From Lachnospiraceae bacterium (GTDB lineage: Bacteria; Bacillota; Clostridia; Lachnospirales; Lachnospiraceae), in NCBI GenBank assembly GCA_029227035.1, contig JAQXZD010000109.1:1-46659 (forward strand): DNA of 46,659 bases, in the 5' to 3' direction. Below, one piece after another: positions 1 to 46,659 of the stretch. A program made the translations under genes and the position numbers. The notes under the pieces are model-generated. The model did not search any database, had not been told where the DNA came from, and saw nothing but the letters and a program-made list of their open reading frames with translations. Positions within the stretch are counted from its first letter, which is position 1; every line of letters begins with the position of its first letter.

Positions 1-144
1 AGCTATTCTTTTATTCAGCCGATGATACTTGTTGTCCTGTTCTTTATCGGCTTGTTCCGGCATGAGCAGAGCTCAAAAGGAAAACTGTTTGGAAGCCTTT
101 TGTGCATAGCCGGAGTGCTGGTCTTTCAGTTTTTGTCTGCATAG
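1..144 (+). CDS. C-terminal end of an integral membrane protein (possible EamA/DMT-type transporter)
   Basis: The window opens inside this gene; frame 1 stays open to a TAG at 142-144. The 47 visible residues contain two strongly hydrophobic stretches separated by a short basic segment (RHEQSSKGKL), and the chain ends right after the second one (GVLVFQFLSA). A last helix abutting the C-terminus is typical of drug/metabolite (EamA-like) transporters, but too little is visible to assign a substrate or be certain of the family. The membrane location is clear from composition; the family is inference. Confidence 0.5.
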   Translation, partial: SYSFIQPMILVVLFFIGLFRHEQSSKGKLFGSLLCIAGVLVFQFLSA

Positions 145-180
145 GCAGAAAAGTCTGATAATGGTTGCTTTTTTATATAA

Positions 181-250
181 AAAGTTATAAAGTGTAAATA
201 AAAGTATAAAGAGTTATAAAGAATTATAAAGAATAATAAAAAGTATAAAG
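181..250 (+). repeat. AT-rich tract with TATAAA recurring every 10 bp
   Basis: The stretch before the AAA ATPase gene repeats a degenerate 10-bp unit (roughly gttataaaga); TATAAA or TAATAAA cores fall at about 205, 215, 225, 235 and 245. It ends directly before the ribosome binding site (gaggg) of the gene at 262. The roughly helical phasing suggests bent DNA or a multi-site operator, but it could also be simple slippage-derived sequence. Confidence 0.6.
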
Positions 251-261
251 AGGGTGAATAT

Positions 262-1326
262 ATGCAGAATCCTTTCACTACAACATTTAGTAAAGCACCG
301 GAGTATACGTATATAAATACACATAAAACGGATGAAATTCTGGAGAATTTCAGTTATGATAATCCTTCTGAATCCGTGTATAAGATTACCGGAGTCAGAG
401 GATCGGGAAAAACGGTAATTCTTGCCAAAGTAGAGGAAGAACTGAGAAGTGAGGAGAATCGGAAAAACGGTTGGCTGGTTTTGGATTTGAATCCTACAAG
501 AGATATGTTGGGACAGATTGCAGCGATGCTTCATAAAGAGGGATTTGGCGGAAATGATACAAAAAACAGAAGTGTATCTCTCTCAGCCACAGTTCTGGGA
601 AGGGGAGGTGGAGTCGGATATTCAGCGGAAAAAGAGGATGCATTTTTTGATATAGGGGTTGAAGTGGAAACCATGATCCAGCATGCTCAGAAAAAAGGAA
701 AAAAGATTCTTATCGGGATTGATGAAGTGTCAAAGACATCCGAAATGATTAAATTTGCTTCTGAATATGGACGATGGCTTAGAGCCAACTATCCGGTGTA
801 TCTTGTGTGCACAGGACTTTATGAAAATATTCAGGAAGTCAGCAATGTAAAAAATCTTACATTTTTTCGGAGAGCAACTACTATAAAAACAGATCCACTT
901 AATATGGTAAGAATGTCAGAAATGTATAAGAGCAGGCTGGGCATAGAGACGGAAGAAGCACGAGAGATGGCAAAGTGTACGAAAGGATATGCATACGCAT
1001 TTCAGGAATTGGGGGCATTATATTTTAAAAAAAGAGATACGGAGAGCTTGCAGGATATTATTCCGGATCTTAAAGCAGAGTTATTTGCGTATTCATATGA
1101 AAAAATATGGGAGGAACTGACGGAAACAGACAGATTTTTGGTGAGTCTTCTCGTAGGGAAAAGTGAATACAAGCGAGAAGAAGTTTTAAAACTGATGGGG
1201 GACAGATCCGGCAGTTATTCGATGTATCGGGATCGATTGATTAAGCGTGGAATTTTGGAGAGCCGACAGGCTTATATATCATTGGCGCTTCCGTATTTTG
1301 CGGACTATGTAAAGGAGTATTGTTAA
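262..1326 (+). CDS. AAA+ ATP-binding protein
   Basis: A 354-aa cytoplasmic AAA-type ATPase. The Walker A motif is GVRGSGKT at residues 44-51 and a Walker B-like ILIGIDEV lies near residues 149-156. The C-terminal third (from about residue 270) looks like a winged-helix module (TETDRFLVSLLVGK... ending in SLALPYFADYV), as in many single-gene STAND/ORC-like ATPases of Firmicutes. The ATG at 262 has gaggg 7 bases upstream. Substrate and role are unknown. Such ATPases often sit alone in accessory regions, which fits the phased AT repeat in front and a nuclease-like gene behind. The family-level call is good; the function is not. Confidence 0.75.
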   Translation: MQNPFTTTFSKAPEYTYINTHKTDEILENFSYDNPSESVYKITGVRGSGKTVILAKVEEELRSEENRKNGWLVLDLNPTRDMLGQIAAMLHKEGFGGNDTKNRSVSLSATVLGRGGGVGYSAEKEDAFFDIGVEVETMIQHAQKKGKKILIGIDEVSKTSEMIKFASEYGRWLRANYPVYLVCTGLYENIQEVSNVKNLTFFRRATTIKTDPLNMVRMSEMYKSRLGIETEEAREMAKCTKGYAYAFQELGALYFKKRDTESLQDIIPDLKAELFAYSYEKIWEELTETDRFLVSLLVGKSEYKREEVLKLMGDRSGSYSMYRDRLIKRGILESRQAYISLALPYFADYVKEYC

Positions 1327-1398
1327 AAAGGTAAGTGAATAAAATTGTTAGATTCTATTACAGATTATTCATGTGAATAATACACAAGAAGGAAGAGA

Positions 1399-2433
1399 GT
1401 GCAAAAGTGGAAAAACGAACATATGAAGATTCACTATTTTCAAAGATATCATAAAGGGGAAGATGTTGCTACAGCGAACACCATGTTGTTGCTTTCTCGG
1501 TTGTATTCGTTTTCTCCAAATAAGTTTTTTCAGTTTTTGAAAGAGCAGTATTTTGGAGATATTCGATTTGAGCCGGAGTTATCATTTGTTCTTCAGGAGA
1601 AAAGTGAAGAAAGTGTGCCAGATGCGACAATTACTCAACCGAGTTTCAAACTTGTTGTAGAAACTAAAATGACAGATTGGTTTTATAAAGAGCAATTGAT
1701 TAAGCATTTGAGCAAATTTAAAAATGAAGAATACAAGGTCTTGATTACACTGTCCTCTGAATTGATGGAGGCAAAAAAGAAAGAAAATGTAGATAAAGCA
1801 ATAGAAGATTATAACGATGAGCATCGAACACATATTATCCATGTAAATACAACCTTTAAACTTCTTGCGCAAGGTGTTCAGGATGTCTTGACAGATAGAG
1901 ATTATGAGATGCAGGATGTGTTGGATGATTATTTTGATTATTGTTATAATGACAAATTGATTATTATTCCTGATGCGTGGAAAAAAATGAGAATGCAACT
2001 TGCAGGCACAACCTTTGAGTTTAATATTGCAGAGAACGTTTATTATGATAATATTGAGCGTGGTTTTAGTCCGCATGAATACTTAAGCCTCTATAAGAAA
2101 AAGAGCATTAGAGCAGTCGGTAAGATTACAGCAATTATCACAGCAGTTCTTAAGGATGGAGAACTTCAATACAACGTTGAACGTGGCGAATTAACGGAAG
2201 AGAGAAAACAAATTATTGCCAAGTCGATTGAAAATGGGAAACAGTATGAGTATGTAATGGATGCTATTAGATATTTCTTCGTTGAGAAATTTTATGAAAC
2301 CGATTTTCCTAAGATTACACCAAGAGCACCCATGGGATCCAGAATGTTTGATTTGACTGAAATACTTAAAACAGATAAATTACCAGATACCACGAAAATA
2401 GCAGAATTACTGCGAGAGGAGTCTTGGGGGTGA
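1399..2433 (+). CDS. PD-(D/E)XK nuclease-like protein
   Basis: 344 residues from a GTG at 1399, which has ggaagag immediately upstream. An in-frame ATG at 1423 (MKIHYFQRYHKG) may be the true start. Around residues 74-90 the order PDAT...LVVETK matches the PD-(D/E)XK restriction-endonuclease-like core (Asp, then Glu-x-Lys on the next strand), followed by an amphipathic helix. The rest is not recognised. No methyltransferase lies nearby, so a classical restriction-modification pair is not supported. The gene follows the ATPase by 72 bp on the same strand. The nuclease assignment rests on the short motif only and is inference. Confidence 0.55.
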   Translation: MQKWKNEHMKIHYFQRYHKGEDVATANTMLLLSRLYSFSPNKFFQFLKEQYFGDIRFEPELSFVLQEKSEESVPDATITQPSFKLVVETKMTDWFYKEQLIKHLSKFKNEEYKVLITLSSELMEAKKKENVDKAIEDYNDEHRTHIIHVNTTFKLLAQGVQDVLTDRDYEMQDVLDDYFDYCYNDKLIIIPDAWKKMRMQLAGTTFEFNIAENVYYDNIERGFSPHEYLSLYKKKSIRAVGKITAIITAVLKDGELQYNVERGELTEERKQIIAKSIENGKQYEYVMDAIRYFFVEKFYETDFPKITPRAPMGSRMFDLTEILKTDKLPDTTKIAELLREESWG

Positions 2434-2495
2434 AGGAAAAAGATGGGGTGACAGGTTTTTATATCTTAAGTTTGGAATAGAAAGGTGAGCTATAC

Positions 2496-2663
2496 ATGGT
2501 ATTGTTTCAGAAGAAAATAGGTCTGGTATTTTTGAAAGAGGATAGTGATGCAACAAATTTTATTATAAGAATGCAGGAACTTGGAATATACTATGCATTA
2601 ATAAAGAGAGCAAGTACGCAGAAAAGTATATGGGATGTTGGAGTATACCGGAGGCAGATATGA
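2496..2663 (+). pseudogene. Short ORF resembling the N-terminus of a NERD-type protein
   Basis: A 55-aa frame from the ATG at 2496 (RBS aaaggtgag) to the TGA at 2661-2663. It begins with KKIGLVFLKEDSDATNFI. This is like the start of longer Lachnospiraceae proteins carrying a NERD nuclease-related domain, as I remember them. Nothing of that domain follows, so it is probably a truncated remnant. Its stop overlaps the start codon of the next gene (ATGA at 2660-2663), so its translation may feed the arsC-like gene by coupling. The family match is from memory and uncertain. Confidence 0.4.
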
Positions 2664-3067
2664 AAAAAGTAGCATTTATATGTGTTCATAATTCGTGCCG
2701 CAGCCAGATTGCAGAAGCTTTGGGTAATCATTTAAGAGCAACTGATTTTGAATGTTATTCCTGCGGTACAGAAACAAAGCCGCAGATAAATCAGGACGCA
2801 GTTCGAATTATGAAGGAATTATATGGAATTGATATGGAAGCTAAGCAATATAGCAAAACTTATGATAAAATCCCCGAACCAGATATCGTAATATCCATGG
2901 GTTGTGATGTTGGATGCCCTTATATCGGACGGGCATTTGATGATAATTGGGGATTACAGGATCCTACAGGACAGAGCGATGAGGTGTTTAGGTCTGTGAT
3001 CAGGCAGATTGAAGAAAAGATTATGTCTTTAGAAGAGGAAGTTGAGAATGAAAATAGACAGAAATGA
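2660..3067 (+). CDS. arsC: Arsenate reductase ArsC-type / low-molecular-weight phosphatase fold
   Basis: A 135-aa protein from the ATG at 2660, chosen because ggagg lies 5 bases upstream; the frame can be extended to 2630 without a better site. The phosphatase-loop signature Cys-x5-Arg is present (C8-VHNSC-R14), followed by Ser. The general-acid loop contains DPTGQ near residue 102. Extra cysteines in SMGCDVGCP suit the thioredoxin-coupled ArsC group, which reduces arsenate to arsenite through a Cys relay. There is no ArsR or Acr3/ArsB gene next to it. It overlaps the preceding fragment by 4 bp and the next gene by 20 bp, so these are probably one transcript. Confidence 0.8.
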   Translation: MKKVAFICVHNSCRSQIAEALGNHLRATDFECYSCGTETKPQINQDAVRIMKELYGIDMEAKQYSKTYDKIPEPDIVISMGCDVGCPYIGRAFDDNWGLQDPTGQSDEVFRSVIRQIEEKIMSLEEEVENENRQK

Positions 3068-3671
3068 CATGCTTGAATTAACACGCCGAATGACGGTAGA
3101 CAGATCGAATTTCAGCAGGATTGCCGGTTGTTACGTGGATCCGGATGGAGAGATTGACGGAACCTTCAACCGCAGTTTTTTGCGATTGACACCGGCAGAG
3201 AAAGAGCAGCATCTGAAAATAGCAAAGGCTATTCCCTATGCACAGACAAACACAGAGCTGAATGCATACAGAATACCCAAGGAGCGAACCGGGGCAAACA
3301 ATATCTGGCAGCTTCTGGACGGAATCAAAAATTCCGAGATGAAAAATGATGCACTGCTGGATGTACTGTATGAAATTATGGCGGATTATTTTGTGGTGGA
3401 TCATGAATGGGGAATGTATGTCTTTTACGGTAGTTATGATATTCCGGCAAAGGGAGCAGATCATGTGGAACAGTGGGAATCCGAGGAAGTATATCAGCAT
3501 CTGATTTTTGCATTTTGTCCGGTGGACGAGGAGTATAATCCGGGGGAACCGGAGTATGGGATTCTTTATCCGTTGTTTACAAACAGGTCCGCAGACTTTG
3601 ATCATGTTGCCATATTTGATCCGAAGAAAGCGCATGATGAGATGACAATCGGATTGTTTAAACTGGTATAG
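3048..3671 (+). CDS. Short DUF4317-family protein
   Basis: A 207-aa protein. The ATG at 3048 has agaggaa about 7 bases upstream. The N-terminal pattern (DMLELTRRMTVDRSNFSRIAGCYVD), the central DxLLDVLYEIMADYF and the later EEVYQHLIFAFCPV followed by YPLFTNRSAD match the conserved first half of DUF4317 proteins, which are common in Lachnospiraceae. Family members as I remember them run to about 400 residues, so this copy lacks the C-terminal half. Function is unknown. It begins inside the end of arsC, suggesting co-transcription. Confidence 0.7.
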   Translation: MKIDRNDMLELTRRMTVDRSNFSRIAGCYVDPDGEIDGTFNRSFLRLTPAEKEQHLKIAKAIPYAQTNTELNAYRIPKERTGANNIWQLLDGIKNSEMKNDALLDVLYEIMADYFVVDHEWGMYVFYGSYDIPAKGADHVEQWESEEVYQHLIFAFCPVDEEYNPGEPEYGILYPLFTNRSADFDHVAIFDPKKAHDEMTIGLFKLV

Positions 3672-3686
3672 CGAATATAAATTAAC

Positions 3687-3706
3687 TACTACATTTACTT
3701 GTAGTA
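3687..3706. promoter_or_regulatory. Inverted repeat TACTACA-N6-TGTAGTA
   Basis: Perfect 7-bp arms (3687-3693 and 3700-3706) lie between the DUF4317 gene and the disrupted gene at 3761. No T-tract follows, so an operator is more likely than a terminator. The half-sites resemble BlaI/CopY-type boxes, but the spacer is longer than in those operators. Confidence 0.4.
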
Positions 3707-3760
3707 TTGGATTGAGAATATTTTGGATAAAATTTTCTGAAAATGTACTGGAGGAGAAGG

Positions 3761-4285
3761 GTGATAGAAAACAGAAAGATTGCAATAATTACAGATGCGG
3801 ATAATAAAAAAATTGTTTTGATTAATGATATTGTGTTTAAGGGAAAGCGCAATGTAAATTGGGAAGATGTAAAAACTTATCTTAAAGGGTTTGTGGGTGA
3901 TTTTTATACAATAGAAGAGAGCGCTGAAAAAATATACATAGGGAATGAATTACCGGATGAATTCACCGGATCAATTAGTAGAAAATCTTTAATGGGAGCA
4001 AATGCCAAAGCTAAAGCGAATGCAGCGATAGCAATTCCATAATTGATACAAATTGCTTCGAACCCATCATTTCAGAAAAATGTAAAAGAAAAGCATGCAA
4101 AAGACGCCAAAAATGGTTGGTATAGATATGATGTTAGATTTGGAATTCCTGTATATGAAAATGATGTTCTGATTAGATATAATATATATGGTGCAAGATT
4201 ACTCGTTAATCATGCACAAAATGGCAAAAAGTACTTATATGATATTTTGGCAATAAAAAAAGAAACGAGCAAGCCACAACAGTAG
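3761..4285 (+). pseudogene. LPD3-like mobile-element protein interrupted by a stop codon
   Basis: One reading frame is split by a TAA at 4040-4042. Upstream it encodes about 93 residues from a GTG at 3761 (RBS ggagga), including KIVLINDIVFKG, KIYIGNELPDEFTGS and ANAKAKANAAIAIP. Downstream the same frame continues with IQIASNPSF, HAKDAKNGWYRYDVRFGIPVY and YLYDILAIKKETS. The two halves together match a domain I associate with large polyvalent proteins of phages and conjugative elements (LPD3-like). Because the frame is kept, a single substitution explains the break (GAA or CAA to TAA). An upstream in-frame ATG at 3743 has no room for an RBS. The family call is moderate; the interruption is plainly visible. 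Confidence 0.6.
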
Positions 4286-4337
4286 GTGTGGTGAAAACCC
4301 GTTTCTTAGAGTTAGGATACTATAAAAAGTGGGTTTT
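4260..4337 (+). terminator. Overlapping inverted repeats after the disrupted gene (possible terminator)
   Basis: AAGAAACG (4260-4267) pairs with CGTTTCTT (4300-4307), with an inner CCACA/TGTGG stem. The adjoining AAAACCC (4294-4300) can instead pair with GGGTTTT (4331-4337). The two structures share a C at 4300 and lie between convergent genes. There is no strong T-run, so the terminator call is tentative. Confidence 0.35.
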
Positions 4338-4369
4338 GTCAAATTAAAGTTAGAATAATCGGGGTTAAT

Positions 4370-5488
4370 TTATATTCGTTGTGCTATGTAATGGCAAATT
4401 AGCAATAGTCCCAACACAACAATATTTGCAATTGTAAAGAAAATAAGATAACGTCCTTTATCGTCCGGATATTCCCGGGCGATTTGCTTATAGGAAATCA
4501 AACTTGCCATGGAAGCAATCAAGGTGCCAAGACCACCAAGGTTTGTGCCGACAATCAGTGAACTCCAGTCTGAGGAGAAGCCGGACAACAAAAGAGCTGC
4601 AGGGACATTGCTGATCATCTGGCTGGAAAGGATGGCTGCCGGAATCTCATGGTTAGTGACAACCTCCTGCAGAAATGTCTGAAACTCCGGGATGCGCTGC
4701 ATATTGCCGATAAAAATGAAAAAGCCTGCAAAAGTTCCCAGCAGTGAGTAATCCACTTGTGGCAGGATTGCGCGGTCACATATCACAAGGAATACCAGAA
4801 TAATCGCCAGCACCAGCCGGACATCAAGCACTTTTGCCACGGTAAGCAGACAAAGAACAAAGGCAATTCCATACAGTATAAGTTTTCGCTTTGGAAGCGT
4901 GTCGTGGTCGGATAGATCCAATTTGGAAATGGTATGTTTTTTCACGGTCATGCTGTATGCCAGCAGGCACACGGCGGCGAGGATTGTGTAAGGCAGCATC
5001 AGACTTACAAAGGAAGAAAATGTCATGCCGGATTTTGCATACAGATACAGGTTCTGGGGATTTCCCATGGGCATCAGCATGCTGCCGAGGTTTGCGGCAA
5101 TTGTCTGCATGCATACCACAGGAATCACAAGAGTCTGTTCTCCTGCCATGCGAAGAACAATGATTGCCAGCGGAACAAAGGTAATAAGTGCCACATCATT
5201 TGTAATTACCATGCTGAAAAAGAACGGAAGAAACACGAGTACCAGAAAAAGCTGTCGTGTACTTTTGACGCGGGATAACAGCAGGGCACCGGTTTTGCGG
5301 AACACTCCAAGCTGCTTGAAACCAGCCATAACCGCCATCAGGCAGAATAATAACATCAGGGTATTCCAGTCAATATAGTTCACATAGTCCGCATCCGGAT
5401 GAACCGGTATCATGGACACAAGAGCCAGCAGAATGCTGACTGTGAAAACAGTTTCTTTTTTACAAAAATCAATTAATTTTTTTATCAT
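4370..5488 (-). CDS. SLC13/ArsB-like (ion transporter superfamily) permease
   Basis: 372 residues with around 10-12 hydrophobic segments, so an inner-membrane transporter. Features typical of the SLC13/citrate transporter (IT) superfamily are the early WNTLMLLFCLMAVMAGF helix, the ITNDVALITFVPLA motif near residues 95-108, and NLGSMLMPMGNPQN near 132-145, with a related second-half motif (SNVPAALLLSGF...VGTNLGGLGT). The substrate may be an anion such as a dicarboxylate or arsenite; it cannot be told from sequence. It is transcribed alone. The ATG at 5488 lacks a visible Shine-Dalgarno and lies only 8 bp from a possible -10 box. Confidence 0.8.
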   Translation of the reverse strand: MIKKLIDFCKKETVFTVSILLALVSMIPVHPDADYVNYIDWNTLMLLFCLMAVMAGFKQLGVFRKTGALLLSRVKSTRQLFLVLVFLPFFFSMVITNDVALITFVPLAIIVLRMAGEQTLVIPVVCMQTIAANLGSMLMPMGNPQNLYLYAKSGMTFSSFVSLMLPYTILAAVCLLAYSMTVKKHTISKLDLSDHDTLPKRKLILYGIAFVLCLLTVAKVLDVRLVLAIILVFLVICDRAILPQVDYSLLGTFAGFFIFIGNMQRIPEFQTFLQEVVTNHEIPAAILSSQMISNVPAALLLSGFSSDWSSLIVGTNLGGLGTLIASMASLISYKQIAREYPDDKGRYLIFFTIANIVVLGLLLICHYIAQRI

Positions 5489-5496
5489 AATAAATT

Positions 5497-5524
5497 AGTT
5501 TAACGTTCAGAAGGGAAATGTCAA
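5497..5524 (-). promoter_or_regulatory. Promoter of the SLC13-type permease gene
   Basis: On the minus strand TTGACA (5519-5524) is followed after 16 bp by TAAACT (5497-5502). Only 8 bases separate the -10 box from the ATG, so the transcript would begin at or next to the start codon (leaderless or nearly so). Confidence 0.5.
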
Positions 5525-5551
5525 GTAATTGTTTGTGAGTTAAATTCGGAG

Positions 5552-5580
5552 ATGACAGAATGGGAAATATTTGGTACAAT
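5552..5580 (+). promoter_or_regulatory. Sigma-A-type promoter of the NifX-FKBP fusion gene
   Basis: ATGACA (5552-5557), 17-bp spacer, TACAAT (5575-5580). This predicts a leader of roughly 45 nt before the ATG at 5634. Confidence 0.6.
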
Positions 5581-5633
5581 GTGCCGTATGTTTAAGGTTA
5601 AAAAAGAAGATCAGGAAAAGGAGAAAAATAAAA

Positions 5634-6482
5634 ATGAAGAGAATTGCAGTAACTTATGATAATGGACAGGTGTTTCAGCACTTTGGAAAAACAGAAGCTT
5701 TCAAGGTGTATGAAGTTGAGGACGGAAAGGTTGTAAGCAGTGAAATCGTTGAGTCCAATGGTGCGGGACATGGTGCTCTGGCCGGGCTTCTGGCAGACAA
5801 TACTGTTGATGCACTGATCTGCGGAGGAATCGGTGGGGGAGCAGTGGCTGCACTGGAAGAAGCAGGCATTGAAATCTGTGCAGGGGCACAAGGAGATACG
5901 GATGCAGCAGTAGAGGCATACCTGAAAGGGGAACTGGTGTCTGCCGGTGTTACCTGTGACCATCACGGCGAAGGTCATACCTGCGGTGAGCATGAAGAAG
6001 GACATTCCTGTGGGGGTGGCTGTAACGGTGGCTGCGGCGGACACAGTACCATGGAGGGACGTAATGTAGGAAAAACCGTAAGAACACATTACCAGGGAAC
6101 TTTTAACGATGGAACACAGTTTGATTCTTCTTATGACCGTGGGGAACCACTGGAATTTGTCTGCGGTGCAGGAATGATGATTAAAGGGTTTGATGAGGCC
6201 GTTGCGGATATGGAAGTGGGAGAGATTGTGAATGTTCATCTGATGCCGGAGGAGGCATACGGACAGCCGGATCCACAGGCAATTTTTACAATAGAGATTG
6301 CAGAGATGCCGGGTTCGGAGAATCTGAATGCAGGACAGCAGGTTTACTTGCAGAATGAATATGGGCAGCAGTTCCCGGTAAAGGTAACCGCAAAAGATGA
6401 TACGACCATTACCTTTGATGCAAACCATGAGATGGCAGGAAAGGAACTGAACTTCAAGATAGAACTGGTTGAGGTTTTATAA
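5634..6482 (+). CDS. Fusion of a NifX/NifB-type Fe-Mo-cofactor-binding domain and a SlyD-like FKBP prolyl isomerase
   Basis: 282 residues from the ATG at 5634 (aaaaggag upstream; the open frame extends to 5571 but without an RBS). Residues 1-105 form a dinitrogenase iron-molybdenum cofactor-type domain (MKRIAVTYDNGQVFQHFG at the start, then ALICGGIGGGAVAALEEAGI). Residues about 108-142 are a Cys/His-rich linker (CDHHGEGHTCGEHEEGHSC, then GGGCNGGCGGH), likely metal-binding. Residues 145-282 are an FKBP-type peptidyl-prolyl isomerase with a SlyD-like insert (FDSSYDRGEPLEFVCG, MPEEAYGQPDP, NHEMAGKELNF). A cytoplasmic metal-handling folding factor is the likely role. It is monocistronic and convergent with the next gene. 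Confidence 0.85.
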   Translation: MKRIAVTYDNGQVFQHFGKTEAFKVYEVEDGKVVSSEIVESNGAGHGALAGLLADNTVDALICGGIGGGAVAALEEAGIEICAGAQGDTDAAVEAYLKGELVSAGVTCDHHGEGHTCGEHEEGHSCGGGCNGGCGGHSTMEGRNVGKTVRTHYQGTFNDGTQFDSSYDRGEPLEFVCGAGMMIKGFDEAVADMEVGEIVNVHLMPEEAYGQPDPQAIFTIEIAEMPGSENLNAGQQVYLQNEYGQQFPVKVTAKDDTTITFDANHEMAGKELNFKIELVEVL

Positions 6483-6507
6483 AATATATCGATTATTGAT
6501 ATGTAAT

Positions 6508-7407
6508 TCAGTTTAGGAACGTATAGATGGTATAGCTTCCGTAAGTTTCCGTGGATACGGAGTCCGGAAGCTTGATGCCGAGTTCCTTTTCCAGTTCCCA
6601 TTTATAAGGATAGATATCCTTATAGTTTTGAAACAGAGGCGTTGGTACAATGACGGGGTAACTGATTGCTTTATTCTGGTATTCTTTCCGTAGGCAATTT
6701 TTAATCTCGTCTCCATTCTTGCAGACCGGGCCGATGAGAGAGATAAAGGAATCATTGGCAGAGTTACAGACCGGATAGGAATCCTGTTCCCATTGATGAT
6801 TTTGCAACATGATACTGTCCGGAACAAGAAAATAGGAGTAGCGGATCAATCCCGGCGTATCCGGGGCGGGATCATCCCAGGTCAGGTCTATCTGGTACCA
6901 TATATCATCGATATTTACCATATTCCAGACATGTCCGTCGGTAATATTGTTAGAATTTGTAGCAGAGCCGAAGACAAGTTTACAGGGAATAGATAGAGCG
7001 TCCATGGCGGCTTTGAAGGCAGAGGCATAGCCTTGGCAAACGGCGGTATGATTGAGGAAAACACCCCGTGCATTATAGGAATCATCCGGAATGGTATCAT
7101 TTATCAAATTGTCGTAGTCGTAAGCACAATTCAAAATAATATAATCGTGGATTGATTTGATTTTTTCGGCGGGGGACATGGAACTGGTAATGTTGTCTTG
7201 GATTATGAGGTCTAACGCCGCTTGGGATTCTTTGTCCAGTGAAACATAGTTTCGTTGGAGTTCCTGAAGGCTATCATTGTAAGAAACAGTGGTAGCGATA
7301 TTTCCAGATGTGTCTTTGTGGTATTTAAAAGCAGCTGCCAACAGGCAAAATGCCAGAATCAAAAGCAAAATTTGCCCATTGGAAATAGTTTTACGTCTTC
7401 TGTACAT
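6508..7407 (-). CDS. Membrane-anchored or secreted transglutaminase-like protein
   Basis: 299 residues from the ATG at 7407, which has ggggga 8 bases upstream; a further in-frame ATG at 7437 lacks an RBS. The N-terminus is basic (MYRRRK) and followed by a hydrophobic segment (QILLLILAFCLLAAAF), so it is exported or anchored. A transglutaminase-like Cys-His-Asp triad is visible: Cys in TAVCQGYASAF, His in DGHVWNMV, Asp in DLTWDDP. Bacterial members act as cysteine proteases or cross-linkers at the cell surface; the substrate is unknown. It is divergent from the secreted protein gene at 7561. Confidence 0.8.
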   Translation of the reverse strand: MYRRRKTISNGQILLLILAFCLLAAAFKYHKDTSGNIATTVSYNDSLQELQRNYVSLDKESQAALDLIIQDNITSSMSPAEKIKSIHDYIILNCAYDYDNLINDTIPDDSYNARGVFLNHTAVCQGYASAFKAAMDALSIPCKLVFGSATNSNNITDGHVWNMVNIDDIWYQIDLTWDDPAPDTPGLIRYSYFLVPDSIMLQNHQWEQDSYPVCNSANDSFISLIGPVCKNGDEIKNCLRKEYQNKAISYPVIVPTPLFQNYKDIYPYKWELEKELGIKLPDSVSTETYGSYTIYTFLN

Positions 7408-7495
7408 ATATAAATCCCCCAACTGTAAGTAATGCAAATAGCATAGCGGATTAAAAATGGGATGTCAAGAATGGGTGTGGCTTGCTTATTTGGTA

Positions 7496-7524
7496 TTGAG
7501 GGAGTTTGGATTTTCGTGTACAAT
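7496..7524 (+). promoter_or_regulatory. Promoter of the secreted protein gene at 7561
   Basis: TTGAGG (7496-7501), 17-bp spacer, TACAAT (7519-7524). It lies in the divergent region with the transglutaminase-like gene and predicts a leader of about 30 nt. Confidence 0.55.
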
Positions 7525-7560
7525 GAAACAGATAAATTGATCTGGAAATGGAGACAGAAA

Positions 7561-8937
7561 ATGAGAATCGGAAAAATAATCAGGGGAATGATAAGTATAC
7601 TGACAATTGGTAGTATACTCACTGTTTTTTCTGTGACAGATGTGTATGCCGGTGTGTATAAGGCACAGAAAACATCGGTCAAAAAGGAAATTTATGCGAA
7701 AGGCGAATATTCCAACTGGGAGGGAGTGAGCAATGTATCCCAGTTTGCAGACGCGGACGGTAATTTTTGCTTTGCGTATGATAGTGGAAAATATGTCAAG
7801 GTTGTAAAGACAAAAGGGGGAGTCCCTTTAAAGAAAACTGTCAAGTTGAAAAAGGTAACGTCCACATTTGGTGCGGCAACCTGTGATAGTGATGGTTATT
7901 ATTATGTTGTGACGGGGAAAAAGAACAAGACAGGCAATACAGGCGCGAACACGATTTTTATAACCAAATATGATCCGGAGGGAAAACTGGTCCAGTCAAT
8001 CGGGGATAATGGAAGCTCCAGTCTGGCATACTATTATGACAATTCTTTTTATACGAAAACTCCTTTTGATGCAGGAACCTGTGATGTTGCAATCAACGGA
8101 GAATATCTGGCAGTCAACTATGCGCGGGAGATGTACAGCGGACATCAGAGCAATTCTCTGTTTCTTGTCAACAAGAATACAATGACGAAAGTACAGGTTT
8201 GTGAGTACTATAATTCGCATTCTTTTGCACAGCGGGTAATTCCTTATATGGACCGGTTTCTGTTGGCCAGTGAAGGAGACTGTTACGACCGGGCTTTTAC
8301 TATATCTTTGGCAGACGTTATGGGAACGTGTGAGTCACAGAACATTTTCGATTTCTGGGTGAAAAAAGGAACTCTGGATGCTTATGATATGTATGTGCTG
8401 AACAATAATTTTGCGCATATGGGAGGGATTGCAACGGCGGCAGATTACAATGCAGCATTTGTTGCAACATCAGCAAAATCCCTAAGCAGTGCTGCAAAAA
8501 AGGAAAAAGAGCAGTTGTTTATCCAGATTTTTGATCCGCAGAAGAATTTGAGTATGGCAGACAGTTATCTTACTACAGGAATCCGCAGTGGCGTGGCCGG
8601 ACCAAACGGAAATGAAAATGTTACAAATTATGGAGTCAGGTGGCTTACGGATTACAGCAGCAAATATCGGATTGAGAATCCGCAGATTGTTGCAGGAGAA
8701 GATGGAACTTATATTGTTCTGTTTGAAAGATATAAGTCCGGCAAACCGCAAGGGGTGTTTTATACAACGCTGGACAGTTTCGGCAATACGGTCACGAAAA
8801 TCAAAAAGATTTCGTCAAAAGCAAGCCTGAATCCGTATGAGATGCCGGTATATATAGACGGAACTGTGTATTGGGCGGGCAATTGCACTACGGGAAAAGC
8901 GCGTAATATCTACATACATAGCCTGCATTTAAAATAA
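7561..8937 (+). CDS. Secreted protein of unknown function, possible beta-propeller
   Basis: 458 residues from the ATG at 7561 (tggaga upstream). An in-frame start at 7462 would precede the promoter and is rejected. The N-terminus is a signal peptide (MRIGKIIRG, then a hydrophobic core ending near VYAG). The mature part shows repeated short strands with Gly/Asp turns and recurring DG-x-Y phrases (ADADGNFCFAY, DSDGYYYVV, GEDGTYIVLFERY, YIDGTVYWAGN), as seen in beta-propeller folds. No catalytic motif or cell-wall anchor was found. It may be a surface-binding protein; I do not recognise the family. A 7-bp inverted repeat (GCCTGCA/TGCAGGC) surrounds the stop codon. Confidence 0.65.
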   Translation: MRIGKIIRGMISILTIGSILTVFSVTDVYAGVYKAQKTSVKKEIYAKGEYSNWEGVSNVSQFADADGNFCFAYDSGKYVKVVKTKGGVPLKKTVKLKKVTSTFGAATCDSDGYYYVVTGKKNKTGNTGANTIFITKYDPEGKLVQSIGDNGSSSLAYYYDNSFYTKTPFDAGTCDVAINGEYLAVNYAREMYSGHQSNSLFLVNKNTMTKVQVCEYYNSHSFAQRVIPYMDRFLLASEGDCYDRAFTISLADVMGTCESQNIFDFWVKKGTLDAYDMYVLNNNFAHMGGIATAADYNAAFVATSAKSLSSAAKKEKEQLFIQIFDPQKNLSMADSYLTTGIRSGVAGPNGNENVTNYGVRWLTDYSSKYRIENPQIVAGEDGTYIVLFERYKSGKPQGVFYTTLDSFGNTVTKIKKISSKASLNPYEMPVYIDGTVYWAGNCTTGKARNIYIHSLHLK

Positions 8938-8985
8938 GCTGCAGGCGGACAAGCATTTTATGTGTGGGAAAGGTGGAAAAGTGTA

Positions 8986-9405
8986 ATGAACATGGATATG
9001 GATAGCGACAAAATTTTGGAGATTCTGGAAGGAAACGGATTTGCAAAGATGATAGGTCTGGAGATTCTTGAAGTACATGAAGGCGTGGCAAAAGGGCGAA
9101 TCCGTATGGAAAGCCGTCACACAAATCTGTATGGAGGGATGCATGGAGGCTGTAGCTATGCCATGGCGGATACGCTTGCGGGAATTGCAGCTTCCACCTA
9201 TGGAAATTATGTGACAACGATTGACGGAAAAATGAATTATCTTCTGCCGATCAAGGATACGGAGTATGTCTACTGCGAGGCGAAAGTTGTGCGTCAGGGA
9301 GGCAGAATCGGTGTCTATGAGTCGAAGTTTACCAATGACACAGGGGAAGTGCTGGCAACGGCAGAATTTACTTATTACCGGACAAGCGAGAAGATAAAAG
9401 AATAA
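8986..9405 (+). CDS. PaaI-type hotdog-fold thioesterase
   Basis: 139 residues from the ATG at 8986 (aggtgg upstream); the frame opens earlier but without an RBS. The hotdog core is clear: RHTNLYGGMHGGCSYAMADT with the typical Asn/Gly-Gly-His-Gly motif and the Asp in AMADTLAG, then TTIDGKMNYLLPI. These enzymes hydrolyse acyl- or aryl-CoA thioesters in the cytoplasm. The specific acyl group cannot be told. It is closely followed by two small genes on the same strand (14 bp, then 10 bp), so a small operon is likely. Confidence 0.85.
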   Translation: MNMDMDSDKILEILEGNGFAKMIGLEILEVHEGVAKGRIRMESRHTNLYGGMHGGCSYAMADTLAGIAASTYGNYVTTIDGKMNYLLPIKDTEYVYCEAKVVRQGGRIGVYESKFTNDTGEVLATAEFTYYRTSEKIKE

Positions 9406-9419
9406 GGTGGTAACACGAT

Positions 9420-9635
9420 ATGATGAAGTATTTGGTAAAGAAAATTATGGAACCGGATTATGGCTGTGAGGAGCGCCCGGACGATTATGTGGCGATGGAC
9501 AGACTGCTCCTGCGTAATCAGGAAGGACAGGAGATTATGATGCAGGTTTCGGACAAGGAACTGTATGCAAAGGACATCAATGAGGGTGATTGGGTTTACT
9601 TTGATGTCCATGATGAGATTTTTAAAGAAGGGTAG
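9420..9635 (+). CDS. Small conserved-looking hypothetical protein
   Basis: 71 residues starting at the ATG at 9420 or the adjoining one at 9423, with aaggtgg at 9404-9410. It is soluble and acidic, with KKIMEPDYGCEERPD followed by DYVAMDRLLL and a C-terminal EGDWVYFDVHDEIFKEG. I do not recognise a named domain. Position between a thioesterase and a lipoprotein, with tight spacing, suggests co-transcription. The coding call rests on RBS, spacing and unbiased composition. Confidence 0.6.
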   Translation: MMKYLVKKIMEPDYGCEERPDDYVAMDRLLLRNQEGQEIMMQVSDKELYAKDINEGDWVYFDVHDEIFKEG

Positions 9636-9645
9636 ATGGGGTGCG

Positions 9646-10011
9646 ATGAAAAGAATATTGTGGCTTTGCATTTTGCTTATGGGGATATGCTGTGTGTTTA
9701 CCGGTTGCAAGAAAAATGAAAAAGCAGCTTTTGCGGATGTGGAGTGGACAAGGACAACGGAGGAAGATACAGAGTACATATATTTTGCTTCCGATGGTGG
9801 CTTCAGTTACTCCTGTGGCTGCGGAAATCCCGTGAATGATTCCGATTTGTGCAATGGATATACATATGATGATAAGACCGGAACGATTACGCTAAATTAT
9901 GATGAAACAACGGATACAACGATAACGGAAATCAAAGTAAAAAATTATGATGGCAACAGCCTAGAGCTCGATTTTAACGGTGATATAAGAAAATTTTCTC
10001 CCAATGAATAA
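9646..10011 (+). CDS. Small lipoprotein
   Basis: 121 residues from the ATG at 9646; the frame opens earlier at 9565 but inside the preceding gene. The lipoprotein signal peptide is clear: basic start (MKRILW), hydrophobic core and a VFTGC lipobox with Cys at about residue 21, so the mature protein is tethered to the outer face of the membrane. The mature part is acidic and contains SYSCGCGNP and tandem TTDTTIT-type strands. Function is unknown. It starts 10 bp after the previous gene. Confidence 0.7.
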   Translation: MKRILWLCILLMGICCVFTGCKKNEKAAFADVEWTRTTEEDTEYIYFASDGGFSYSCGCGNPVNDSDLCNGYTYDDKTGTITLNYDETTDTTITEIKVKNYDGNSLELDFNGDIRKFSPNE

Positions 10012-10020
10012 GATTGGGAG
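9998..10020 (+). terminator. Hairpin at the end of the lipoprotein gene
   Basis: CTCCCAAT (9998-10005) and ATTGGGAG (10013-10020) flank the stop codon with a 7-nt loop. Only TCTT follows, and the -35 box of the next promoter begins 3 bp later, so termination would be weak. Confidence 0.4.
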
Positions 10021-10022
10021 TC

Positions 10023-10051
10023 TTGACAATACGACCGAACGGTCGTATAAT
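10023..10051 (+). promoter_or_regulatory. tetR-DUF998 promoter with palindromic operator in the spacer
   Basis: TTGACA (10023-10028), 17-bp spacer, TATAAT (10046-10051). A perfect palindrome with 9-bp arms and a 2-bp centre (ATACGACCG-aa-CGGTCGTAT, 10029-10048) fills the spacer and runs into the -10 box. GACCGnnCGGTC is a familiar TetR-family operator core, so autorepression is very likely. Confidence 0.85.
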
Positions 10052-10074
10052 TGCGACTGAAAGGTGGAAGCCGT

Positions 10075-10674
10075 ATGAGCAGAGAAAAAATACTGGAAGC
10101 AACATTGGAACTGGCCAACGAGAAGGGACTTGGAAGAGTTTCCATGTCACAGATTGCAGAACGTGCCGGGCTTAAGAAGTCATCCTTGTACAGTCATTTC
10201 AGTTCAAAAGAAGAGATTATAGAGGAAATGTATGTGTATTTCCGGGAACAGTCCAAAGCCGCGCGCGGAATCGGAGAAGTGGATTATGGAGCGCTGGTCG
10301 AAGGACATTCTTTGAAGGAAGTGCTTCTTATGGTGGTTCAGTCTTATCAGCATATGAATCAGGAACCGCATCTGGACATGTTTTACCGAGTGATTACGGC
10401 GGAGAGATCCATCAATGAAACCGCGGCAGAAATCATGGTTGCGGAAACCAATACCATGGTTCGGGCAACGAAGCAGTTGTTTTATGCCATGCAGGCGAAA
10501 TCCGTTGCACATTTTGACAACCCGGATGCAGCAGCTTTTTCATTTGCCATGGGTGTCCATGCAGTGATTGAGTTTGAAGGCGATGCGAGACTGGCCGGAA
10601 GCAAGGCAGCGGACGGAATGATGGAGCAATATATCAATGAATTTTGTCAGGTTTACGAGAAAAAAGGAGAGTGA
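10075..10674 (+). CDS. TetR/AcrR-family transcriptional regulator
   Basis: 199 residues from the ATG at 10075 (aaggtgga 6 bases upstream). The N-terminal TetR helix-turn-helix is textbook: ILEATLELANEKGLGRVSMSQIAERAGLKKSSLYSHFSSKEEI in several pieces over residues 5-50. The C-terminal ligand-binding half (about residues 60-199) is all-helical and not assignable to a ligand. It likely represses its own promoter through the palindrome at 10029-10048 and co-regulates the membrane protein that follows 6 bp later. Confidence 0.9.
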   Translation: MSREKILEATLELANEKGLGRVSMSQIAERAGLKKSSLYSHFSSKEEIIEEMYVYFREQSKAARGIGEVDYGALVEGHSLKEVLLMVVQSYQHMNQEPHLDMFYRVITAERSINETAAEIMVAETNTMVRATKQLFYAMQAKSVAHFDNPDAAAFSFAMGVHAVIEFEGDARLAGSKAADGMMEQYINEFCQVYEKKGE

Positions 10675-10680
10675 ATTACC

Positions 10681-11301
10681 ATGAGATTATCTAAGCTTGG
10701 AATATGTGGGATTATCAGTTTACTGTCATATACCGCGATGGTCGTTTTTTCACCGCTTGCCTATCCGGGGTATGACTGGATGAGCATGGCGGTCAGTGAC
10801 CTGTCAGCGGTGGGTGCGCCATCAGCGGATCTGGCAGCGCGTCTGAACTCGCTTTTTGGACCGTGCGGTGTGGTTTCCATTATGGCTGTTTGCGTGGCAA
10901 TCGCAAATGTTGATTCGAAGCTGTTTCGCGTGGGCGTATACTTTTTTGCCGGCATGGAGTGGCTCTGCAATGTGGGATATGAATGTTTCCCATGGGTAAA
11001 CGGTGCAGACAGCACAAATCCGCAGAACATCATACATCTGTTGGTCACAGTGCTGGTGGTCGTTTTTTCCATTGCCGCCTTCGTCCTGATTGCGATAGGC
11101 GCAGGAAAAGCAAAGCAAAAATCTCTTGGAATCTGGGCAGTCGTGTGTCTGGCAGCGATGTTCGCCGGACCGCTTGGAACCGCACTTCTTCCGAAATCTG
11201 TGTTCGGCTTGTTTGAACGCTTCAGCACATTTTCCGCGGTTGTGTTTAATGCCGTGTTGGGAATGTACTTGTTTTTGGGAAAATTTGAAAAAGCGGAATA
11301 A
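10681..11301 (+). CDS. DUF998-family membrane protein
   Basis: 206 residues with about six hydrophobic segments. The pattern LAYPGYDWMSMAVSDLSAVGAPSA after the first helix, then a loop with YECFPW, matches DUF998 integral membrane proteins, whose function is unknown. The ATG at 10681 has aaggaga about 10 bases upstream. It is the second gene of a TetR operon and so probably the regulator's target, as is common for pairs of this kind (drug or stress responses); that role is inference. Confidence 0.8.
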   Translation: MRLSKLGICGIISLLSYTAMVVFSPLAYPGYDWMSMAVSDLSAVGAPSADLAARLNSLFGPCGVVSIMAVCVAIANVDSKLFRVGVYFFAGMEWLCNVGYECFPWVNGADSTNPQNIIHLLVTVLVVVFSIAAFVLIAIGAGKAKQKSLGIWAVVCLAAMFAGPLGTALLPKSVFGLFERFSTFSAVVFNAVLGMYLFLGKFEKAE

Positions 11302-11329
11302 AAAATATTTACAAGGACAAAATATGTCA

Positions 11330-11380
11330 ACCTCCATCCTTATAATGGAATCAAACAACAAAAGGATGGAGGTCTTTTTT
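11330..11380 (+). terminator. 12-bp hairpin plus T-tract whose 3' arm is the next gene's RBS
   Basis: ACCTCCATCCTT (11330-11341) and AAGGATGGAGGT (11362-11373) are perfect complements with a 20-nt loop, followed by CTTTTTT running directly into the ATG at 11381. The 3' arm holds the Shine-Dalgarno of the next gene. A TATAAT lies in the loop (11341-11346), with no good -35. Confidence 0.75.
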
Positions 11381-12427
11381 ATGAAAAAAGCAATGAAAAA
11401 ATTATTAAGTATCGTATTGGCTGTCGCGATGGTGATATGCTGTCTCAGTGTGCAGCCGGTAGAGGCAAAAACTGTTTTATCCGCGAAGCAGATCCAGTCG
11501 AAGATTGCTTCCACGAAAAAGAGTATTAAGAAGCTGGAAAAGCAGTACAACGCAGCCGTGAAAAAAGAAAAGAAACAGGCAAAAGGAAGTATTTCAATCG
11601 TGGGGGATATTGTCAGCCGGAATCCATATGTGGTTCGTACCTCATTTTTTGGTGATTCGTATTATTGGGTGCTGAATCCAAAGAATATGAATGATCTTCT
11701 GGTATCGGCTGTTGGGTATGTAGTGCCAACCGGAAAATATCGTAATTATAACGGAATCACCTGCACGGAATGCAAGGCAGTGAAAGTTTCCAATAAATCA
11801 AGAGGAATCAAGAGGAAAATAAACAATAAGAAAAACGAATTGAAAAAGTATCAGAATGCGTTGAAAGAAAAAGTATATCTGAGGGATTCAGAAGCGGATA
11901 TGGAAGTCGGAGCAACCTGGAAACTTCCCTGGAACTGGATGCACGGAGGAAGCTATAACAAGATAACCTGGAAGTCCAGCAATAAATCCGTCGCAACGGT
12001 AGACAAGAACGGGAAAGTGACCGCAAAGAAGGAAGGAAAGGCAGTCATTACCGCAACCTGCAGTGCAAGCAAAAAGAAATCAAAGTGCACAATCAATGTT
12101 TATGAACCGGTAAAGAATATTATCATAGAGCAGGAAACAGAAATCTATCAGAATGCAGAGGATATCATTGGAAAAACCGGTGCAGTTTACTTTGACCTGC
12201 AGGGAATCTCTCTGAATGATATTACCGTAACCTCCAGCAATGAAGAGGTTGCTGTTGTAACACAAGTGGACTTTGACTGCTTCTATTATGAAGGAACAGG
12301 CGTAGGAACCACAACATTTACCGTGACGGATGGGGAACATAGCGCAAGTGTAAATCTGACCATCGCCCCAGAAAGCACGGATAACGAAAACAATGATGTG
12401 TATGATGAATCTGAATATTATGAATAG
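11381..12427 (+). CDS. Secreted Big2-domain protein with N-terminal coiled coil
   Basis: 348 residues from the ATG at 11381, chosen because ggatggaggt precedes it; the open frame runs back to 11126 through the DUF998 gene. Signal peptide at residues 1-28 (MKKAMKKLL, hydrophobic core, VEA). Residues about 30-65 are a Lys-rich coiled coil (IQSKIASTKKSIKKLEKQ). A Big2 immunoglobulin-like domain follows around residues 180-245 (WKSSNKSVATVDKNGKVTAKKEGKAVITA), then a second strand-rich segment and an acidic tail. It is exported and probably cell-surface associated; no anchor motif is visible. Terminator follows at 12442. Confidence 0.75.
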   Translation: MKKAMKKLLSIVLAVAMVICCLSVQPVEAKTVLSAKQIQSKIASTKKSIKKLEKQYNAAVKKEKKQAKGSISIVGDIVSRNPYVVRTSFFGDSYYWVLNPKNMNDLLVSAVGYVVPTGKYRNYNGITCTECKAVKVSNKSRGIKRKINNKKNELKKYQNALKEKVYLRDSEADMEVGATWKLPWNWMHGGSYNKITWKSSNKSVATVDKNGKVTAKKEGKAVITATCSASKKKSKCTINVYEPVKNIIIEQETEIYQNAEDIIGKTGAVYFDLQGISLNDITVTSSNEEVAVVTQVDFDCFYYEGTGVGTTTFTVTDGEHSASVNLTIAPESTDNENNDVYDESEYYE

Positions 12428-12441
12428 AATGATGTAATGGG

Positions 12442-12478
12442 AACCCGGAAAGGACTGGTTTGTTTTTTCCGGGTTTTT
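12442..12478 (+). terminator. Rho-independent terminator after the Big2 protein gene
   Basis: AACCCGGAAA (12442-12451) pairs perfectly with TTTCCGGGTT (12466-12475) and is followed by a short T-run. Confidence 0.85.
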
Positions 12479-12493
12479 ATGTGTAAAAGAGGA

Positions 12494-12584
12494 ACATTTA
12501 TCAAATTCGTGAAGAAACAACAGAAAACATTTCTCAAATTCGTGAAAAATGCAGCGTATACATTTGGTAAAATCGTGATATAAT
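12494..12584 (+). repeat. Three 20-bp direct repeats at exact 33-bp spacing, ending at a -10 box
   Basis: Units start at 12494, 12527 and 12560. The first two are acattt(a/c)tcaaattcgtgaa; the third is diverged (acatttggtaaaatcgtgat). Spacers are 13 bp. The third overlaps TATAAT at 12579-12584, the likely -10 box of the ATPase gene at 12616, for which no good -35 is seen. This looks like a multi-site operator. Confidence 0.75.
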
Positions 12585-12615
12585 ACAATTATCAATTGAA
12601 AAAGGATGTGTATAC

Positions 12616-13968
12616 ATGGTATTTAAACGCAAAGTATATGATAAATTACTGGAATGGAAAGAATTGTCTGCCGGAAGTTCGGCAGTACTTTTAGAAGGGG
12701 CAAGACGTATTGGAAAGAGTACCATTGTGGAGGAGTTTGCCAAGCATGAATACGATGATTATATGATACTTGATTTTGCAAAAGAAAATCAGAATATCAA
12801 AAATAATTTTATCGAAAATATGGATGATTTAGACAGTTTTTTTAGAAATCTATTTTTGCTCAAAGGGCGTAGCCTGAAAGGAAACCGGTGTGTGTTGATA
12901 TTTGATGAGGTGCAGTTGTTTCCATTGGCAAGACAGGCTATCAAATATCTTGTGGCGGATGGAAGATATGAATATATTGAAACCGGTTCCCTCATTTCAA
13001 TTCGAAAAAATGTAAAGGATATACTTATTCCATCCGAAGAGCATAGGATAAAAATGTATCCTATGGACTTTGAGGAATACTTGTGGGCAATTGGGGATGA
13101 TGTGACATATTCGGCAATTAAGCAGGCTTTTGAAAAAAGAAAACCATTAGGAGATGCCATTCACAGGAAAATTATGAAGGTATTTCGTACTTACATGGTT
13201 GTAGGCGGAATGCCGCAAGCTGTAAATGCTTATGTGGAAGGCAAAACATTTGAACAAATTGATTATGTCAAAAGTAATATTTTACAGTTGTACGAAGAAG
13301 ACTTGGCAAAATATGATAAAGATAACAGAGAAAAGGCATCAGTGATTTATAAAACGATACCGGAGCAGTTGGAAAACAAAAATTCACATTTTAAGTTTTC
13401 CCTAGTGGACAAAAATGCACGTTACAAGAATTATGTGGATGCAGTTTCCTTTATAGCAGAGGCAATGATTGGAAACGAATGTATTAATGTGACAAAGCCT
13501 GAAATTGCGCTGGAACTGTTCGCGGACAGAAGTAATTTTAAACTGTATATGGGGGATACAGGCTTGTTAGTGACACAGATTATGAAGAATCAGGATGAGA
13601 CTGATGAAAATCTGATGAAAGCACTTATTTTTGATGAGCTGGGTATTAATCAGGGGATGATTTTGGAAAATATGGTGGCACAGATGTTAAAAGCAACCGG
13701 TCATGAATTGTATTTCCATGAATACTTATATCAACCGGAAGAAAGTGGAGGAGAGAAAAAGTACGAGATAGATTTCCTGACTGTGAAAAAGAAAAAGATA
13801 TGTCCTATCGAAGTCAAATCTTCCGGTTATAAATCCCACAAATCCTTTGACTATCTAGGTAAGAAGTATCAGCTAAAAATGGAGGATCGGTTTATCATTT
13901 ATACAAAAGATTTGAAGTATGCGGATGGGATTACTTATATTCCGGTTTATATGACACCGTTTATTTGA
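12616..13968 (+). CDS. AAA ATPase with C-terminal DUF4143 domain
   Basis: 450 residues from the ATG at 12616 (aaaggatg upstream). N-terminal AAA_14-type ATPase with GARRIGKST at 28-36 (the Arg-Arg variant Walker A usual for this family) and CVLIFDEVQLF near residues 94-104. The C-terminal half is DUF4143, ending in a PD-(D/E)XK-like element (EIDFLTVKKKKICPIEVKSS). Such genes are very common in gut Firmicutes and Bacteroidetes, often as lone accessory genes; no molecular role is established to my knowledge. The direct repeats in front suggest self-controlled expression. Confidence 0.88.
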   Translation: MVFKRKVYDKLLEWKELSAGSSAVLLEGARRIGKSTIVEEFAKHEYDDYMILDFAKENQNIKNNFIENMDDLDSFFRNLFLLKGRSLKGNRCVLIFDEVQLFPLARQAIKYLVADGRYEYIETGSLISIRKNVKDILIPSEEHRIKMYPMDFEEYLWAIGDDVTYSAIKQAFEKRKPLGDAIHRKIMKVFRTYMVVGGMPQAVNAYVEGKTFEQIDYVKSNILQLYEEDLAKYDKDNREKASVIYKTIPEQLENKNSHFKFSLVDKNARYKNYVDAVSFIAEAMIGNECINVTKPEIALELFADRSNFKLYMGDTGLLVTQIMKNQDETDENLMKALIFDELGINQGMILENMVAQMLKATGHELYFHEYLYQPEESGGEKKYEIDFLTVKKKKICPIEVKSSGYKSHKSFDYLGKKYQLKMEDRFIIYTKDLKYADGITYIPVYMTPFI

Positions 13969-14009
13969 TCCGGAGAGCATGTTTTTTTGAACGAAAGAGG
14001 GGGAAGAAT

Positions 14010-14114
14010 ATGTTATTATTTTCAACACCGCATTTTATTACTTATCTGATTGAGGGCGGATTCTTAAAAAACGATGGAAATCTGCCTGTCTTTCGTCTTT
14101 GTGCAGGAGAGTAA
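14010..14114 (+). CDS. 34-aa small ORF, probably a gene remnant
   Basis: ATG at 14010 with a strong RBS (gagggggaa) encodes MLLFSTPHFITYLIEGGF followed by LKNDGNLPVFRLCAGE and a double stop (TAA TAG). The same frame stays open afterwards to about 14190 (AGTLAELGERTGSSKERFG), so this may be the decayed start of a longer gene. No family recognised. Confidence 0.35.
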   Translation: MLLFSTPHFITYLIEGGFLKNDGNLPVFRLCAGE

Positions 14115-14184
14115 TAGCACCAATGGTGCATTGCGGGAACGCTTGCAGAGCTAGGAGAAAGGACGGGCAGCAGTAAAGAAAGAT

Positions 14185-14493
14185 TTGGATAACACGGAAC
14201 TGAAAACGAGAAGATATGATGTACTTACAGATATCCTGCAGGCCAATGAATATCAAGGCACCGGAAAAAAGAGAGCAGAGGAGGCAAAACGTCTGCTCAG
14301 TAACTACAGCGGCATGACTCCAAAACTAAGAAAGGGGCTGGAGGATATTGGCTTTGTGTTTGATGAATCCGATCATCAGAAGGTGAAATATTACGGGGAT
14401 GACCGGTATACGGTTGTCTATGCAAGTACACCAAGTGATAAGGGGCATGGTGGGAAAAATAATGCGGCGGTGACGGCGAAGAAGGCGTTTTAA
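14185..14493 (+). pseudogene. C-terminal remnant of an unidentified protein
   Basis: An open frame of 102 codons with only a TTG (14185) as start and no adjacent RBS. The frame also continues upstream past a TAG at 14152 with plausible coding sequence (ALRERLQS, then EKGRAAVKKDLD), which suggests a longer gene whose beginning has decayed. The visible part ends in DDRYTVVYASTPSDKGHGGKNNAAVTAKKAF, which looks like a natural C-terminus. No function assigned. It lies among other debris between the ATPase and the WYL regulator. Confidence 0.45.
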
Positions 14494-14658
14494 GAATAAA
14501 CAAATGGTTGCCATTCCCATGGTAAAGGAGTATATTATTAACAGGGGAGTTGCGTACAAAAGAAGTGAGAAGGTAACGCAGTTGAAAAGACCTGTGAAGT
14601 TCTGATTAGCTGTAGTGGGGATTTACAAACAAGCTAAATGATGAATGAGTAGTATGAT

Positions 14659-14692
14659 AGACATCATAGGTTGATTCCTATGGTGTCTTTTT
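14659..14692 (+). terminator. Rho-independent terminator
   Basis: AGACATCATAGG (14659-14670) pairs with CCTATGGTGTCT (14677-14688), one G-U pair, 6-nt loop, followed by TTTTT. It isolates the WYL transcription unit from the upstream debris. Confidence 0.85.
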
Positions 14693-14753
14693 GCTTGTTG
14701 TAGAAAGCTTGCGGGGCAGGAGGTAAAAGTGTAGGGGAGAGGATAGAAGTGGA

Positions 14754-14785
14754 TGACATATTATGTCACAGAGAAATGCTATAGT
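14754..14785 (+). promoter_or_regulatory. WYL-gene promoter with TGACA-N5-TGTCA element
   Basis: Inverted repeat TGACA-tatta-TGTCA (14754-14768), 11 bp, then TATAGT as -10 (14780-14785). There is no consensus -35. The same element with the same spacing precedes the 451-aa gene (17712-17743) and the rtcB operon (23396-23427). Confidence 0.8.
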
Positions 14786-14850
14786 GAATTAGAAAATTAT
14801 TAAGGCAGTAAGACAAACAATTAATTGATTTTTCAGAGTGGAGAGACTGG

Positions 14851-16248
14851 ATGGAAAAAGAAGTATTCAATGAATACAATAAAATGAAAAAAGATATTGC
14901 TTCAGTTAATACTAGGCGTGGAGGGTCTGCTGATGGTTTAAAGGGATTTTATGCTGAACGAGTTAACGCAACTGAAAATAATATAGAAAGAATAGAGAAA
15001 GGCATAAAGGCTAGAGTATACGTAGTAGATGACAATGGATCTAGTGATGCGGTTATTAAATATAGTAATGGACAATTAGGGCGTGAAATACAAGATAAAT
15101 GTGGTTATAATAATCCTTCTGCTATAAAAAAAATGATAGATAGTGGGCAGTATGATGGGATGGTTTTGGAAATAAACGAAGACCATTCTATATTTCAAAA
15201 TGGCAAGCAAGCGAGATGGAGAATTAGATTAGATATGGAAACAAATAAACACCCAAAAAACTCCCGCACCTTGGACATGTATGCTCGTTTATGTGAGGGA
15301 AAAGTAATCAATAAAACTGAAGAAGCCCACAGATTTGGCGTGGACGAACGATCCATCCAGCGCGACATTGACGACATACGCGCTTTTCTTGATGACCGGA
15401 GCACCACCTATACTTCGGACAACAGAACTGTTGTCTACGACCGTTCCAGGAAAGGCTTTATTATGCAGGGTGCCGAAGGCTCTGCCATGACCAATAGCGA
15501 AATTCTTGCCGTCACGAAGATTCTGTTGGAGAGCCGTGCTTTTACCAAGAAGGAGCTAAGCAATATTCTTGATAAGCTGGTAGAGGGTTGCGTTCCGCTG
15601 AAGAACATGAAGCTGGTCAGTGACCTGATTGCCAACGAGAAATACCACTATGTGGAACTGCATCATAAGCCGGTAACGCAGGACATGCTGTGGAAGCTGG
15701 GCGAGAACATTAAGGAGCATAATCTTTTGGAAATTAAATACACTAAGGCAGACGCACCGAAAGAATCCGTGAAGCGGATTATTGAACCGGTTGCCATCTT
15801 GTTTTCGGAGTATTATTTTTATCTGAATGCGTACATTGACGATATGGATGATAAGGGCAAATATGTACATAAATATGATTATCCGGCCATTTTCCGGCTG
15901 GATCGAATTCAGGATTACAAGATGCTCGGAGAGAAATTCCAGATTCCGTATGCCAACCGGTTTGAGGAAGGTGAGTTCCGGAAACGGATTCAGTTTATGT
16001 ATGCCGGTAAGCTCATGAATATCCGGCTAAAATATTATGGCAATAATCCGGAACCGATTTTGGACAGGCTTCCGACTGCCAGAATTATTGAGCAAAAGGA
16101 GTCGGAGGTCATCATTGAAGCGGAAGTGTACGGAAAAGGAATTGTGATGTGGCTGCTGAGTCAGGGAAGCCGTATTGAGGTGCTGAAGCCGGATTCCCTT
16201 CGGCAGGAGATGAAGCAGACGTTGCTGGAAATGCTGGATAGATATTAG
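14851..16248 (+). CDS. WYL-domain transcriptional regulator with an unusual N-terminal extension
   Basis: 465 residues from the ATG at 14851 (gtggaga upstream). Residues about 129-190 contain a DeoR-like helix-turn-helix (LDMYARLCEGKVINKTEEAHRFGVDERSIQRDID in two pieces). Residues about 275-360 are the WYL ligand-sensing domain, with the signature as YFYLNAY, followed by a WCX-like C-terminal domain to residue 465. Typical relatives begin near METNKHPKNSRTLDMY, here residue 129 (ATG at 15235, ggag 13 bases upstream). The first 128 residues are AT-richer and resemble a different, mobile-element-type protein (SADGLKGFYAERVNATENN, then NGQLGREIQDKCGY). A fusion or recombination joint is likely. 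It probably controls the rtcB regulon through the shared promoter element. Confidence 0.85.
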   Translation: MEKEVFNEYNKMKKDIASVNTRRGGSADGLKGFYAERVNATENNIERIEKGIKARVYVVDDNGSSDAVIKYSNGQLGREIQDKCGYNNPSAIKKMIDSGQYDGMVLEINEDHSIFQNGKQARWRIRLDMETNKHPKNSRTLDMYARLCEGKVINKTEEAHRFGVDERSIQRDIDDIRAFLDDRSTTYTSDNRTVVYDRSRKGFIMQGAEGSAMTNSEILAVTKILLESRAFTKKELSNILDKLVEGCVPLKNMKLVSDLIANEKYHYVELHHKPVTQDMLWKLGENIKEHNLLEIKYTKADAPKESVKRIIEPVAILFSEYYFYLNAYIDDMDDKGKYVHKYDYPAIFRLDRIQDYKMLGEKFQIPYANRFEEGEFRKRIQFMYAGKLMNIRLKYYGNNPEPILDRLPTARIIEQKESEVIIEAEVYGKGIVMWLLSQGSRIEVLKPDSLRQEMKQTLLEMLDRY

Positions 16249-16290
16249 GGAACTTTTTGAATGAAATAGTGTGAAAAAGTTCCCTAATAT
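16242..16290. terminator. Bidirectional terminator, 17-bp perfect inverted repeat
   Basis: 16242-16258 and 16274-16290 are perfect complements (core AGGGAACTTTTT / AAAAAGTTCCCT) with a 15-nt loop. The left arm contains the WYL stop codon. It sits between convergent genes, and A/T runs on both sides suit termination in both directions. Confidence 0.85.
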
Positions 16291-16306
16291 TATTGTAGAG
16301 GATACT

Positions 16307-17662
16307 CTAAACCGCTTTCTTCACGCAGCACCTCATAAGATAATCCTCAATCTTTTCATCCTTTCCCATCGCAGGCAGGCCGGTTCCGATTTTGTCGATG
16401 ATATCCTCGATTTCAGAAACATACGACTGATAGGCTGAAAAGGCGGCACCGTAGAAGGTGTTTGCATGTTCGTTGAGGTCATTTTCCATTTCCCGGATTG
16501 CAGAGTGGACATTGGTAAGGGTGTAATCGATACTGTCCTTGGAAAGCAGTGTTTCCAGCGTGCGGGAGAAGAAATCATCATAGAATCTGTGGTCATGTTC
16601 TTCGATTTCCGCCTGCTCAATAAAATAATCGAAATCGTACATGCTGTAATAGTCCCGGTTATCGTCCAGTTCACTTTCAAATTCGCTAAGAAGCGATTTG
16701 TAGCTTTTATCTACTTTTCCCATTAATTTATCATACCGCTCACTGACACCCATCATGGTGCACAATGTTTCCAGTGGTTTTCTTGTGTCTTCAAATACAG
16801 AGCAGATCCATCTACTGTAAAATTCGGCTGCCTCTTTTGACAGGGATTTGGAATTGCCGGTGGTAATGTACTTCTCGGCTTCGTCATAAGCCTTTCGGAT
16901 GTAATGATCCCGTGCTTTTCTACATTCTGATTTGGAAGTGTAAACCTTTCCCAGGGCAGAAGAATTATAGAAAAGATGGTGCGGGGTAATCAGCTTCCTG
17001 GATTTCAGACGTTTATGGAATGCTGTGGCAAGTGGTGAGTGCGTTTCCTGAAAATCATCATATCCATTGGAAATAGCTGCGGCTTTGGCAAATTCTGCGG
17101 TTGTCGGATTCTCTTCCGTTGGGAGTGAAAAACCGGACATTTTGATGCCTGCCTTTTCGTATTGCACTTTGGTATAAGGATTTTCAATCGTTGCATTCCC
17201 AAGATTCGTGTATTCCACGCCTGGAACCCGAAGCGGAATGGAGAAGCTGTTGTTGCACAAATAGATTTTCTTTTCCTGTTTATCTAACAGTTCTGCCAGT
17301 TCTTCCTGATTCATGGCAATCAGTTCCATATCCGGCAAAAAGTCTGGATCTTTGGCACATTCGCATACAATACTTAGCTTTTCATTCCAGTTGTTTTGTT
17401 CTTCAGCGGTCAGCTTTTGATAAAGACGATATTCTACGCCCAGGGCAAGGCATATTTGACGAAGGCAGTCAGCCTGCGTGCAATCGATTTTTTCGATGGC
17501 ATCTGCTTCCGTTTCATAATAGTGCTGCCTGAGCCAGTTCTGTAATTGTCCGTTCATATGATATTTCATGATTTCTTCCGGGTTGAAATTTTTGCGAAGC
17601 TCATCAAGGGAATGAATCGTGGTGTTGAATAACACCAGTTCTACTTTGTTATTTTGTGTCAT
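16307..17662 (-). CDS. Uncharacterised 451-aa protein of the WYL/rtcB regulon
   Basis: 451 residues from the ATG at 17662 (aaggagattacgtcg upstream). Soluble, acidic and largely helical; no signal peptide or membrane helix. The N-terminus (VELVLFNTTIHSLDELRKNF, then GQLQNWLRQHYYETEADAIEKI) resembles an N-terminal module I have seen on otherwise different proteins but cannot name. The middle contains Cys residues without a clear zinc motif (CTQADC, VCECA, YLCNN). The C-terminal half looks like long helices (RKARDHYIRKAYDEAEKYI, YDFDYFIEQAEIEEHDHRF). No enzymatic motif was found. Its promoter carries the same operator as rtcB and the WYL gene, so a role in the same response is inferred. Confidence 0.75.
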   Translation of the reverse strand: MTQNNKVELVLFNTTIHSLDELRKNFNPEEIMKYHMNGQLQNWLRQHYYETEADAIEKIDCTQADCLRQICLALGVEYRLYQKLTAEEQNNWNEKLSIVCECAKDPDFLPDMELIAMNQEELAELLDKQEKKIYLCNNSFSIPLRVPGVEYTNLGNATIENPYTKVQYEKAGIKMSGFSLPTEENPTTAEFAKAAAISNGYDDFQETHSPLATAFHKRLKSRKLITPHHLFYNSSALGKVYTSKSECRKARDHYIRKAYDEAEKYITTGNSKSLSKEAAEFYSRWICSVFEDTRKPLETLCTMMGVSERYDKLMGKVDKSYKSLLSEFESELDDNRDYYSMYDFDYFIEQAEIEEHDHRFYDDFFSRTLETLLSKDSIDYTLTNVHSAIREMENDLNEHANTFYGAAFSAYQSYVSEIEDIIDKIGTGLPAMGKDEKIEDYLMRCCVKKAV

Positions 17663-17711
17663 CGACGTAATCTCCTTTCAAATAATTTATGTTTATCAAC
17701 TTTCTGTACCT

Positions 17712-17743
17712 ATCATATCTTGACTGGATGACACCGAATGTCA
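17712..17743 (-). promoter_or_regulatory. Promoter of the 451-aa gene with TGACA-N5-TGTCA element
   Basis: Reading the minus strand: TGACA-ttcgg-TGTCA (17729-17743), 11 bp, then TATGAT (17712-17717). The flank CAAGATATGATA is identical to that at the rtcB promoter. The leader is about 45 nt. Confidence 0.8.
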
Positions 17744-17781
17744 GGGTGAAAAAGGATTTTATATCTAGTATAAATTATCCA

Positions 17782-17963
17782 TTGCATGGTGATGATGCAA
17801 ATGCTATAATTTCGTAAAAGCATTACATTTTCATGTTAAGCATAGTCCGACATGACGGACTGTTTTCTAGGTATCTTAAATTATTAACAAGCGTTTCGAA
17901 AATTCTTGCTTTTTATTTCAATATGGCGAAGCAGGAATTTTGGTTGCTCATTGTGATTCCTGC
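17782..17963 (+). promoter_or_regulatory. Promoter and hairpin-rich leader of the Rpn-family pseudogene
   Basis: TTGCAT (17782-17787), 17 bp, TATAAT (17805-17810). The 170-nt leader contains AGTCCG/CGGACT (17844-17861, then gtttt) and GCAGGAAT/ATTCCTGC (17931-17938 and 17956-17963). These may be an attenuator or remnant structures. Confidence 0.5.
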
Positions 17964-17990
17964 TATACAACAGAATAGGGGGAAATACAC

Positions 17991-18766
17991 ATGAGTGGAA
18001 ACAGAGAGTACAAAAGTGATGTGTTTAGTATGCTGTTGGAGGACAAAACAAATGCCTTGCAGCTTTATAACGCATTGAACAAATCAGAATATACCGATCC
18101 GGAGATGGTGGAAATAAGGACTCTGGACAAGGGAGTATCGCTATCAGTGCGGAATGATGCAGCATTTGTTTTGGATTCAAATCTAAGTATTTATGAGCAT
18201 CAGTCAACGGTATGTCCGAATATGCCGGTGCGGTGCATCATATATTTCAGCAGTATCATAGAAAAAATGGTAAAGAGTCAATGGAGCAACCGGAACTGGA
18301 ATTGACCTGCCGGGTGTATAATATTAATTGCGGACGGAACAAGGCGTTGTTGGATGCCTGCCCGGTACTTAGAGAGTATATGCTTTTTGTAGATTATGTG
18401 AGAGAATATCATGCAAACCAGGGATATGAAAATCTGGAGATGGCAATCAATCTTGCAATCGATCGCTGTATCCGGGAGAATGTGCTGAAGGATTTTCTGG
18501 TTGAGAATCGTTCGGAGGTGGTGAAGGTGACACAACTGGATTATACATTTGACAGGCAAATTGAATTGGAGCGGGCTGATGCCAGAAAGGAAGGCTGGAC
18601 CGAAGGAAGAGCAGAAGGAAGAGCCGAGGGAAGAACAGAAGGTAGTGCACAGCAGATTATTGAAATTGGGCGTGAGATTGGTTGGACCAATGATGAAATT
18701 CTTGAGCGCCTGAAAACAAAACTGAATATATCCGAAGAACAGGCCAGGTCATATATGACAAAATGA
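17991..18766 (+). pseudogene. Rpn/YhgA-type PD-(D/E)XK nuclease (transposase-like) gene, broken by deletion and frameshift
   Basis: The first frame (ATG 17991, RBS aggggga) encodes GNREYKSDVFSMLLEDKTNA through MPVRCIIYFSSIIEKMVK, the usual N-terminal half of this family, then ends abnormally at 18305. A second frame resumes with EQPELELTCRVYNINCG and runs through REYMLFVDYVREYHANQGYE and VVKVTQLDYTFDRQIELE to 18766. In relatives about 50 residues (the region with NIYG...KIPTPHF...FYNG) lie between these blocks; here they are missing, so a deletion that shifted the frame is inferred. The C-terminus has tandem EGRAEGRAEGRTEG repeats. Family members promote recombination or act as mobile nucleases; this copy should be inactive. 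Confidence 0.8.
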
Positions 18767-18780
18767 TAATTTTGAAGTAG

Positions 18781-18816
18781 AACAGGCACCTATCACATTC
18801 ATAGGGGCCTGTTTTA
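18781..18816. terminator. Terminator between the pseudogene and the VWA gene
   Basis: AACAGGCaCCTAT (18781-18793) and ATAGGgGCCTGTT (18801-18813) pair with one internal mismatch, followed by TTATTT. It can serve the convergent rtcB operon too, whose last codons lie in it. Confidence 0.75.
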
Positions 18817-20649
18817 TTTCATATAAAACACCTTTCCCTTTGGCACAAAGGGCAGACGATTTCCCTTTGGAAGCAGAAATGCATGTTCCCGTTTTATTTT
18901 CAAATCCGATTCTATGTATCCGTCTGTAATAACAAGGATTGGACCGTTTGCAGGAAAATCTTTTGCCTTTTCCAGTGCGTCCACTCCGGGCTGCAGGACG
19001 GTGCCGCCCCGCCCGGTAACTTCTACTCTGCCGGCAATTTCTTCCGGCGGAAGATAGCCGGCATCTGTGGCTGCGGCATCGCAGAAAATGAGCCGGACAT
19101 AGGGTACATCTTTGGAAACGGCATAGCTTGCAATGGCTCCAAGCGCAAGTCCAATCTGCTGTGTGGACATGGAACCGGAGGTGTCAATGACAACTCCGAA
19201 GGTTCTGCTTGTCAGATCTCTTTCCTGGAAAGCGTAGCTTGGTCTTGGGATATCCGGCGTGGCACCCTGGCGGCGGCTTGGCCTTGCGTAGGTGCGGTGT
19301 TTTCCCAGTGGCGGGAACTGCGCGTCAAACCATTCGGCAAGTTCTGCTTCCCATGGAATCGGTGGCATGGACAGGGCACGGATTTCTTCAATCAGTCCTG
19401 CGGGGATCAGGCCCCTGCCTTTGATAATATGAAAATCAAGTCCCTCACGCAGGGAATTCCGAAAAAAATCATCCAGGGAAATACCTTTGTCCAGCCCTTC
19501 AAAATGCGGACTGTTATTTCCGAAAATATCTCCTTTTCCATAACCGCGGAAGGTTTTGAGTTTCTTGTATTTTCGAAGCTCACGGACAATGCGGTCATAG
19601 ATTGCCTCTGCGGATAAGCCGTGCAGTGTCTTATCATAAAGCAGTCCTTCCCTGGGCATGGTCCCAATCTGCATTTCATGGAGCCAGTCGTTAATCACGT
19701 AATCGCATGCCACGTTCCAGAGATAAGAGTCGCGCCCCTGACAACGTTTATGATGACAGAGCCCTGCATGGAGATATTCGTGCGCCAGTACGAATTTCCA
19801 TTCCTCCTCCGTAAATCCGCAGGTGGGATTTGCATAGATTTCCCCAAGGGAAGCGTCCACGGCTGCAATCTGGATTTCATACCGGTGACAGATATCCACA
19901 TCTTCTATAATTTTAAAAGAAGCTGCAAGTCCGCCCAGTAAAGGAAAGTGAGACAGAAACCATTCGGCAGCTTTGGTGACAGGGGTATCTCTTTTTTCGG
20001 TCCACTTATGTTCGCCGGCAGTGCTTACTGCTTCCTTAACGGAATGAGTGATTGCATAGGAAAACTTTGCGGCAAATGAATTGGTCTCATGATTTTTATA
20101 AACAATCGGATGATTCAGTCCAATCATATCGCAGTTGTCAGCGGAGTTTAGTCCATAAGTCTGCCTGGGTTCGGTTCCCTCTTCTGTTAACAGATATTCA
20201 TAAATTCTGGCTTCATCATTCATCCTGAGTTTCGGATAGGCGGAAGCCGGATCTAAAACCAGTGGACATCCAAAACCGATATCCATAAGAAATCTTGTGA
20301 CATAAATATCACAGGCTTTATTCCAGACTGCAGGAAAATATTCCAGTGTCTGGGGAAGCTTATCGGAATCAAAATGACCGAATGCTGGGTGAAGCAGACA
20401 ATGTGCCAGTGCATATGCCCACTCTTCTGCGGTCAGCCGGGCGTTGTAGTCTGTATAAATCTGTCCGCCGGAAGTGACGCAGGCAATGCTTCCCCGCCCG
20501 TTCAGGTGTGATGCCCTGGGATAAATATCGCCGTCCAGCTGACAAAATAGCGGATGATCAAGCAGAATGCGGGCACCCTGTTGAAGAACGGAATAGCCGG
20601 CCGGCTCCTGTTGATTTGAATAATAATATTTGTTATGAAAAGTAAGCAT
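18814..20649 (-). CDS. VWA-like protein with duplicated metallopeptidase module (DUF2201 type)
   Basis: 611 residues from the ATG at 20649 (gaggt upstream). Residues about 72-120 and 280-325 are internal homologues: T-x-EEW...LAH-xx-LH...WN-x-ACD-x-x. The second copy has an intact HExxH zinc-protease motif (H290-E-Y-L-H294, then CHH). In the first copy the Glu is replaced (H83-C-L-L-H87). The C-terminus (about 470-600) is a von Willebrand A domain with a MIDAS motif (DTSGSMS), a Thr in GGTVLQPG and the Asp in LVITDGYIE. It matches the pairing of DUF2201/VWA proteins with MoxR ATPases. It is last in the rtcB operon, 16 bp after moxR. It is cytoplasmic and may act as a chaperone- or protease-like partner. 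Confidence 0.88.
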   Translation of the reverse strand: MLTFHNKYYYSNQQEPAGYSVLQQGARILLDHPLFCQLDGDIYPRASHLNGRGSIACVTSGGQIYTDYNARLTAEEWAYALAHCLLHPAFGHFDSDKLPQTLEYFPAVWNKACDIYVTRFLMDIGFGCPLVLDPASAYPKLRMNDEARIYEYLLTEEGTEPRQTYGLNSADNCDMIGLNHPIVYKNHETNSFAAKFSYAITHSVKEAVSTAGEHKWTEKRDTPVTKAAEWFLSHFPLLGGLAASFKIIEDVDICHRYEIQIAAVDASLGEIYANPTCGFTEEEWKFVLAHEYLHAGLCHHKRCQGRDSYLWNVACDYVINDWLHEMQIGTMPREGLLYDKTLHGLSAEAIYDRIVRELRKYKKLKTFRGYGKGDIFGNNSPHFEGLDKGISLDDFFRNSLREGLDFHIIKGRGLIPAGLIEEIRALSMPPIPWEAELAEWFDAQFPPLGKHRTYARPSRRQGATPDIPRPSYAFQERDLTSRTFGVVIDTSGSMSTQQIGLALGAIASYAVSKDVPYVRLIFCDAAATDAGYLPPEEIAGRVEVTGRGGTVLQPGVDALEKAKDFPANGPILVITDGYIESDLKIKREHAFLLPKGNRLPFVPKGKVFYMK

Positions 20650-20665
20650 GTTGATTACCTCTTTT

Positions 20666-21724
20666 TTATTTATTTACAAGGCGTGGCAGATCACGGATCA
20701 CTTCTACCATGAACCAGTCCGGAAGTGCGTGTTCATCATCTGCGGCAACCGTCATCTGTGCAATTTCAAAATTGATCACAGACAGCTCTTTAATCATTCC
20801 CTTGGCGCGATATACAAAGGAAAGCATATTTCCGGAAATGTCCTTTTTGTTCTGCGGCAGTTCTTCCAGAAGTTTAGCCCGGAAGGACTGTGCCAGAAAA
20901 TAGAGCACATCCCGGTCATCCGGTTTTGCCGGCCATTTGGCTTTTTGTGCAATAATTTCATCGAGGATATGGTTATTCTTGAGGCTTTTGGTATAAGCTA
21001 AGAACATACCGGCATGGGATGGAGACAGGCATCCATAGGCAAGCATTTTCAAAGTGTTTGTCGGAATTTCTTTTTCCCCTGCACCGTATTCAGTCAGTGC
21101 ATCGCTTAACATATGCCAGGAACGGGGCGTGGAAAAAGGCTCCTCTGTTTTCGGCGGCTCTGAGAAGAGGTGATCCGGTCTCTGGATAATGTAGTCAATC
21201 ACCCATGAATGGAGTCCGGCACTCTGTGCCCATTTAATCCACTGTCTGGCGTCGGCTTTCAACTGTACATGAAACATGCGGTTAATCAGGGCAGATGACA
21301 TGGTCTTTACAATGGCGCTGTCCTGTGCCCGGTTTCCGGCACCTACCACAATGCTGCCTTCCAGGAGGTAATATTCCCCAATTCTTCTTTCGTGGATGAG
21401 GGAGTAAAAAGCTTTCTGGACTTCCTGTGAGCAGGCATTTAACTCATCCAGAAAAAGGACATACGGTTCCTTTCTGGCAATCATTTTTGGCGGGAGGAAT
21501 TCGGAGGTGTCCCCTTTGATCTGTGGGATTCCGATGATATCCTCCGGTGCCAGCTGGCTTCCAAGCAGTGAAACGCATGGAAGACCAACTTCTGCGGCAA
21601 ATTGCTCTACGAGAGCTGATTTTCCGATTCCCGGTGCACCCCAGATAAACACCGGTCTTGAGGGCGCAATATTTAATAATATTTCTAAGAGGTCACTCTG
21701 GGTGACCGTAATTGGCAGATTCAT
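20666..21724 (-). CDS. MoxR-type AAA+ ATPase
   Basis: 352 residues from the ATG at 21724. Walker A is GAPGIGKS at residues 29-36, Walker B is YVLFLDELNA near residues 88-97, and the helix after it (EVQKAFYSLIHERRIG) and the sensor region (VGAGNRAQDSA) are as in MoxR/CbbQ-like ATPases. MoxR proteins work with VWA-domain partners to remodel or insert metals into target complexes. The VWA gene follows 16 bp later and the small Cys-rich gene ends 4 bp before, so these three and rtcB form one operon. Confidence 0.9.
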   Translation of the reverse strand: MNLPITVTQSDLLEILLNIAPSRPVFIWGAPGIGKSALVEQFAAEVGLPCVSLLGSQLAPEDIIGIPQIKGDTSEFLPPKMIARKEPYVLFLDELNACSQEVQKAFYSLIHERRIGEYYLLEGSIVVGAGNRAQDSAIVKTMSSALINRMFHVQLKADARQWIKWAQSAGLHSWVIDYIIQRPDHLFSEPPKTEEPFSTPRSWHMLSDALTEYGAGEKEIPTNTLKMLAYGCLSPSHAGMFLAYTKSLKNNHILDEIIAQKAKWPAKPDDRDVLYFLAQSFRAKLLEELPQNKKDISGNMLSFVYRAKGMIKELSVINFEIAQMTVAADDEHALPDWFMVEVIRDLPRLVNK

Positions 21725-21728
21725 ATCG

Positions 21729-21905
21729 CTATATTCCTTTCATTTTTTCGTTATACTGTTTTTTCTTGTTGATATGGCGAACCTTTGCCCGCGGATAGTA
21801 TTTGCGGCAGTGCTGGCAATAGCCTTTATATTCTGCGGTACGTCCTTTCTGGCATTCGCCGTAACTTATGTAATATTTGCATGGTGTTTCTCTGAATTTG
21901 CTCAT
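21729..21905 (-). CDS. Small Cys-rich (zinc-ribbon-like) protein of the rtcB operon
   Basis: 58 residues from the ATG at 21905 (aaagga upstream); an in-frame ATG at 21938 has a weaker context. Four cysteines in the order C-x8-C-x11-C-x2-C (PCKYYISYGEC, GYCQHC) could bind one zinc. The C-terminal half is strongly basic (YPRAKVRHINKKKQYNEKMK), suggesting nucleic-acid or ribonucleoprotein binding. It sits 64 bp after rtcB and 4 bp before moxR, a tight coupling that argues it is real and part of the system. I know no named family; function is inferred only from composition and context. Confidence 0.7.
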   Translation of the reverse strand: MSKFRETPCKYYISYGECQKGRTAEYKGYCQHCRKYYPRAKVRHINKKKQYNEKMKGI

Positions 21906-21969
21906 CACAAACACATCCTTTCTTCTTGGCTTGAACAAAATATGGTACGTTCCTGCGAATAATGTGAAT

Positions 21970-23115
21970 TTAACTTCCAGCTTTGTAGTTGTAAATTGGA
22001 CGAATAGTCTTATCGATATTTACGGTAGCTCCTATGACATCCTGAATATCCGCAAGACTCCGATAGGCAAACGGAGCTTCATCCAACGTTTCCCGGCTGA
22101 TGCAGGAAGAATAAATCCCTTTCATGGAAGCTTTGAAGGCGGAAAGCGTATAGTTATTTTTGATATCTTCACGCTTCATAATTCTTCCGGAGCCGTGGGG
22201 TGCGGAGCAGTTCCATTCGGTATTTCCAAGTCCTGTACCCAGAAGGATTCCATCACGCATGTTGATTGGAATAATCACTTTTTCGCCAGCCTGCGCTGAG
22301 ATTGCACCTTTCCGAAGAACCGGAGCACCAAACTGCTCAAGGACTGTTTGGGAAGTATCAACATAATTGTGAATGCAGGAGTAAGTGTCTGCAATTTTCC
22401 ATTTCATGCCTTTGCAGATTTCTGCAATCATAATGTCGCGGCTGATACGGGCATATTCCTGCACAATTGTTAAATCATGAATGTAAGAGTCCTTTAAAGA
22501 GCCCTCCAGATAAGTGAGCTCATAAGGAACCTGGATATTCTGCGCTTTCAGAAATTTTTGCCCTTCGTTCAGATAATATTCTGTCACTTCTTTTCCCAGA
22601 TGCCGGCTGCCGGAGTGAATGACAAGATACGTGTTTTTATCCGTATCCTGGTCCACCTCGATAAAATGATTTCCGGCTCCAAGACTTCCAGCGGAAAGCA
22701 GGGCTTTGTTCCGGTTAATATGTGCGCCGCAATGCAGTCTGTCAAAATCGAAATCAGCGATATATGGGTGCACATTATTTCTGATGGAAAAGCCGGATGG
22801 TACCCGTTCCCGGATGACGGTATCCAGTTTTGGAAATTCTTTTACTCTGCCTTTGATTTTTGCAAGCGTCATGCCGCAGCCGATGTCGATGCCCACCACA
22901 TTTGGCATAAGTTTCTCACCGACAGTCATGGTGAGCCCGATTGTGCATACTTTTCCCGGATGGACATCAGGCATAACGCGGATACGTGTTCCCTTGGAAG
23001 TCTCATTGTCGCAGAGCATCTGAAGCTGGGCGAGAGCGTACTTCTCTATGGGATGGTTGTTTGTAGTGAAAATAGTAGCGGAAGTGTATGTTCCGTTTAT
23101 TGTTGTAGTTCCCAT
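21970..23115 (-). CDS. rtcB: RtcB RNA-splicing ligase
   Basis: 381 residues from the ATG at 23115 (aaagga 10 bases upstream). RtcB joins RNA 2',3'-cyclic phosphate or 3'-phosphate ends to 5'-OH ends using GTP and Mn2+. Conserved blocks are all present: PDVHPGK at 49-55, VVGIDIGCGM at 73-82 with metal ligands D77 and C80, LGAGNHFIEV, HSGSRHLG, and the GMP-accepting-His region NCSAPHGSGR. The length fits the short RtcB subfamily rather than the E. coli type of about 408 aa. No RtcA cyclase and no sigma-54 RtcR regulator is nearby; instead the operon has MoxR and VWA genes and a WYL-type promoter element. It is the first enzyme gene of a four-gene operon. Confidence 0.95.
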   Translation of the reverse strand: MGTTTINGTYTSATIFTTNNHPIEKYALAQLQMLCDNETSKGTRIRVMPDVHPGKVCTIGLTMTVGEKLMPNVVGIDIGCGMTLAKIKGRVKEFPKLDTVIRERVPSGFSIRNNVHPYIADFDFDRLHCGAHINRNKALLSAGSLGAGNHFIEVDQDTDKNTYLVIHSGSRHLGKEVTEYYLNEGQKFLKAQNIQVPYELTYLEGSLKDSYIHDLTIVQEYARISRDIMIAEICKGMKWKIADTYSCIHNYVDTSQTVLEQFGAPVLRKGAISAQAGEKVIIPINMRDGILLGTGLGNTEWNCSAPHGSGRIMKREDIKNNYTLSAFKASMKGIYSSCISRETLDEAPFAYRSLADIQDVIGATVNIDKTIRPIYNYKAGS

Positions 23116-23211
23116 ATCTTCGAAATCCTTTCGTGAAGGTATAGGAGTACCCTTTACGGATAAACAGCTACCGGTAGAAAATTTATAGAAATTGATAAAA
23201 GTGTTCTATAG

Positions 23212-23289
23212 TTACTGTTCCAATCCCCAAGAGGTCCTACACCTGTTATTAAATTGTAAAGTGAATGAGTGATTGTTTACTGTTGTCAT
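23212..23289 (-). CDS. 25-aa leader ORF upstream of rtcB
   Basis: The leader of the rtcB operon contains an ATG (23289) preceded by a near-perfect Shine-Dalgarno (aaaggaggtcaatt), far stronger than that of rtcB itself. The frame encodes MTTVNNHSFTLQFNNR then CRTSWGLEQ and a stop at 23212-23214, 96 bp before rtcB. It may be a leader peptide controlling operon translation, a tiny protein, or the remnant of a longer one: another frame from 23279 to about 23150 is also open (GVGPLGDWNSNYRTLL), so a frameshift is conceivable. No family recognised. Confidence 0.5.
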   Translation of the reverse strand: MTTVNNHSFTLQFNNRCRTSWGLEQ

Positions 23290-23327
23290 AATTGACCTCC
23301 TTTCATGAAAGTATCTTTATAGTTACA

Positions 23328-23382
23328 CTAATTCAATATATCGGATCATGAGGAAAAATCCTTAAACTTTTTCTTGAATTAG
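23328..23382 (-). other. Stem-loop in the rtcB operon leader
   Basis: CTAATTCAA (23328-23336) and TTGAATTAG (23374-23382) can pair, enclosing a small AGGA/TCCT hairpin (23351-23362). This lies just downstream of the predicted start of the rtcB transcript, followed by a palindrome (CTTTCATGAAAG, 23300-23311) next to the leader-ORF RBS. A regulatory RNA structure is possible. Confidence 0.45.
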
Positions 23383-23395
23383 CTTTTCTGTAAAT

Positions 23396-23427
23396 ATCAT
23401 ATCTTGGTTGAATGACACAGGATGTCA
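23396..23427 (-). promoter_or_regulatory. rtcB operon promoter with TGACA-N5-TGTCA element
   Basis: Minus strand: TGACA-tcctg-TGTCA (23413-23427), 11 bp, TATGAT (23396-23401). No consensus -35 at the proper distance, which points to an activator. The predicted leader is about 275 nt. Confidence 0.82.
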
Positions 23428-23450
23428 TGGTAGAAAAAATTTTGATTTAA

Positions 23451-23479
23451 TTGACTTCGTACCGGGGCATCGGTATACT
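23451..23479 (+). promoter_or_regulatory. Promoter of the small membrane protein gene
   Basis: TTGACT (23451-23456), 17 bp, TATACT (23474-23479). The spacer carries TACCG-N6-CGGTA, a possible operator. Confidence 0.7.
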
Positions 23480-23507
23480 TATATAAAAATGAGAGGATAA
23501 GAGAAAG

Positions 23508-23960
23508 ATGATGTTGAAAAAATATAGATTTGGATTTGATATATGGGGATTGATGTTATTTGCGATTGTGATGCTTCCGAATATTATTTGGTTTGTAAAA
23601 CCGGCACCAAATGACATATTAAGAGGAGAATCGGTTACCGGGCTGGTCGATACGATAGCGTCTGTGTGCCAGATTCTGTTTGTGGGGATTATGTGTGTGG
23701 TTAGGAATATAAGTGTTCCTAAAGTAAAATTGTCCCCTTTTATTTATGTGACGATGATATTTGTTATTTTGTATCTGGCAGGATGGGGGATATATTATAC
23801 CGGCAATACAAGTGCATTTACGGTATTATTGTTAACGGTGCCGCCATGTATGGCATTTATTTTCTATTTGCTCGACAGAAAGAATATACTTGCGTTAATT
23901 CCGGCAGGAGTTTTTGCGTGTTGCCATCTGATTTATGCAGTAGTTAATTTTATAGTATAA
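23508..23960 (+). CDS. Small integral membrane protein of unknown function
   Basis: 150 residues (ATG at 23508 or 23511; gaggataagag upstream) with four predicted transmembrane segments: WGLMLFAIVMLPNIIWF, a segment ending in ILFVGIMCVV, FIYVTMIFVILYLAGW, and MAFIFYLL with ALIPAGVFACCHLIY. The KPAPND loop after the first helix and the overall layout occur in small uncharacterised Firmicute membrane proteins. It is transcribed alone, divergently from the rtcB operon; no link to RNA repair is implied beyond proximity. Confidence 0.7.
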   Translation: MMLKKYRFGFDIWGLMLFAIVMLPNIIWFVKPAPNDILRGESVTGLVDTIASVCQILFVGIMCVVRNISVPKVKLSPFIYVTMIFVILYLAGWGIYYTGNTSAFTVLLLTVPPCMAFIFYLLDRKNILALIPAGVFACCHLIYAVVNFIV

Positions 23961-24020
23961 CCGACATTTTTTAACAGTTCAGCACATAAACATCCATTTA
24001 TTAAAAAAATGTAAAGTATA

Positions 24021-24142
24021 TTGACAAAAACAGAATCCTGATACATAATACTTTAAAATTAAACAATAAAACTTATTTTACAATGCTTCGAGAGAAGCAA
24101 ATTTTTTTGGAACCGTATTAGCACTCAGATGAAATGAGTGCT
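24021..24142 (+). promoter_or_regulatory. Promoter, attenuator-like hairpin and palindrome before the marR-gltA-lon cluster
   Basis: TTGACA (24021-24026), 17 bp, CATAAT (24044-24049). In the leader, GCTTC-gaga-GAAGC (24085-24098) is followed by a T7 run (24102-24108), a plausible attenuator. Then comes an 8-bp perfect inverted repeat AGCACTCA/TGAGTGCT (24120-24127 and 24135-24142), a possible binding site for the MarR-like protein. Confidence 0.6.
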
Positions 24143-24195
24143 GACAATGTGAAAACAGTCTGTTGCGAACGATTACCGGGTAGGAGGAACGATGC

Positions 24196-24696
24196 ATGGA
24201 AGAACATACAAAAGAAACCGATATATTGACACTGGGAAATGAACTGACACTCAGAAGATATCTTTTTAATAAAGCACAGATTAATCATGTATTGAAGGTG
24301 CCGGATTATATTGCCTTGCACATTATTAAGGAAGCCGGCAGTGAACAGGATATTTACGGCGGAAAAACCTATCTGAAGGATTTGTCCGAAAAAATGCAGC
24401 TTACGATTCGCCAGACTTCGAAACTGGTGGCGGGCTTGAAAGAACGTGGACTTGTTAAGTGGTCTCATGACGGGAACGGAAATGATGGAACCTATGTGAC
24501 TATCACGGACGAGGGAAAAAAATTGTTCGAGCAGCAGCAGGCAGATTTGAAAGAATATTATGAAAAAGTGATCAGGAGATTTGGAAAGGATAACCTGATT
24601 CAGCTTCTTAATCTGATGAAACAGTTGGAGACGGTTATGCACAGTGAACTGGAAGGAATGGGGGTGATGGATGATGCTGCAGGAGAAGATGAATAA
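24196..24696 (+). CDS. MarR-like winged-helix regulator
   Basis: 166 residues from the ATG at 24196 (taggagga upstream). The winged-helix core is clear: VPDYIALHIIKEAG, then TYLKDLSEKMQLTIRQTSKLVAGLKERGLVKWSHD in two pieces and a wing with GTYVTITDEGKKLF. The C-terminal helix is long and acidic. The 3' end overlaps the citrate synthase start by 8 bp, so it is co-transcribed and translationally coupled with it and probably regulates the cluster. The ligand is unknown. Confidence 0.85.
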   Translation: MEEHTKETDILTLGNELTLRRYLFNKAQINHVLKVPDYIALHIIKEAGSEQDIYGGKTYLKDLSEKMQLTIRQTSKLVAGLKERGLVKWSHDGNGNDGTYVTITDEGKKLFEQQQADLKEYYEKVIRRFGKDNLIQLLNLMKQLETVMHSELEGMGVMDDAAGEDE

Positions 24697-26005
24697 ATAT
24701 ACCGGGAAAGCGCAGAAAATCTGTTTGAAAAATGACAGTATCGCGCCACGGTTATATGATGAATACGGTGTGAATCTGGGACTGCGTGATGAAAACGGAA
24801 ACGGTGTTCTTACCGGACTTACAAACATATCGAAAATTACATCATCCACGATTTCAAACGGGCAGAAGATTCCGGCAGATGGAAAGCTCTGGTATCGCGG
24901 GTATCAGGTAGAGGAACTGATTCAATCGTTGGGAGAGACGGAATTAGGCTTTGAAAAAATAGCATATCTGTTGCTGCTTGGAGAGCTCCCAGATGAAAAA
25001 GAACAGGCAGAGTTTAGCAGACTGTTGGGCGAATGCAGGACATTGCCTACCAATTTTACCAGAGATGTAATTATGAAGGCACCATCTGAGGATATCATGA
25101 ATTCCATGACAAGAAGTATCCTGACTCTTGCGTCTTATGATGCGAATGCAAAGGATACAAGCATTCCGAATGTACTCAGACAGAGCATGCAGCTCATAAG
25201 TGAGTTTCCGCTCCTGGCAGTATACGGATACAATGCCTACAATTATTATGAGAAGCAGGAAAGTATGTTTATCCACCATCCGGATCCGGAACTTTCCACG
25301 GCAGAAAATCTTCTTATGATGCTTCGCCCGGATCAGAAGTATTCAAGAGTTGAGGCAAAGGTTCTTGATACGGCACTAATCCTTCATATGGAGCATGGCG
25401 GCGGTAATAATTCCACATTCACAACGAGGGTAGTGACTTCATCCGGTTCCGATACCTATTCAACGATTGCAGCGGCAATGTCTTCCTTAAAGGGACCAAA
25501 ACATGGCGGAGCCAATATCAAGGTCATGGAAATGATGGAGGATATCCGAAATCATATCAGTGATTACAATGATAAGGACGAGATAGCGGCGTATCTGTCC
25601 AAGATATTGAACAAGGAAGCCTTTGACGGGAAAGGGCTCATCTATGGTATGGGACATGCCATTTATACGTTGTCGGATCCAAGAGAGCGGGTATTTAAGA
25701 CCTATGTGGAAAAACTGGCGGAAGAGAAGAACCGGCAAAAAGACATGCAGTTGTATCAGAACATAGAAGAAATTGCGCCGAAGCTGATTGCGGAAAAGAG
25801 AAATATATATAACGGAGTGAGCCCGAATATTGATTTTTACAGCGGTTTTGTATATGAAATGCTCGGGATTCCGCAGGAGCTTTATACTGCAATTTTTGCG
25901 ATTGCGCGGATTGTGGGCTGGAGTGCACATCGGGTTGAAGAACTGATATGTACCAATAAAATTATCCGTCCGGCATATATGAGCGTGATGGAAGAACGAA
26001 CCTGA
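24689..26005 (+). CDS. gltA: Citrate synthase
   Basis: 438 residues. The ATG at 24689 (MNKYTGKAQK) is chosen because caggaga lies 5 bases upstream; an ATG at 24671 is also in frame. It condenses acetyl-CoA and oxaloacetate to citrate. The family core is complete: GLTNISKI and WYRGYQVEELI near residues 42-78, the first active-site His in HMEHGGGNNSTFTTR (about 235-250), the second in GMGHAIYTLSDPRE (about 320), and the catalytic Asp in NIDFYSGFVY. It overlaps the MarR-like gene and precedes Lon by 14 bp, an unusual operon. No aconitase or isocitrate dehydrogenase gene is nearby. Confidence 0.93.
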   Translation: MNKYTGKAQKICLKNDSIAPRLYDEYGVNLGLRDENGNGVLTGLTNISKITSSTISNGQKIPADGKLWYRGYQVEELIQSLGETELGFEKIAYLLLLGELPDEKEQAEFSRLLGECRTLPTNFTRDVIMKAPSEDIMNSMTRSILTLASYDANAKDTSIPNVLRQSMQLISEFPLLAVYGYNAYNYYEKQESMFIHHPDPELSTAENLLMMLRPDQKYSRVEAKVLDTALILHMEHGGGNNSTFTTRVVTSSGSDTYSTIAAAMSSLKGPKHGGANIKVMEMMEDIRNHISDYNDKDEIAAYLSKILNKEAFDGKGLIYGMGHAIYTLSDPRERVFKTYVEKLAEEKNRQKDMQLYQNIEEIAPKLIAEKRNIYNGVSPNIDFYSGFVYEMLGIPQELYTAIFAIARIVGWSAHRVEELICTNKIIRPAYMSVMEERT

Positions 26006-26019
26006 CGGGAGGAGAAGTA

Positions 26020-28290
26020 ATGATATATATTCCTTGTTACAATCTGGTTATGCTTGCCGGAGTGACTTACTATTTTGAAAAAGATTATTTTAAGGATCTG
26101 GCAAAGACAGAGGCGAAGAAAGACGAAGAAGTCCTCTTTTTGATTCTGAAGGAAGAAAAGAAGCAGGAGGAGATAGAAAATCTGGATTTTTATCCGGTTG
26201 GAGTTCTTGGAAAAATTACAGGTATCAGTGAGGAAGGTACTGTTGCGGTCACCACATCAGCAAGAGTAGAACTGGAAAAAGAAAATGCGGATGATGGGAC
26301 AATTCAGGTGAAATATACGCTTAAGGCGGATATAGAAGACCTGGATGAACAGGAAGAGCAGAAGCGTTATTCTGCAATCAAGCAGGAAATGTTCCAGGCT
26401 GTCGGAAGATTTCAGTGGGCAATTGTGGCACGCAATTACATCGCCAACTGGAAGAAAATTGATGAGATGGTTTCTGCATTGTCCGGCTATCTGGATATTT
26501 CCAATGAAGAAAAGTATGCAATGCTGGAAGCTGACAGCCGTTCGGTTCGTTTTGAGCGGATGGAACAGGCCATCAGGACTTATCTTGAAATGTTTATGGT
26601 AAGTACGGAAGCACAGGAAAAGCAGCAGGAAGAGAACGAACAGATTTACCGGGAAGCAGCCATAAAAAAACAGATTGAAATCCTGCAGAACAAGCTGGAT
26701 GAGATGCATCCGGAAAATGTAACGGATATCCGGAAATTCGAAATGAAGATAGAGAAAGCCGGTATGAACGAAACTGCTGAAAAAGAAGCAAAAAAAGTGC
26801 TGGGCAGAATGAAGCAGGAAGGCGAGAACGGACATGAATACGGCATGCTCTATGACTATTTGGATTTTGTGACAAGCCTTTCGTGGAAAAAAGAGCCGTA
26901 CACACCTGTGGATCTGACAAAAGCGGCAGAGATTCTGGATGCCGATCATTTTGGGCTGAAGAAAGTGAAAAAGCGCATTATCCAGCAGTTGGCGGTTATG
27001 GAACTGAATCAAAAACAGTCCGGTTCCATTTTGCTGTTTGTGGGACCTCCGGGAACCGGAAAAACCAGCATCGGTCAGAGCATTGCAAAGGCATGCGGAA
27101 GAAAGTATGTCAGAATCAGTCTGGGCGGTATACGGGATGAGGCGGAAATCCGGGGACACAGACGGACATACATAGGAGCCATGCCGGGCAGGATTATGGA
27201 AGGTATCAAACGCAGTGGAGCATCCAATCCGGTAGTCGTGTTGGACGAAGTGGACAAGCTGGTAAAAGATTATAATGGAGATCCGTCCAGTGCACTGCTG
27301 GAGGTTCTGGATCCGGAGCAGAATACCACTTTTACAGACCATTACATGAATGTCCCGTATGACCTGTCTGATGTCTTGTTTATCTGTACGGCAAACTCTA
27401 CGGATACCATTCCGGAACCGCTTTTGAACCGAATGGAAGTCATCAATTTTCAGGGATATACGGAAACGGAAAAAGTGCAGATTGCGAAAAAACATCTGAT
27501 TCCGAAATCCATGAAGCAAATGGGAATTAAATCCGGAAATCTGAAGATTACGGACAGTGCGTGCCATACCCTGATTGCCGAATATACCATGGAAGCCGGC
27601 GTAAGAGGACTGAAAAAGCAGATTGATACCTTATGCAGAACAGCGGCGGTAAAGCTGGTCAAAGGAGAACAGAAATCGATTACCATAAGCCCAAAGCGCT
27701 TGAAAAAATTTTTGGATACAAGACCGGTTCTGCATGACCGCATATTGGAGAAAAAACAGCCGGGAGTGGTTACAGGACTTGCGTGGACACAGGCAGGCGG
27801 CGATATCCTGTTTATTGAGACCATGCTGGTACCGGGAGAAGAAAAAACGGTTCTTACGGGACAGCTCGGTGATGTGATGAAGGAATCCGCAGTGATTGCA
27901 CAGACAATTGTAAAAAATATCCTGCCGGATAAAGCAGATGCATTCGAAAAGAAAGAATTGCATATTCATGTGCCGGCCGGAGCAGTGCCGAAGGATGGAC
28001 CGTCTGCGGGCATCACACTCACAACGGCACTGGCTTCTCTGATTACCGGAAAAGCAGTAGATCCGGAAGTAGCAATGACAGGCGAAGTATCTTTGCGCGG
28101 ATTTGTTATGCCGATAGGCGGGTTGCCGGAAAAACTGCTGGCTGCCGTGCGTGCCGGGATTAAGACCGTATTTATTCCCAGAGAAAATGTGGATGATCTG
28201 GAAGATGTGGCAGAAGAGGTAAAGGAACAACTCACTATCATACCGGTACATGAAGTGAAAGAAGTTTTACAAAAAACGGGCATTTTTTAA
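26020..28290 (+). CDS. lon: ATP-dependent protease Lon
   Basis: 756 residues from the ATG at 26020 (gggaggag upstream). Order of parts: LonN substrate-binding domain (about 1-190, starting MIYIPCYNLVMLAGVTYYF), coiled coil, AAA+ module with GPPGTGKT at 342-349 and VVLDEVDKL, and C-terminal protease with the Ser-Lys dyad S662 (PKDGPSAGIT) and K705 (GGLPEKLLAA). It is a full-length LonA-type enzyme, slightly shorter than the usual 770-810 aa because the N-domain is compact. It degrades misfolded and regulatory proteins in the cytoplasm. It is in an operon with a MarR-like regulator and citrate synthase rather than with a heat-shock gene. The stop overlaps the convergent M20 gene by 4 bp. Confidence 0.95.
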   Translation: MIYIPCYNLVMLAGVTYYFEKDYFKDLAKTEAKKDEEVLFLILKEEKKQEEIENLDFYPVGVLGKITGISEEGTVAVTTSARVELEKENADDGTIQVKYTLKADIEDLDEQEEQKRYSAIKQEMFQAVGRFQWAIVARNYIANWKKIDEMVSALSGYLDISNEEKYAMLEADSRSVRFERMEQAIRTYLEMFMVSTEAQEKQQEENEQIYREAAIKKQIEILQNKLDEMHPENVTDIRKFEMKIEKAGMNETAEKEAKKVLGRMKQEGENGHEYGMLYDYLDFVTSLSWKKEPYTPVDLTKAAEILDADHFGLKKVKKRIIQQLAVMELNQKQSGSILLFVGPPGTGKTSIGQSIAKACGRKYVRISLGGIRDEAEIRGHRRTYIGAMPGRIMEGIKRSGASNPVVVLDEVDKLVKDYNGDPSSALLEVLDPEQNTTFTDHYMNVPYDLSDVLFICTANSTDTIPEPLLNRMEVINFQGYTETEKVQIAKKHLIPKSMKQMGIKSGNLKITDSACHTLIAEYTMEAGVRGLKKQIDTLCRTAAVKLVKGEQKSITISPKRLKKFLDTRPVLHDRILEKKQPGVVTGLAWTQAGGDILFIETMLVPGEEKTVLTGQLGDVMKESAVIAQTIVKNILPDKADAFEKKELHIHVPAGAVPKDGPSAGITLTTALASLITGKAVDPEVAMTGEVSLRGFVMPIGGLPEKLLAAVRAGIKTVFIPRENVDDLEDVAEEVKEQLTIIPVHEVKEVLQKTGIF

Positions 28291-29468
28291 TGCTCGTTTA
28301 GCCAACGGAGTGCGCCGGTTACAAGCAGCGCGCTTCCGATAGGCAGAATATCTTCATTAAAGACCACATGATCATTGTGCATAGGTTTTCCGTATAACTC
28401 ATTTTCCTGTGCGGTTCCTGCGCCGATGAGCAGATAGCTGCATGGAATTTCATAGGTGTAAGAAGCAAAATCTTCGGAACCCATTCCGCCCTGTTCAAAG
28501 ACAACAATTTTGTCCGGCTCGTAGGCTTCTTTAAGGTATCCGGCAATGTTTTTGGTCATTTCCTCGTCATTGTGGAGAGGCGGAGCAGAAGAAATTTCGG
28601 TAACGGTGGCTTCTCCACGGAATAAGGATGCTGTCTGTGTGGATATCTTTTCAATTCTTTCGTAAATCTGTGCAGAAAGTTCCCGGTCGAATGTGCGGAT
28701 AGTCCCCTCAAGAACAACTTCTTCCGGAATAATATTTGGAGCCTGTCCGCCGGAAAATTTGCCGATGGTTACGACTGCAGGTTGCATCGGGGCAATCTCC
28801 CTTGCGATAATTTCCTGTAGGGAGAGATAGACGTGGGCAGCGATGTTAATCGGATCAACGCCGTTTTCCGGCATGGCACCGTGGCAGCCTTTGCCTTTTA
28901 CACGGATGCGGAACAAGGTGCAACCGGCCATGCAGGTGCCAAGACCGCAGAGAACCACGCCGGATGGGGTGCCGGAATTTACATGCAGAGCCATGGCGGC
29001 ATCCACGGAAGGATTCTGAAGAACGCCTGCTTTCAGCATGGCTTTCGCTCCGGTGAAGCCTTCTTCATCCGGCTGAAAAACCAGTTTGATTGTGCCGGCG
29101 ATATCCTTTTGATACTGCTTTAACAGTCGGGCGGCTCCAAGAAGCATGGCAGTGTGCATGTCGTGGCCGCAGGCATGCATGGAACCGTTTGCGGAGGCAA
29201 ACGGAACAGGTGCTTCCTCTTTGATTGCAAGGGCATCCATATCCGCGCGAAACAGAAATGTTTTTCCCGGTTTTTCTCCTTCGATTGTGGCAATAATTCC
29301 GCTTTCGCAGATTTCCTGCGGCTCATAGCCATATTCCCTTAATTTTTTTAAAACAAATTCTTTCGTCTTAGGGAGAACCGGACCGACTTCCGGACACCGG
29401 TGGATGGTTCTTCGGATGTCGATCAGCTCCTGTTTCAGTTCGTTTGCAGATTCAAAGATTGTATTCAT
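28287..29468 (-). CDS. M20-family amidohydrolase (amino acid or peptide deacylase)
   Basis: 393 residues from the ATG at 29468 (acggagg upstream); the open frame reaches 29525 without a better site. M20D features: DIRRTIHRCPEVG near the N-terminus, GIIATIEGEKPGKTFLFRADMDAL, the metal-binding HACGHDMHTAML, DEEGFTGA with the catalytic Glu pair, and C-terminal GSEDFASYTYEIP. Such enzymes remove N-acyl groups or cleave amide bonds of amino acids (hippurate hydrolase, N-acetyldiaminopimelate deacetylase and similar). The exact substrate cannot be read from sequence. It is cytoplasmic and has its own promoter; TATAAT lies at 29528-29533 on the minus strand with a weak -35. Confidence 0.9.
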   Translation of the reverse strand: MNTIFESANELKQELIDIRRTIHRCPEVGPVLPKTKEFVLKKLREYGYEPQEICESGIIATIEGEKPGKTFLFRADMDALAIKEEAPVPFASANGSMHACGHDMHTAMLLGAARLLKQYQKDIAGTIKLVFQPDEEGFTGAKAMLKAGVLQNPSVDAAMALHVNSGTPSGVVLCGLGTCMAGCTLFRIRVKGKGCHGAMPENGVDPINIAAHVYLSLQEIIAREIAPMQPAVVTIGKFSGGQAPNIIPEEVVLEGTIRTFDRELSAQIYERIEKISTQTASLFRGEATVTEISSAPPLHNDEEMTKNIAGYLKEAYEPDKIVVFEQGGMGSEDFASYTYEIPCSYLLIGAGTAQENELYGKPMHNDHVVFNEDILPIGSALLVTGALRWLNEH

Positions 29469-29641
29469 ATCATAACCTCCGTATATTTGTATGTTGTTAT
29501 GGTTTGTATCTTTGGAAAGATACATTCATTATAACACGGATAGAAAACAGAAAAAATTGTTTTCATTGAATAAATAAGCCCATAGGGGTAATATATAGGT
29601 GTTGCTTTAGCGTAAACAAAAAATAAGTTAAGGATAAAAGA

Positions 29642-30319
29642 ATGCTAGGAAATACAAAAGGAAATTTGCTGAACCGGTATGTTCCGGATTATGTGCTGTT
29701 TGACTTGGAGACAACAGGCACGTCGTGCAATTATGACGAGGTAATCGAAATATCGGCAGTGAAAGTCAGAGGTGGGAAAATAACAGAAGAATTTAGTGAG
29801 CTGGTGAATCCGGGACGGCCGATTCCGTATGCAGCCAGCATGGTGAATCATATATCGGATGATATGGTAGCCGGTGAGCCTTCTTTTGAGGAGGTGTTGC
29901 CTCGTTTCCTTACGTTTATTGGAGACGATGTACTGGTTGGCCATAATATCTGTGCTTTTGATATGAAGTTTCTCTACAGGGACTGTGAAAAATATTTTGG
30001 CCAGACATTGACGAATGATTATGCAGATACCTTAAAGCTTGCAAAAATCTGTTTTCCGGAATGGAAGCACAGAAGACTCGGGGATCTGGCAGAATATTAT
30101 GGAATTTCAACCGCCGGAGCCCACAGGGCGCTGACAGACTGCAGAATGAATCAGCAGGTATTTGAACAGCTTGCCCATGAGATGGACGGAAGTTCCGGGA
30201 GAGCAGAAAAAATACGCATCTGCCCGGTCTGCGGACAGCCGATGCAGAAGCGAAACGGTAGATTTGGACCATTCTGGGGCTGCTCCGGGTATCCGGCGTG
30301 CAGGCATACGGAAAATTGA
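29642..30319 (+). CDS. DnaQ-like 3'-5' exonuclease fused to a topoisomerase-type zinc finger
   Basis: 225 residues from the ATG at 29642 (aaggataa upstream). Residues about 15-185 are a DEDDh exonuclease: motif I FDLETTGT, motif II VGHNICAFDMKF, motif III HRALTDCRMN. Residues about 197-225 are a C4 zinc finger of the type found at the end of bacterial topoisomerase I (CPVCGQPMQKRNGRFGPFWGC, then YPACRHTEN). The exonuclease could trim DNA or RNA; the finger should bind single-stranded nucleic acid. The start of the next gene lies 23 bp downstream, so they may share a transcript. Confidence 0.88.
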   Translation: MLGNTKGNLLNRYVPDYVLFDLETTGTSCNYDEVIEISAVKVRGGKITEEFSELVNPGRPIPYAASMVNHISDDMVAGEPSFEEVLPRFLTFIGDDVLVGHNICAFDMKFLYRDCEKYFGQTLTNDYADTLKLAKICFPEWKHRRLGDLAEYYGISTAGAHRALTDCRMNQQVFEQLAHEMDGSSGRAEKIRICPVCGQPMQKRNGRFGPFWGCSGYPACRHTEN

Positions 30320-30342
30320 TTGATTTTGAGGAGGATAGTGTG

Positions 30343-31497
30343 ATGAAAAAACAAAAGAATAAACTTGCCATATCGGCAATCATGAGTGTTGCATTTATAT
30401 GGTTTACCACGCATTTTGGAGGCGGCTTTGCATCAGGCGCCCAGTTGTACAGTTATTTTGGAAAATATGGCGGTTTCTGCCTGATTTTGCCTGTTTTGGC
30501 GATGGCATATGACGCACTGTTTTTTGGATATGCTTTGCATTTTGCAAAAAAGCATGAGGTCTACGATTATCGCTCCTATAACAATGCATTCTATGGAAAA
30601 TTTGCCCCTGTTTTTTCCAACTTGTTTGAAGTGATTTATCTGGTAACGATGTGCCTTGCACCGGCAGTAGCTTTTGCGACCGGAGGAGCAACGCTGAAAG
30701 AGGTGACGGGGCTGCCGTATCCGGTATGTACGGTGATTATCGGCTTATTTATATTTGTTGTGGCAATTTTCGGTTCCAGGCTGGTTCGTAAAGTGGCTTC
30801 TGTTTTGTCCATTGTTATCATTGCAGGATTGCTGATTGTGTATATTCCAAATATTATCGTGGGTGCAGACCGGATCTCTGCTTCCGTGGCAGGCATGTCA
30901 GCCGGAAATATTTCTTTTGGAAGTGCGTTGTATTCAGCATTTCTTTACGGAACGTTCCAGTTGATTAATATTGCAGTCTTTGTTCAGCATGCGGAAACCT
31001 TTGGCGAGCCGAAGGAAGCAAAGAAAAGTATGGGAGTTGGATTTGTCATCAATGCGCTGATGATGGTGGTTGTGGCGTTGGGACTGCTGACAATCAGTAA
31101 CGATCCGGACATTGCCAATCAGAGTGTGCCGACTCTGTTCATGGTACAAAAAGGTGTCGGCGCGTCCTTTATGGTACCGCTTGTTTCGATACTGATTATT
31201 TTAGGGGCGGTGTCCACCGCGGTAAATATGGTTGCAGCCATGGTGAAGAGAGTCAGCGTCCGCATTACCACGGAGGAAGAGCGAAAGAGCGAAGAGGAGA
31301 GCGGAAAGCCGGGAAAGAAGACGGTTATTATTGCACTGGTATGCTGCCTGATTGATTTTGGTATTGCCCAGTTCGGACTTCTTACACTGGTGCAGAAGGC
31401 CTACAGTTTTCTGGCATATCTTGAGATACCGGTCATTCTGATTCCGTATATCATACATATGATTGTCACAAGATTTGACACAAAGGAAAAGAAGTAA
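30343..31497 (+). CDS. YkvI-like multi-spanning membrane transporter
   Basis: 384 residues from the ATG at 30343 (gaggagga 8 bases upstream; the frame runs back to 30298 inside the exonuclease gene). About ten hydrophobic segments. The first helix region FIWFTTHFGGGFASGAQ carries the Gly-rich broken-helix motif of APC-type (LeuT-fold) transporters, and the layout is like YkvI family proteins. The substrate is unknown, perhaps an amino acid or amine. The dehydrogenase gene follows 17 bp later, so the pair may import and oxidise the same compound; this is inference. Confidence 0.8.
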   Translation: MKKQKNKLAISAIMSVAFIWFTTHFGGGFASGAQLYSYFGKYGGFCLILPVLAMAYDALFFGYALHFAKKHEVYDYRSYNNAFYGKFAPVFSNLFEVIYLVTMCLAPAVAFATGGATLKEVTGLPYPVCTVIIGLFIFVVAIFGSRLVRKVASVLSIVIIAGLLIVYIPNIIVGADRISASVAGMSAGNISFGSALYSAFLYGTFQLINIAVFVQHAETFGEPKEAKKSMGVGFVINALMMVVVALGLLTISNDPDIANQSVPTLFMVQKGVGASFMVPLVSILIILGAVSTAVNMVAAMVKRVSVRITTEEERKSEEESGKPGKKTVIIALVCCLIDFGIAQFGLLTLVQKAYSFLAYLEIPVILIPYIIHMIVTRFDTKEKK

Positions 31498-31514
31498 AAA
31501 CGGAGGAAAGATAG

Positions 31515-32606
31515 ATGAGACTGGAAAATTATGAAATGCATCTGCCGAGTTATTCCATCGGAGATAAAAGTTATTCAAAAATTGTAAGTGTATGCCGTGA
31601 CTATGGAAAAAAGGTGCTGATGATTGGCGGGCAAAAGGCACTGCAGGCGGCAGAAGGCAAAATCCGAAAAGCGATAGAAGGTTCCAAGCTGGAAATCATC
31701 GGTGTGGAAATTTACGGACATGACTGTACTTATGCCACCGTGGAGCGTCTGCGAAAGATGGAGCTTTATAAGGAAGCCGATATGGTATTTGCAGTGGGTG
31801 GCGGAAAGGCTGTGGATACCTGCAAATGTCTGTGCATTGATGATGATAAGCCGATTTTTTCTTTTCCGACCATCGCATCCAATTGCGCAGCCACAACCTC
31901 TGTTTCCATTATGTATAATGAGGACGGAACTTTTTTGAAGCCGCACTTTTTCGTGCGCCCAGTGATGCATGCCTTTATTGATACGGATATCATTGCCCAT
32001 GCTCCGGTGCAGTATATGTGGGCGGGAATCGGTGATACCTATGCCAAATATTATGAGGCAACCATTTCATCACGGGGAGAGACATTGGAGCATTATACCG
32101 CTCTTGGCGTAAATATCAGTCAGATGTGCAAGGATCCGATTTTAAAATACGGCAAAAAAGGTCTGGAAGATCACAAAAAGCAGATTGCATCCTATGAACT
32201 GGAACAGCTTGTGTTATCCATTATTGTGACCACCGGTATTGCGTCCATTTTCTTAACCAGGGATTTTACTCCGGATTATAACAGTGGACTTGCTCATGCC
32301 ATCTTTTATGCACTGACCAAATATCCGGTAATCGAAGAAAAGCATTTCCATGGCGAAGTGGTCGGTTTCGGTGTGCTGTTTGCACTTTTGTGTGACGGAC
32401 AAAAGGAAGAATTTAAAAAGATTTATGACTTTAACCGCAGTATCGGACTTCCGGTTTCCATTGAGCAAATTGATATTTCCGAGGAGGAGTTCAAGGAAAC
32501 CATTACGAGAGTACCATTGATGTCGGATGTGAAGCATTATCCATATGCGATTACAGAACAGATGCTTTATGATGCGTGGGAGGAGCTTTCGAATTGTGGA
32601 AAATAA
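31515..32606 (+). CDS. Iron-containing alcohol dehydrogenase family protein (glycerol dehydrogenase-like)
   Basis: 363 residues from the ATG at 31515 (ggaggaaag upstream). Family III dehydrogenase features: the NAD-binding VFAVGGGKAVDTCK, FPTIASNCAATTSVSIMY, and metal ligands in GIGDTYAKYYE (Asp), SGLAHAIFYAL (His) and KHFHGEVVGFG (His), as in GldA. It oxidises a polyol or hydroxy compound with NAD+. The deviating context and the Cys-rich GGGKAVDTCKCLC leave the substrate open. It is probably in an operon with the YkvI-like transporter. Confidence 0.88.
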   Translation: MRLENYEMHLPSYSIGDKSYSKIVSVCRDYGKKVLMIGGQKALQAAEGKIRKAIEGSKLEIIGVEIYGHDCTYATVERLRKMELYKEADMVFAVGGGKAVDTCKCLCIDDDKPIFSFPTIASNCAATTSVSIMYNEDGTFLKPHFFVRPVMHAFIDTDIIAHAPVQYMWAGIGDTYAKYYEATISSRGETLEHYTALGVNISQMCKDPILKYGKKGLEDHKKQIASYELEQLVLSIIVTTGIASIFLTRDFTPDYNSGLAHAIFYALTKYPVIEEKHFHGEVVGFGVLFALLCDGQKEEFKKIYDFNRSIGLPVSIEQIDISEEEFKETITRVPLMSDVKHYPYAITEQMLYDAWEELSNCGK

Positions 32607-32731
32607 ATCAGAATGAAGAATAGTACTTTTGGACATTGAGCATTTTGAATAAAAAAAATCGGAATGCCAACTTAAAAAAGTAGATAATTAAGTAATATTT
32701 GCCGAAAATAATGACTGAAATTAGCCCGTGA

Positions 32732-32760
32732 TTGACTTAAATTAACACACCGTATATAAT
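32732..32760 (+). promoter_or_regulatory. Consensus promoter of the mannanase gene
   Basis: TTGACT (32732-32737), 17 bp, TATAAT (32755-32760); leader of about 42 nt to the ATG at 32809. No obvious operator was seen around it. Confidence 0.85.
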
Positions 32761-32808
32761 CTAGTCAACTAAATTGTTGTCCATTGATTTAAGAAAGGAT
32801 ACGGTGAA

Positions 32809-35800
32809 ATGAGAAGGTTAGGAAAGAGGATTTTAGCCATTACGCTGGCGGTAGCAATGATGACATCACTGACACCGCAGGGCTGCACATTTTTGCAGCA
32901 GGAGATTGTGTATGCGGCGGAGACCAGTGGTGCATTTTATGCACAGACAGAAACAGTATCTGTAGGACCACTGGATTTACAGACGGAGGATTGGAATAAT
33001 AAACCTGAGGCAAAGATTACAGAGTCTGTAACGGATATCCAGAGTGTATCTAACTTTGATATGACGGCAGATGTAATTATTGATGAGACCGGATACCAGA
33101 GTTTACAGACAGAAGGAAACTTTCTGAAAGTACAGGGTGTTGTAAAACTTGGAGCAGACTGGACATGGACGGACAGTCAGGATATTCCGTATCTGGATGC
33201 ATCCAAATTCACAAAGGATGGAGATTCCTACAAGGCAAACGTTACAATTAAGTTCCGTGATAAAGATGCGGATGAATTAAAAGGTGTTTATGTCGAAATT
33301 GTAGGAAGTGGATTTAAGGGAACCGTATCTTTTGCAAATACAAAGCTGACAGCGGTTCAGGTAGCGCAGACAACAGAATCACTGGCTTATACATGCGCGG
33401 AAACAAAGAATCTGCCTTTTGATTTCTCGGCTCTGAAAGAGGAAGACTGGGGAGATTCCATGCCGGCAGTTACTCTGGCAACGGGAGTTAACGGAAGCAA
33501 AATTACGGATAATGCTGTTTACCGTGGTAAGGTTACGATTGATCAGGCAACCTATGATTCTTTGGCGGCAGAAGGCAGTTATATTAAGTTGCAGACCGTT
33601 GTGAAAATCGGTGATGCTTGGACATGGACGCAGGGTGGAAGTTATCCTTGTCTGAACCAGACTTCCTTTACCGCTAATGGAGATGGTACTTATTCGGCAC
33701 CATTTGAAGACAAATATTCCGGTACAGGCGGTGGTGATTTACATGAAGTTATCATTCGTGCAGTTGGACTTGGTGCTAAGGGAACTCTTACAATTTCTGA
33801 TGTGACAATCAGCAATCTGGTTTCCAACGATGATCCGCTTCCAGAGAAGGCGCCGACCGATATTGATACTTTTGAAAGTTATACAGTAGGGGCAGGAACA
33901 GAATCTACCGGTTGGAAGCATGAGGATGGATGGCAGTATGACAAGAAAATTACACCGGTTGTAGCAAGCGTAGACGGAAGCAAGGCATTAAAGCTGAATC
34001 TGGATTACACCGGTTGTGAAGGATATACCTGGAGTGAGGCGAAGGTTAACAGGCATTTTGAAACCGGATATGACGTGTCTGCGTACAATGTATTGTCTTA
34101 CGACATTATTTATCCGGCAGAGTTTGATGGATTTAAGACAAAGGTTTTTGCAAAAGAATCAGCAAGTGGGACAGAAATCATTAACAAAGAGGGAACTCTT
34201 TCAGATACGGTTACATTAGCTGATGGAACCAAAAAGTCTACAGTTATGATTAAATTCTCTCCGAATAGTGCAGTGTTGGATGAACTTACCATCGGTACCG
34301 TCGGTGTCAGCACTGCCTTCAAGGGAGATATATACATTGATAATGTAAAGTTATCCCAGTATGATGCGGCAGGAGATTTTGTAGAGATTACTGCCACACC
34401 GTCTGCGAAAACACAGGCAAACATCAATGGTATGCCAACCGCCGTATCACTTGCAGATACAGGTGCGACAGCGGAGACACGTGCACTTTATTCTTACCTT
34501 CAGAATCTGGATGCGAAGAATCAGGTGTTGTTCGGACATCAGAATGATACGCATAAGAGCGTTAATCCGAACGCTAAGGATGGTTCTGACTGTAAGGATA
34601 TCACAGGAAGTATCAGTGGTCTGGTAGGAATCGATTCCCTTGCACTGACCGGAACAGAGCTTGGTTTGGACAATACAGAGGACGCAATTGCAAAGGCAAT
34701 CGAGATTGGTAAAGATGTTGCTGCACAGGGTGGAATTGTCAGCCTGTCCACGCATATGCCGAACATGAGTAACAGTAAGATTAAAACGGTTACAGATGCT
34801 AATGGAAATGTTGCCTATGATTTCTCAGAATGTGATTTTGCAGAGTCTAAGGATTTGTCAAACAACTGCGCAAAAGAAGTGTTGCCGGGCGGTAAGTACA
34901 ATGCGCAGTTTAAGGCATACCTGGATATTATCGCAAAATATGCAAATGGATTGAAGGATGAGGATGGAAATCTGATTCCGGTATTGTTCCGTCCGTTCCA
35001 TGAGTGTGACGGCGGCTGGTTCTGGTGGGGATCGGCTGCAACGGATAATGAGACTTATAAGGCACTGTTCCGTTACATGGAAGACTATCTGAATGAGCAG
35101 GGTGTTGATAACTTCATTTATGTATATTCTCCGGGCGGACCGATAGAAGGAGATTACCTTGATCGTTATCCGGGTGATGAATATGTAGATGTATTGGCAT
35201 TTGACTATTATGATGATTACAGCAGTGCAGATGCAGCATATTCTGATGAATACGTTAAGAATCTGAAGAACTCTTGTAATAGTCTGAAAAAAATTGCGGA
35301 TGCACATGGTAAGGTGGCTGCGATTGGGGAGGCCGGTGTCCGTGTAATGAAGGCAGATGGTTCGGATCAGGAAGGTATTCTGGTTAAGAACAACCCGATT
35401 AAGGGACAGAACTGGTATAAGCAGGTAAATGAAGTAGCAAAAGAGACAGGTATGTCTTATCTGTTATTGTGGGCAAACTTCTCAGATACGAATTTCTATA
35501 TCCCTTATAAGTATAATGATACGAAGGGACAGGAATTAATCAATGAGTTTATTGATTTCTACAATGAGGATTCGTCTGTCTTTGCAGATGGAACCAACTT
35601 CTATGGAAAGGCAGATACGACAACGGTAGCAAATACCAATACAGATGCAGAACCAACGGGATATATTACAAGCATTATTTCTAAGGAAGTGATTAAGAAG
35701 CCGACTGTATTAAAGGCAAATGTTAAGAATGCAGACAAAGTTTCCTTTGTATTACAGAATGGAGAGACAAAAGTAACGCTTGATGCGGTTAAGGGAACCG

Positions 35801-37413
35801 GTAATGAGTATACGGCAGAAGTTAGCGCAGCGAATCTGACAAAACTGGGAAAGACAGATACAGGAACAATCATTCTTGTGGCAGATGGTAAGACTCTTTC
35901 GACTTTGAACTTTATAAGCTTTGGCAAAGAGAAAGATGTACTTCCAAAAGATGTAATAGAAAACTTTGAGCTTTACTATGGTGATGATAATTATCTTGCA
36001 GGTACTTTCAGTCAGAATTCTGCAGCAGGATGTTCTTCAAGCTTTGCATTGAGTAAAGAAAATACTTCCGGTGGAAATTATGGTGGCGCATTTACCTACA
36101 CACTGAAGAATACAACTTCTGAGGTATGGACAGGACAGATTAAGGGAACGTTGACCAACAATGATTTCTCCGGGTACAATGCGATCCAAATGTGGGTAAA
36201 ACCGGATAAGGTGAATAAGAAGATGGTTGTCCAGCTGACCGATGATTCCGGCGAGGAATTTGAGGTGTATCTGAGTGATTTTACATCCAATAGTGATAAG
36301 GCTCAGTATGTGACGATCCCATTCGCATCCTTTAAAGGAAAGCAGAATGGGACTCTGAATACGGCGAATATCCAGAAGTTTGCGGTATGGTGCAATTCCG
36401 TAGAGAATAATACCAATGTTACTTCTACGATTTATTTGGATGAAATCAAGGCGGTAAATATCACAGCGGCACAGCTTGCAAGTAAGGACCAAAATGGTTT
36501 GATTATCACAGATAATGCGATTGGTGCAACGGGAACGAATAATGGAGGCGGAGGCACTGCTTCTTCCGGAGACACATCCGTCTCGACAGTAACGAAGCCG
36601 GATGGTTCTTCCAATACAGTTGCAAATACAACAGAGAAGAACGCAGCCGGTAACACGGTGAAAGTCACAACAACGACTACCAAAGACAGCTCCGGTAAAG
36701 TGACATCTGTTGTTGAAACAAGTGTGATTGCGAATGCAGCTAAGGGCACATCTGTAACCGTTACGGTTAAAAAGAATGCTGATAATAAGATTGTTTCCGC
36801 AGAGGCTGAGGTGACTAAGACAGGCACAAAAACGGTTAAAGGAACCAGGGGAACAATTTCATCTGCCGTTGTTGCACAGATTACGGAGGCAGCAGGGACT
36901 AAGGATGTTGAGATTACCCAGACAGTGGTGGATACTTCCGGCAAGACTTTGTACACGGTTACTGTGAATGCAAGTGATCTGAAGGCCGGAGATAAACTGA
37001 AAATCTTCAAGTATGACAAGAAGAAAGATGCATACATTCTGGTCAACAATAAGGACTATAAGGTGTCCAATAAGGGCGGCGTTGAACTGACAATTAAGGG
37101 AAACAGCTCGTATAAACTGGCGAACAGGAAAGATGCAGATAAGATTGTGAAAGAGGTTCTTGCGACAGTTAAGGTGACCAGTTCTTCGAAGACTGTATCC
37201 GAGGGTAAGGTGACAAAGATCAGCCTGAGCAAGAAGCTCAATATGGAAAATGTTTCCAAGATTAAATATTCTTCTACCAAGAGTTCTGTTGCAAAGGTAG
37301 ATAAGAATGGAAAGATTACAGCAAAGAAAGCCGGTACAACAACAATAAAGGCTAAGGTAACTCTTAAGAACGGAAAGACCAAGACGGTTACCATGAAAAT
37401 TAAAGTAAAATAG
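32809..37413 (+). CDS. Secreted multidomain GH26 beta-mannanase with CBMs and Big2 domain
   Basis: 1534 residues from the ATG at 32809 (gaaagga upstream). Signal peptide 1-37. Two similar beta-sandwich modules follow (about 48-180 and 200-345; both contain a WTWT motif), then a CBM27/CBM23-like module (about 350-525, starting DTFESY). The GH26 catalytic domain spans about 555-930 (LFGHQND, acid/base E732 in RPFHECDGGWFWWG, nucleophile E841 in AIGEAGV). A short Ig-like module and a CBM23-like module (about 1045-1225) come next, then a Gly/Ser/Thr linker near 1243, a strand-rich domain and a C-terminal Big2 domain (about 1455-1534). It cleaves beta-1,4-mannan outside the cell. The layout recalls the Roseburia mannanase, as remembered. 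No LPXTG motif, so retention is probably through Big2 or charge. Confidence 0.92.
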   Translation: MRRLGKRILAITLAVAMMTSLTPQGCTFLQQEIVYAAETSGAFYAQTETVSVGPLDLQTEDWNNKPEAKITESVTDIQSVSNFDMTADVIIDETGYQSLQTEGNFLKVQGVVKLGADWTWTDSQDIPYLDASKFTKDGDSYKANVTIKFRDKDADELKGVYVEIVGSGFKGTVSFANTKLTAVQVAQTTESLAYTCAETKNLPFDFSALKEEDWGDSMPAVTLATGVNGSKITDNAVYRGKVTIDQATYDSLAAEGSYIKLQTVVKIGDAWTWTQGGSYPCLNQTSFTANGDGTYSAPFEDKYSGTGGGDLHEVIIRAVGLGAKGTLTISDVTISNLVSNDDPLPEKAPTDIDTFESYTVGAGTESTGWKHEDGWQYDKKITPVVASVDGSKALKLNLDYTGCEGYTWSEAKVNRHFETGYDVSAYNVLSYDIIYPAEFDGFKTKVFAKESASGTEIINKEGTLSDTVTLADGTKKSTVMIKFSPNSAVLDELTIGTVGVSTAFKGDIYIDNVKLSQYDAAGDFVEITATPSAKTQANINGMPTAVSLADTGATAETRALYSYLQNLDAKNQVLFGHQNDTHKSVNPNAKDGSDCKDITGSISGLVGIDSLALTGTELGLDNTEDAIAKAIEIGKDVAAQGGIVSLSTHMPNMSNSKIKTVTDANGNVAYDFSECDFAESKDLSNNCAKEVLPGGKYNAQFKAYLDIIAKYANGLKDEDGNLIPVLFRPFHECDGGWFWWGSAATDNETYKALFRYMEDYLNEQGVDNFIYVYSPGGPIEGDYLDRYPGDEYVDVLAFDYYDDYSSADAAYSDEYVKNLKNSCNSLKKIADAHGKVAAIGEAGVRVMKADGSDQEGILVKNNPIKGQNWYKQVNEVAKETGMSYLLLWANFSDTNFYIPYKYNDTKGQELINEFIDFYNEDSSVFADGTNFYGKADTTTVANTNTDAEPTGYITSIISKEVIKKPTVLKANVKNADKVSFVLQNGETKVTLDAVKGTGNEYTAEVSAANLTKLGKTDTGTIILVADGKTLSTLNFISFGKEKDVLPKDVIENFELYYGDDNYLAGTFSQNSAAGCSSSFALSKENTSGGNYGGAFTYTLKNTTSEVWTGQIKGTLTNNDFSGYNAIQMWVKPDKVNKKMVVQLTDDSGEEFEVYLSDFTSNSDKAQYVTIPFASFKGKQNGTLNTANIQKFAVWCNSVENNTNVTSTIYLDEIKAVNITAAQLASKDQNGLIITDNAIGATGTNNGGGGTASSGDTSVSTVTKPDGSSNTVANTTEKNAAGNTVKVTTTTTKDSSGKVTSVVETSVIANAAKGTSVTVTVKKNADNKIVSAEAEVTKTGTKTVKGTRGTISSAVVAQITEAAGTKDVEITQTVVDTSGKTLYTVTVNASDLKAGDKLKIFKYDKKKDAYILVNNKDYKVSNKGGVELTIKGNSSYKLANRKDADKIVKEVLATVKVTSSSKTVSEGKVTKISLSKKLNMENVSKIKYSSTKSSVAKVDKNGKITAKKAGTTTIKAKVTLKNGKTKTVTMKIKVK

Positions 37414-37432
37414 CTCTGCGTGCGAGTGAAAG

Positions 37433-37461
37433 AGAAGGCGGCCATAGGTTGCCTTCTTTTT
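37433..37461 (+). terminator. Terminator of the mannanase gene
   Basis: AGAAGGC (37433-37439) pairs with GCCTTCT (37451-37457), 11-nt loop, followed by TTTT. Confidence 0.85.
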
Positions 37462-37569
37462 ATCATGGCAGATTTATCTGTGTCGTGGTATAATCTTTAA
37501 TGTGCGTCAATGACCGGAGAGTTTTTGACGGAAGAGGATTTGTGAGAAAGAAACGGAGTAAAATAAGCG

Positions 37570-38166
37570 ATGGCAATCTATCGGTGTGAAGCATGTGGGG
37601 CGAGTTTAAAAATTCATGAAGGAAGTACAGTGTGTGTATGCGAGTATTGCGGAACGTATCAGAGTATTCCAACTGTTCCGGAAGAAGAGTATGATCCGAC
37701 AAAGGAGCGGGCACATACGCGAAAGGGAGAACTGGAAGATTATATTCAAAATGAATTAGAACAATGGAGTGAAAAGCCGGACAGGATGAGCAAGGCCGAG
37801 CTGGAAAATGCGTTGGAAAATGTTTACCGAAAGAATTGCGGAAATATAGACGAGGACAATGCACTCATTTTTTTGGAGATTCTTACTTCAGAAAGTCCTT
37901 TTTCTTTTGCAAGTGGTATTACCTATCGATTTTATGCCGGTGATGACGTGAAATATATAGTGTATGAGCAAAAGCATAAAATCGTACCATTTATTGTGAG
38001 AAAAAATGTAAATATGCTTGGCGTAGACTGGTATTGTTGGGACGATCCTAAGTGCAGGAAGCAACCGACCGAACGCTGTGAAATCAATTTGGATGTAACC
38101 GGAACGGAACCCATTCATGTGAAAGCAAAACCAAGAGGATTTAGTTCTTTGAAGTTATACATATAG
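37570..38166 (+). CDS. Zinc-ribbon protein of unknown function
   Basis: 198 residues from the ATG at 37570 (acggagta upstream; possible -10 TATAAT at 37489-37494). The N-terminus is a zinc ribbon with paired cysteines (CEACGASL and CEYCGTYQ, residues 6-9 and 24-27). A charged helical middle follows (ELENALENVYRKNCGNIDEDNA), then a beta-rich C-terminal half (YRFYAGDDVKYIVYEQ, VDWYCWDDPKC) and a tail GFSSLKLYI. It has no membrane segments. I do not recognise the C-terminal domain. It precedes the FtsH-like gene by 62 bp. Confidence 0.65.
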   Translation: MAIYRCEACGASLKIHEGSTVCVCEYCGTYQSIPTVPEEEYDPTKERAHTRKGELEDYIQNELEQWSEKPDRMSKAELENALENVYRKNCGNIDEDNALIFLEILTSESPFSFASGITYRFYAGDDVKYIVYEQKHKIVPFIVRKNVNMLGVDWYCWDDPKCRKQPTERCEINLDVTGTEPIHVKAKPRGFSSLKLYI

Positions 38167-38228
38167 GAATTGCGGGAAGCATCGGGGTATTGTAACAAAA
38201 GAACCGGATGAGGATGGAATTTAGAACG

Positions 38229-39380
38229 ATGAAGAGTAAAAAAAGAATCATTATTGCAGCAGTAGTTGCCCTTTTTATAATTGTGATTTTCCTTATTGTC
38301 TCAGATGATAAAGGAGAGTATGTTCCTTATACAGAATTTGTATCGGAAGTAGAGAATGGCGAGATTTCAGAAATTACCATATCCGGTGAGACGGTGAATT
38401 TTTATATAGAAAATAAAGATACATTATATTATACAGACAATCCGGATTATGACATGTTTAAAGCGGATCTGATGTCAAAAGGAATTAAAGTGACAGATGA
38501 GGATACAGCAGAGGAAGCTGCAGCATATGTTACAGATATTATTTTTAACCTGCTGTTTATTGGCATCGTGGCATTTGGACTGTATAAGGTACTGTCATCA
38601 GAAAAAAAGAATTTTCAAATCATAAAACACACCAATGTAACCTTTGCGGATATAGCAGGCATGGATAAAGAAAAGAAAGACATGCTGGGTATTCTTGATA
38701 TGATGAAAAATCCTGATAAATATAAGCAGAAAGGAATCCGCCCGATCAAAGGAATTATTTTGGAGGGACCTCCCGGAAACGGAAAGACATTGTTTGCAAA
38801 AGCACTGGCTCAGGAAGCCAGAGTCAATTTTATTGCCACCAGAGGGGCAGATTTTCAGAGTGCAATTATGTCGATTGGCCCGGCGAAGGTGAAATCACTG
38901 TTTAAGAAGGCTGCAAAACATAAACCATGTATCATATTTATTGATGAGTTTGATGGCATAGGAGAGGCAAGAAATTATGCGGGTGCGGGAATCGACAAAG
39001 AAAATAACCGTATGATTATCAGTCTGTTAAATGAGATGGATGGTTTTAACAGCAGCGATGGCATTATGGTTATTGCGGCTACCAATTCCTACGCGTCTCT
39101 GGATCCGGCACTTGTCAGACCAGGCAGATTTGACCGAAAGTACACGATTTCCAATCCGAATACAGAGACGCGCAAGGAACTCCTGCAATTATATTCAAAA
39201 GGCTTTACCTTTGATTCGGATGTTCAGCCGGATAAAATGGCAGAATCCATGAGAGGACTCAGTTGTTCCGCAATTGCAACACTTATGAATGAGGCAACGA
39301 TAGAAGCATCTGCAAAAGGAAGCAATATGATAGATGCGGACTGCATCAAAGAGGCATACAGGAAGACAAGGCTGAAGTAA
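38229..39380 (+). CDS. FtsH-like membrane AAA+ ATPase lacking the M41 protease domain
   Basis: 383 residues from the ATG at 38229; in-frame ATGs at 38208 and 38214 are alternatives. The plan is that of FtsH: a short basic start, TM1 (IIIAAVVALFIIVIFLIV), an extracytoplasmic FtsH_ext-like domain (VPYTEFVSEVENGEISEI), TM2 (about 98-120), then an AAA+ module with GPPGNGKT at 180-187, CIIFIDEFDG near 234, and RPGRFDRKY with the arginine finger. The chain ends just after the AAA lid (about residue 383). FtsH continues for another 200 or so residues with HExxH, which is absent here. It is therefore a protease-free FtsH-like ATPase, possibly a chaperone or an accessory-island protein. Confidence 0.85.
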   Translation: MKSKKRIIIAAVVALFIIVIFLIVSDDKGEYVPYTEFVSEVENGEISEITISGETVNFYIENKDTLYYTDNPDYDMFKADLMSKGIKVTDEDTAEEAAAYVTDIIFNLLFIGIVAFGLYKVLSSEKKNFQIIKHTNVTFADIAGMDKEKKDMLGILDMMKNPDKYKQKGIRPIKGIILEGPPGNGKTLFAKALAQEARVNFIATRGADFQSAIMSIGPAKVKSLFKKAAKHKPCIIFIDEFDGIGEARNYAGAGIDKENNRMIISLLNEMDGFNSSDGIMVIAATNSYASLDPALVRPGRFDRKYTISNPNTETRKELLQLYSKGFTFDSDVQPDKMAESMRGLSCSAIATLMNEATIEASAKGSNMIDADCIKEAYRKTRLK

Positions 39381-39412
39381 AAAGGATTATCATCGCAGTA
39401 ACCAATAAAGAG

Positions 39413-39502
39413 ATGCGGGACAAGCTTTTCGCAATGAACGCAAAGATTATGGGACAGCCAGTGCATACAAAAGTTTTGCATTTACATGGGAGTACAGTAT
39501 GA
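39413..39502 (+). CDS. 29-aa ORF overlapping the helicase start, possible remnant
   Basis: ATG at 39413, encoding MRDKLFAMNAKIMGQPVHT and ten more residues, ends with a TGA that overlaps the next gene's ATG (ATGA at 39499-39502). No good RBS. The overlap could couple translation. It reads like the tail of a lost gene. No family recognised. Confidence 0.25.
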   Translation: MRDKLFAMNAKIMGQPVHTKVLHLHGSTV

Positions 39503-42501
39503 GTGAAATTGATGAGTTAAGACTTGGTTTTGAAACTGCATATATCGATGGTAATATTGCTTCAAATTTAGCATATAAGCCACAGTTTGTGTCTAACAAT
39601 TACAAAGAGGGGAAGAAGGTCCTTTCATCCATCGAGGACGAGCTTTTGGCGTGTGACCAGTTTCAAATTAGTGTAGCCTTCATAACTTTAGGTGGAATTG
39701 AGCCGCTTCTTCAGACACTAAAGGAATTGGAGAAGAGAAATATTCCGGGACAAATATTGACGACTAATTATCTGAATTTCAGCGAACCAAAGGCACTTGA
39801 AAAACTGAACGAGCTTCACAATATTACATTGAAAATGTATGATGTTGATGCGGCGGATGAAGGCTTCCATACAAAGGGATATATTTTCAAGAAGGAAGAA
39901 ATCTACCGGATTATTGTCGGCAGCTCAAATATGACGAAATCGGCCCTTACGACAAATCGTGAATGGAATACCAAAATTGTATCCACTGAGCAAGGAGAAG
40001 TTGCAAAAGAGATTGTTGCGGAATTTGAGGCACTGTGGGATTCGCCATATGCGCTGGAGTTCGATGCTTTTTATGAGAGTTATAAAGAAAAATATAAAAT
40101 CATAAAAAGACAGCGGGAAATTGCGAAGCAGGATCACGTTACTTCTATTGAGAAATATCGATTGCAGCCAAACAGTATGCAGGTTGGATTTATTTCCAAT
40201 TTGAGAAAAATAATAGAAGCTGGGGAAGAGAGAGCGCTTCTTATCTCTGCGACTGGTACCGGTAAAACATATGCTTCTGCATTTGCCATGAGAGAACTGG
40301 GATTTAAACGAGTGTTATTTCTGGTTCACCGGGGGCAGCTTGCAAGACAGACAAAGAAATCCTTTGAGAAGGTTTTCGGGAAAACGGTATCTATGGGATT
40401 GGTTGGTGCCGGCTATCATGAGTATGATAAAGATTATGTTTTCGCGACCGTTCAGACGTTGAACAGGGATACACATTTATTGGAATATAATCCGGATACT
40501 TTTGATTGTATCATCCTGGATGAAGCTCATCATTCATCGGCAGATACTTACCAGAAGGTTATGAATTACTTTAAGCCGAAGTTGTGGCTGGGAATGACAG
40601 CTACGCCGGATAAAAGAGATGATAATGAAGCCGGTAAAAATATTTACGAGATTTTCAATTATCAGATCGCTTACGAAATCCGATTGCAGCAGGCTATGGA
40701 AGAAAATATGCTTTGCCCGTTTCATTACTTTGGGATCAGTGATGTTTCACTGTTGAGCGATAAACAGATTCATACGAAGAAAATGTCGGAGAGAGACTTT
40801 AATATGCTTACAGGGGATGAGCGAGTAAGACATATTATTGAACAGGCGAATTATTATGGTTACAGTGGAGATAAGGTAAAGGGTCTTGTTTTTTGCAGTC
40901 GCATAGATGAATCAATTGAATTGTCCAATAAGTTTAACCATATGATTAATCCGGAAACGGGAGAGTTTTATCGAACAATTGCATTGAATGGAGAGGCATC
41001 CGAAGAAGAACGTCAGAGTGCATTTGAGCGGCTGGCTATGAATGAAGAAGATGCAAGGGATGGCATTACGCCCTTAGATTATATTTTTTCCGTTGAAATC
41101 CTGAATGAAGGAGTGGATATTGTTGAAGTGAATCAGGTAATTATGCTGCGTCCTACCGAATCCCCGATTGTGTTTATCCAGCAGTTGGGAAGGGGACTTC
41201 GAAAAGCGGAAGGAAAAGAATTTGTGGTAATTCTGGACTTCATCGGCAATTACAATAATAATTTCATGATTCCAATTGCACTTTCCGGCGACAGATCCTA
41301 CAATCCGGACACGATTCGGAAATATGTCATCAGTGGAAACAGCACGATTCCGGGAGCGTCGACAGTGCATTTTGATGAGATTGCAAAGGACAAGATTTTT
41401 GCATCTATTGATAAGATTCGGGGAATGAAGTCGATTATTAAAGAAAGCTATATTTCTTTGAAGAACAGACTCGGACGAGTGCCATATTTGATGGATTTTT
41501 ATGAGAATGGCGAGATTGACCCGCTGGTTATTATTAGAGAATATAAGACTTATTATGCCTTTTTGGGAGCTATGGAAAAGGCGGAATATACGAATTTATT
41601 TAGTGAGCAGGAGATGCTTACATTGGAATATCTGTCTAAGACTGTATTGAGCGGAGTGCGGCCAGATGAACTGGAAATCTTAAGAAGCCTGCTGAAAAAT
41701 GATAGGATAGACCTTACAGAATTTTCAAAAGCTTACAAGGTAAAATACGGCCGTGAGATTGCCTGCTCACAAATTGACGAGGCCGTGCGGGTTCTTCAGG
41801 GACATTTTGTCAGCAAAGATGAAGAGTATCAGAAATTTCGGCACATTGATATTCTTTCCTATGATGAAGGGAGAATGCTCAAAAGAATTGCAAGCTATGC
41901 CGACAGACTTTCCCACGGAGAATTTTACAGGCAGATAGATGACCTTATTTCCGTTGGAATTGCCCGATATTCCGACAAATATGAAAAGGAAAAAGAAGAG
42001 GAAAGTCCTTTTGTATTATACGAAAAATACTCAAGAAGAGATGTTAGTTTGTTAATGAATTGTGGCAAGGATTTATCGTCCATTATGTTTGGAATGAAGC
42101 GGATTAAGGATGATGTCTTTCTTTTTATTACATATCATAAAGAAGAGAGCAAAGACGAAAAAAATTATGTAGATGGTAAACCGGATTATGCGGACATCTT
42201 CGAAGATAATATGATTTTTAGATGGGATTCCAAAATTGGAATGGATAAAGACAGTGCATATATGATGGATGTGCTAACCGCGCCTCGGAAGCATCTTCTT
42301 GTGAAGAAAAGCGATGCGGAGACAAATTTCTACTATATGGGGCAGTTTGATATTGTGGAAGCAAAAAATTCCACGAAAGAGGATAACAAGGGGAAGGTAC
42401 AGCCAATTACAAAGGTTGTCATTCGGATGCATCACCCGGTTCGGGATGATTTGCTGCGGTATTTGCAAAGTGACATTACAAGGGAGGAAAGTGCAGTATG
42501 A
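39499..42501 (+). CDS. PLD-nuclease/DEAD-like helicase with C-terminal DUF3427-type region
   Basis: 1000 residues from the ATG at 39499 (ggga 7 bases upstream). Residues about 40-180 are a phospholipase D-type nuclease domain with the H124-x-K126 motif (HTKGYIF) and GSSNMTKSAL. An SF2 helicase follows: Walker A SATGTGKT at 250-257, DEAH at 341-344, GMTATP, and motif VI QQLGRGLRKAEGK. The C-terminal 400 residues match the DUF3427-type region seen on such proteins. This arrangement is recurrent in defence and accessory islands. It overlaps the Nudix gene by 4 bp (ATGA), so the two are coupled and probably act together, perhaps degrading or processing foreign nucleic acid. Confidence 0.88.
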   Translation: MSEIDELRLGFETAYIDGNIASNLAYKPQFVSNNYKEGKKVLSSIEDELLACDQFQISVAFITLGGIEPLLQTLKELEKRNIPGQILTTNYLNFSEPKALEKLNELHNITLKMYDVDAADEGFHTKGYIFKKEEIYRIIVGSSNMTKSALTTNREWNTKIVSTEQGEVAKEIVAEFEALWDSPYALEFDAFYESYKEKYKIIKRQREIAKQDHVTSIEKYRLQPNSMQVGFISNLRKIIEAGEERALLISATGTGKTYASAFAMRELGFKRVLFLVHRGQLARQTKKSFEKVFGKTVSMGLVGAGYHEYDKDYVFATVQTLNRDTHLLEYNPDTFDCIILDEAHHSSADTYQKVMNYFKPKLWLGMTATPDKRDDNEAGKNIYEIFNYQIAYEIRLQQAMEENMLCPFHYFGISDVSLLSDKQIHTKKMSERDFNMLTGDERVRHIIEQANYYGYSGDKVKGLVFCSRIDESIELSNKFNHMINPETGEFYRTIALNGEASEEERQSAFERLAMNEEDARDGITPLDYIFSVEILNEGVDIVEVNQVIMLRPTESPIVFIQQLGRGLRKAEGKEFVVILDFIGNYNNNFMIPIALSGDRSYNPDTIRKYVISGNSTIPGASTVHFDEIAKDKIFASIDKIRGMKSIIKESYISLKNRLGRVPYLMDFYENGEIDPLVIIREYKTYYAFLGAMEKAEYTNLFSEQEMLTLEYLSKTVLSGVRPDELEILRSLLKNDRIDLTEFSKAYKVKYGREIACSQIDEAVRVLQGHFVSKDEEYQKFRHIDILSYDEGRMLKRIASYADRLSHGEFYRQIDDLISVGIARYSDKYEKEKEEESPFVLYEKYSRRDVSLLMNCGKDLSSIMFGMKRIKDDVFLFITYHKEESKDEKNYVDGKPDYADIFEDNMIFRWDSKIGMDKDSAYMMDVLTAPRKHLLVKKSDAETNFYYMGQFDIVEAKNSTKEDNKGKVQPITKVVIRMHHPVRDDLLRYLQSDITREESAV

Positions 42502-42884
42502 AAACAGTTCGGGTTGTTGCAGCGGTGATAAAGTCGGGCAATAAAATATTTGCGACGCAGCGCGGTTACGGAGAATTTAAAGGCGGATGGGAATTCCCTG
42601 GTGGAAAAATTGAACCGGGTGAAACACCGCAGGAAGCTCTAAAGCGCGAGATTATAGAAGAACTTGATACGGAAATTTTAGTCGGAGACCTGATTGATAC
42701 GATAGAGTATGATTACCCGACATTTCATCTCTCTATGGATTGTTTTTGGTGCGAAATCGTAAAAGGGGATTTGGTGCTGAAAGAACATGAGGCGAGCAGA
42801 TGGATGGATGCAGAATCAATCGATGATGTGGAGTGGCTTCCGGCAGATATTACATTAATTGAAAAAATCAAGAAAGTTATGTGA
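42498..42884 (+). CDS. Nudix (MutT-like) hydrolase
   Basis: 128 residues from the ATG at 42498 (gggagga upstream, inside the helicase gene). The Nudix box is GGKIEPGETPQEALKREIIEEL (split here at GGKIEPGETPQ / EALKREIIEEL, residues about 35-56), with all metal-binding Glu residues in place. A MutT-like start (VRVVAAVIKSGNKIFATQRG) suggests hydrolysis of a nucleoside triphosphate or a modified nucleotide. The 4-bp overlap with the PLD-helicase gene means a strict partnership; it may clean or deplete nucleotides for that system. The pairing seems familiar from other Lachnospiraceae, but this is from memory. Confidence 0.9.
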   Translation: MKTVRVVAAVIKSGNKIFATQRGYGEFKGGWEFPGGKIEPGETPQEALKREIIEELDTEILVGDLIDTIEYDYPTFHLSMDCFWCEIVKGDLVLKEHEASRWMDAESIDDVEWLPADITLIEKIKKVM

Positions 42885-42915
42885 AAAACTTTATGGAGGT
42901 TATGAAAAAAATGGC

Positions 42916-43009
42916 AAAAAAATAGTCAACCCCAGGAGCAAAGGATTCTAAGCACATTAGTGCCTACTCCCATTCGGGAACCCAGCTCTTATCCATCGTA
43001 AGTTGACTT
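42916..43009 (-). ncRNA. Candidate structured small RNA of about 90 nt (family unknown)
   Basis: On the minus strand a consensus promoter (43016-43043) leads into a transcript that opens with AAGTCAAC and closes with GTTGACT-A-TTTTTTT (42924 to 42916), so the end-to-end stem plus U-run is its terminator. Inside are two tight hairpins, UCCC-GAAU-GGGA and GCAC-UAAU-GUGC. GGAU/AUCC and GAGC/GCUC can also pair in crossing order, i.e. a possible pseudoknot. There is no open frame. I cannot place it in a known RNA family; it could also be the end structure of a small mobile element. Confidence 0.65.
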
Positions 43010-43015
43010 ATTATT

Positions 43016-43043
43016 AGTATAATATATTTTATGATGTTGTCAA
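43016..43043 (-). promoter_or_regulatory. Promoter of the candidate small RNA
   Basis: Minus strand TTGACA (43038-43043), 16 bp, TATACT (43016-43021), placed so that transcription starts at the first paired base of the RNA. Confidence 0.7.
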
Positions 43044-43129
43044 GCTTTTAGTTAAATAAGAAAATGAAACTAATAGATAGAAATTCTATTTTAGGAAAGG
43101 TAGATATTTGAATAGATTAAAAAAGTAAA

Positions 43130-43276
43130 GTGCTAATTGAATATCCTAGAGAAGCAAATTGGTATGAATTCAAGCCCAACTGGTATGAGCCGGCAGGAAT
43201 CGATGGATATATTTCTTCGTTGTCAAATGCTGCCTCACTGGAAGGCAAGAAGTTGGATATTTGGTATGGGGAGTAG
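43130..43276 (+). pseudogene. N-terminal fragment of an AlbA_2 (Schlafen-like) protein
   Basis: A 48-codon stretch from GTG 43130 to TAG 43274-43276 encodes KVLIEYPREANWYEFKPNW in its frame, then YEPAGIDGYISSLSNAASLEG. This matches the start of AlbA_2 putative DNA-binding domains (E-Y-P-x-E-x-x-W-x-E-F-K, then ISALSNAA). The frame stops where the domain should continue, and there is no convincing RBS, so it is debris of an inserted or deleted gene. A separate AlbA_2 gene begins at 46461. Confidence 0.6.
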
Positions 43277-43356
43277 ACATCATATAAATGCGTTAAAGAA
43301 TGGTTAGGTGGCAATAAAGATTATAGCGGCATATGATGAAGGAGGTAAGAGAGATT

Positions 43357-46182
43357 ATGTGTAATATTTTACAAATTGACAAACAAATTTTGGATATTGA
43401 TAAAGTTATATGTAGACATATAAGCAATACGAATAATTTAACAAGGGGCGAACTTTCACAGGATATACTGCCACAGTTGAGACATTTTGTTGAACATATA
43501 ATGTTAAAAATATATGCCAATGGTAGTGATATTGAAGATACACAGGATAATGTTAAGCAGGCTGTAAAATATGCAAAAAATCAAGATTCTCTGAGACACT
43601 TATCTCGATTTCATCATTTTTTGCAGGTTTCAGTGTCGCATCGAACTTTGGAGGAAGAAAATTCAGAACGCTTAATGCTGAAATATTACGAATATCTTCT
43701 TAGAATTAAAACATTATTACATGAAAAATATTCTTTTGATGTTTTGGTTAATTTGGAGCAGTTCCCGATTGAAATAGATGAGAGTTTAAATGAGTATTAT
43801 TTTAAAATAGCTCAAAAAGTTGATGGATATAAAATGAAATCAACTTCAGGGTTTAGATATGATCGTTTTTACATACAAAATATAAAACCATTTTTCTGTA
43901 ATAATAAAATATATTATGAAGTAGCATTTATTCCTGCTAATGATAAAGCAAGTAAAACAGACAGGATAATTGCATTTACTGAAAAAGAGATAACTGATTT
44001 TTATGCTGTGAAGTTGGCGATAGAAGATGATTCTATAGAAATATTTGATAAAGAAATGCCAATAAGAATTATTTTGGATTGGGAAGTAAGCATTCGACCA
44101 TGTGAATTTAAGAATTTTAGCAAGTTGATAAATAATCAGGCTAAAGCAGTTGGAAGAGCGGAAGAACGTAATCTTACTAGGTATTTGACAGAAACTGGAA
44201 GAAGTTTAGCAGAGGTTGTTGTATTTTCGGATGAAGCATATAGTGCAGTACGTAATAAGATTGTACCTGACACAGAGGCGTATCATTTCTTCGATTTGTT
44301 AGATTATTGTAGAGGACTTATTAAAAGTCAAGCAGTAGGTTGTAATATTTTAAGGTATTTGCTTCATCATATGAATAATCGAGTTATTAAAGAACAATAT
44401 CATGAGAGTTACAAGAAAAATTATTATACAGGAAGATGGGAATATCTGGGCGGAAATAATTGGATTTCAAATTTATACTTAGCAAATGAATGCCTTCCGT
44501 TTGATACAATGCCATTTTGTTCAGGATTGAGAAAACATGTTCCAAGTTTGTCTGATTTATTAATAGCATTGGATGCAACGGACCGTGAACATGAATTTAT
44601 GGCAAGGTTTATAAAAAATAACACTGAACAGAGGGGAATATTGTATACTAAGCTGGAAAAGGTGGGAGAAAAGTATATTCTTGGAAATTTTGAGGATGTA
44701 GAGAAATTAAGAAAAATATATAATCAAAAATTACCAAACACGAGGAAACAGCAAGCACGAAAACTAATTATAGATAAAGGATATATATTTATTGAAGAGT
44801 ACAGAGATGATACTATAACTATAATAAAAAATATTCAAAGATTGGCTCGAAGTGGCGTGGATAATTACTCAAATACTGCAAAACATTGGATTGAAAACAC
44901 TGAATATAAAATATCAGAAGAGAAGAAGAAAGCATTGGAGAAAATGTTTGATAAATCTCATGTGTCAGTAATATATGGAGCTGCAGGAACTGGAAAAACA
45001 ACATTTATTAATTATATTTCCAACTTCCTAAAAGAATATTCGAAATTATATTTGGCACATACAAATCCAGCTGTTAATAATCTGAGGAGAAAAGTTGCGA
45101 AAACATCAGATTGTGAATATATGACCATTTCAAAGTTTAACAATAAATATAATGGCGATATAAAAAGAGAATATGATATTATCTTTATGGATGAGTGTAG
45201 TACGATTAGCAATAAGGAGATGAAAGAATTTCTAGAATTGGCTAAGTTTAAATTGCTTGTTTTAGTTGGGGACACTTATCAAATAGAGGCAATAGAATTT
45301 GGAAATTGGTTTGACGTAATAGGTGGTTTTCTACCAGTAACATCAATCTGTGAGTTAGTAAAACCATATAGAAGTAATAGTGCGCAGTTACAGGCGTTAT
45401 GGGATAATGTTCGTAAAATGGAGGATGATATATTAGATCGATTGCAGGCAGGTGGGTACTCGGCTAACCTTGACCCTTCTATTTTAGAGCCTGCATTAGA
45501 AAATGAGATTATTCTATGCTTAAGTTATGGTGGGTTATATGGAATAAATAATATAAATCACTTTATGCAAGAAAACAACAAGGGAAAAGAGATAAGTAGA
45601 GGAATACAAAGGTATAAGGTTGGAGACCCTATTTTATTTAATGATGCAGCTGATTCATTTTTTACAAAAAGTAAGGAACAAATTCCTATTATTCATAATA
45701 ATATGAAAGGGAAGATTGTTGATTTTAGACTTTTGGAAGCTGGCAAAGTAACGGAACGGATACAATTTGATATAGAAATTGAAAGACCATTGATGAATTT
45801 GGATAATGAAAATGTTGATTTTCAAGTTATAGGGGCATCAGATAATGGAAATTCCATAATCAGATTTGAGGTTTATAAAAATAAAAGTTCAGATGAAGAT
45901 GATGATAATACATCAAAAAGTATAGTGCCATTTCAAATAGCATATGCAGTATCGATTCATAAGGCACAGGGTTTAGAGTATGATTCTGTTAAAATTATTA
46001 TAACAGACGATATTGATGAATTAGTAACGCATAGTATTTTTTATACCGCCATAACAAGAGCAAGGAAAAAATTGAAAATTTATTGGTCGCAATCTGTGGA
46101 AAAAAAAGTTTTGGATAGAATAGAACCTAAAAATAATCATCAGGATATTTCATTATTAAAGCAAGAAATAATGAAAAAGTAA
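43357..46182 (+). CDS. SF1 (UvrD/RecD-like) helicase with uncharacterised N-terminal half
   Basis: 941 residues from the ATG at 43357, where aaggaggt lies 11 bases upstream; ATGs at 43333-43336 precede that RBS. The C-terminal 400 residues are an SF1 helicase: GAAGTGKT near 541-548, DIIFMDECST near 608, VGDTYQIEAIEFGNW, KPYRSNSAQL, and IHKAQGLEYDSV plus YTAITRARKKL near 864-905. The first 500 residues show no recognised nuclease motif; they include helical segments and a beta-rich part (YDRFYIQNIKPFFC, IRIILDWEVSIRPCEFKNF). The gene is clearly more AT-rich than its neighbours, a sign of transfer. It may be a defence-type helicase with an effector or sensor domain in front; this is inference. 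Confidence 0.8.
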   Translation: MCNILQIDKQILDIDKVICRHISNTNNLTRGELSQDILPQLRHFVEHIMLKIYANGSDIEDTQDNVKQAVKYAKNQDSLRHLSRFHHFLQVSVSHRTLEEENSERLMLKYYEYLLRIKTLLHEKYSFDVLVNLEQFPIEIDESLNEYYFKIAQKVDGYKMKSTSGFRYDRFYIQNIKPFFCNNKIYYEVAFIPANDKASKTDRIIAFTEKEITDFYAVKLAIEDDSIEIFDKEMPIRIILDWEVSIRPCEFKNFSKLINNQAKAVGRAEERNLTRYLTETGRSLAEVVVFSDEAYSAVRNKIVPDTEAYHFFDLLDYCRGLIKSQAVGCNILRYLLHHMNNRVIKEQYHESYKKNYYTGRWEYLGGNNWISNLYLANECLPFDTMPFCSGLRKHVPSLSDLLIALDATDREHEFMARFIKNNTEQRGILYTKLEKVGEKYILGNFEDVEKLRKIYNQKLPNTRKQQARKLIIDKGYIFIEEYRDDTITIIKNIQRLARSGVDNYSNTAKHWIENTEYKISEEKKKALEKMFDKSHVSVIYGAAGTGKTTFINYISNFLKEYSKLYLAHTNPAVNNLRRKVAKTSDCEYMTISKFNNKYNGDIKREYDIIFMDECSTISNKEMKEFLELAKFKLLVLVGDTYQIEAIEFGNWFDVIGGFLPVTSICELVKPYRSNSAQLQALWDNVRKMEDDILDRLQAGGYSANLDPSILEPALENEIILCLSYGGLYGINNINHFMQENNKGKEISRGIQRYKVGDPILFNDAADSFFTKSKEQIPIIHNNMKGKIVDFRLLEAGKVTERIQFDIEIERPLMNLDNENVDFQVIGASDNGNSIIRFEVYKNKSSDEDDDNTSKSIVPFQIAYAVSIHKAQGLEYDSVKIIITDDIDELVTHSIFYTAITRARKKLKIYWSQSVEKKVLDRIEPKNNHQDISLLKQEIMKK

Positions 46183-46237
46183 TGCGAACAAATGGGGATT
46201 ACATTTGGGGGAAGGTAGATTAAAGAAACTAAGGTAA

Positions 46238-46391
46238 AAGTTAACAGAGTTATTCAGCCATTACACGGAAGACTTTACAAAGTTTGCAGAAATGGCGCAG
46301 GGAGTCACAAAAGAGGTGACAAGACTTGGCTTGTTTATTATCGAGAAAGAATTGGAACGCTATGACCGGCTTCTGAGGGAACGTAATATGA
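46238..46391 (+). pseudogene. N-terminal fragment of an ISLre2-family transposase
   Basis: A frame open from 46238 with no start codon in place encodes KLTELFSHYTEDFTKFAEM and AQGVTKEVTRLGLFIIEKEL, then ERYDRLLRERN, the characteristic N-terminus of ISLre2 (UPF0236-type) transposases. After about 46391 the similarity stops and the rest of the transposase is missing. It is therefore a scar of an insertion sequence, consistent with mobile traffic in this island. Confidence 0.6.
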
Positions 46392-46460
46392 TAAAGAAGA
46401 GTTTATGGATCCAAATTATAAGCAATTGGTACTCATGTAAATCGAAGGAGGTGAATCTTG

Positions 46461-46659
46461 ATGGATGAACAATCAATAAAAGATATAATTGCTCAAGGTG
46501 AAACAACAACTGTAGAATTCAAATCTTGGGTAAAGGCTGATTCGATGAAGGAAAGAATCAACCTTGTTGTTCCGGAGCTTATTGCATTTGCAAACAGCAA
46601 GGGCGGAACAGTTTACTTGGGCATAGAGGACAATGGAGATGTAACAGGATGCTTCGGTA
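46461..46659 (+). CDS. AlbA_2 (Schlafen-like) DNA-binding/ATP-binding protein, N-terminal part
   Basis: The window ends inside this gene. The ATG at 46461 has aaggaggtg 9 bases upstream. 66 residues are visible: DEQSIKDIIAQGETTTVEFK, then VPELIAFANSKGGTVYLG and IEDNGDVTGCFG. This is the beginning of an AlbA_2 domain (E-x-x-x-x-E-F-K and the AFANSxGGxxxxGxxDxG motif), found in transcriptional regulators and Schlafen-like nucleic-acid-acting proteins. The part that would tell which lies beyond the window. Confidence 0.85.
   Translation, partial: MDEQSIKDIIAQGETTTVEFKSWVKADSMKERINLVVPELIAFANSKGGTVYLGIEDNGDVTGCFG

What the first reader, a model, noticed from the sequence alone, without database searches (positions are those of the whole stretch)
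14754..23427. One regulon: WYL regulator, 451-aa protein and RtcB-MoxR-VWA operon share an identically spaced promoter element
Seen directly: three promoters carry TGACA-N5-TGTCA followed by exactly 11 bp and a TAnnnT -10 box: 14754-14785 (TATAGT, WYL gene), 17712-17743 (TATGAT, 451-aa gene, minus), 23396-23427 (TATGAT, rtcB operon, minus). None has a good -35 at the proper distance. Known: RtcB reseals damaged RNA, and WYL-domain proteins are ligand-sensing regulators. As I recall, the actinobacterial WYL activator PafBC recognises TTGTCRGTG-N8-TAnnnT, i.e. TGTCR then 11 bp then TAnnnT, the same geometry. Inference: the WYL protein activates itself, the RNA-repair operon and a new effector in response to RNA or DNA damage. 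An RtcB system under WYL rather than RtcR control, with MoxR/VWA, a Cys-rich peptide and an unknown 451-aa partner, may be undescribed.
Basis: partly seen in the sequence, partly recalled or inferred. Interest (0 to 1): 0.92.

Follow-up and report, generated by a model that had tools for sequence, protein, structure and literature searches.

The report
Two-layer switch on RNA-repair genes
In a gut bacterium, an RNA-repair operon, an unknown protein and their likely regulator share one real promoter element, and the repair operon also carries a leader with a tiny gene that, in relatives, looks built to switch the operon according to how well ribosomes translate.

Summary
TGACA-N5-TGTCA-N11-TAnnnT occurs at the three stated places and nowhere else in the held 2.40-Mb assembly. 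It is not chance. In 80 loci picked only for their MoxR gene, the palindrome prefers a 5-bp gap (19, against 0-1) and an 11-bp spacer to TAnnnT (16, against 0-6); the reversed pattern gives 0. Relatives carry it before rtcB/moxR operons, 451-type genes and WYL genes. One regulon is well supported. That the WYL protein runs it as a PafBC-like activator is inferred.

The long rtcB leader holds a 25-codon ORF with a near-perfect Shine-Dalgarno sequence. In 41 of 114 upstream regions examined the same leader recurs: an Asn/Thr-rich ORF whose SD pairs with its own 3' end (38/41), a terminator (26 or 30 of 41), and a competing antiterminator strand inside the ORF, with compensatory changes. A model finds it in 18 of 299 family genomes, 15 directly before rtcB or moxR. 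No Rfam match. I read it as a ribosome-mediated attenuator. The window copy lacks a T-run terminator, so its output there is uncertain.

The parts
14754..14785 (+). Palindrome TGACA-N5-TGTCA + 11 bp + -10 TATAGT, promoter of the WYL gene
   Evidence: (exact match)
14851..16248 (+). WYL-WCX transcription regulator, 465 aa; about 128-residue private N-terminal part, then HTH-WYL-WCX; homologues start near the equivalent of Met129 (15235)
16307..17662 (-). 451-aa protein of unknown family, tail-to-tail with WYL
17712..17743 (-). Palindrome + 11 bp + -10 TATGAT, promoter of the 451-aa gene
18814..20649 (-). DUF2201_N metallopeptidase-like (HEYLH) + VWA-like protein, 611 aa
   Evidence: motif read from the translation
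20666..21724 (-). MoxR-type AAA+ ATPase, 352 aa
21729..21938 (-). Small Cys-rich basic protein (C-x8-C...C-x2-C), often between rtcB and moxR in relatives
21970..23115 (-). RtcB RNA ligase, 381 aa
23396..23427 (-). Palindrome + 11 bp + -10 TATGAT, promoter of the rtcB operon
23116..23389 (-). about 274-nt leader of the rtcB operon (from the inferred transcription start)
   Evidence: fold z -2.27
23295..23304 (-). Shine-Dalgarno sequence GAAAGGAGGT of the leader ORF; 5' strand of helix P1
23212..23289 (-). Leader ORF, 25 codons, MTTVNNHSFTLQFNNRCRTSWGLEQ
23223..23311 (-). Leader element matched by covariance model R1 (the window sequence is one of its 30 training rows)
23229..23236 (-). GACCTCTT, 3' strand of P1 (pairs with the leader ORF's Shine-Dalgarno)
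23236..23244 (-). AGGTGTAGG, proposed antiterminator-like strand; pairs with 23137-23145 in the predicted fold
23137..23145 (-). CCTATACCT, partner of the strand above, just before the AAAGGA (23126-23131) of rtcB

Best explanation
The window holds a small stress regulon with two stacked controls. (1) The WYL protein, probably a homodimer, binds TGACA-N5-TGTCA just upstream of the -10 box of its own gene, the 451-aa gene and the rtcB operon. With ligand bound it replaces the missing -35 contact and activates housekeeping RNA polymerase, as PafBC does from its -26 motif. (2) The transcript of the rtcB-Cys-MoxR-VWA operon begins with a leader whose short Asn/Thr-rich ORF reports on translation. 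Idle, the leader hides its Shine-Dalgarno in helix P1 and keeps an antiterminator strand free, so the operon is read. When healthy ribosomes translate the ORF they cover that strand; in relatives a terminator then forms, and the operon is off. Loss of working ribosomes, or of Asn/Thr decoding, would release the operon, whose RtcB reseals cleaved RNA while MoxR/VWA-peptidase remodels its target. Shown here: promoter element, its conservation and fixed geometry, leader ORF, the three helices with compensatory changes, specificity to rtcB/moxR operons. Inferred: WYL as binder and activator, its ligand, direction of the attenuator, the substrate repaired.
For: Promoter: 3/3 genome matches in this window, control 0; in 80 MoxR-chosen loci gap 5 and spacer 11 stand out, 16 exact against 0 reversed, 11 of the 16 leading to an rtcB, moxR/cysP or 451-type gene; L169, fetched by motif alone, has motif, leader, a shortened rtcB, cysP, moxR (88%) and vwa in a row, and a remote WYL gene (36% to the window's) with its own 1-mismatch site; 8 of 70 motif-only loci hold this WYL family against about 0.02 expected from its density. 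Geometry same as PafBC, and SiwR uses a -26 element and a palindrome (passages). Leader: 41 of 114 upstream regions; P1 in 38/41 with p<=0.05, mean -16.5 against -8.3 kcal/mol for codon-order shuffles, 5 of 8 pairs with changes on both sides; terminator in 26/41 (shuffled 7/205) or 30/41 (6/123); antiterminator duplex 14/26 at p<=0.05, 7 of 10 pairs with changes on both sides; Asn+Thr 43% in frame against 21% expected and 21-23% in the other frames; core in frame in 29/35; 15 of 18 model matches in 299 genomes directly precede rtcB or moxR.
Against: No binding or expression data. None of the 9 closest WYL genes has the motif within 300 bp upstream; L233 and L239 have a 64% WYL but no motif with up to 1 mismatch. 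The genome-level link of motif and close WYL is weak: 3 of 6 against 30 of 194, p 0.058, and p 0.18 without the own genome. The own genome's copy of the leader has no T-run terminator by either detector, and the closest relative seen (L204, RtcB 88%) has a short leader, about 65 nt, without the ORF, so attenuation in this very genome is uncertain. Codon-position differences in the ORF are even (15/17/21): no sign of selection on the peptide sequence beyond the Asn/Thr bias. The 41 leaders were chosen partly by a peptide pattern that overlaps the P1 strand, 8 loci were let in and 3 excluded by hand, and rows are related, so p-values are optimistic. 12 of 26 antiterminator tests were not significant at 0.05.
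Confidence: 0.57

Rival explanations
1. The WYL protein is a repressor of the BrxR/CapW kind: the dimer sits on the inverted repeat, blocks the promoter, and is released by a ligand made during damage or phage attack.
For: BrxR binds inverted repeats with a 5-bp spacer near a -10 box and represses (PMC9122601 passages); palindrome with gap 5 here; motif before some WYL genes.
Against: The distance to the -10 box is fixed at 11 bp (16 against 0-6 for other spacers) and the -35 hexamer is absent, as expected for an activator rather than a blocker.
Confidence: 0.25
2. Another regulator binds the palindrome; the WYL gene is merely one of its targets.
For: 6 of the 9 MoxR loci with the exact motif have no WYL hit in the fetched stretch; close WYL homologues often lack the motif upstream; the genome-level association is not significant.
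Against: Motif-only retrieval brings back this WYL family far above background (8 of 70 loci against about 0.02 expected); other, remote WYL regulators also have the motif at their own start (L172, L201).
Confidence: 0.15
3. The leader ORF is simply a small functional protein with a strong ribosome site, not a regulatory device.
For: Consensus Shine-Dalgarno and conserved residues (N-R/K-G-L/M-x-V/I-L) in most copies.
Against: The same RNA is read in another frame in L223, L251 and L252 while the pairing stays; no third-position bias; helices covary; a terminator usually follows.
Confidence: 0.1
4. The leader is a metabolite- or protein-binding RNA switch that contains an ORF by accident.
For: Structured and conserved RNA; no Rfam match.
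Against: Asn/Thr enrichment is confined to frame 0 and the core stays in frame in 29/35.
Confidence: 0.08

Closest known systems
PafBC (mycobacterial WYL activator of DNA-damage genes)
   Same: HTH-WYL-WCX protein; TGTC(R/A)-11 bp-TAnnnT with no proper -35 (PMC5656591 and PMC11804915 passages)
   Different: One WYL gene and a palindromic site (homodimer likely); PafBC is a heterodimer contacting DNA with PafB; only 3 exact sites in the genome, at the RNA-repair operon, the 451-aa gene and WYL
SiwR and DriD (homodimeric WYL activators)
   Same: Palindromic sites around the -35/-26 region; WYL domains that bind single-stranded DNA (PMC10693628, PMC12340889 passages)
   Different: Different site sequence and targets; neither is linked to rtcB in the passages read
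RtcR-controlled rtcBA operon
   Same: RtcB RNA repair under a dedicated, presumably ligand-sensing regulator
   Different: No RtcR in the own genome; WYL-type element with a sigma-70-like -10; rtcA was not searched for
RtcB2-PrfH module (repairs colicin E3-cut 16S rRNA; PMC9223846 abstract and passages, PMC6514570 passages)
   Same: Related RtcB; PrfH stands next to rtcB in many relatives with the same leader; the small Cys-rich basic protein recalls an accessory described in PMC6514570
   Different: Own genome has no PrfH over the curated cut-off; MoxR and VWA-peptidase added; leader attenuator
MoxR + vWA with N-terminal metallopeptidase, chaperone pair of jumbo phages (PMC7824862 passage)
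   Same: Same pair of protein kinds
   Different: There proposed for virion assembly; here next to rtcB
Ribosome-mediated attenuators of stress and antibiotic genes (vmlR: PMC9226507, search listing only; hflX uORFC-6-1: PMC8632094 passages)
   Same: Short leader ORF and alternative RNA structures before a ribosome-protecting gene
   Different: New sequence family, Asn/Thr-rich ORF, Shine-Dalgarno locked by the ORF's own 3' end, precedes rtcB/moxR

Membership tests
PafBC-type WYL activators | HTH + WYL + WCX architecture | tested here: met
   WYL 6.3e-8 and WCX 1.3e-7 over cut-off; HTH-WYL models
PafBC-type WYL activators | TGTCR-N11-TAnnnT promoter without -35 | tested here: met
PafBC-type WYL activators | Two adjacent WYL genes forming a heterodimer | tested here: not met
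   the flanking ORFs 14185-14493 and 16307-17662 are not WYL; one close match in the genome; palindromic site
PafBC-type WYL activators | Large regulon of DNA-repair genes | tested here: not met
   3 exact sites in the 85.6% complete genome, none at a DNA-repair gene; only the exact pattern was tested
PafBC-type WYL activators | Activation by ssDNA ligand, sigma adaptation | not testable with these tools
   needs biochemistry
RtcR/sigma-54 rtc regulation | RtcR (PF06956) present | tested here: not met
   0 matches in the own genome, control E. coli positive
RtcB2-PrfH module | RtcB over the curated model TIGR03073 | tested here: not met
   97.3 bits against cut-off 271.8
RtcB2-PrfH module | prfH beside rtcB | tested here: not met
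   no PrfH over cut-off in the own genome; present in several relatives
RtcB ligases | RtcB Pfam domain and metal-site motifs (D-x2-C, GNH, HSGSR, HGSGR) | tested here: met
   6.1e-53; alignment to 1uc2, which does not cover every metal-site residue
Ribosome-mediated transcription attenuators | Leader ORF with ribosome site upstream of the operon | tested here: met
   window and 40 relatives
Ribosome-mediated transcription attenuators | Terminator between leader ORF and first gene | tested here: inconclusive
   26 or 30 of 41 leaders by two detectors, but not in the window copy
Ribosome-mediated transcription attenuators | Competing antiterminator using ORF sequence | tested here: inconclusive
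   supported in relatives (14 of 26 at p<=0.05); window pairing only predicted
Ribosome-mediated transcription attenuators | Regulation depends on leader translation | not testable with these tools
   needs reporter assays

The most novel reading that the evidence does not exclude
A new, gut-Lachnospiraceae kind of damage control: rtcB/MoxR/VWA repair operons are gated twice, by a WYL sensor that adapts the housekeeping polymerase and by an Asn/Thr-rich leader ORF whose translation measures working ribosomes or Asn/Thr tRNAs, so that repair proteins are made exactly when the translation machinery they mend has failed; the 451-aa protein is a new effector of the same response.
Probability: 0.4. 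Interest if true: 0.85.

Novelty: new variant of a known kind. Interest (0 to 1): 0.72.

Why it matters
What damage switches on bacterial RtcB systems, and what MoxR/VWA partners do there, is largely open. A leader rich in Asn and Thr codons ahead of the repair genes names the signal to test: loss of ribosome function or of Asn/Thr decoding. The palindromic element gives a defined regulon with further unknown members (451-aa family, F20 family), and a non-actinobacterial case of the PafBC promoter geometry.

Tried and rejected
Chance occurrence of the motif: rejected. A general WYL motif in every genome of the family: the exact pattern has 81 places over 397 genomes against about 45 for the reversed control (both counted by eye from the output), so many single hits elsewhere are background; I rely on the MoxR-chosen loci instead. 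A genome-level association that I first computed as p 0.015 counted a genome (G325) known only through the motif; redone without such genomes it is p 0.058, or 0.18 without the own genome. For that reason I lowered the main confidence from 0.60 to 0.57 and raised 'another regulator' from 0.12 to 0.15. Own-genome PrfH and RtcR: not found. Rfam for the leader: no match over the gathering score and only weak unrelated ones below it. 451-aa protein: no Pfam, NCBIfam or PADLOC family over cut-off, no convincing PDB sequence relative, AlphaFold mean pLDDT 52.6 with 4 sequences, no fold match at E<=0.001: function left open. Private N-terminal part of the WYL protein: no family, no viral relative, no relative in the other held loci searched (224 records). 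Peptide conservation as the reason for the leader: weakened by frame-shifted copies and even codon positions. Leader element outside the family: besides the window, 2 weak matches in 341 genomes drawn from the class, with filters that lose weak matches. Papers: I saw listings (titles and abstract starts) of the searches (20 of 45 listed; 8 of 25; 12 of 174; 8 of 27) and 106 in a library of open-licence PMC papers, and passages of the papers cited; none of what I saw describes an rtcB leader ORF or WYL control of rtcB. The 2016 RNA-repair survey by Burroughs and Aravind was not held, so it may describe parts of the gene context.


Full report
CHECK. The three elements are present exactly as described and are the only three in the held genome. 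The perfect palindrome is listed at five other places in the genome, none with TAnnnT at 11 bp. No -35 hexamer reaches more than 2 of 6 matches at a 15-19 bp spacer. The genes downstream are as stated. The recalled PafBC consensus is right: tTGTCRgtg-8nt-TannnT (passage of PMC5656591), which is TGTCR, 11 bp, TAnnnT.

THE PROMOTER ELEMENT IN RELATIVES. I scanned a collection of named genomes once with the MoxR protein; the best 80 of 239 loci were kept, 1.16 Mb. Nothing about the promoter entered that choice. In them the palindrome with gap 5 occurs 19 times, other gaps (2-9) 0-1 times each; TAnnnT follows at 11 bp 16 times, at other spacers (5-17) 0-6 times; the reversed pattern never. The 16 exact sites lie in 9 of 80 loci. 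By the gene that follows, 11 of 16 lead to an rtcB, moxR or cysP gene or to a 451-type gene: L204 (Roseburia hominis An869: rtcB operon and 451 homologue, each with its own site), L210 (same pair), L205, L209 (divergent rtcB and moxR), L224 (rtcB-prfH-moxR-vwa operon and a homologue of the 451 C-terminal half), L271 (a second rtcB, and moxR-vwa-rtcB-prfH). The other five precede other genes, one of them F20, an unknown family also found behind the element in L168 and, with one mismatch, in L113. In Eubacterium ramulus ATCC 29099 (L208, whose DNA contains the tested core of L113) the WYL gene (66%) lies beside the rtcB operon and the sites have one mismatch. The tail-to-tail pair 451/WYL recurs in G074 (L045) and L224.

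Working the other way, I looked at 70 loci fetched because they carry the exact motif; they hold 71 of the 81 places. (Left out: the window's three, G122's two, G074's, one each of G112 and G176 that lie in loci fetched for other reasons, and G381 and G150, not fetched.) Eight of the 70 hold this WYL family (48% or more to one of nine family queries) and three more hold remote WYL regulators; about 0.02 are expected from the family's density. In four of the eight (L021, L026, L041, L196) the WYL reading frame begins within 40 bp after the motif; in L170 it is divergent, about 80 bp away; in L035, L040 and L169 it is farther off. L169 proved to contain, behind the motif, the leader described below, a shortened rtcB (start and end only), cysP, moxR (88%) and vwa; its WYL piece is 36% identical to the window's. 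Of 34 WYL genes in loci not chosen by motif, 7 have the element with at most one mismatch within 300 bp upstream and 10 with at most two, against 0.8% and 1.3% of random windows. These seven are all 43-50% homologues; none of the nine closest (53% or more) has it there. Across 200 genomes the exact motif is in 3 of 6 with a close WYL and in 30 of 194 others, p 0.058, and p 0.18 without the own genome. The same-genus genome G292 has no match to motif or leader: the system is sporadic.

THE SECOND LAYER. The rtcB operon of the window has a leader of about 274 nt. It contains a 25-codon ORF with the Shine-Dalgarno GAAAGGAGGT. Among 99 upstream regions of first rtcB or moxR genes, 38 had a short ORF on ribosome-site and length criteria alone; a few of these (L221, L264, L272) look unrelated. 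They share this anatomy. (a) SD GAAAGGAGGACAAT or variants. (b) An ORF of 21-35 codons; in codons 2-15 Asn+Thr make up 43%, against 21% for shuffled sequence without stops (maximum 26% in 300 runs) and 21-23% in the other two frames. (c) Helix P1 between the SD flank and the ORF's 3' codons (GGTTGTCC): 38 of 41 at p<=0.05, mean -16.5 against -8.3 kcal/mol; the window -14.9, p 0.013. (d) A terminator after the ORF: 26 of 41 by one detector (7 of 205 shuffles), 30 of 41 by another (6 of 123). (e) An antiterminator strand, ACAGAGGTCTGG or like it, around codons 15-20, complementary to the terminator's 5' arm: -5.6 to -18 kcal/mol, 14 of 26 at p<=0.05. On an alignment of 22 leaders P1 pairs in 89.7% of cells (slid versions 29-50%) with double changes at 5 of 8 pairs; the antiterminator in 75.9% (38-49%) with 7 of 10; the terminator in 89.1% (38-59%) with 4 of 6. 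The core is in frame with the start in 29 of the 35 leaders where the script placed it; in L223, L251 and L252 the same RNA is read in another frame and still pairs. Differences fall evenly on codon positions (15/17/21 in six pairs), so the peptide sequence itself is not visibly held, except for its Asn/Thr content.

A covariance model of the 5' part (R1, 30 sequences, window included) matched 18 of 299 family genomes, one place each. Fifteen lie directly before rtcB or moxR; nine of those are in the model or match its rows, six are not (G088, G225, G297, G284, G157, G285). The three others are among the four weakest. In 341 genomes drawn from the class it found, besides the window, two weak matches. 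Rfam has no match (window stretch and 8 loci searched), and the paper searches named under Tried and rejected showed no description.

The two layers are separate modules. Six of the 41 leaders lie behind the palindromic element: the window, L209, L210, L224, L271, and L114 with one mismatch; L169 is a seventh case outside the 41. L204, L205 and, with one mismatch, L113 have the element without this leader; most of the other leaders have no element with up to one mismatch near them.

MECHANISM. Shown: the element, its geometry, its partners, the leader's anatomy and specificity. Inferred: WYL binds and activates. A fixed distance to -10 and no -35 suit an activator; a gap-5 inverted repeat would also suit a BrxR-like repressor. 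Inferred: leader logic. Untranslated, P1 and the antiterminator can stand and the operon is read; translated, the ribosome covers codons 15-20, the terminator forms. This would turn the operon on when ribosomes fail or stall on Asn/Thr codons. RtcB2-PrfH, whose PrfH many relatives carry in the same operon, protects against colicin E3, which cuts 16S rRNA, and did not protect from the tRNA-targeting toxins tested (abstract and a section heading of PMC9223846); that favours ribosome damage over tRNA damage as the signal, whereas the Asn/Thr bias would favour decoding. In the window there is no T-run terminator; the predicted fold (z -2.27) pairs the ORF strand with a stretch just before the AAAGGA of rtcB, so control may be at translation, or the copy may be decaying.

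MEMBERSHIP AND NOVELTY. Not PafBC (no adjacent WYL partner, no DNA-repair sites), not RtcR, not the curated RtcB2-PrfH module; see the table. As a regulon it is a new variant of WYL-type control; the leader is a new family of a known kind of attenuator. The 451-aa protein remains unknown: no family, a low-confidence model. It is rare: 6 of 200 family genomes have a match. Its C-terminal half stands alone in L224 and its N-terminal part recurs in several proteins beside WYL in L048.

Noticed in passing
window 13969-14493: Pieces of a decayed gene of an unknown family of about 475 aa; longer members lie beside an 81% WYL homologue in L111 (869-2299) and in the WYL locus L118 (1671-3098).
   Followed up: partly
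window 14851-15234: About 128 residues fused in frame before the WYL regulator; no relative of this part in 224 held records and no family match.
   Followed up: partly
window 17991-18766: A gene seemingly split into two overlapping ORFs in different frames; by eye it resembles Rpn-type nuclease/transposase proteins (recalled; Pfam scans of both ORFs give nothing over cut-off).
   Followed up: partly
L113 14380-15465, L168, L224 14335-15411, L131 9800-10738: F20: a recurrent unknown protein family; in L113, L168 and L224 the gene stands directly behind the palindromic element.
   Followed up: partly
L271 1115-3732, L118 8285-11678, L157 4625-5939: Hydrophobic or glycine-rich proteins and a small Cys-cluster protein grouped with WYL genes; no Pfam family over cut-off for the four larger ones tested.
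   Followed up: no
41 leaders, codons 2-15: Asn and Thr each make up about 21% of residues although K, Q, H and P codons would be as A/C-rich; the reason is unknown.
   Followed up: partly
L050 448-5116: 451-type N-terminal domains beside genes that look by eye like AAA+ ATPases, without rtcB hits in the fetched stretch.
   Followed up: no
L169 3452-3840: An rtcB copy with only its start and end left, in an otherwise cysP-moxR-vwa-bearing operon.
   Followed up: no
L238 1899-1971 and L229 15491-15627: A RAGATH-18 RNA and an azaaromatic riboswitch in the fetched loci.
   Followed up: no
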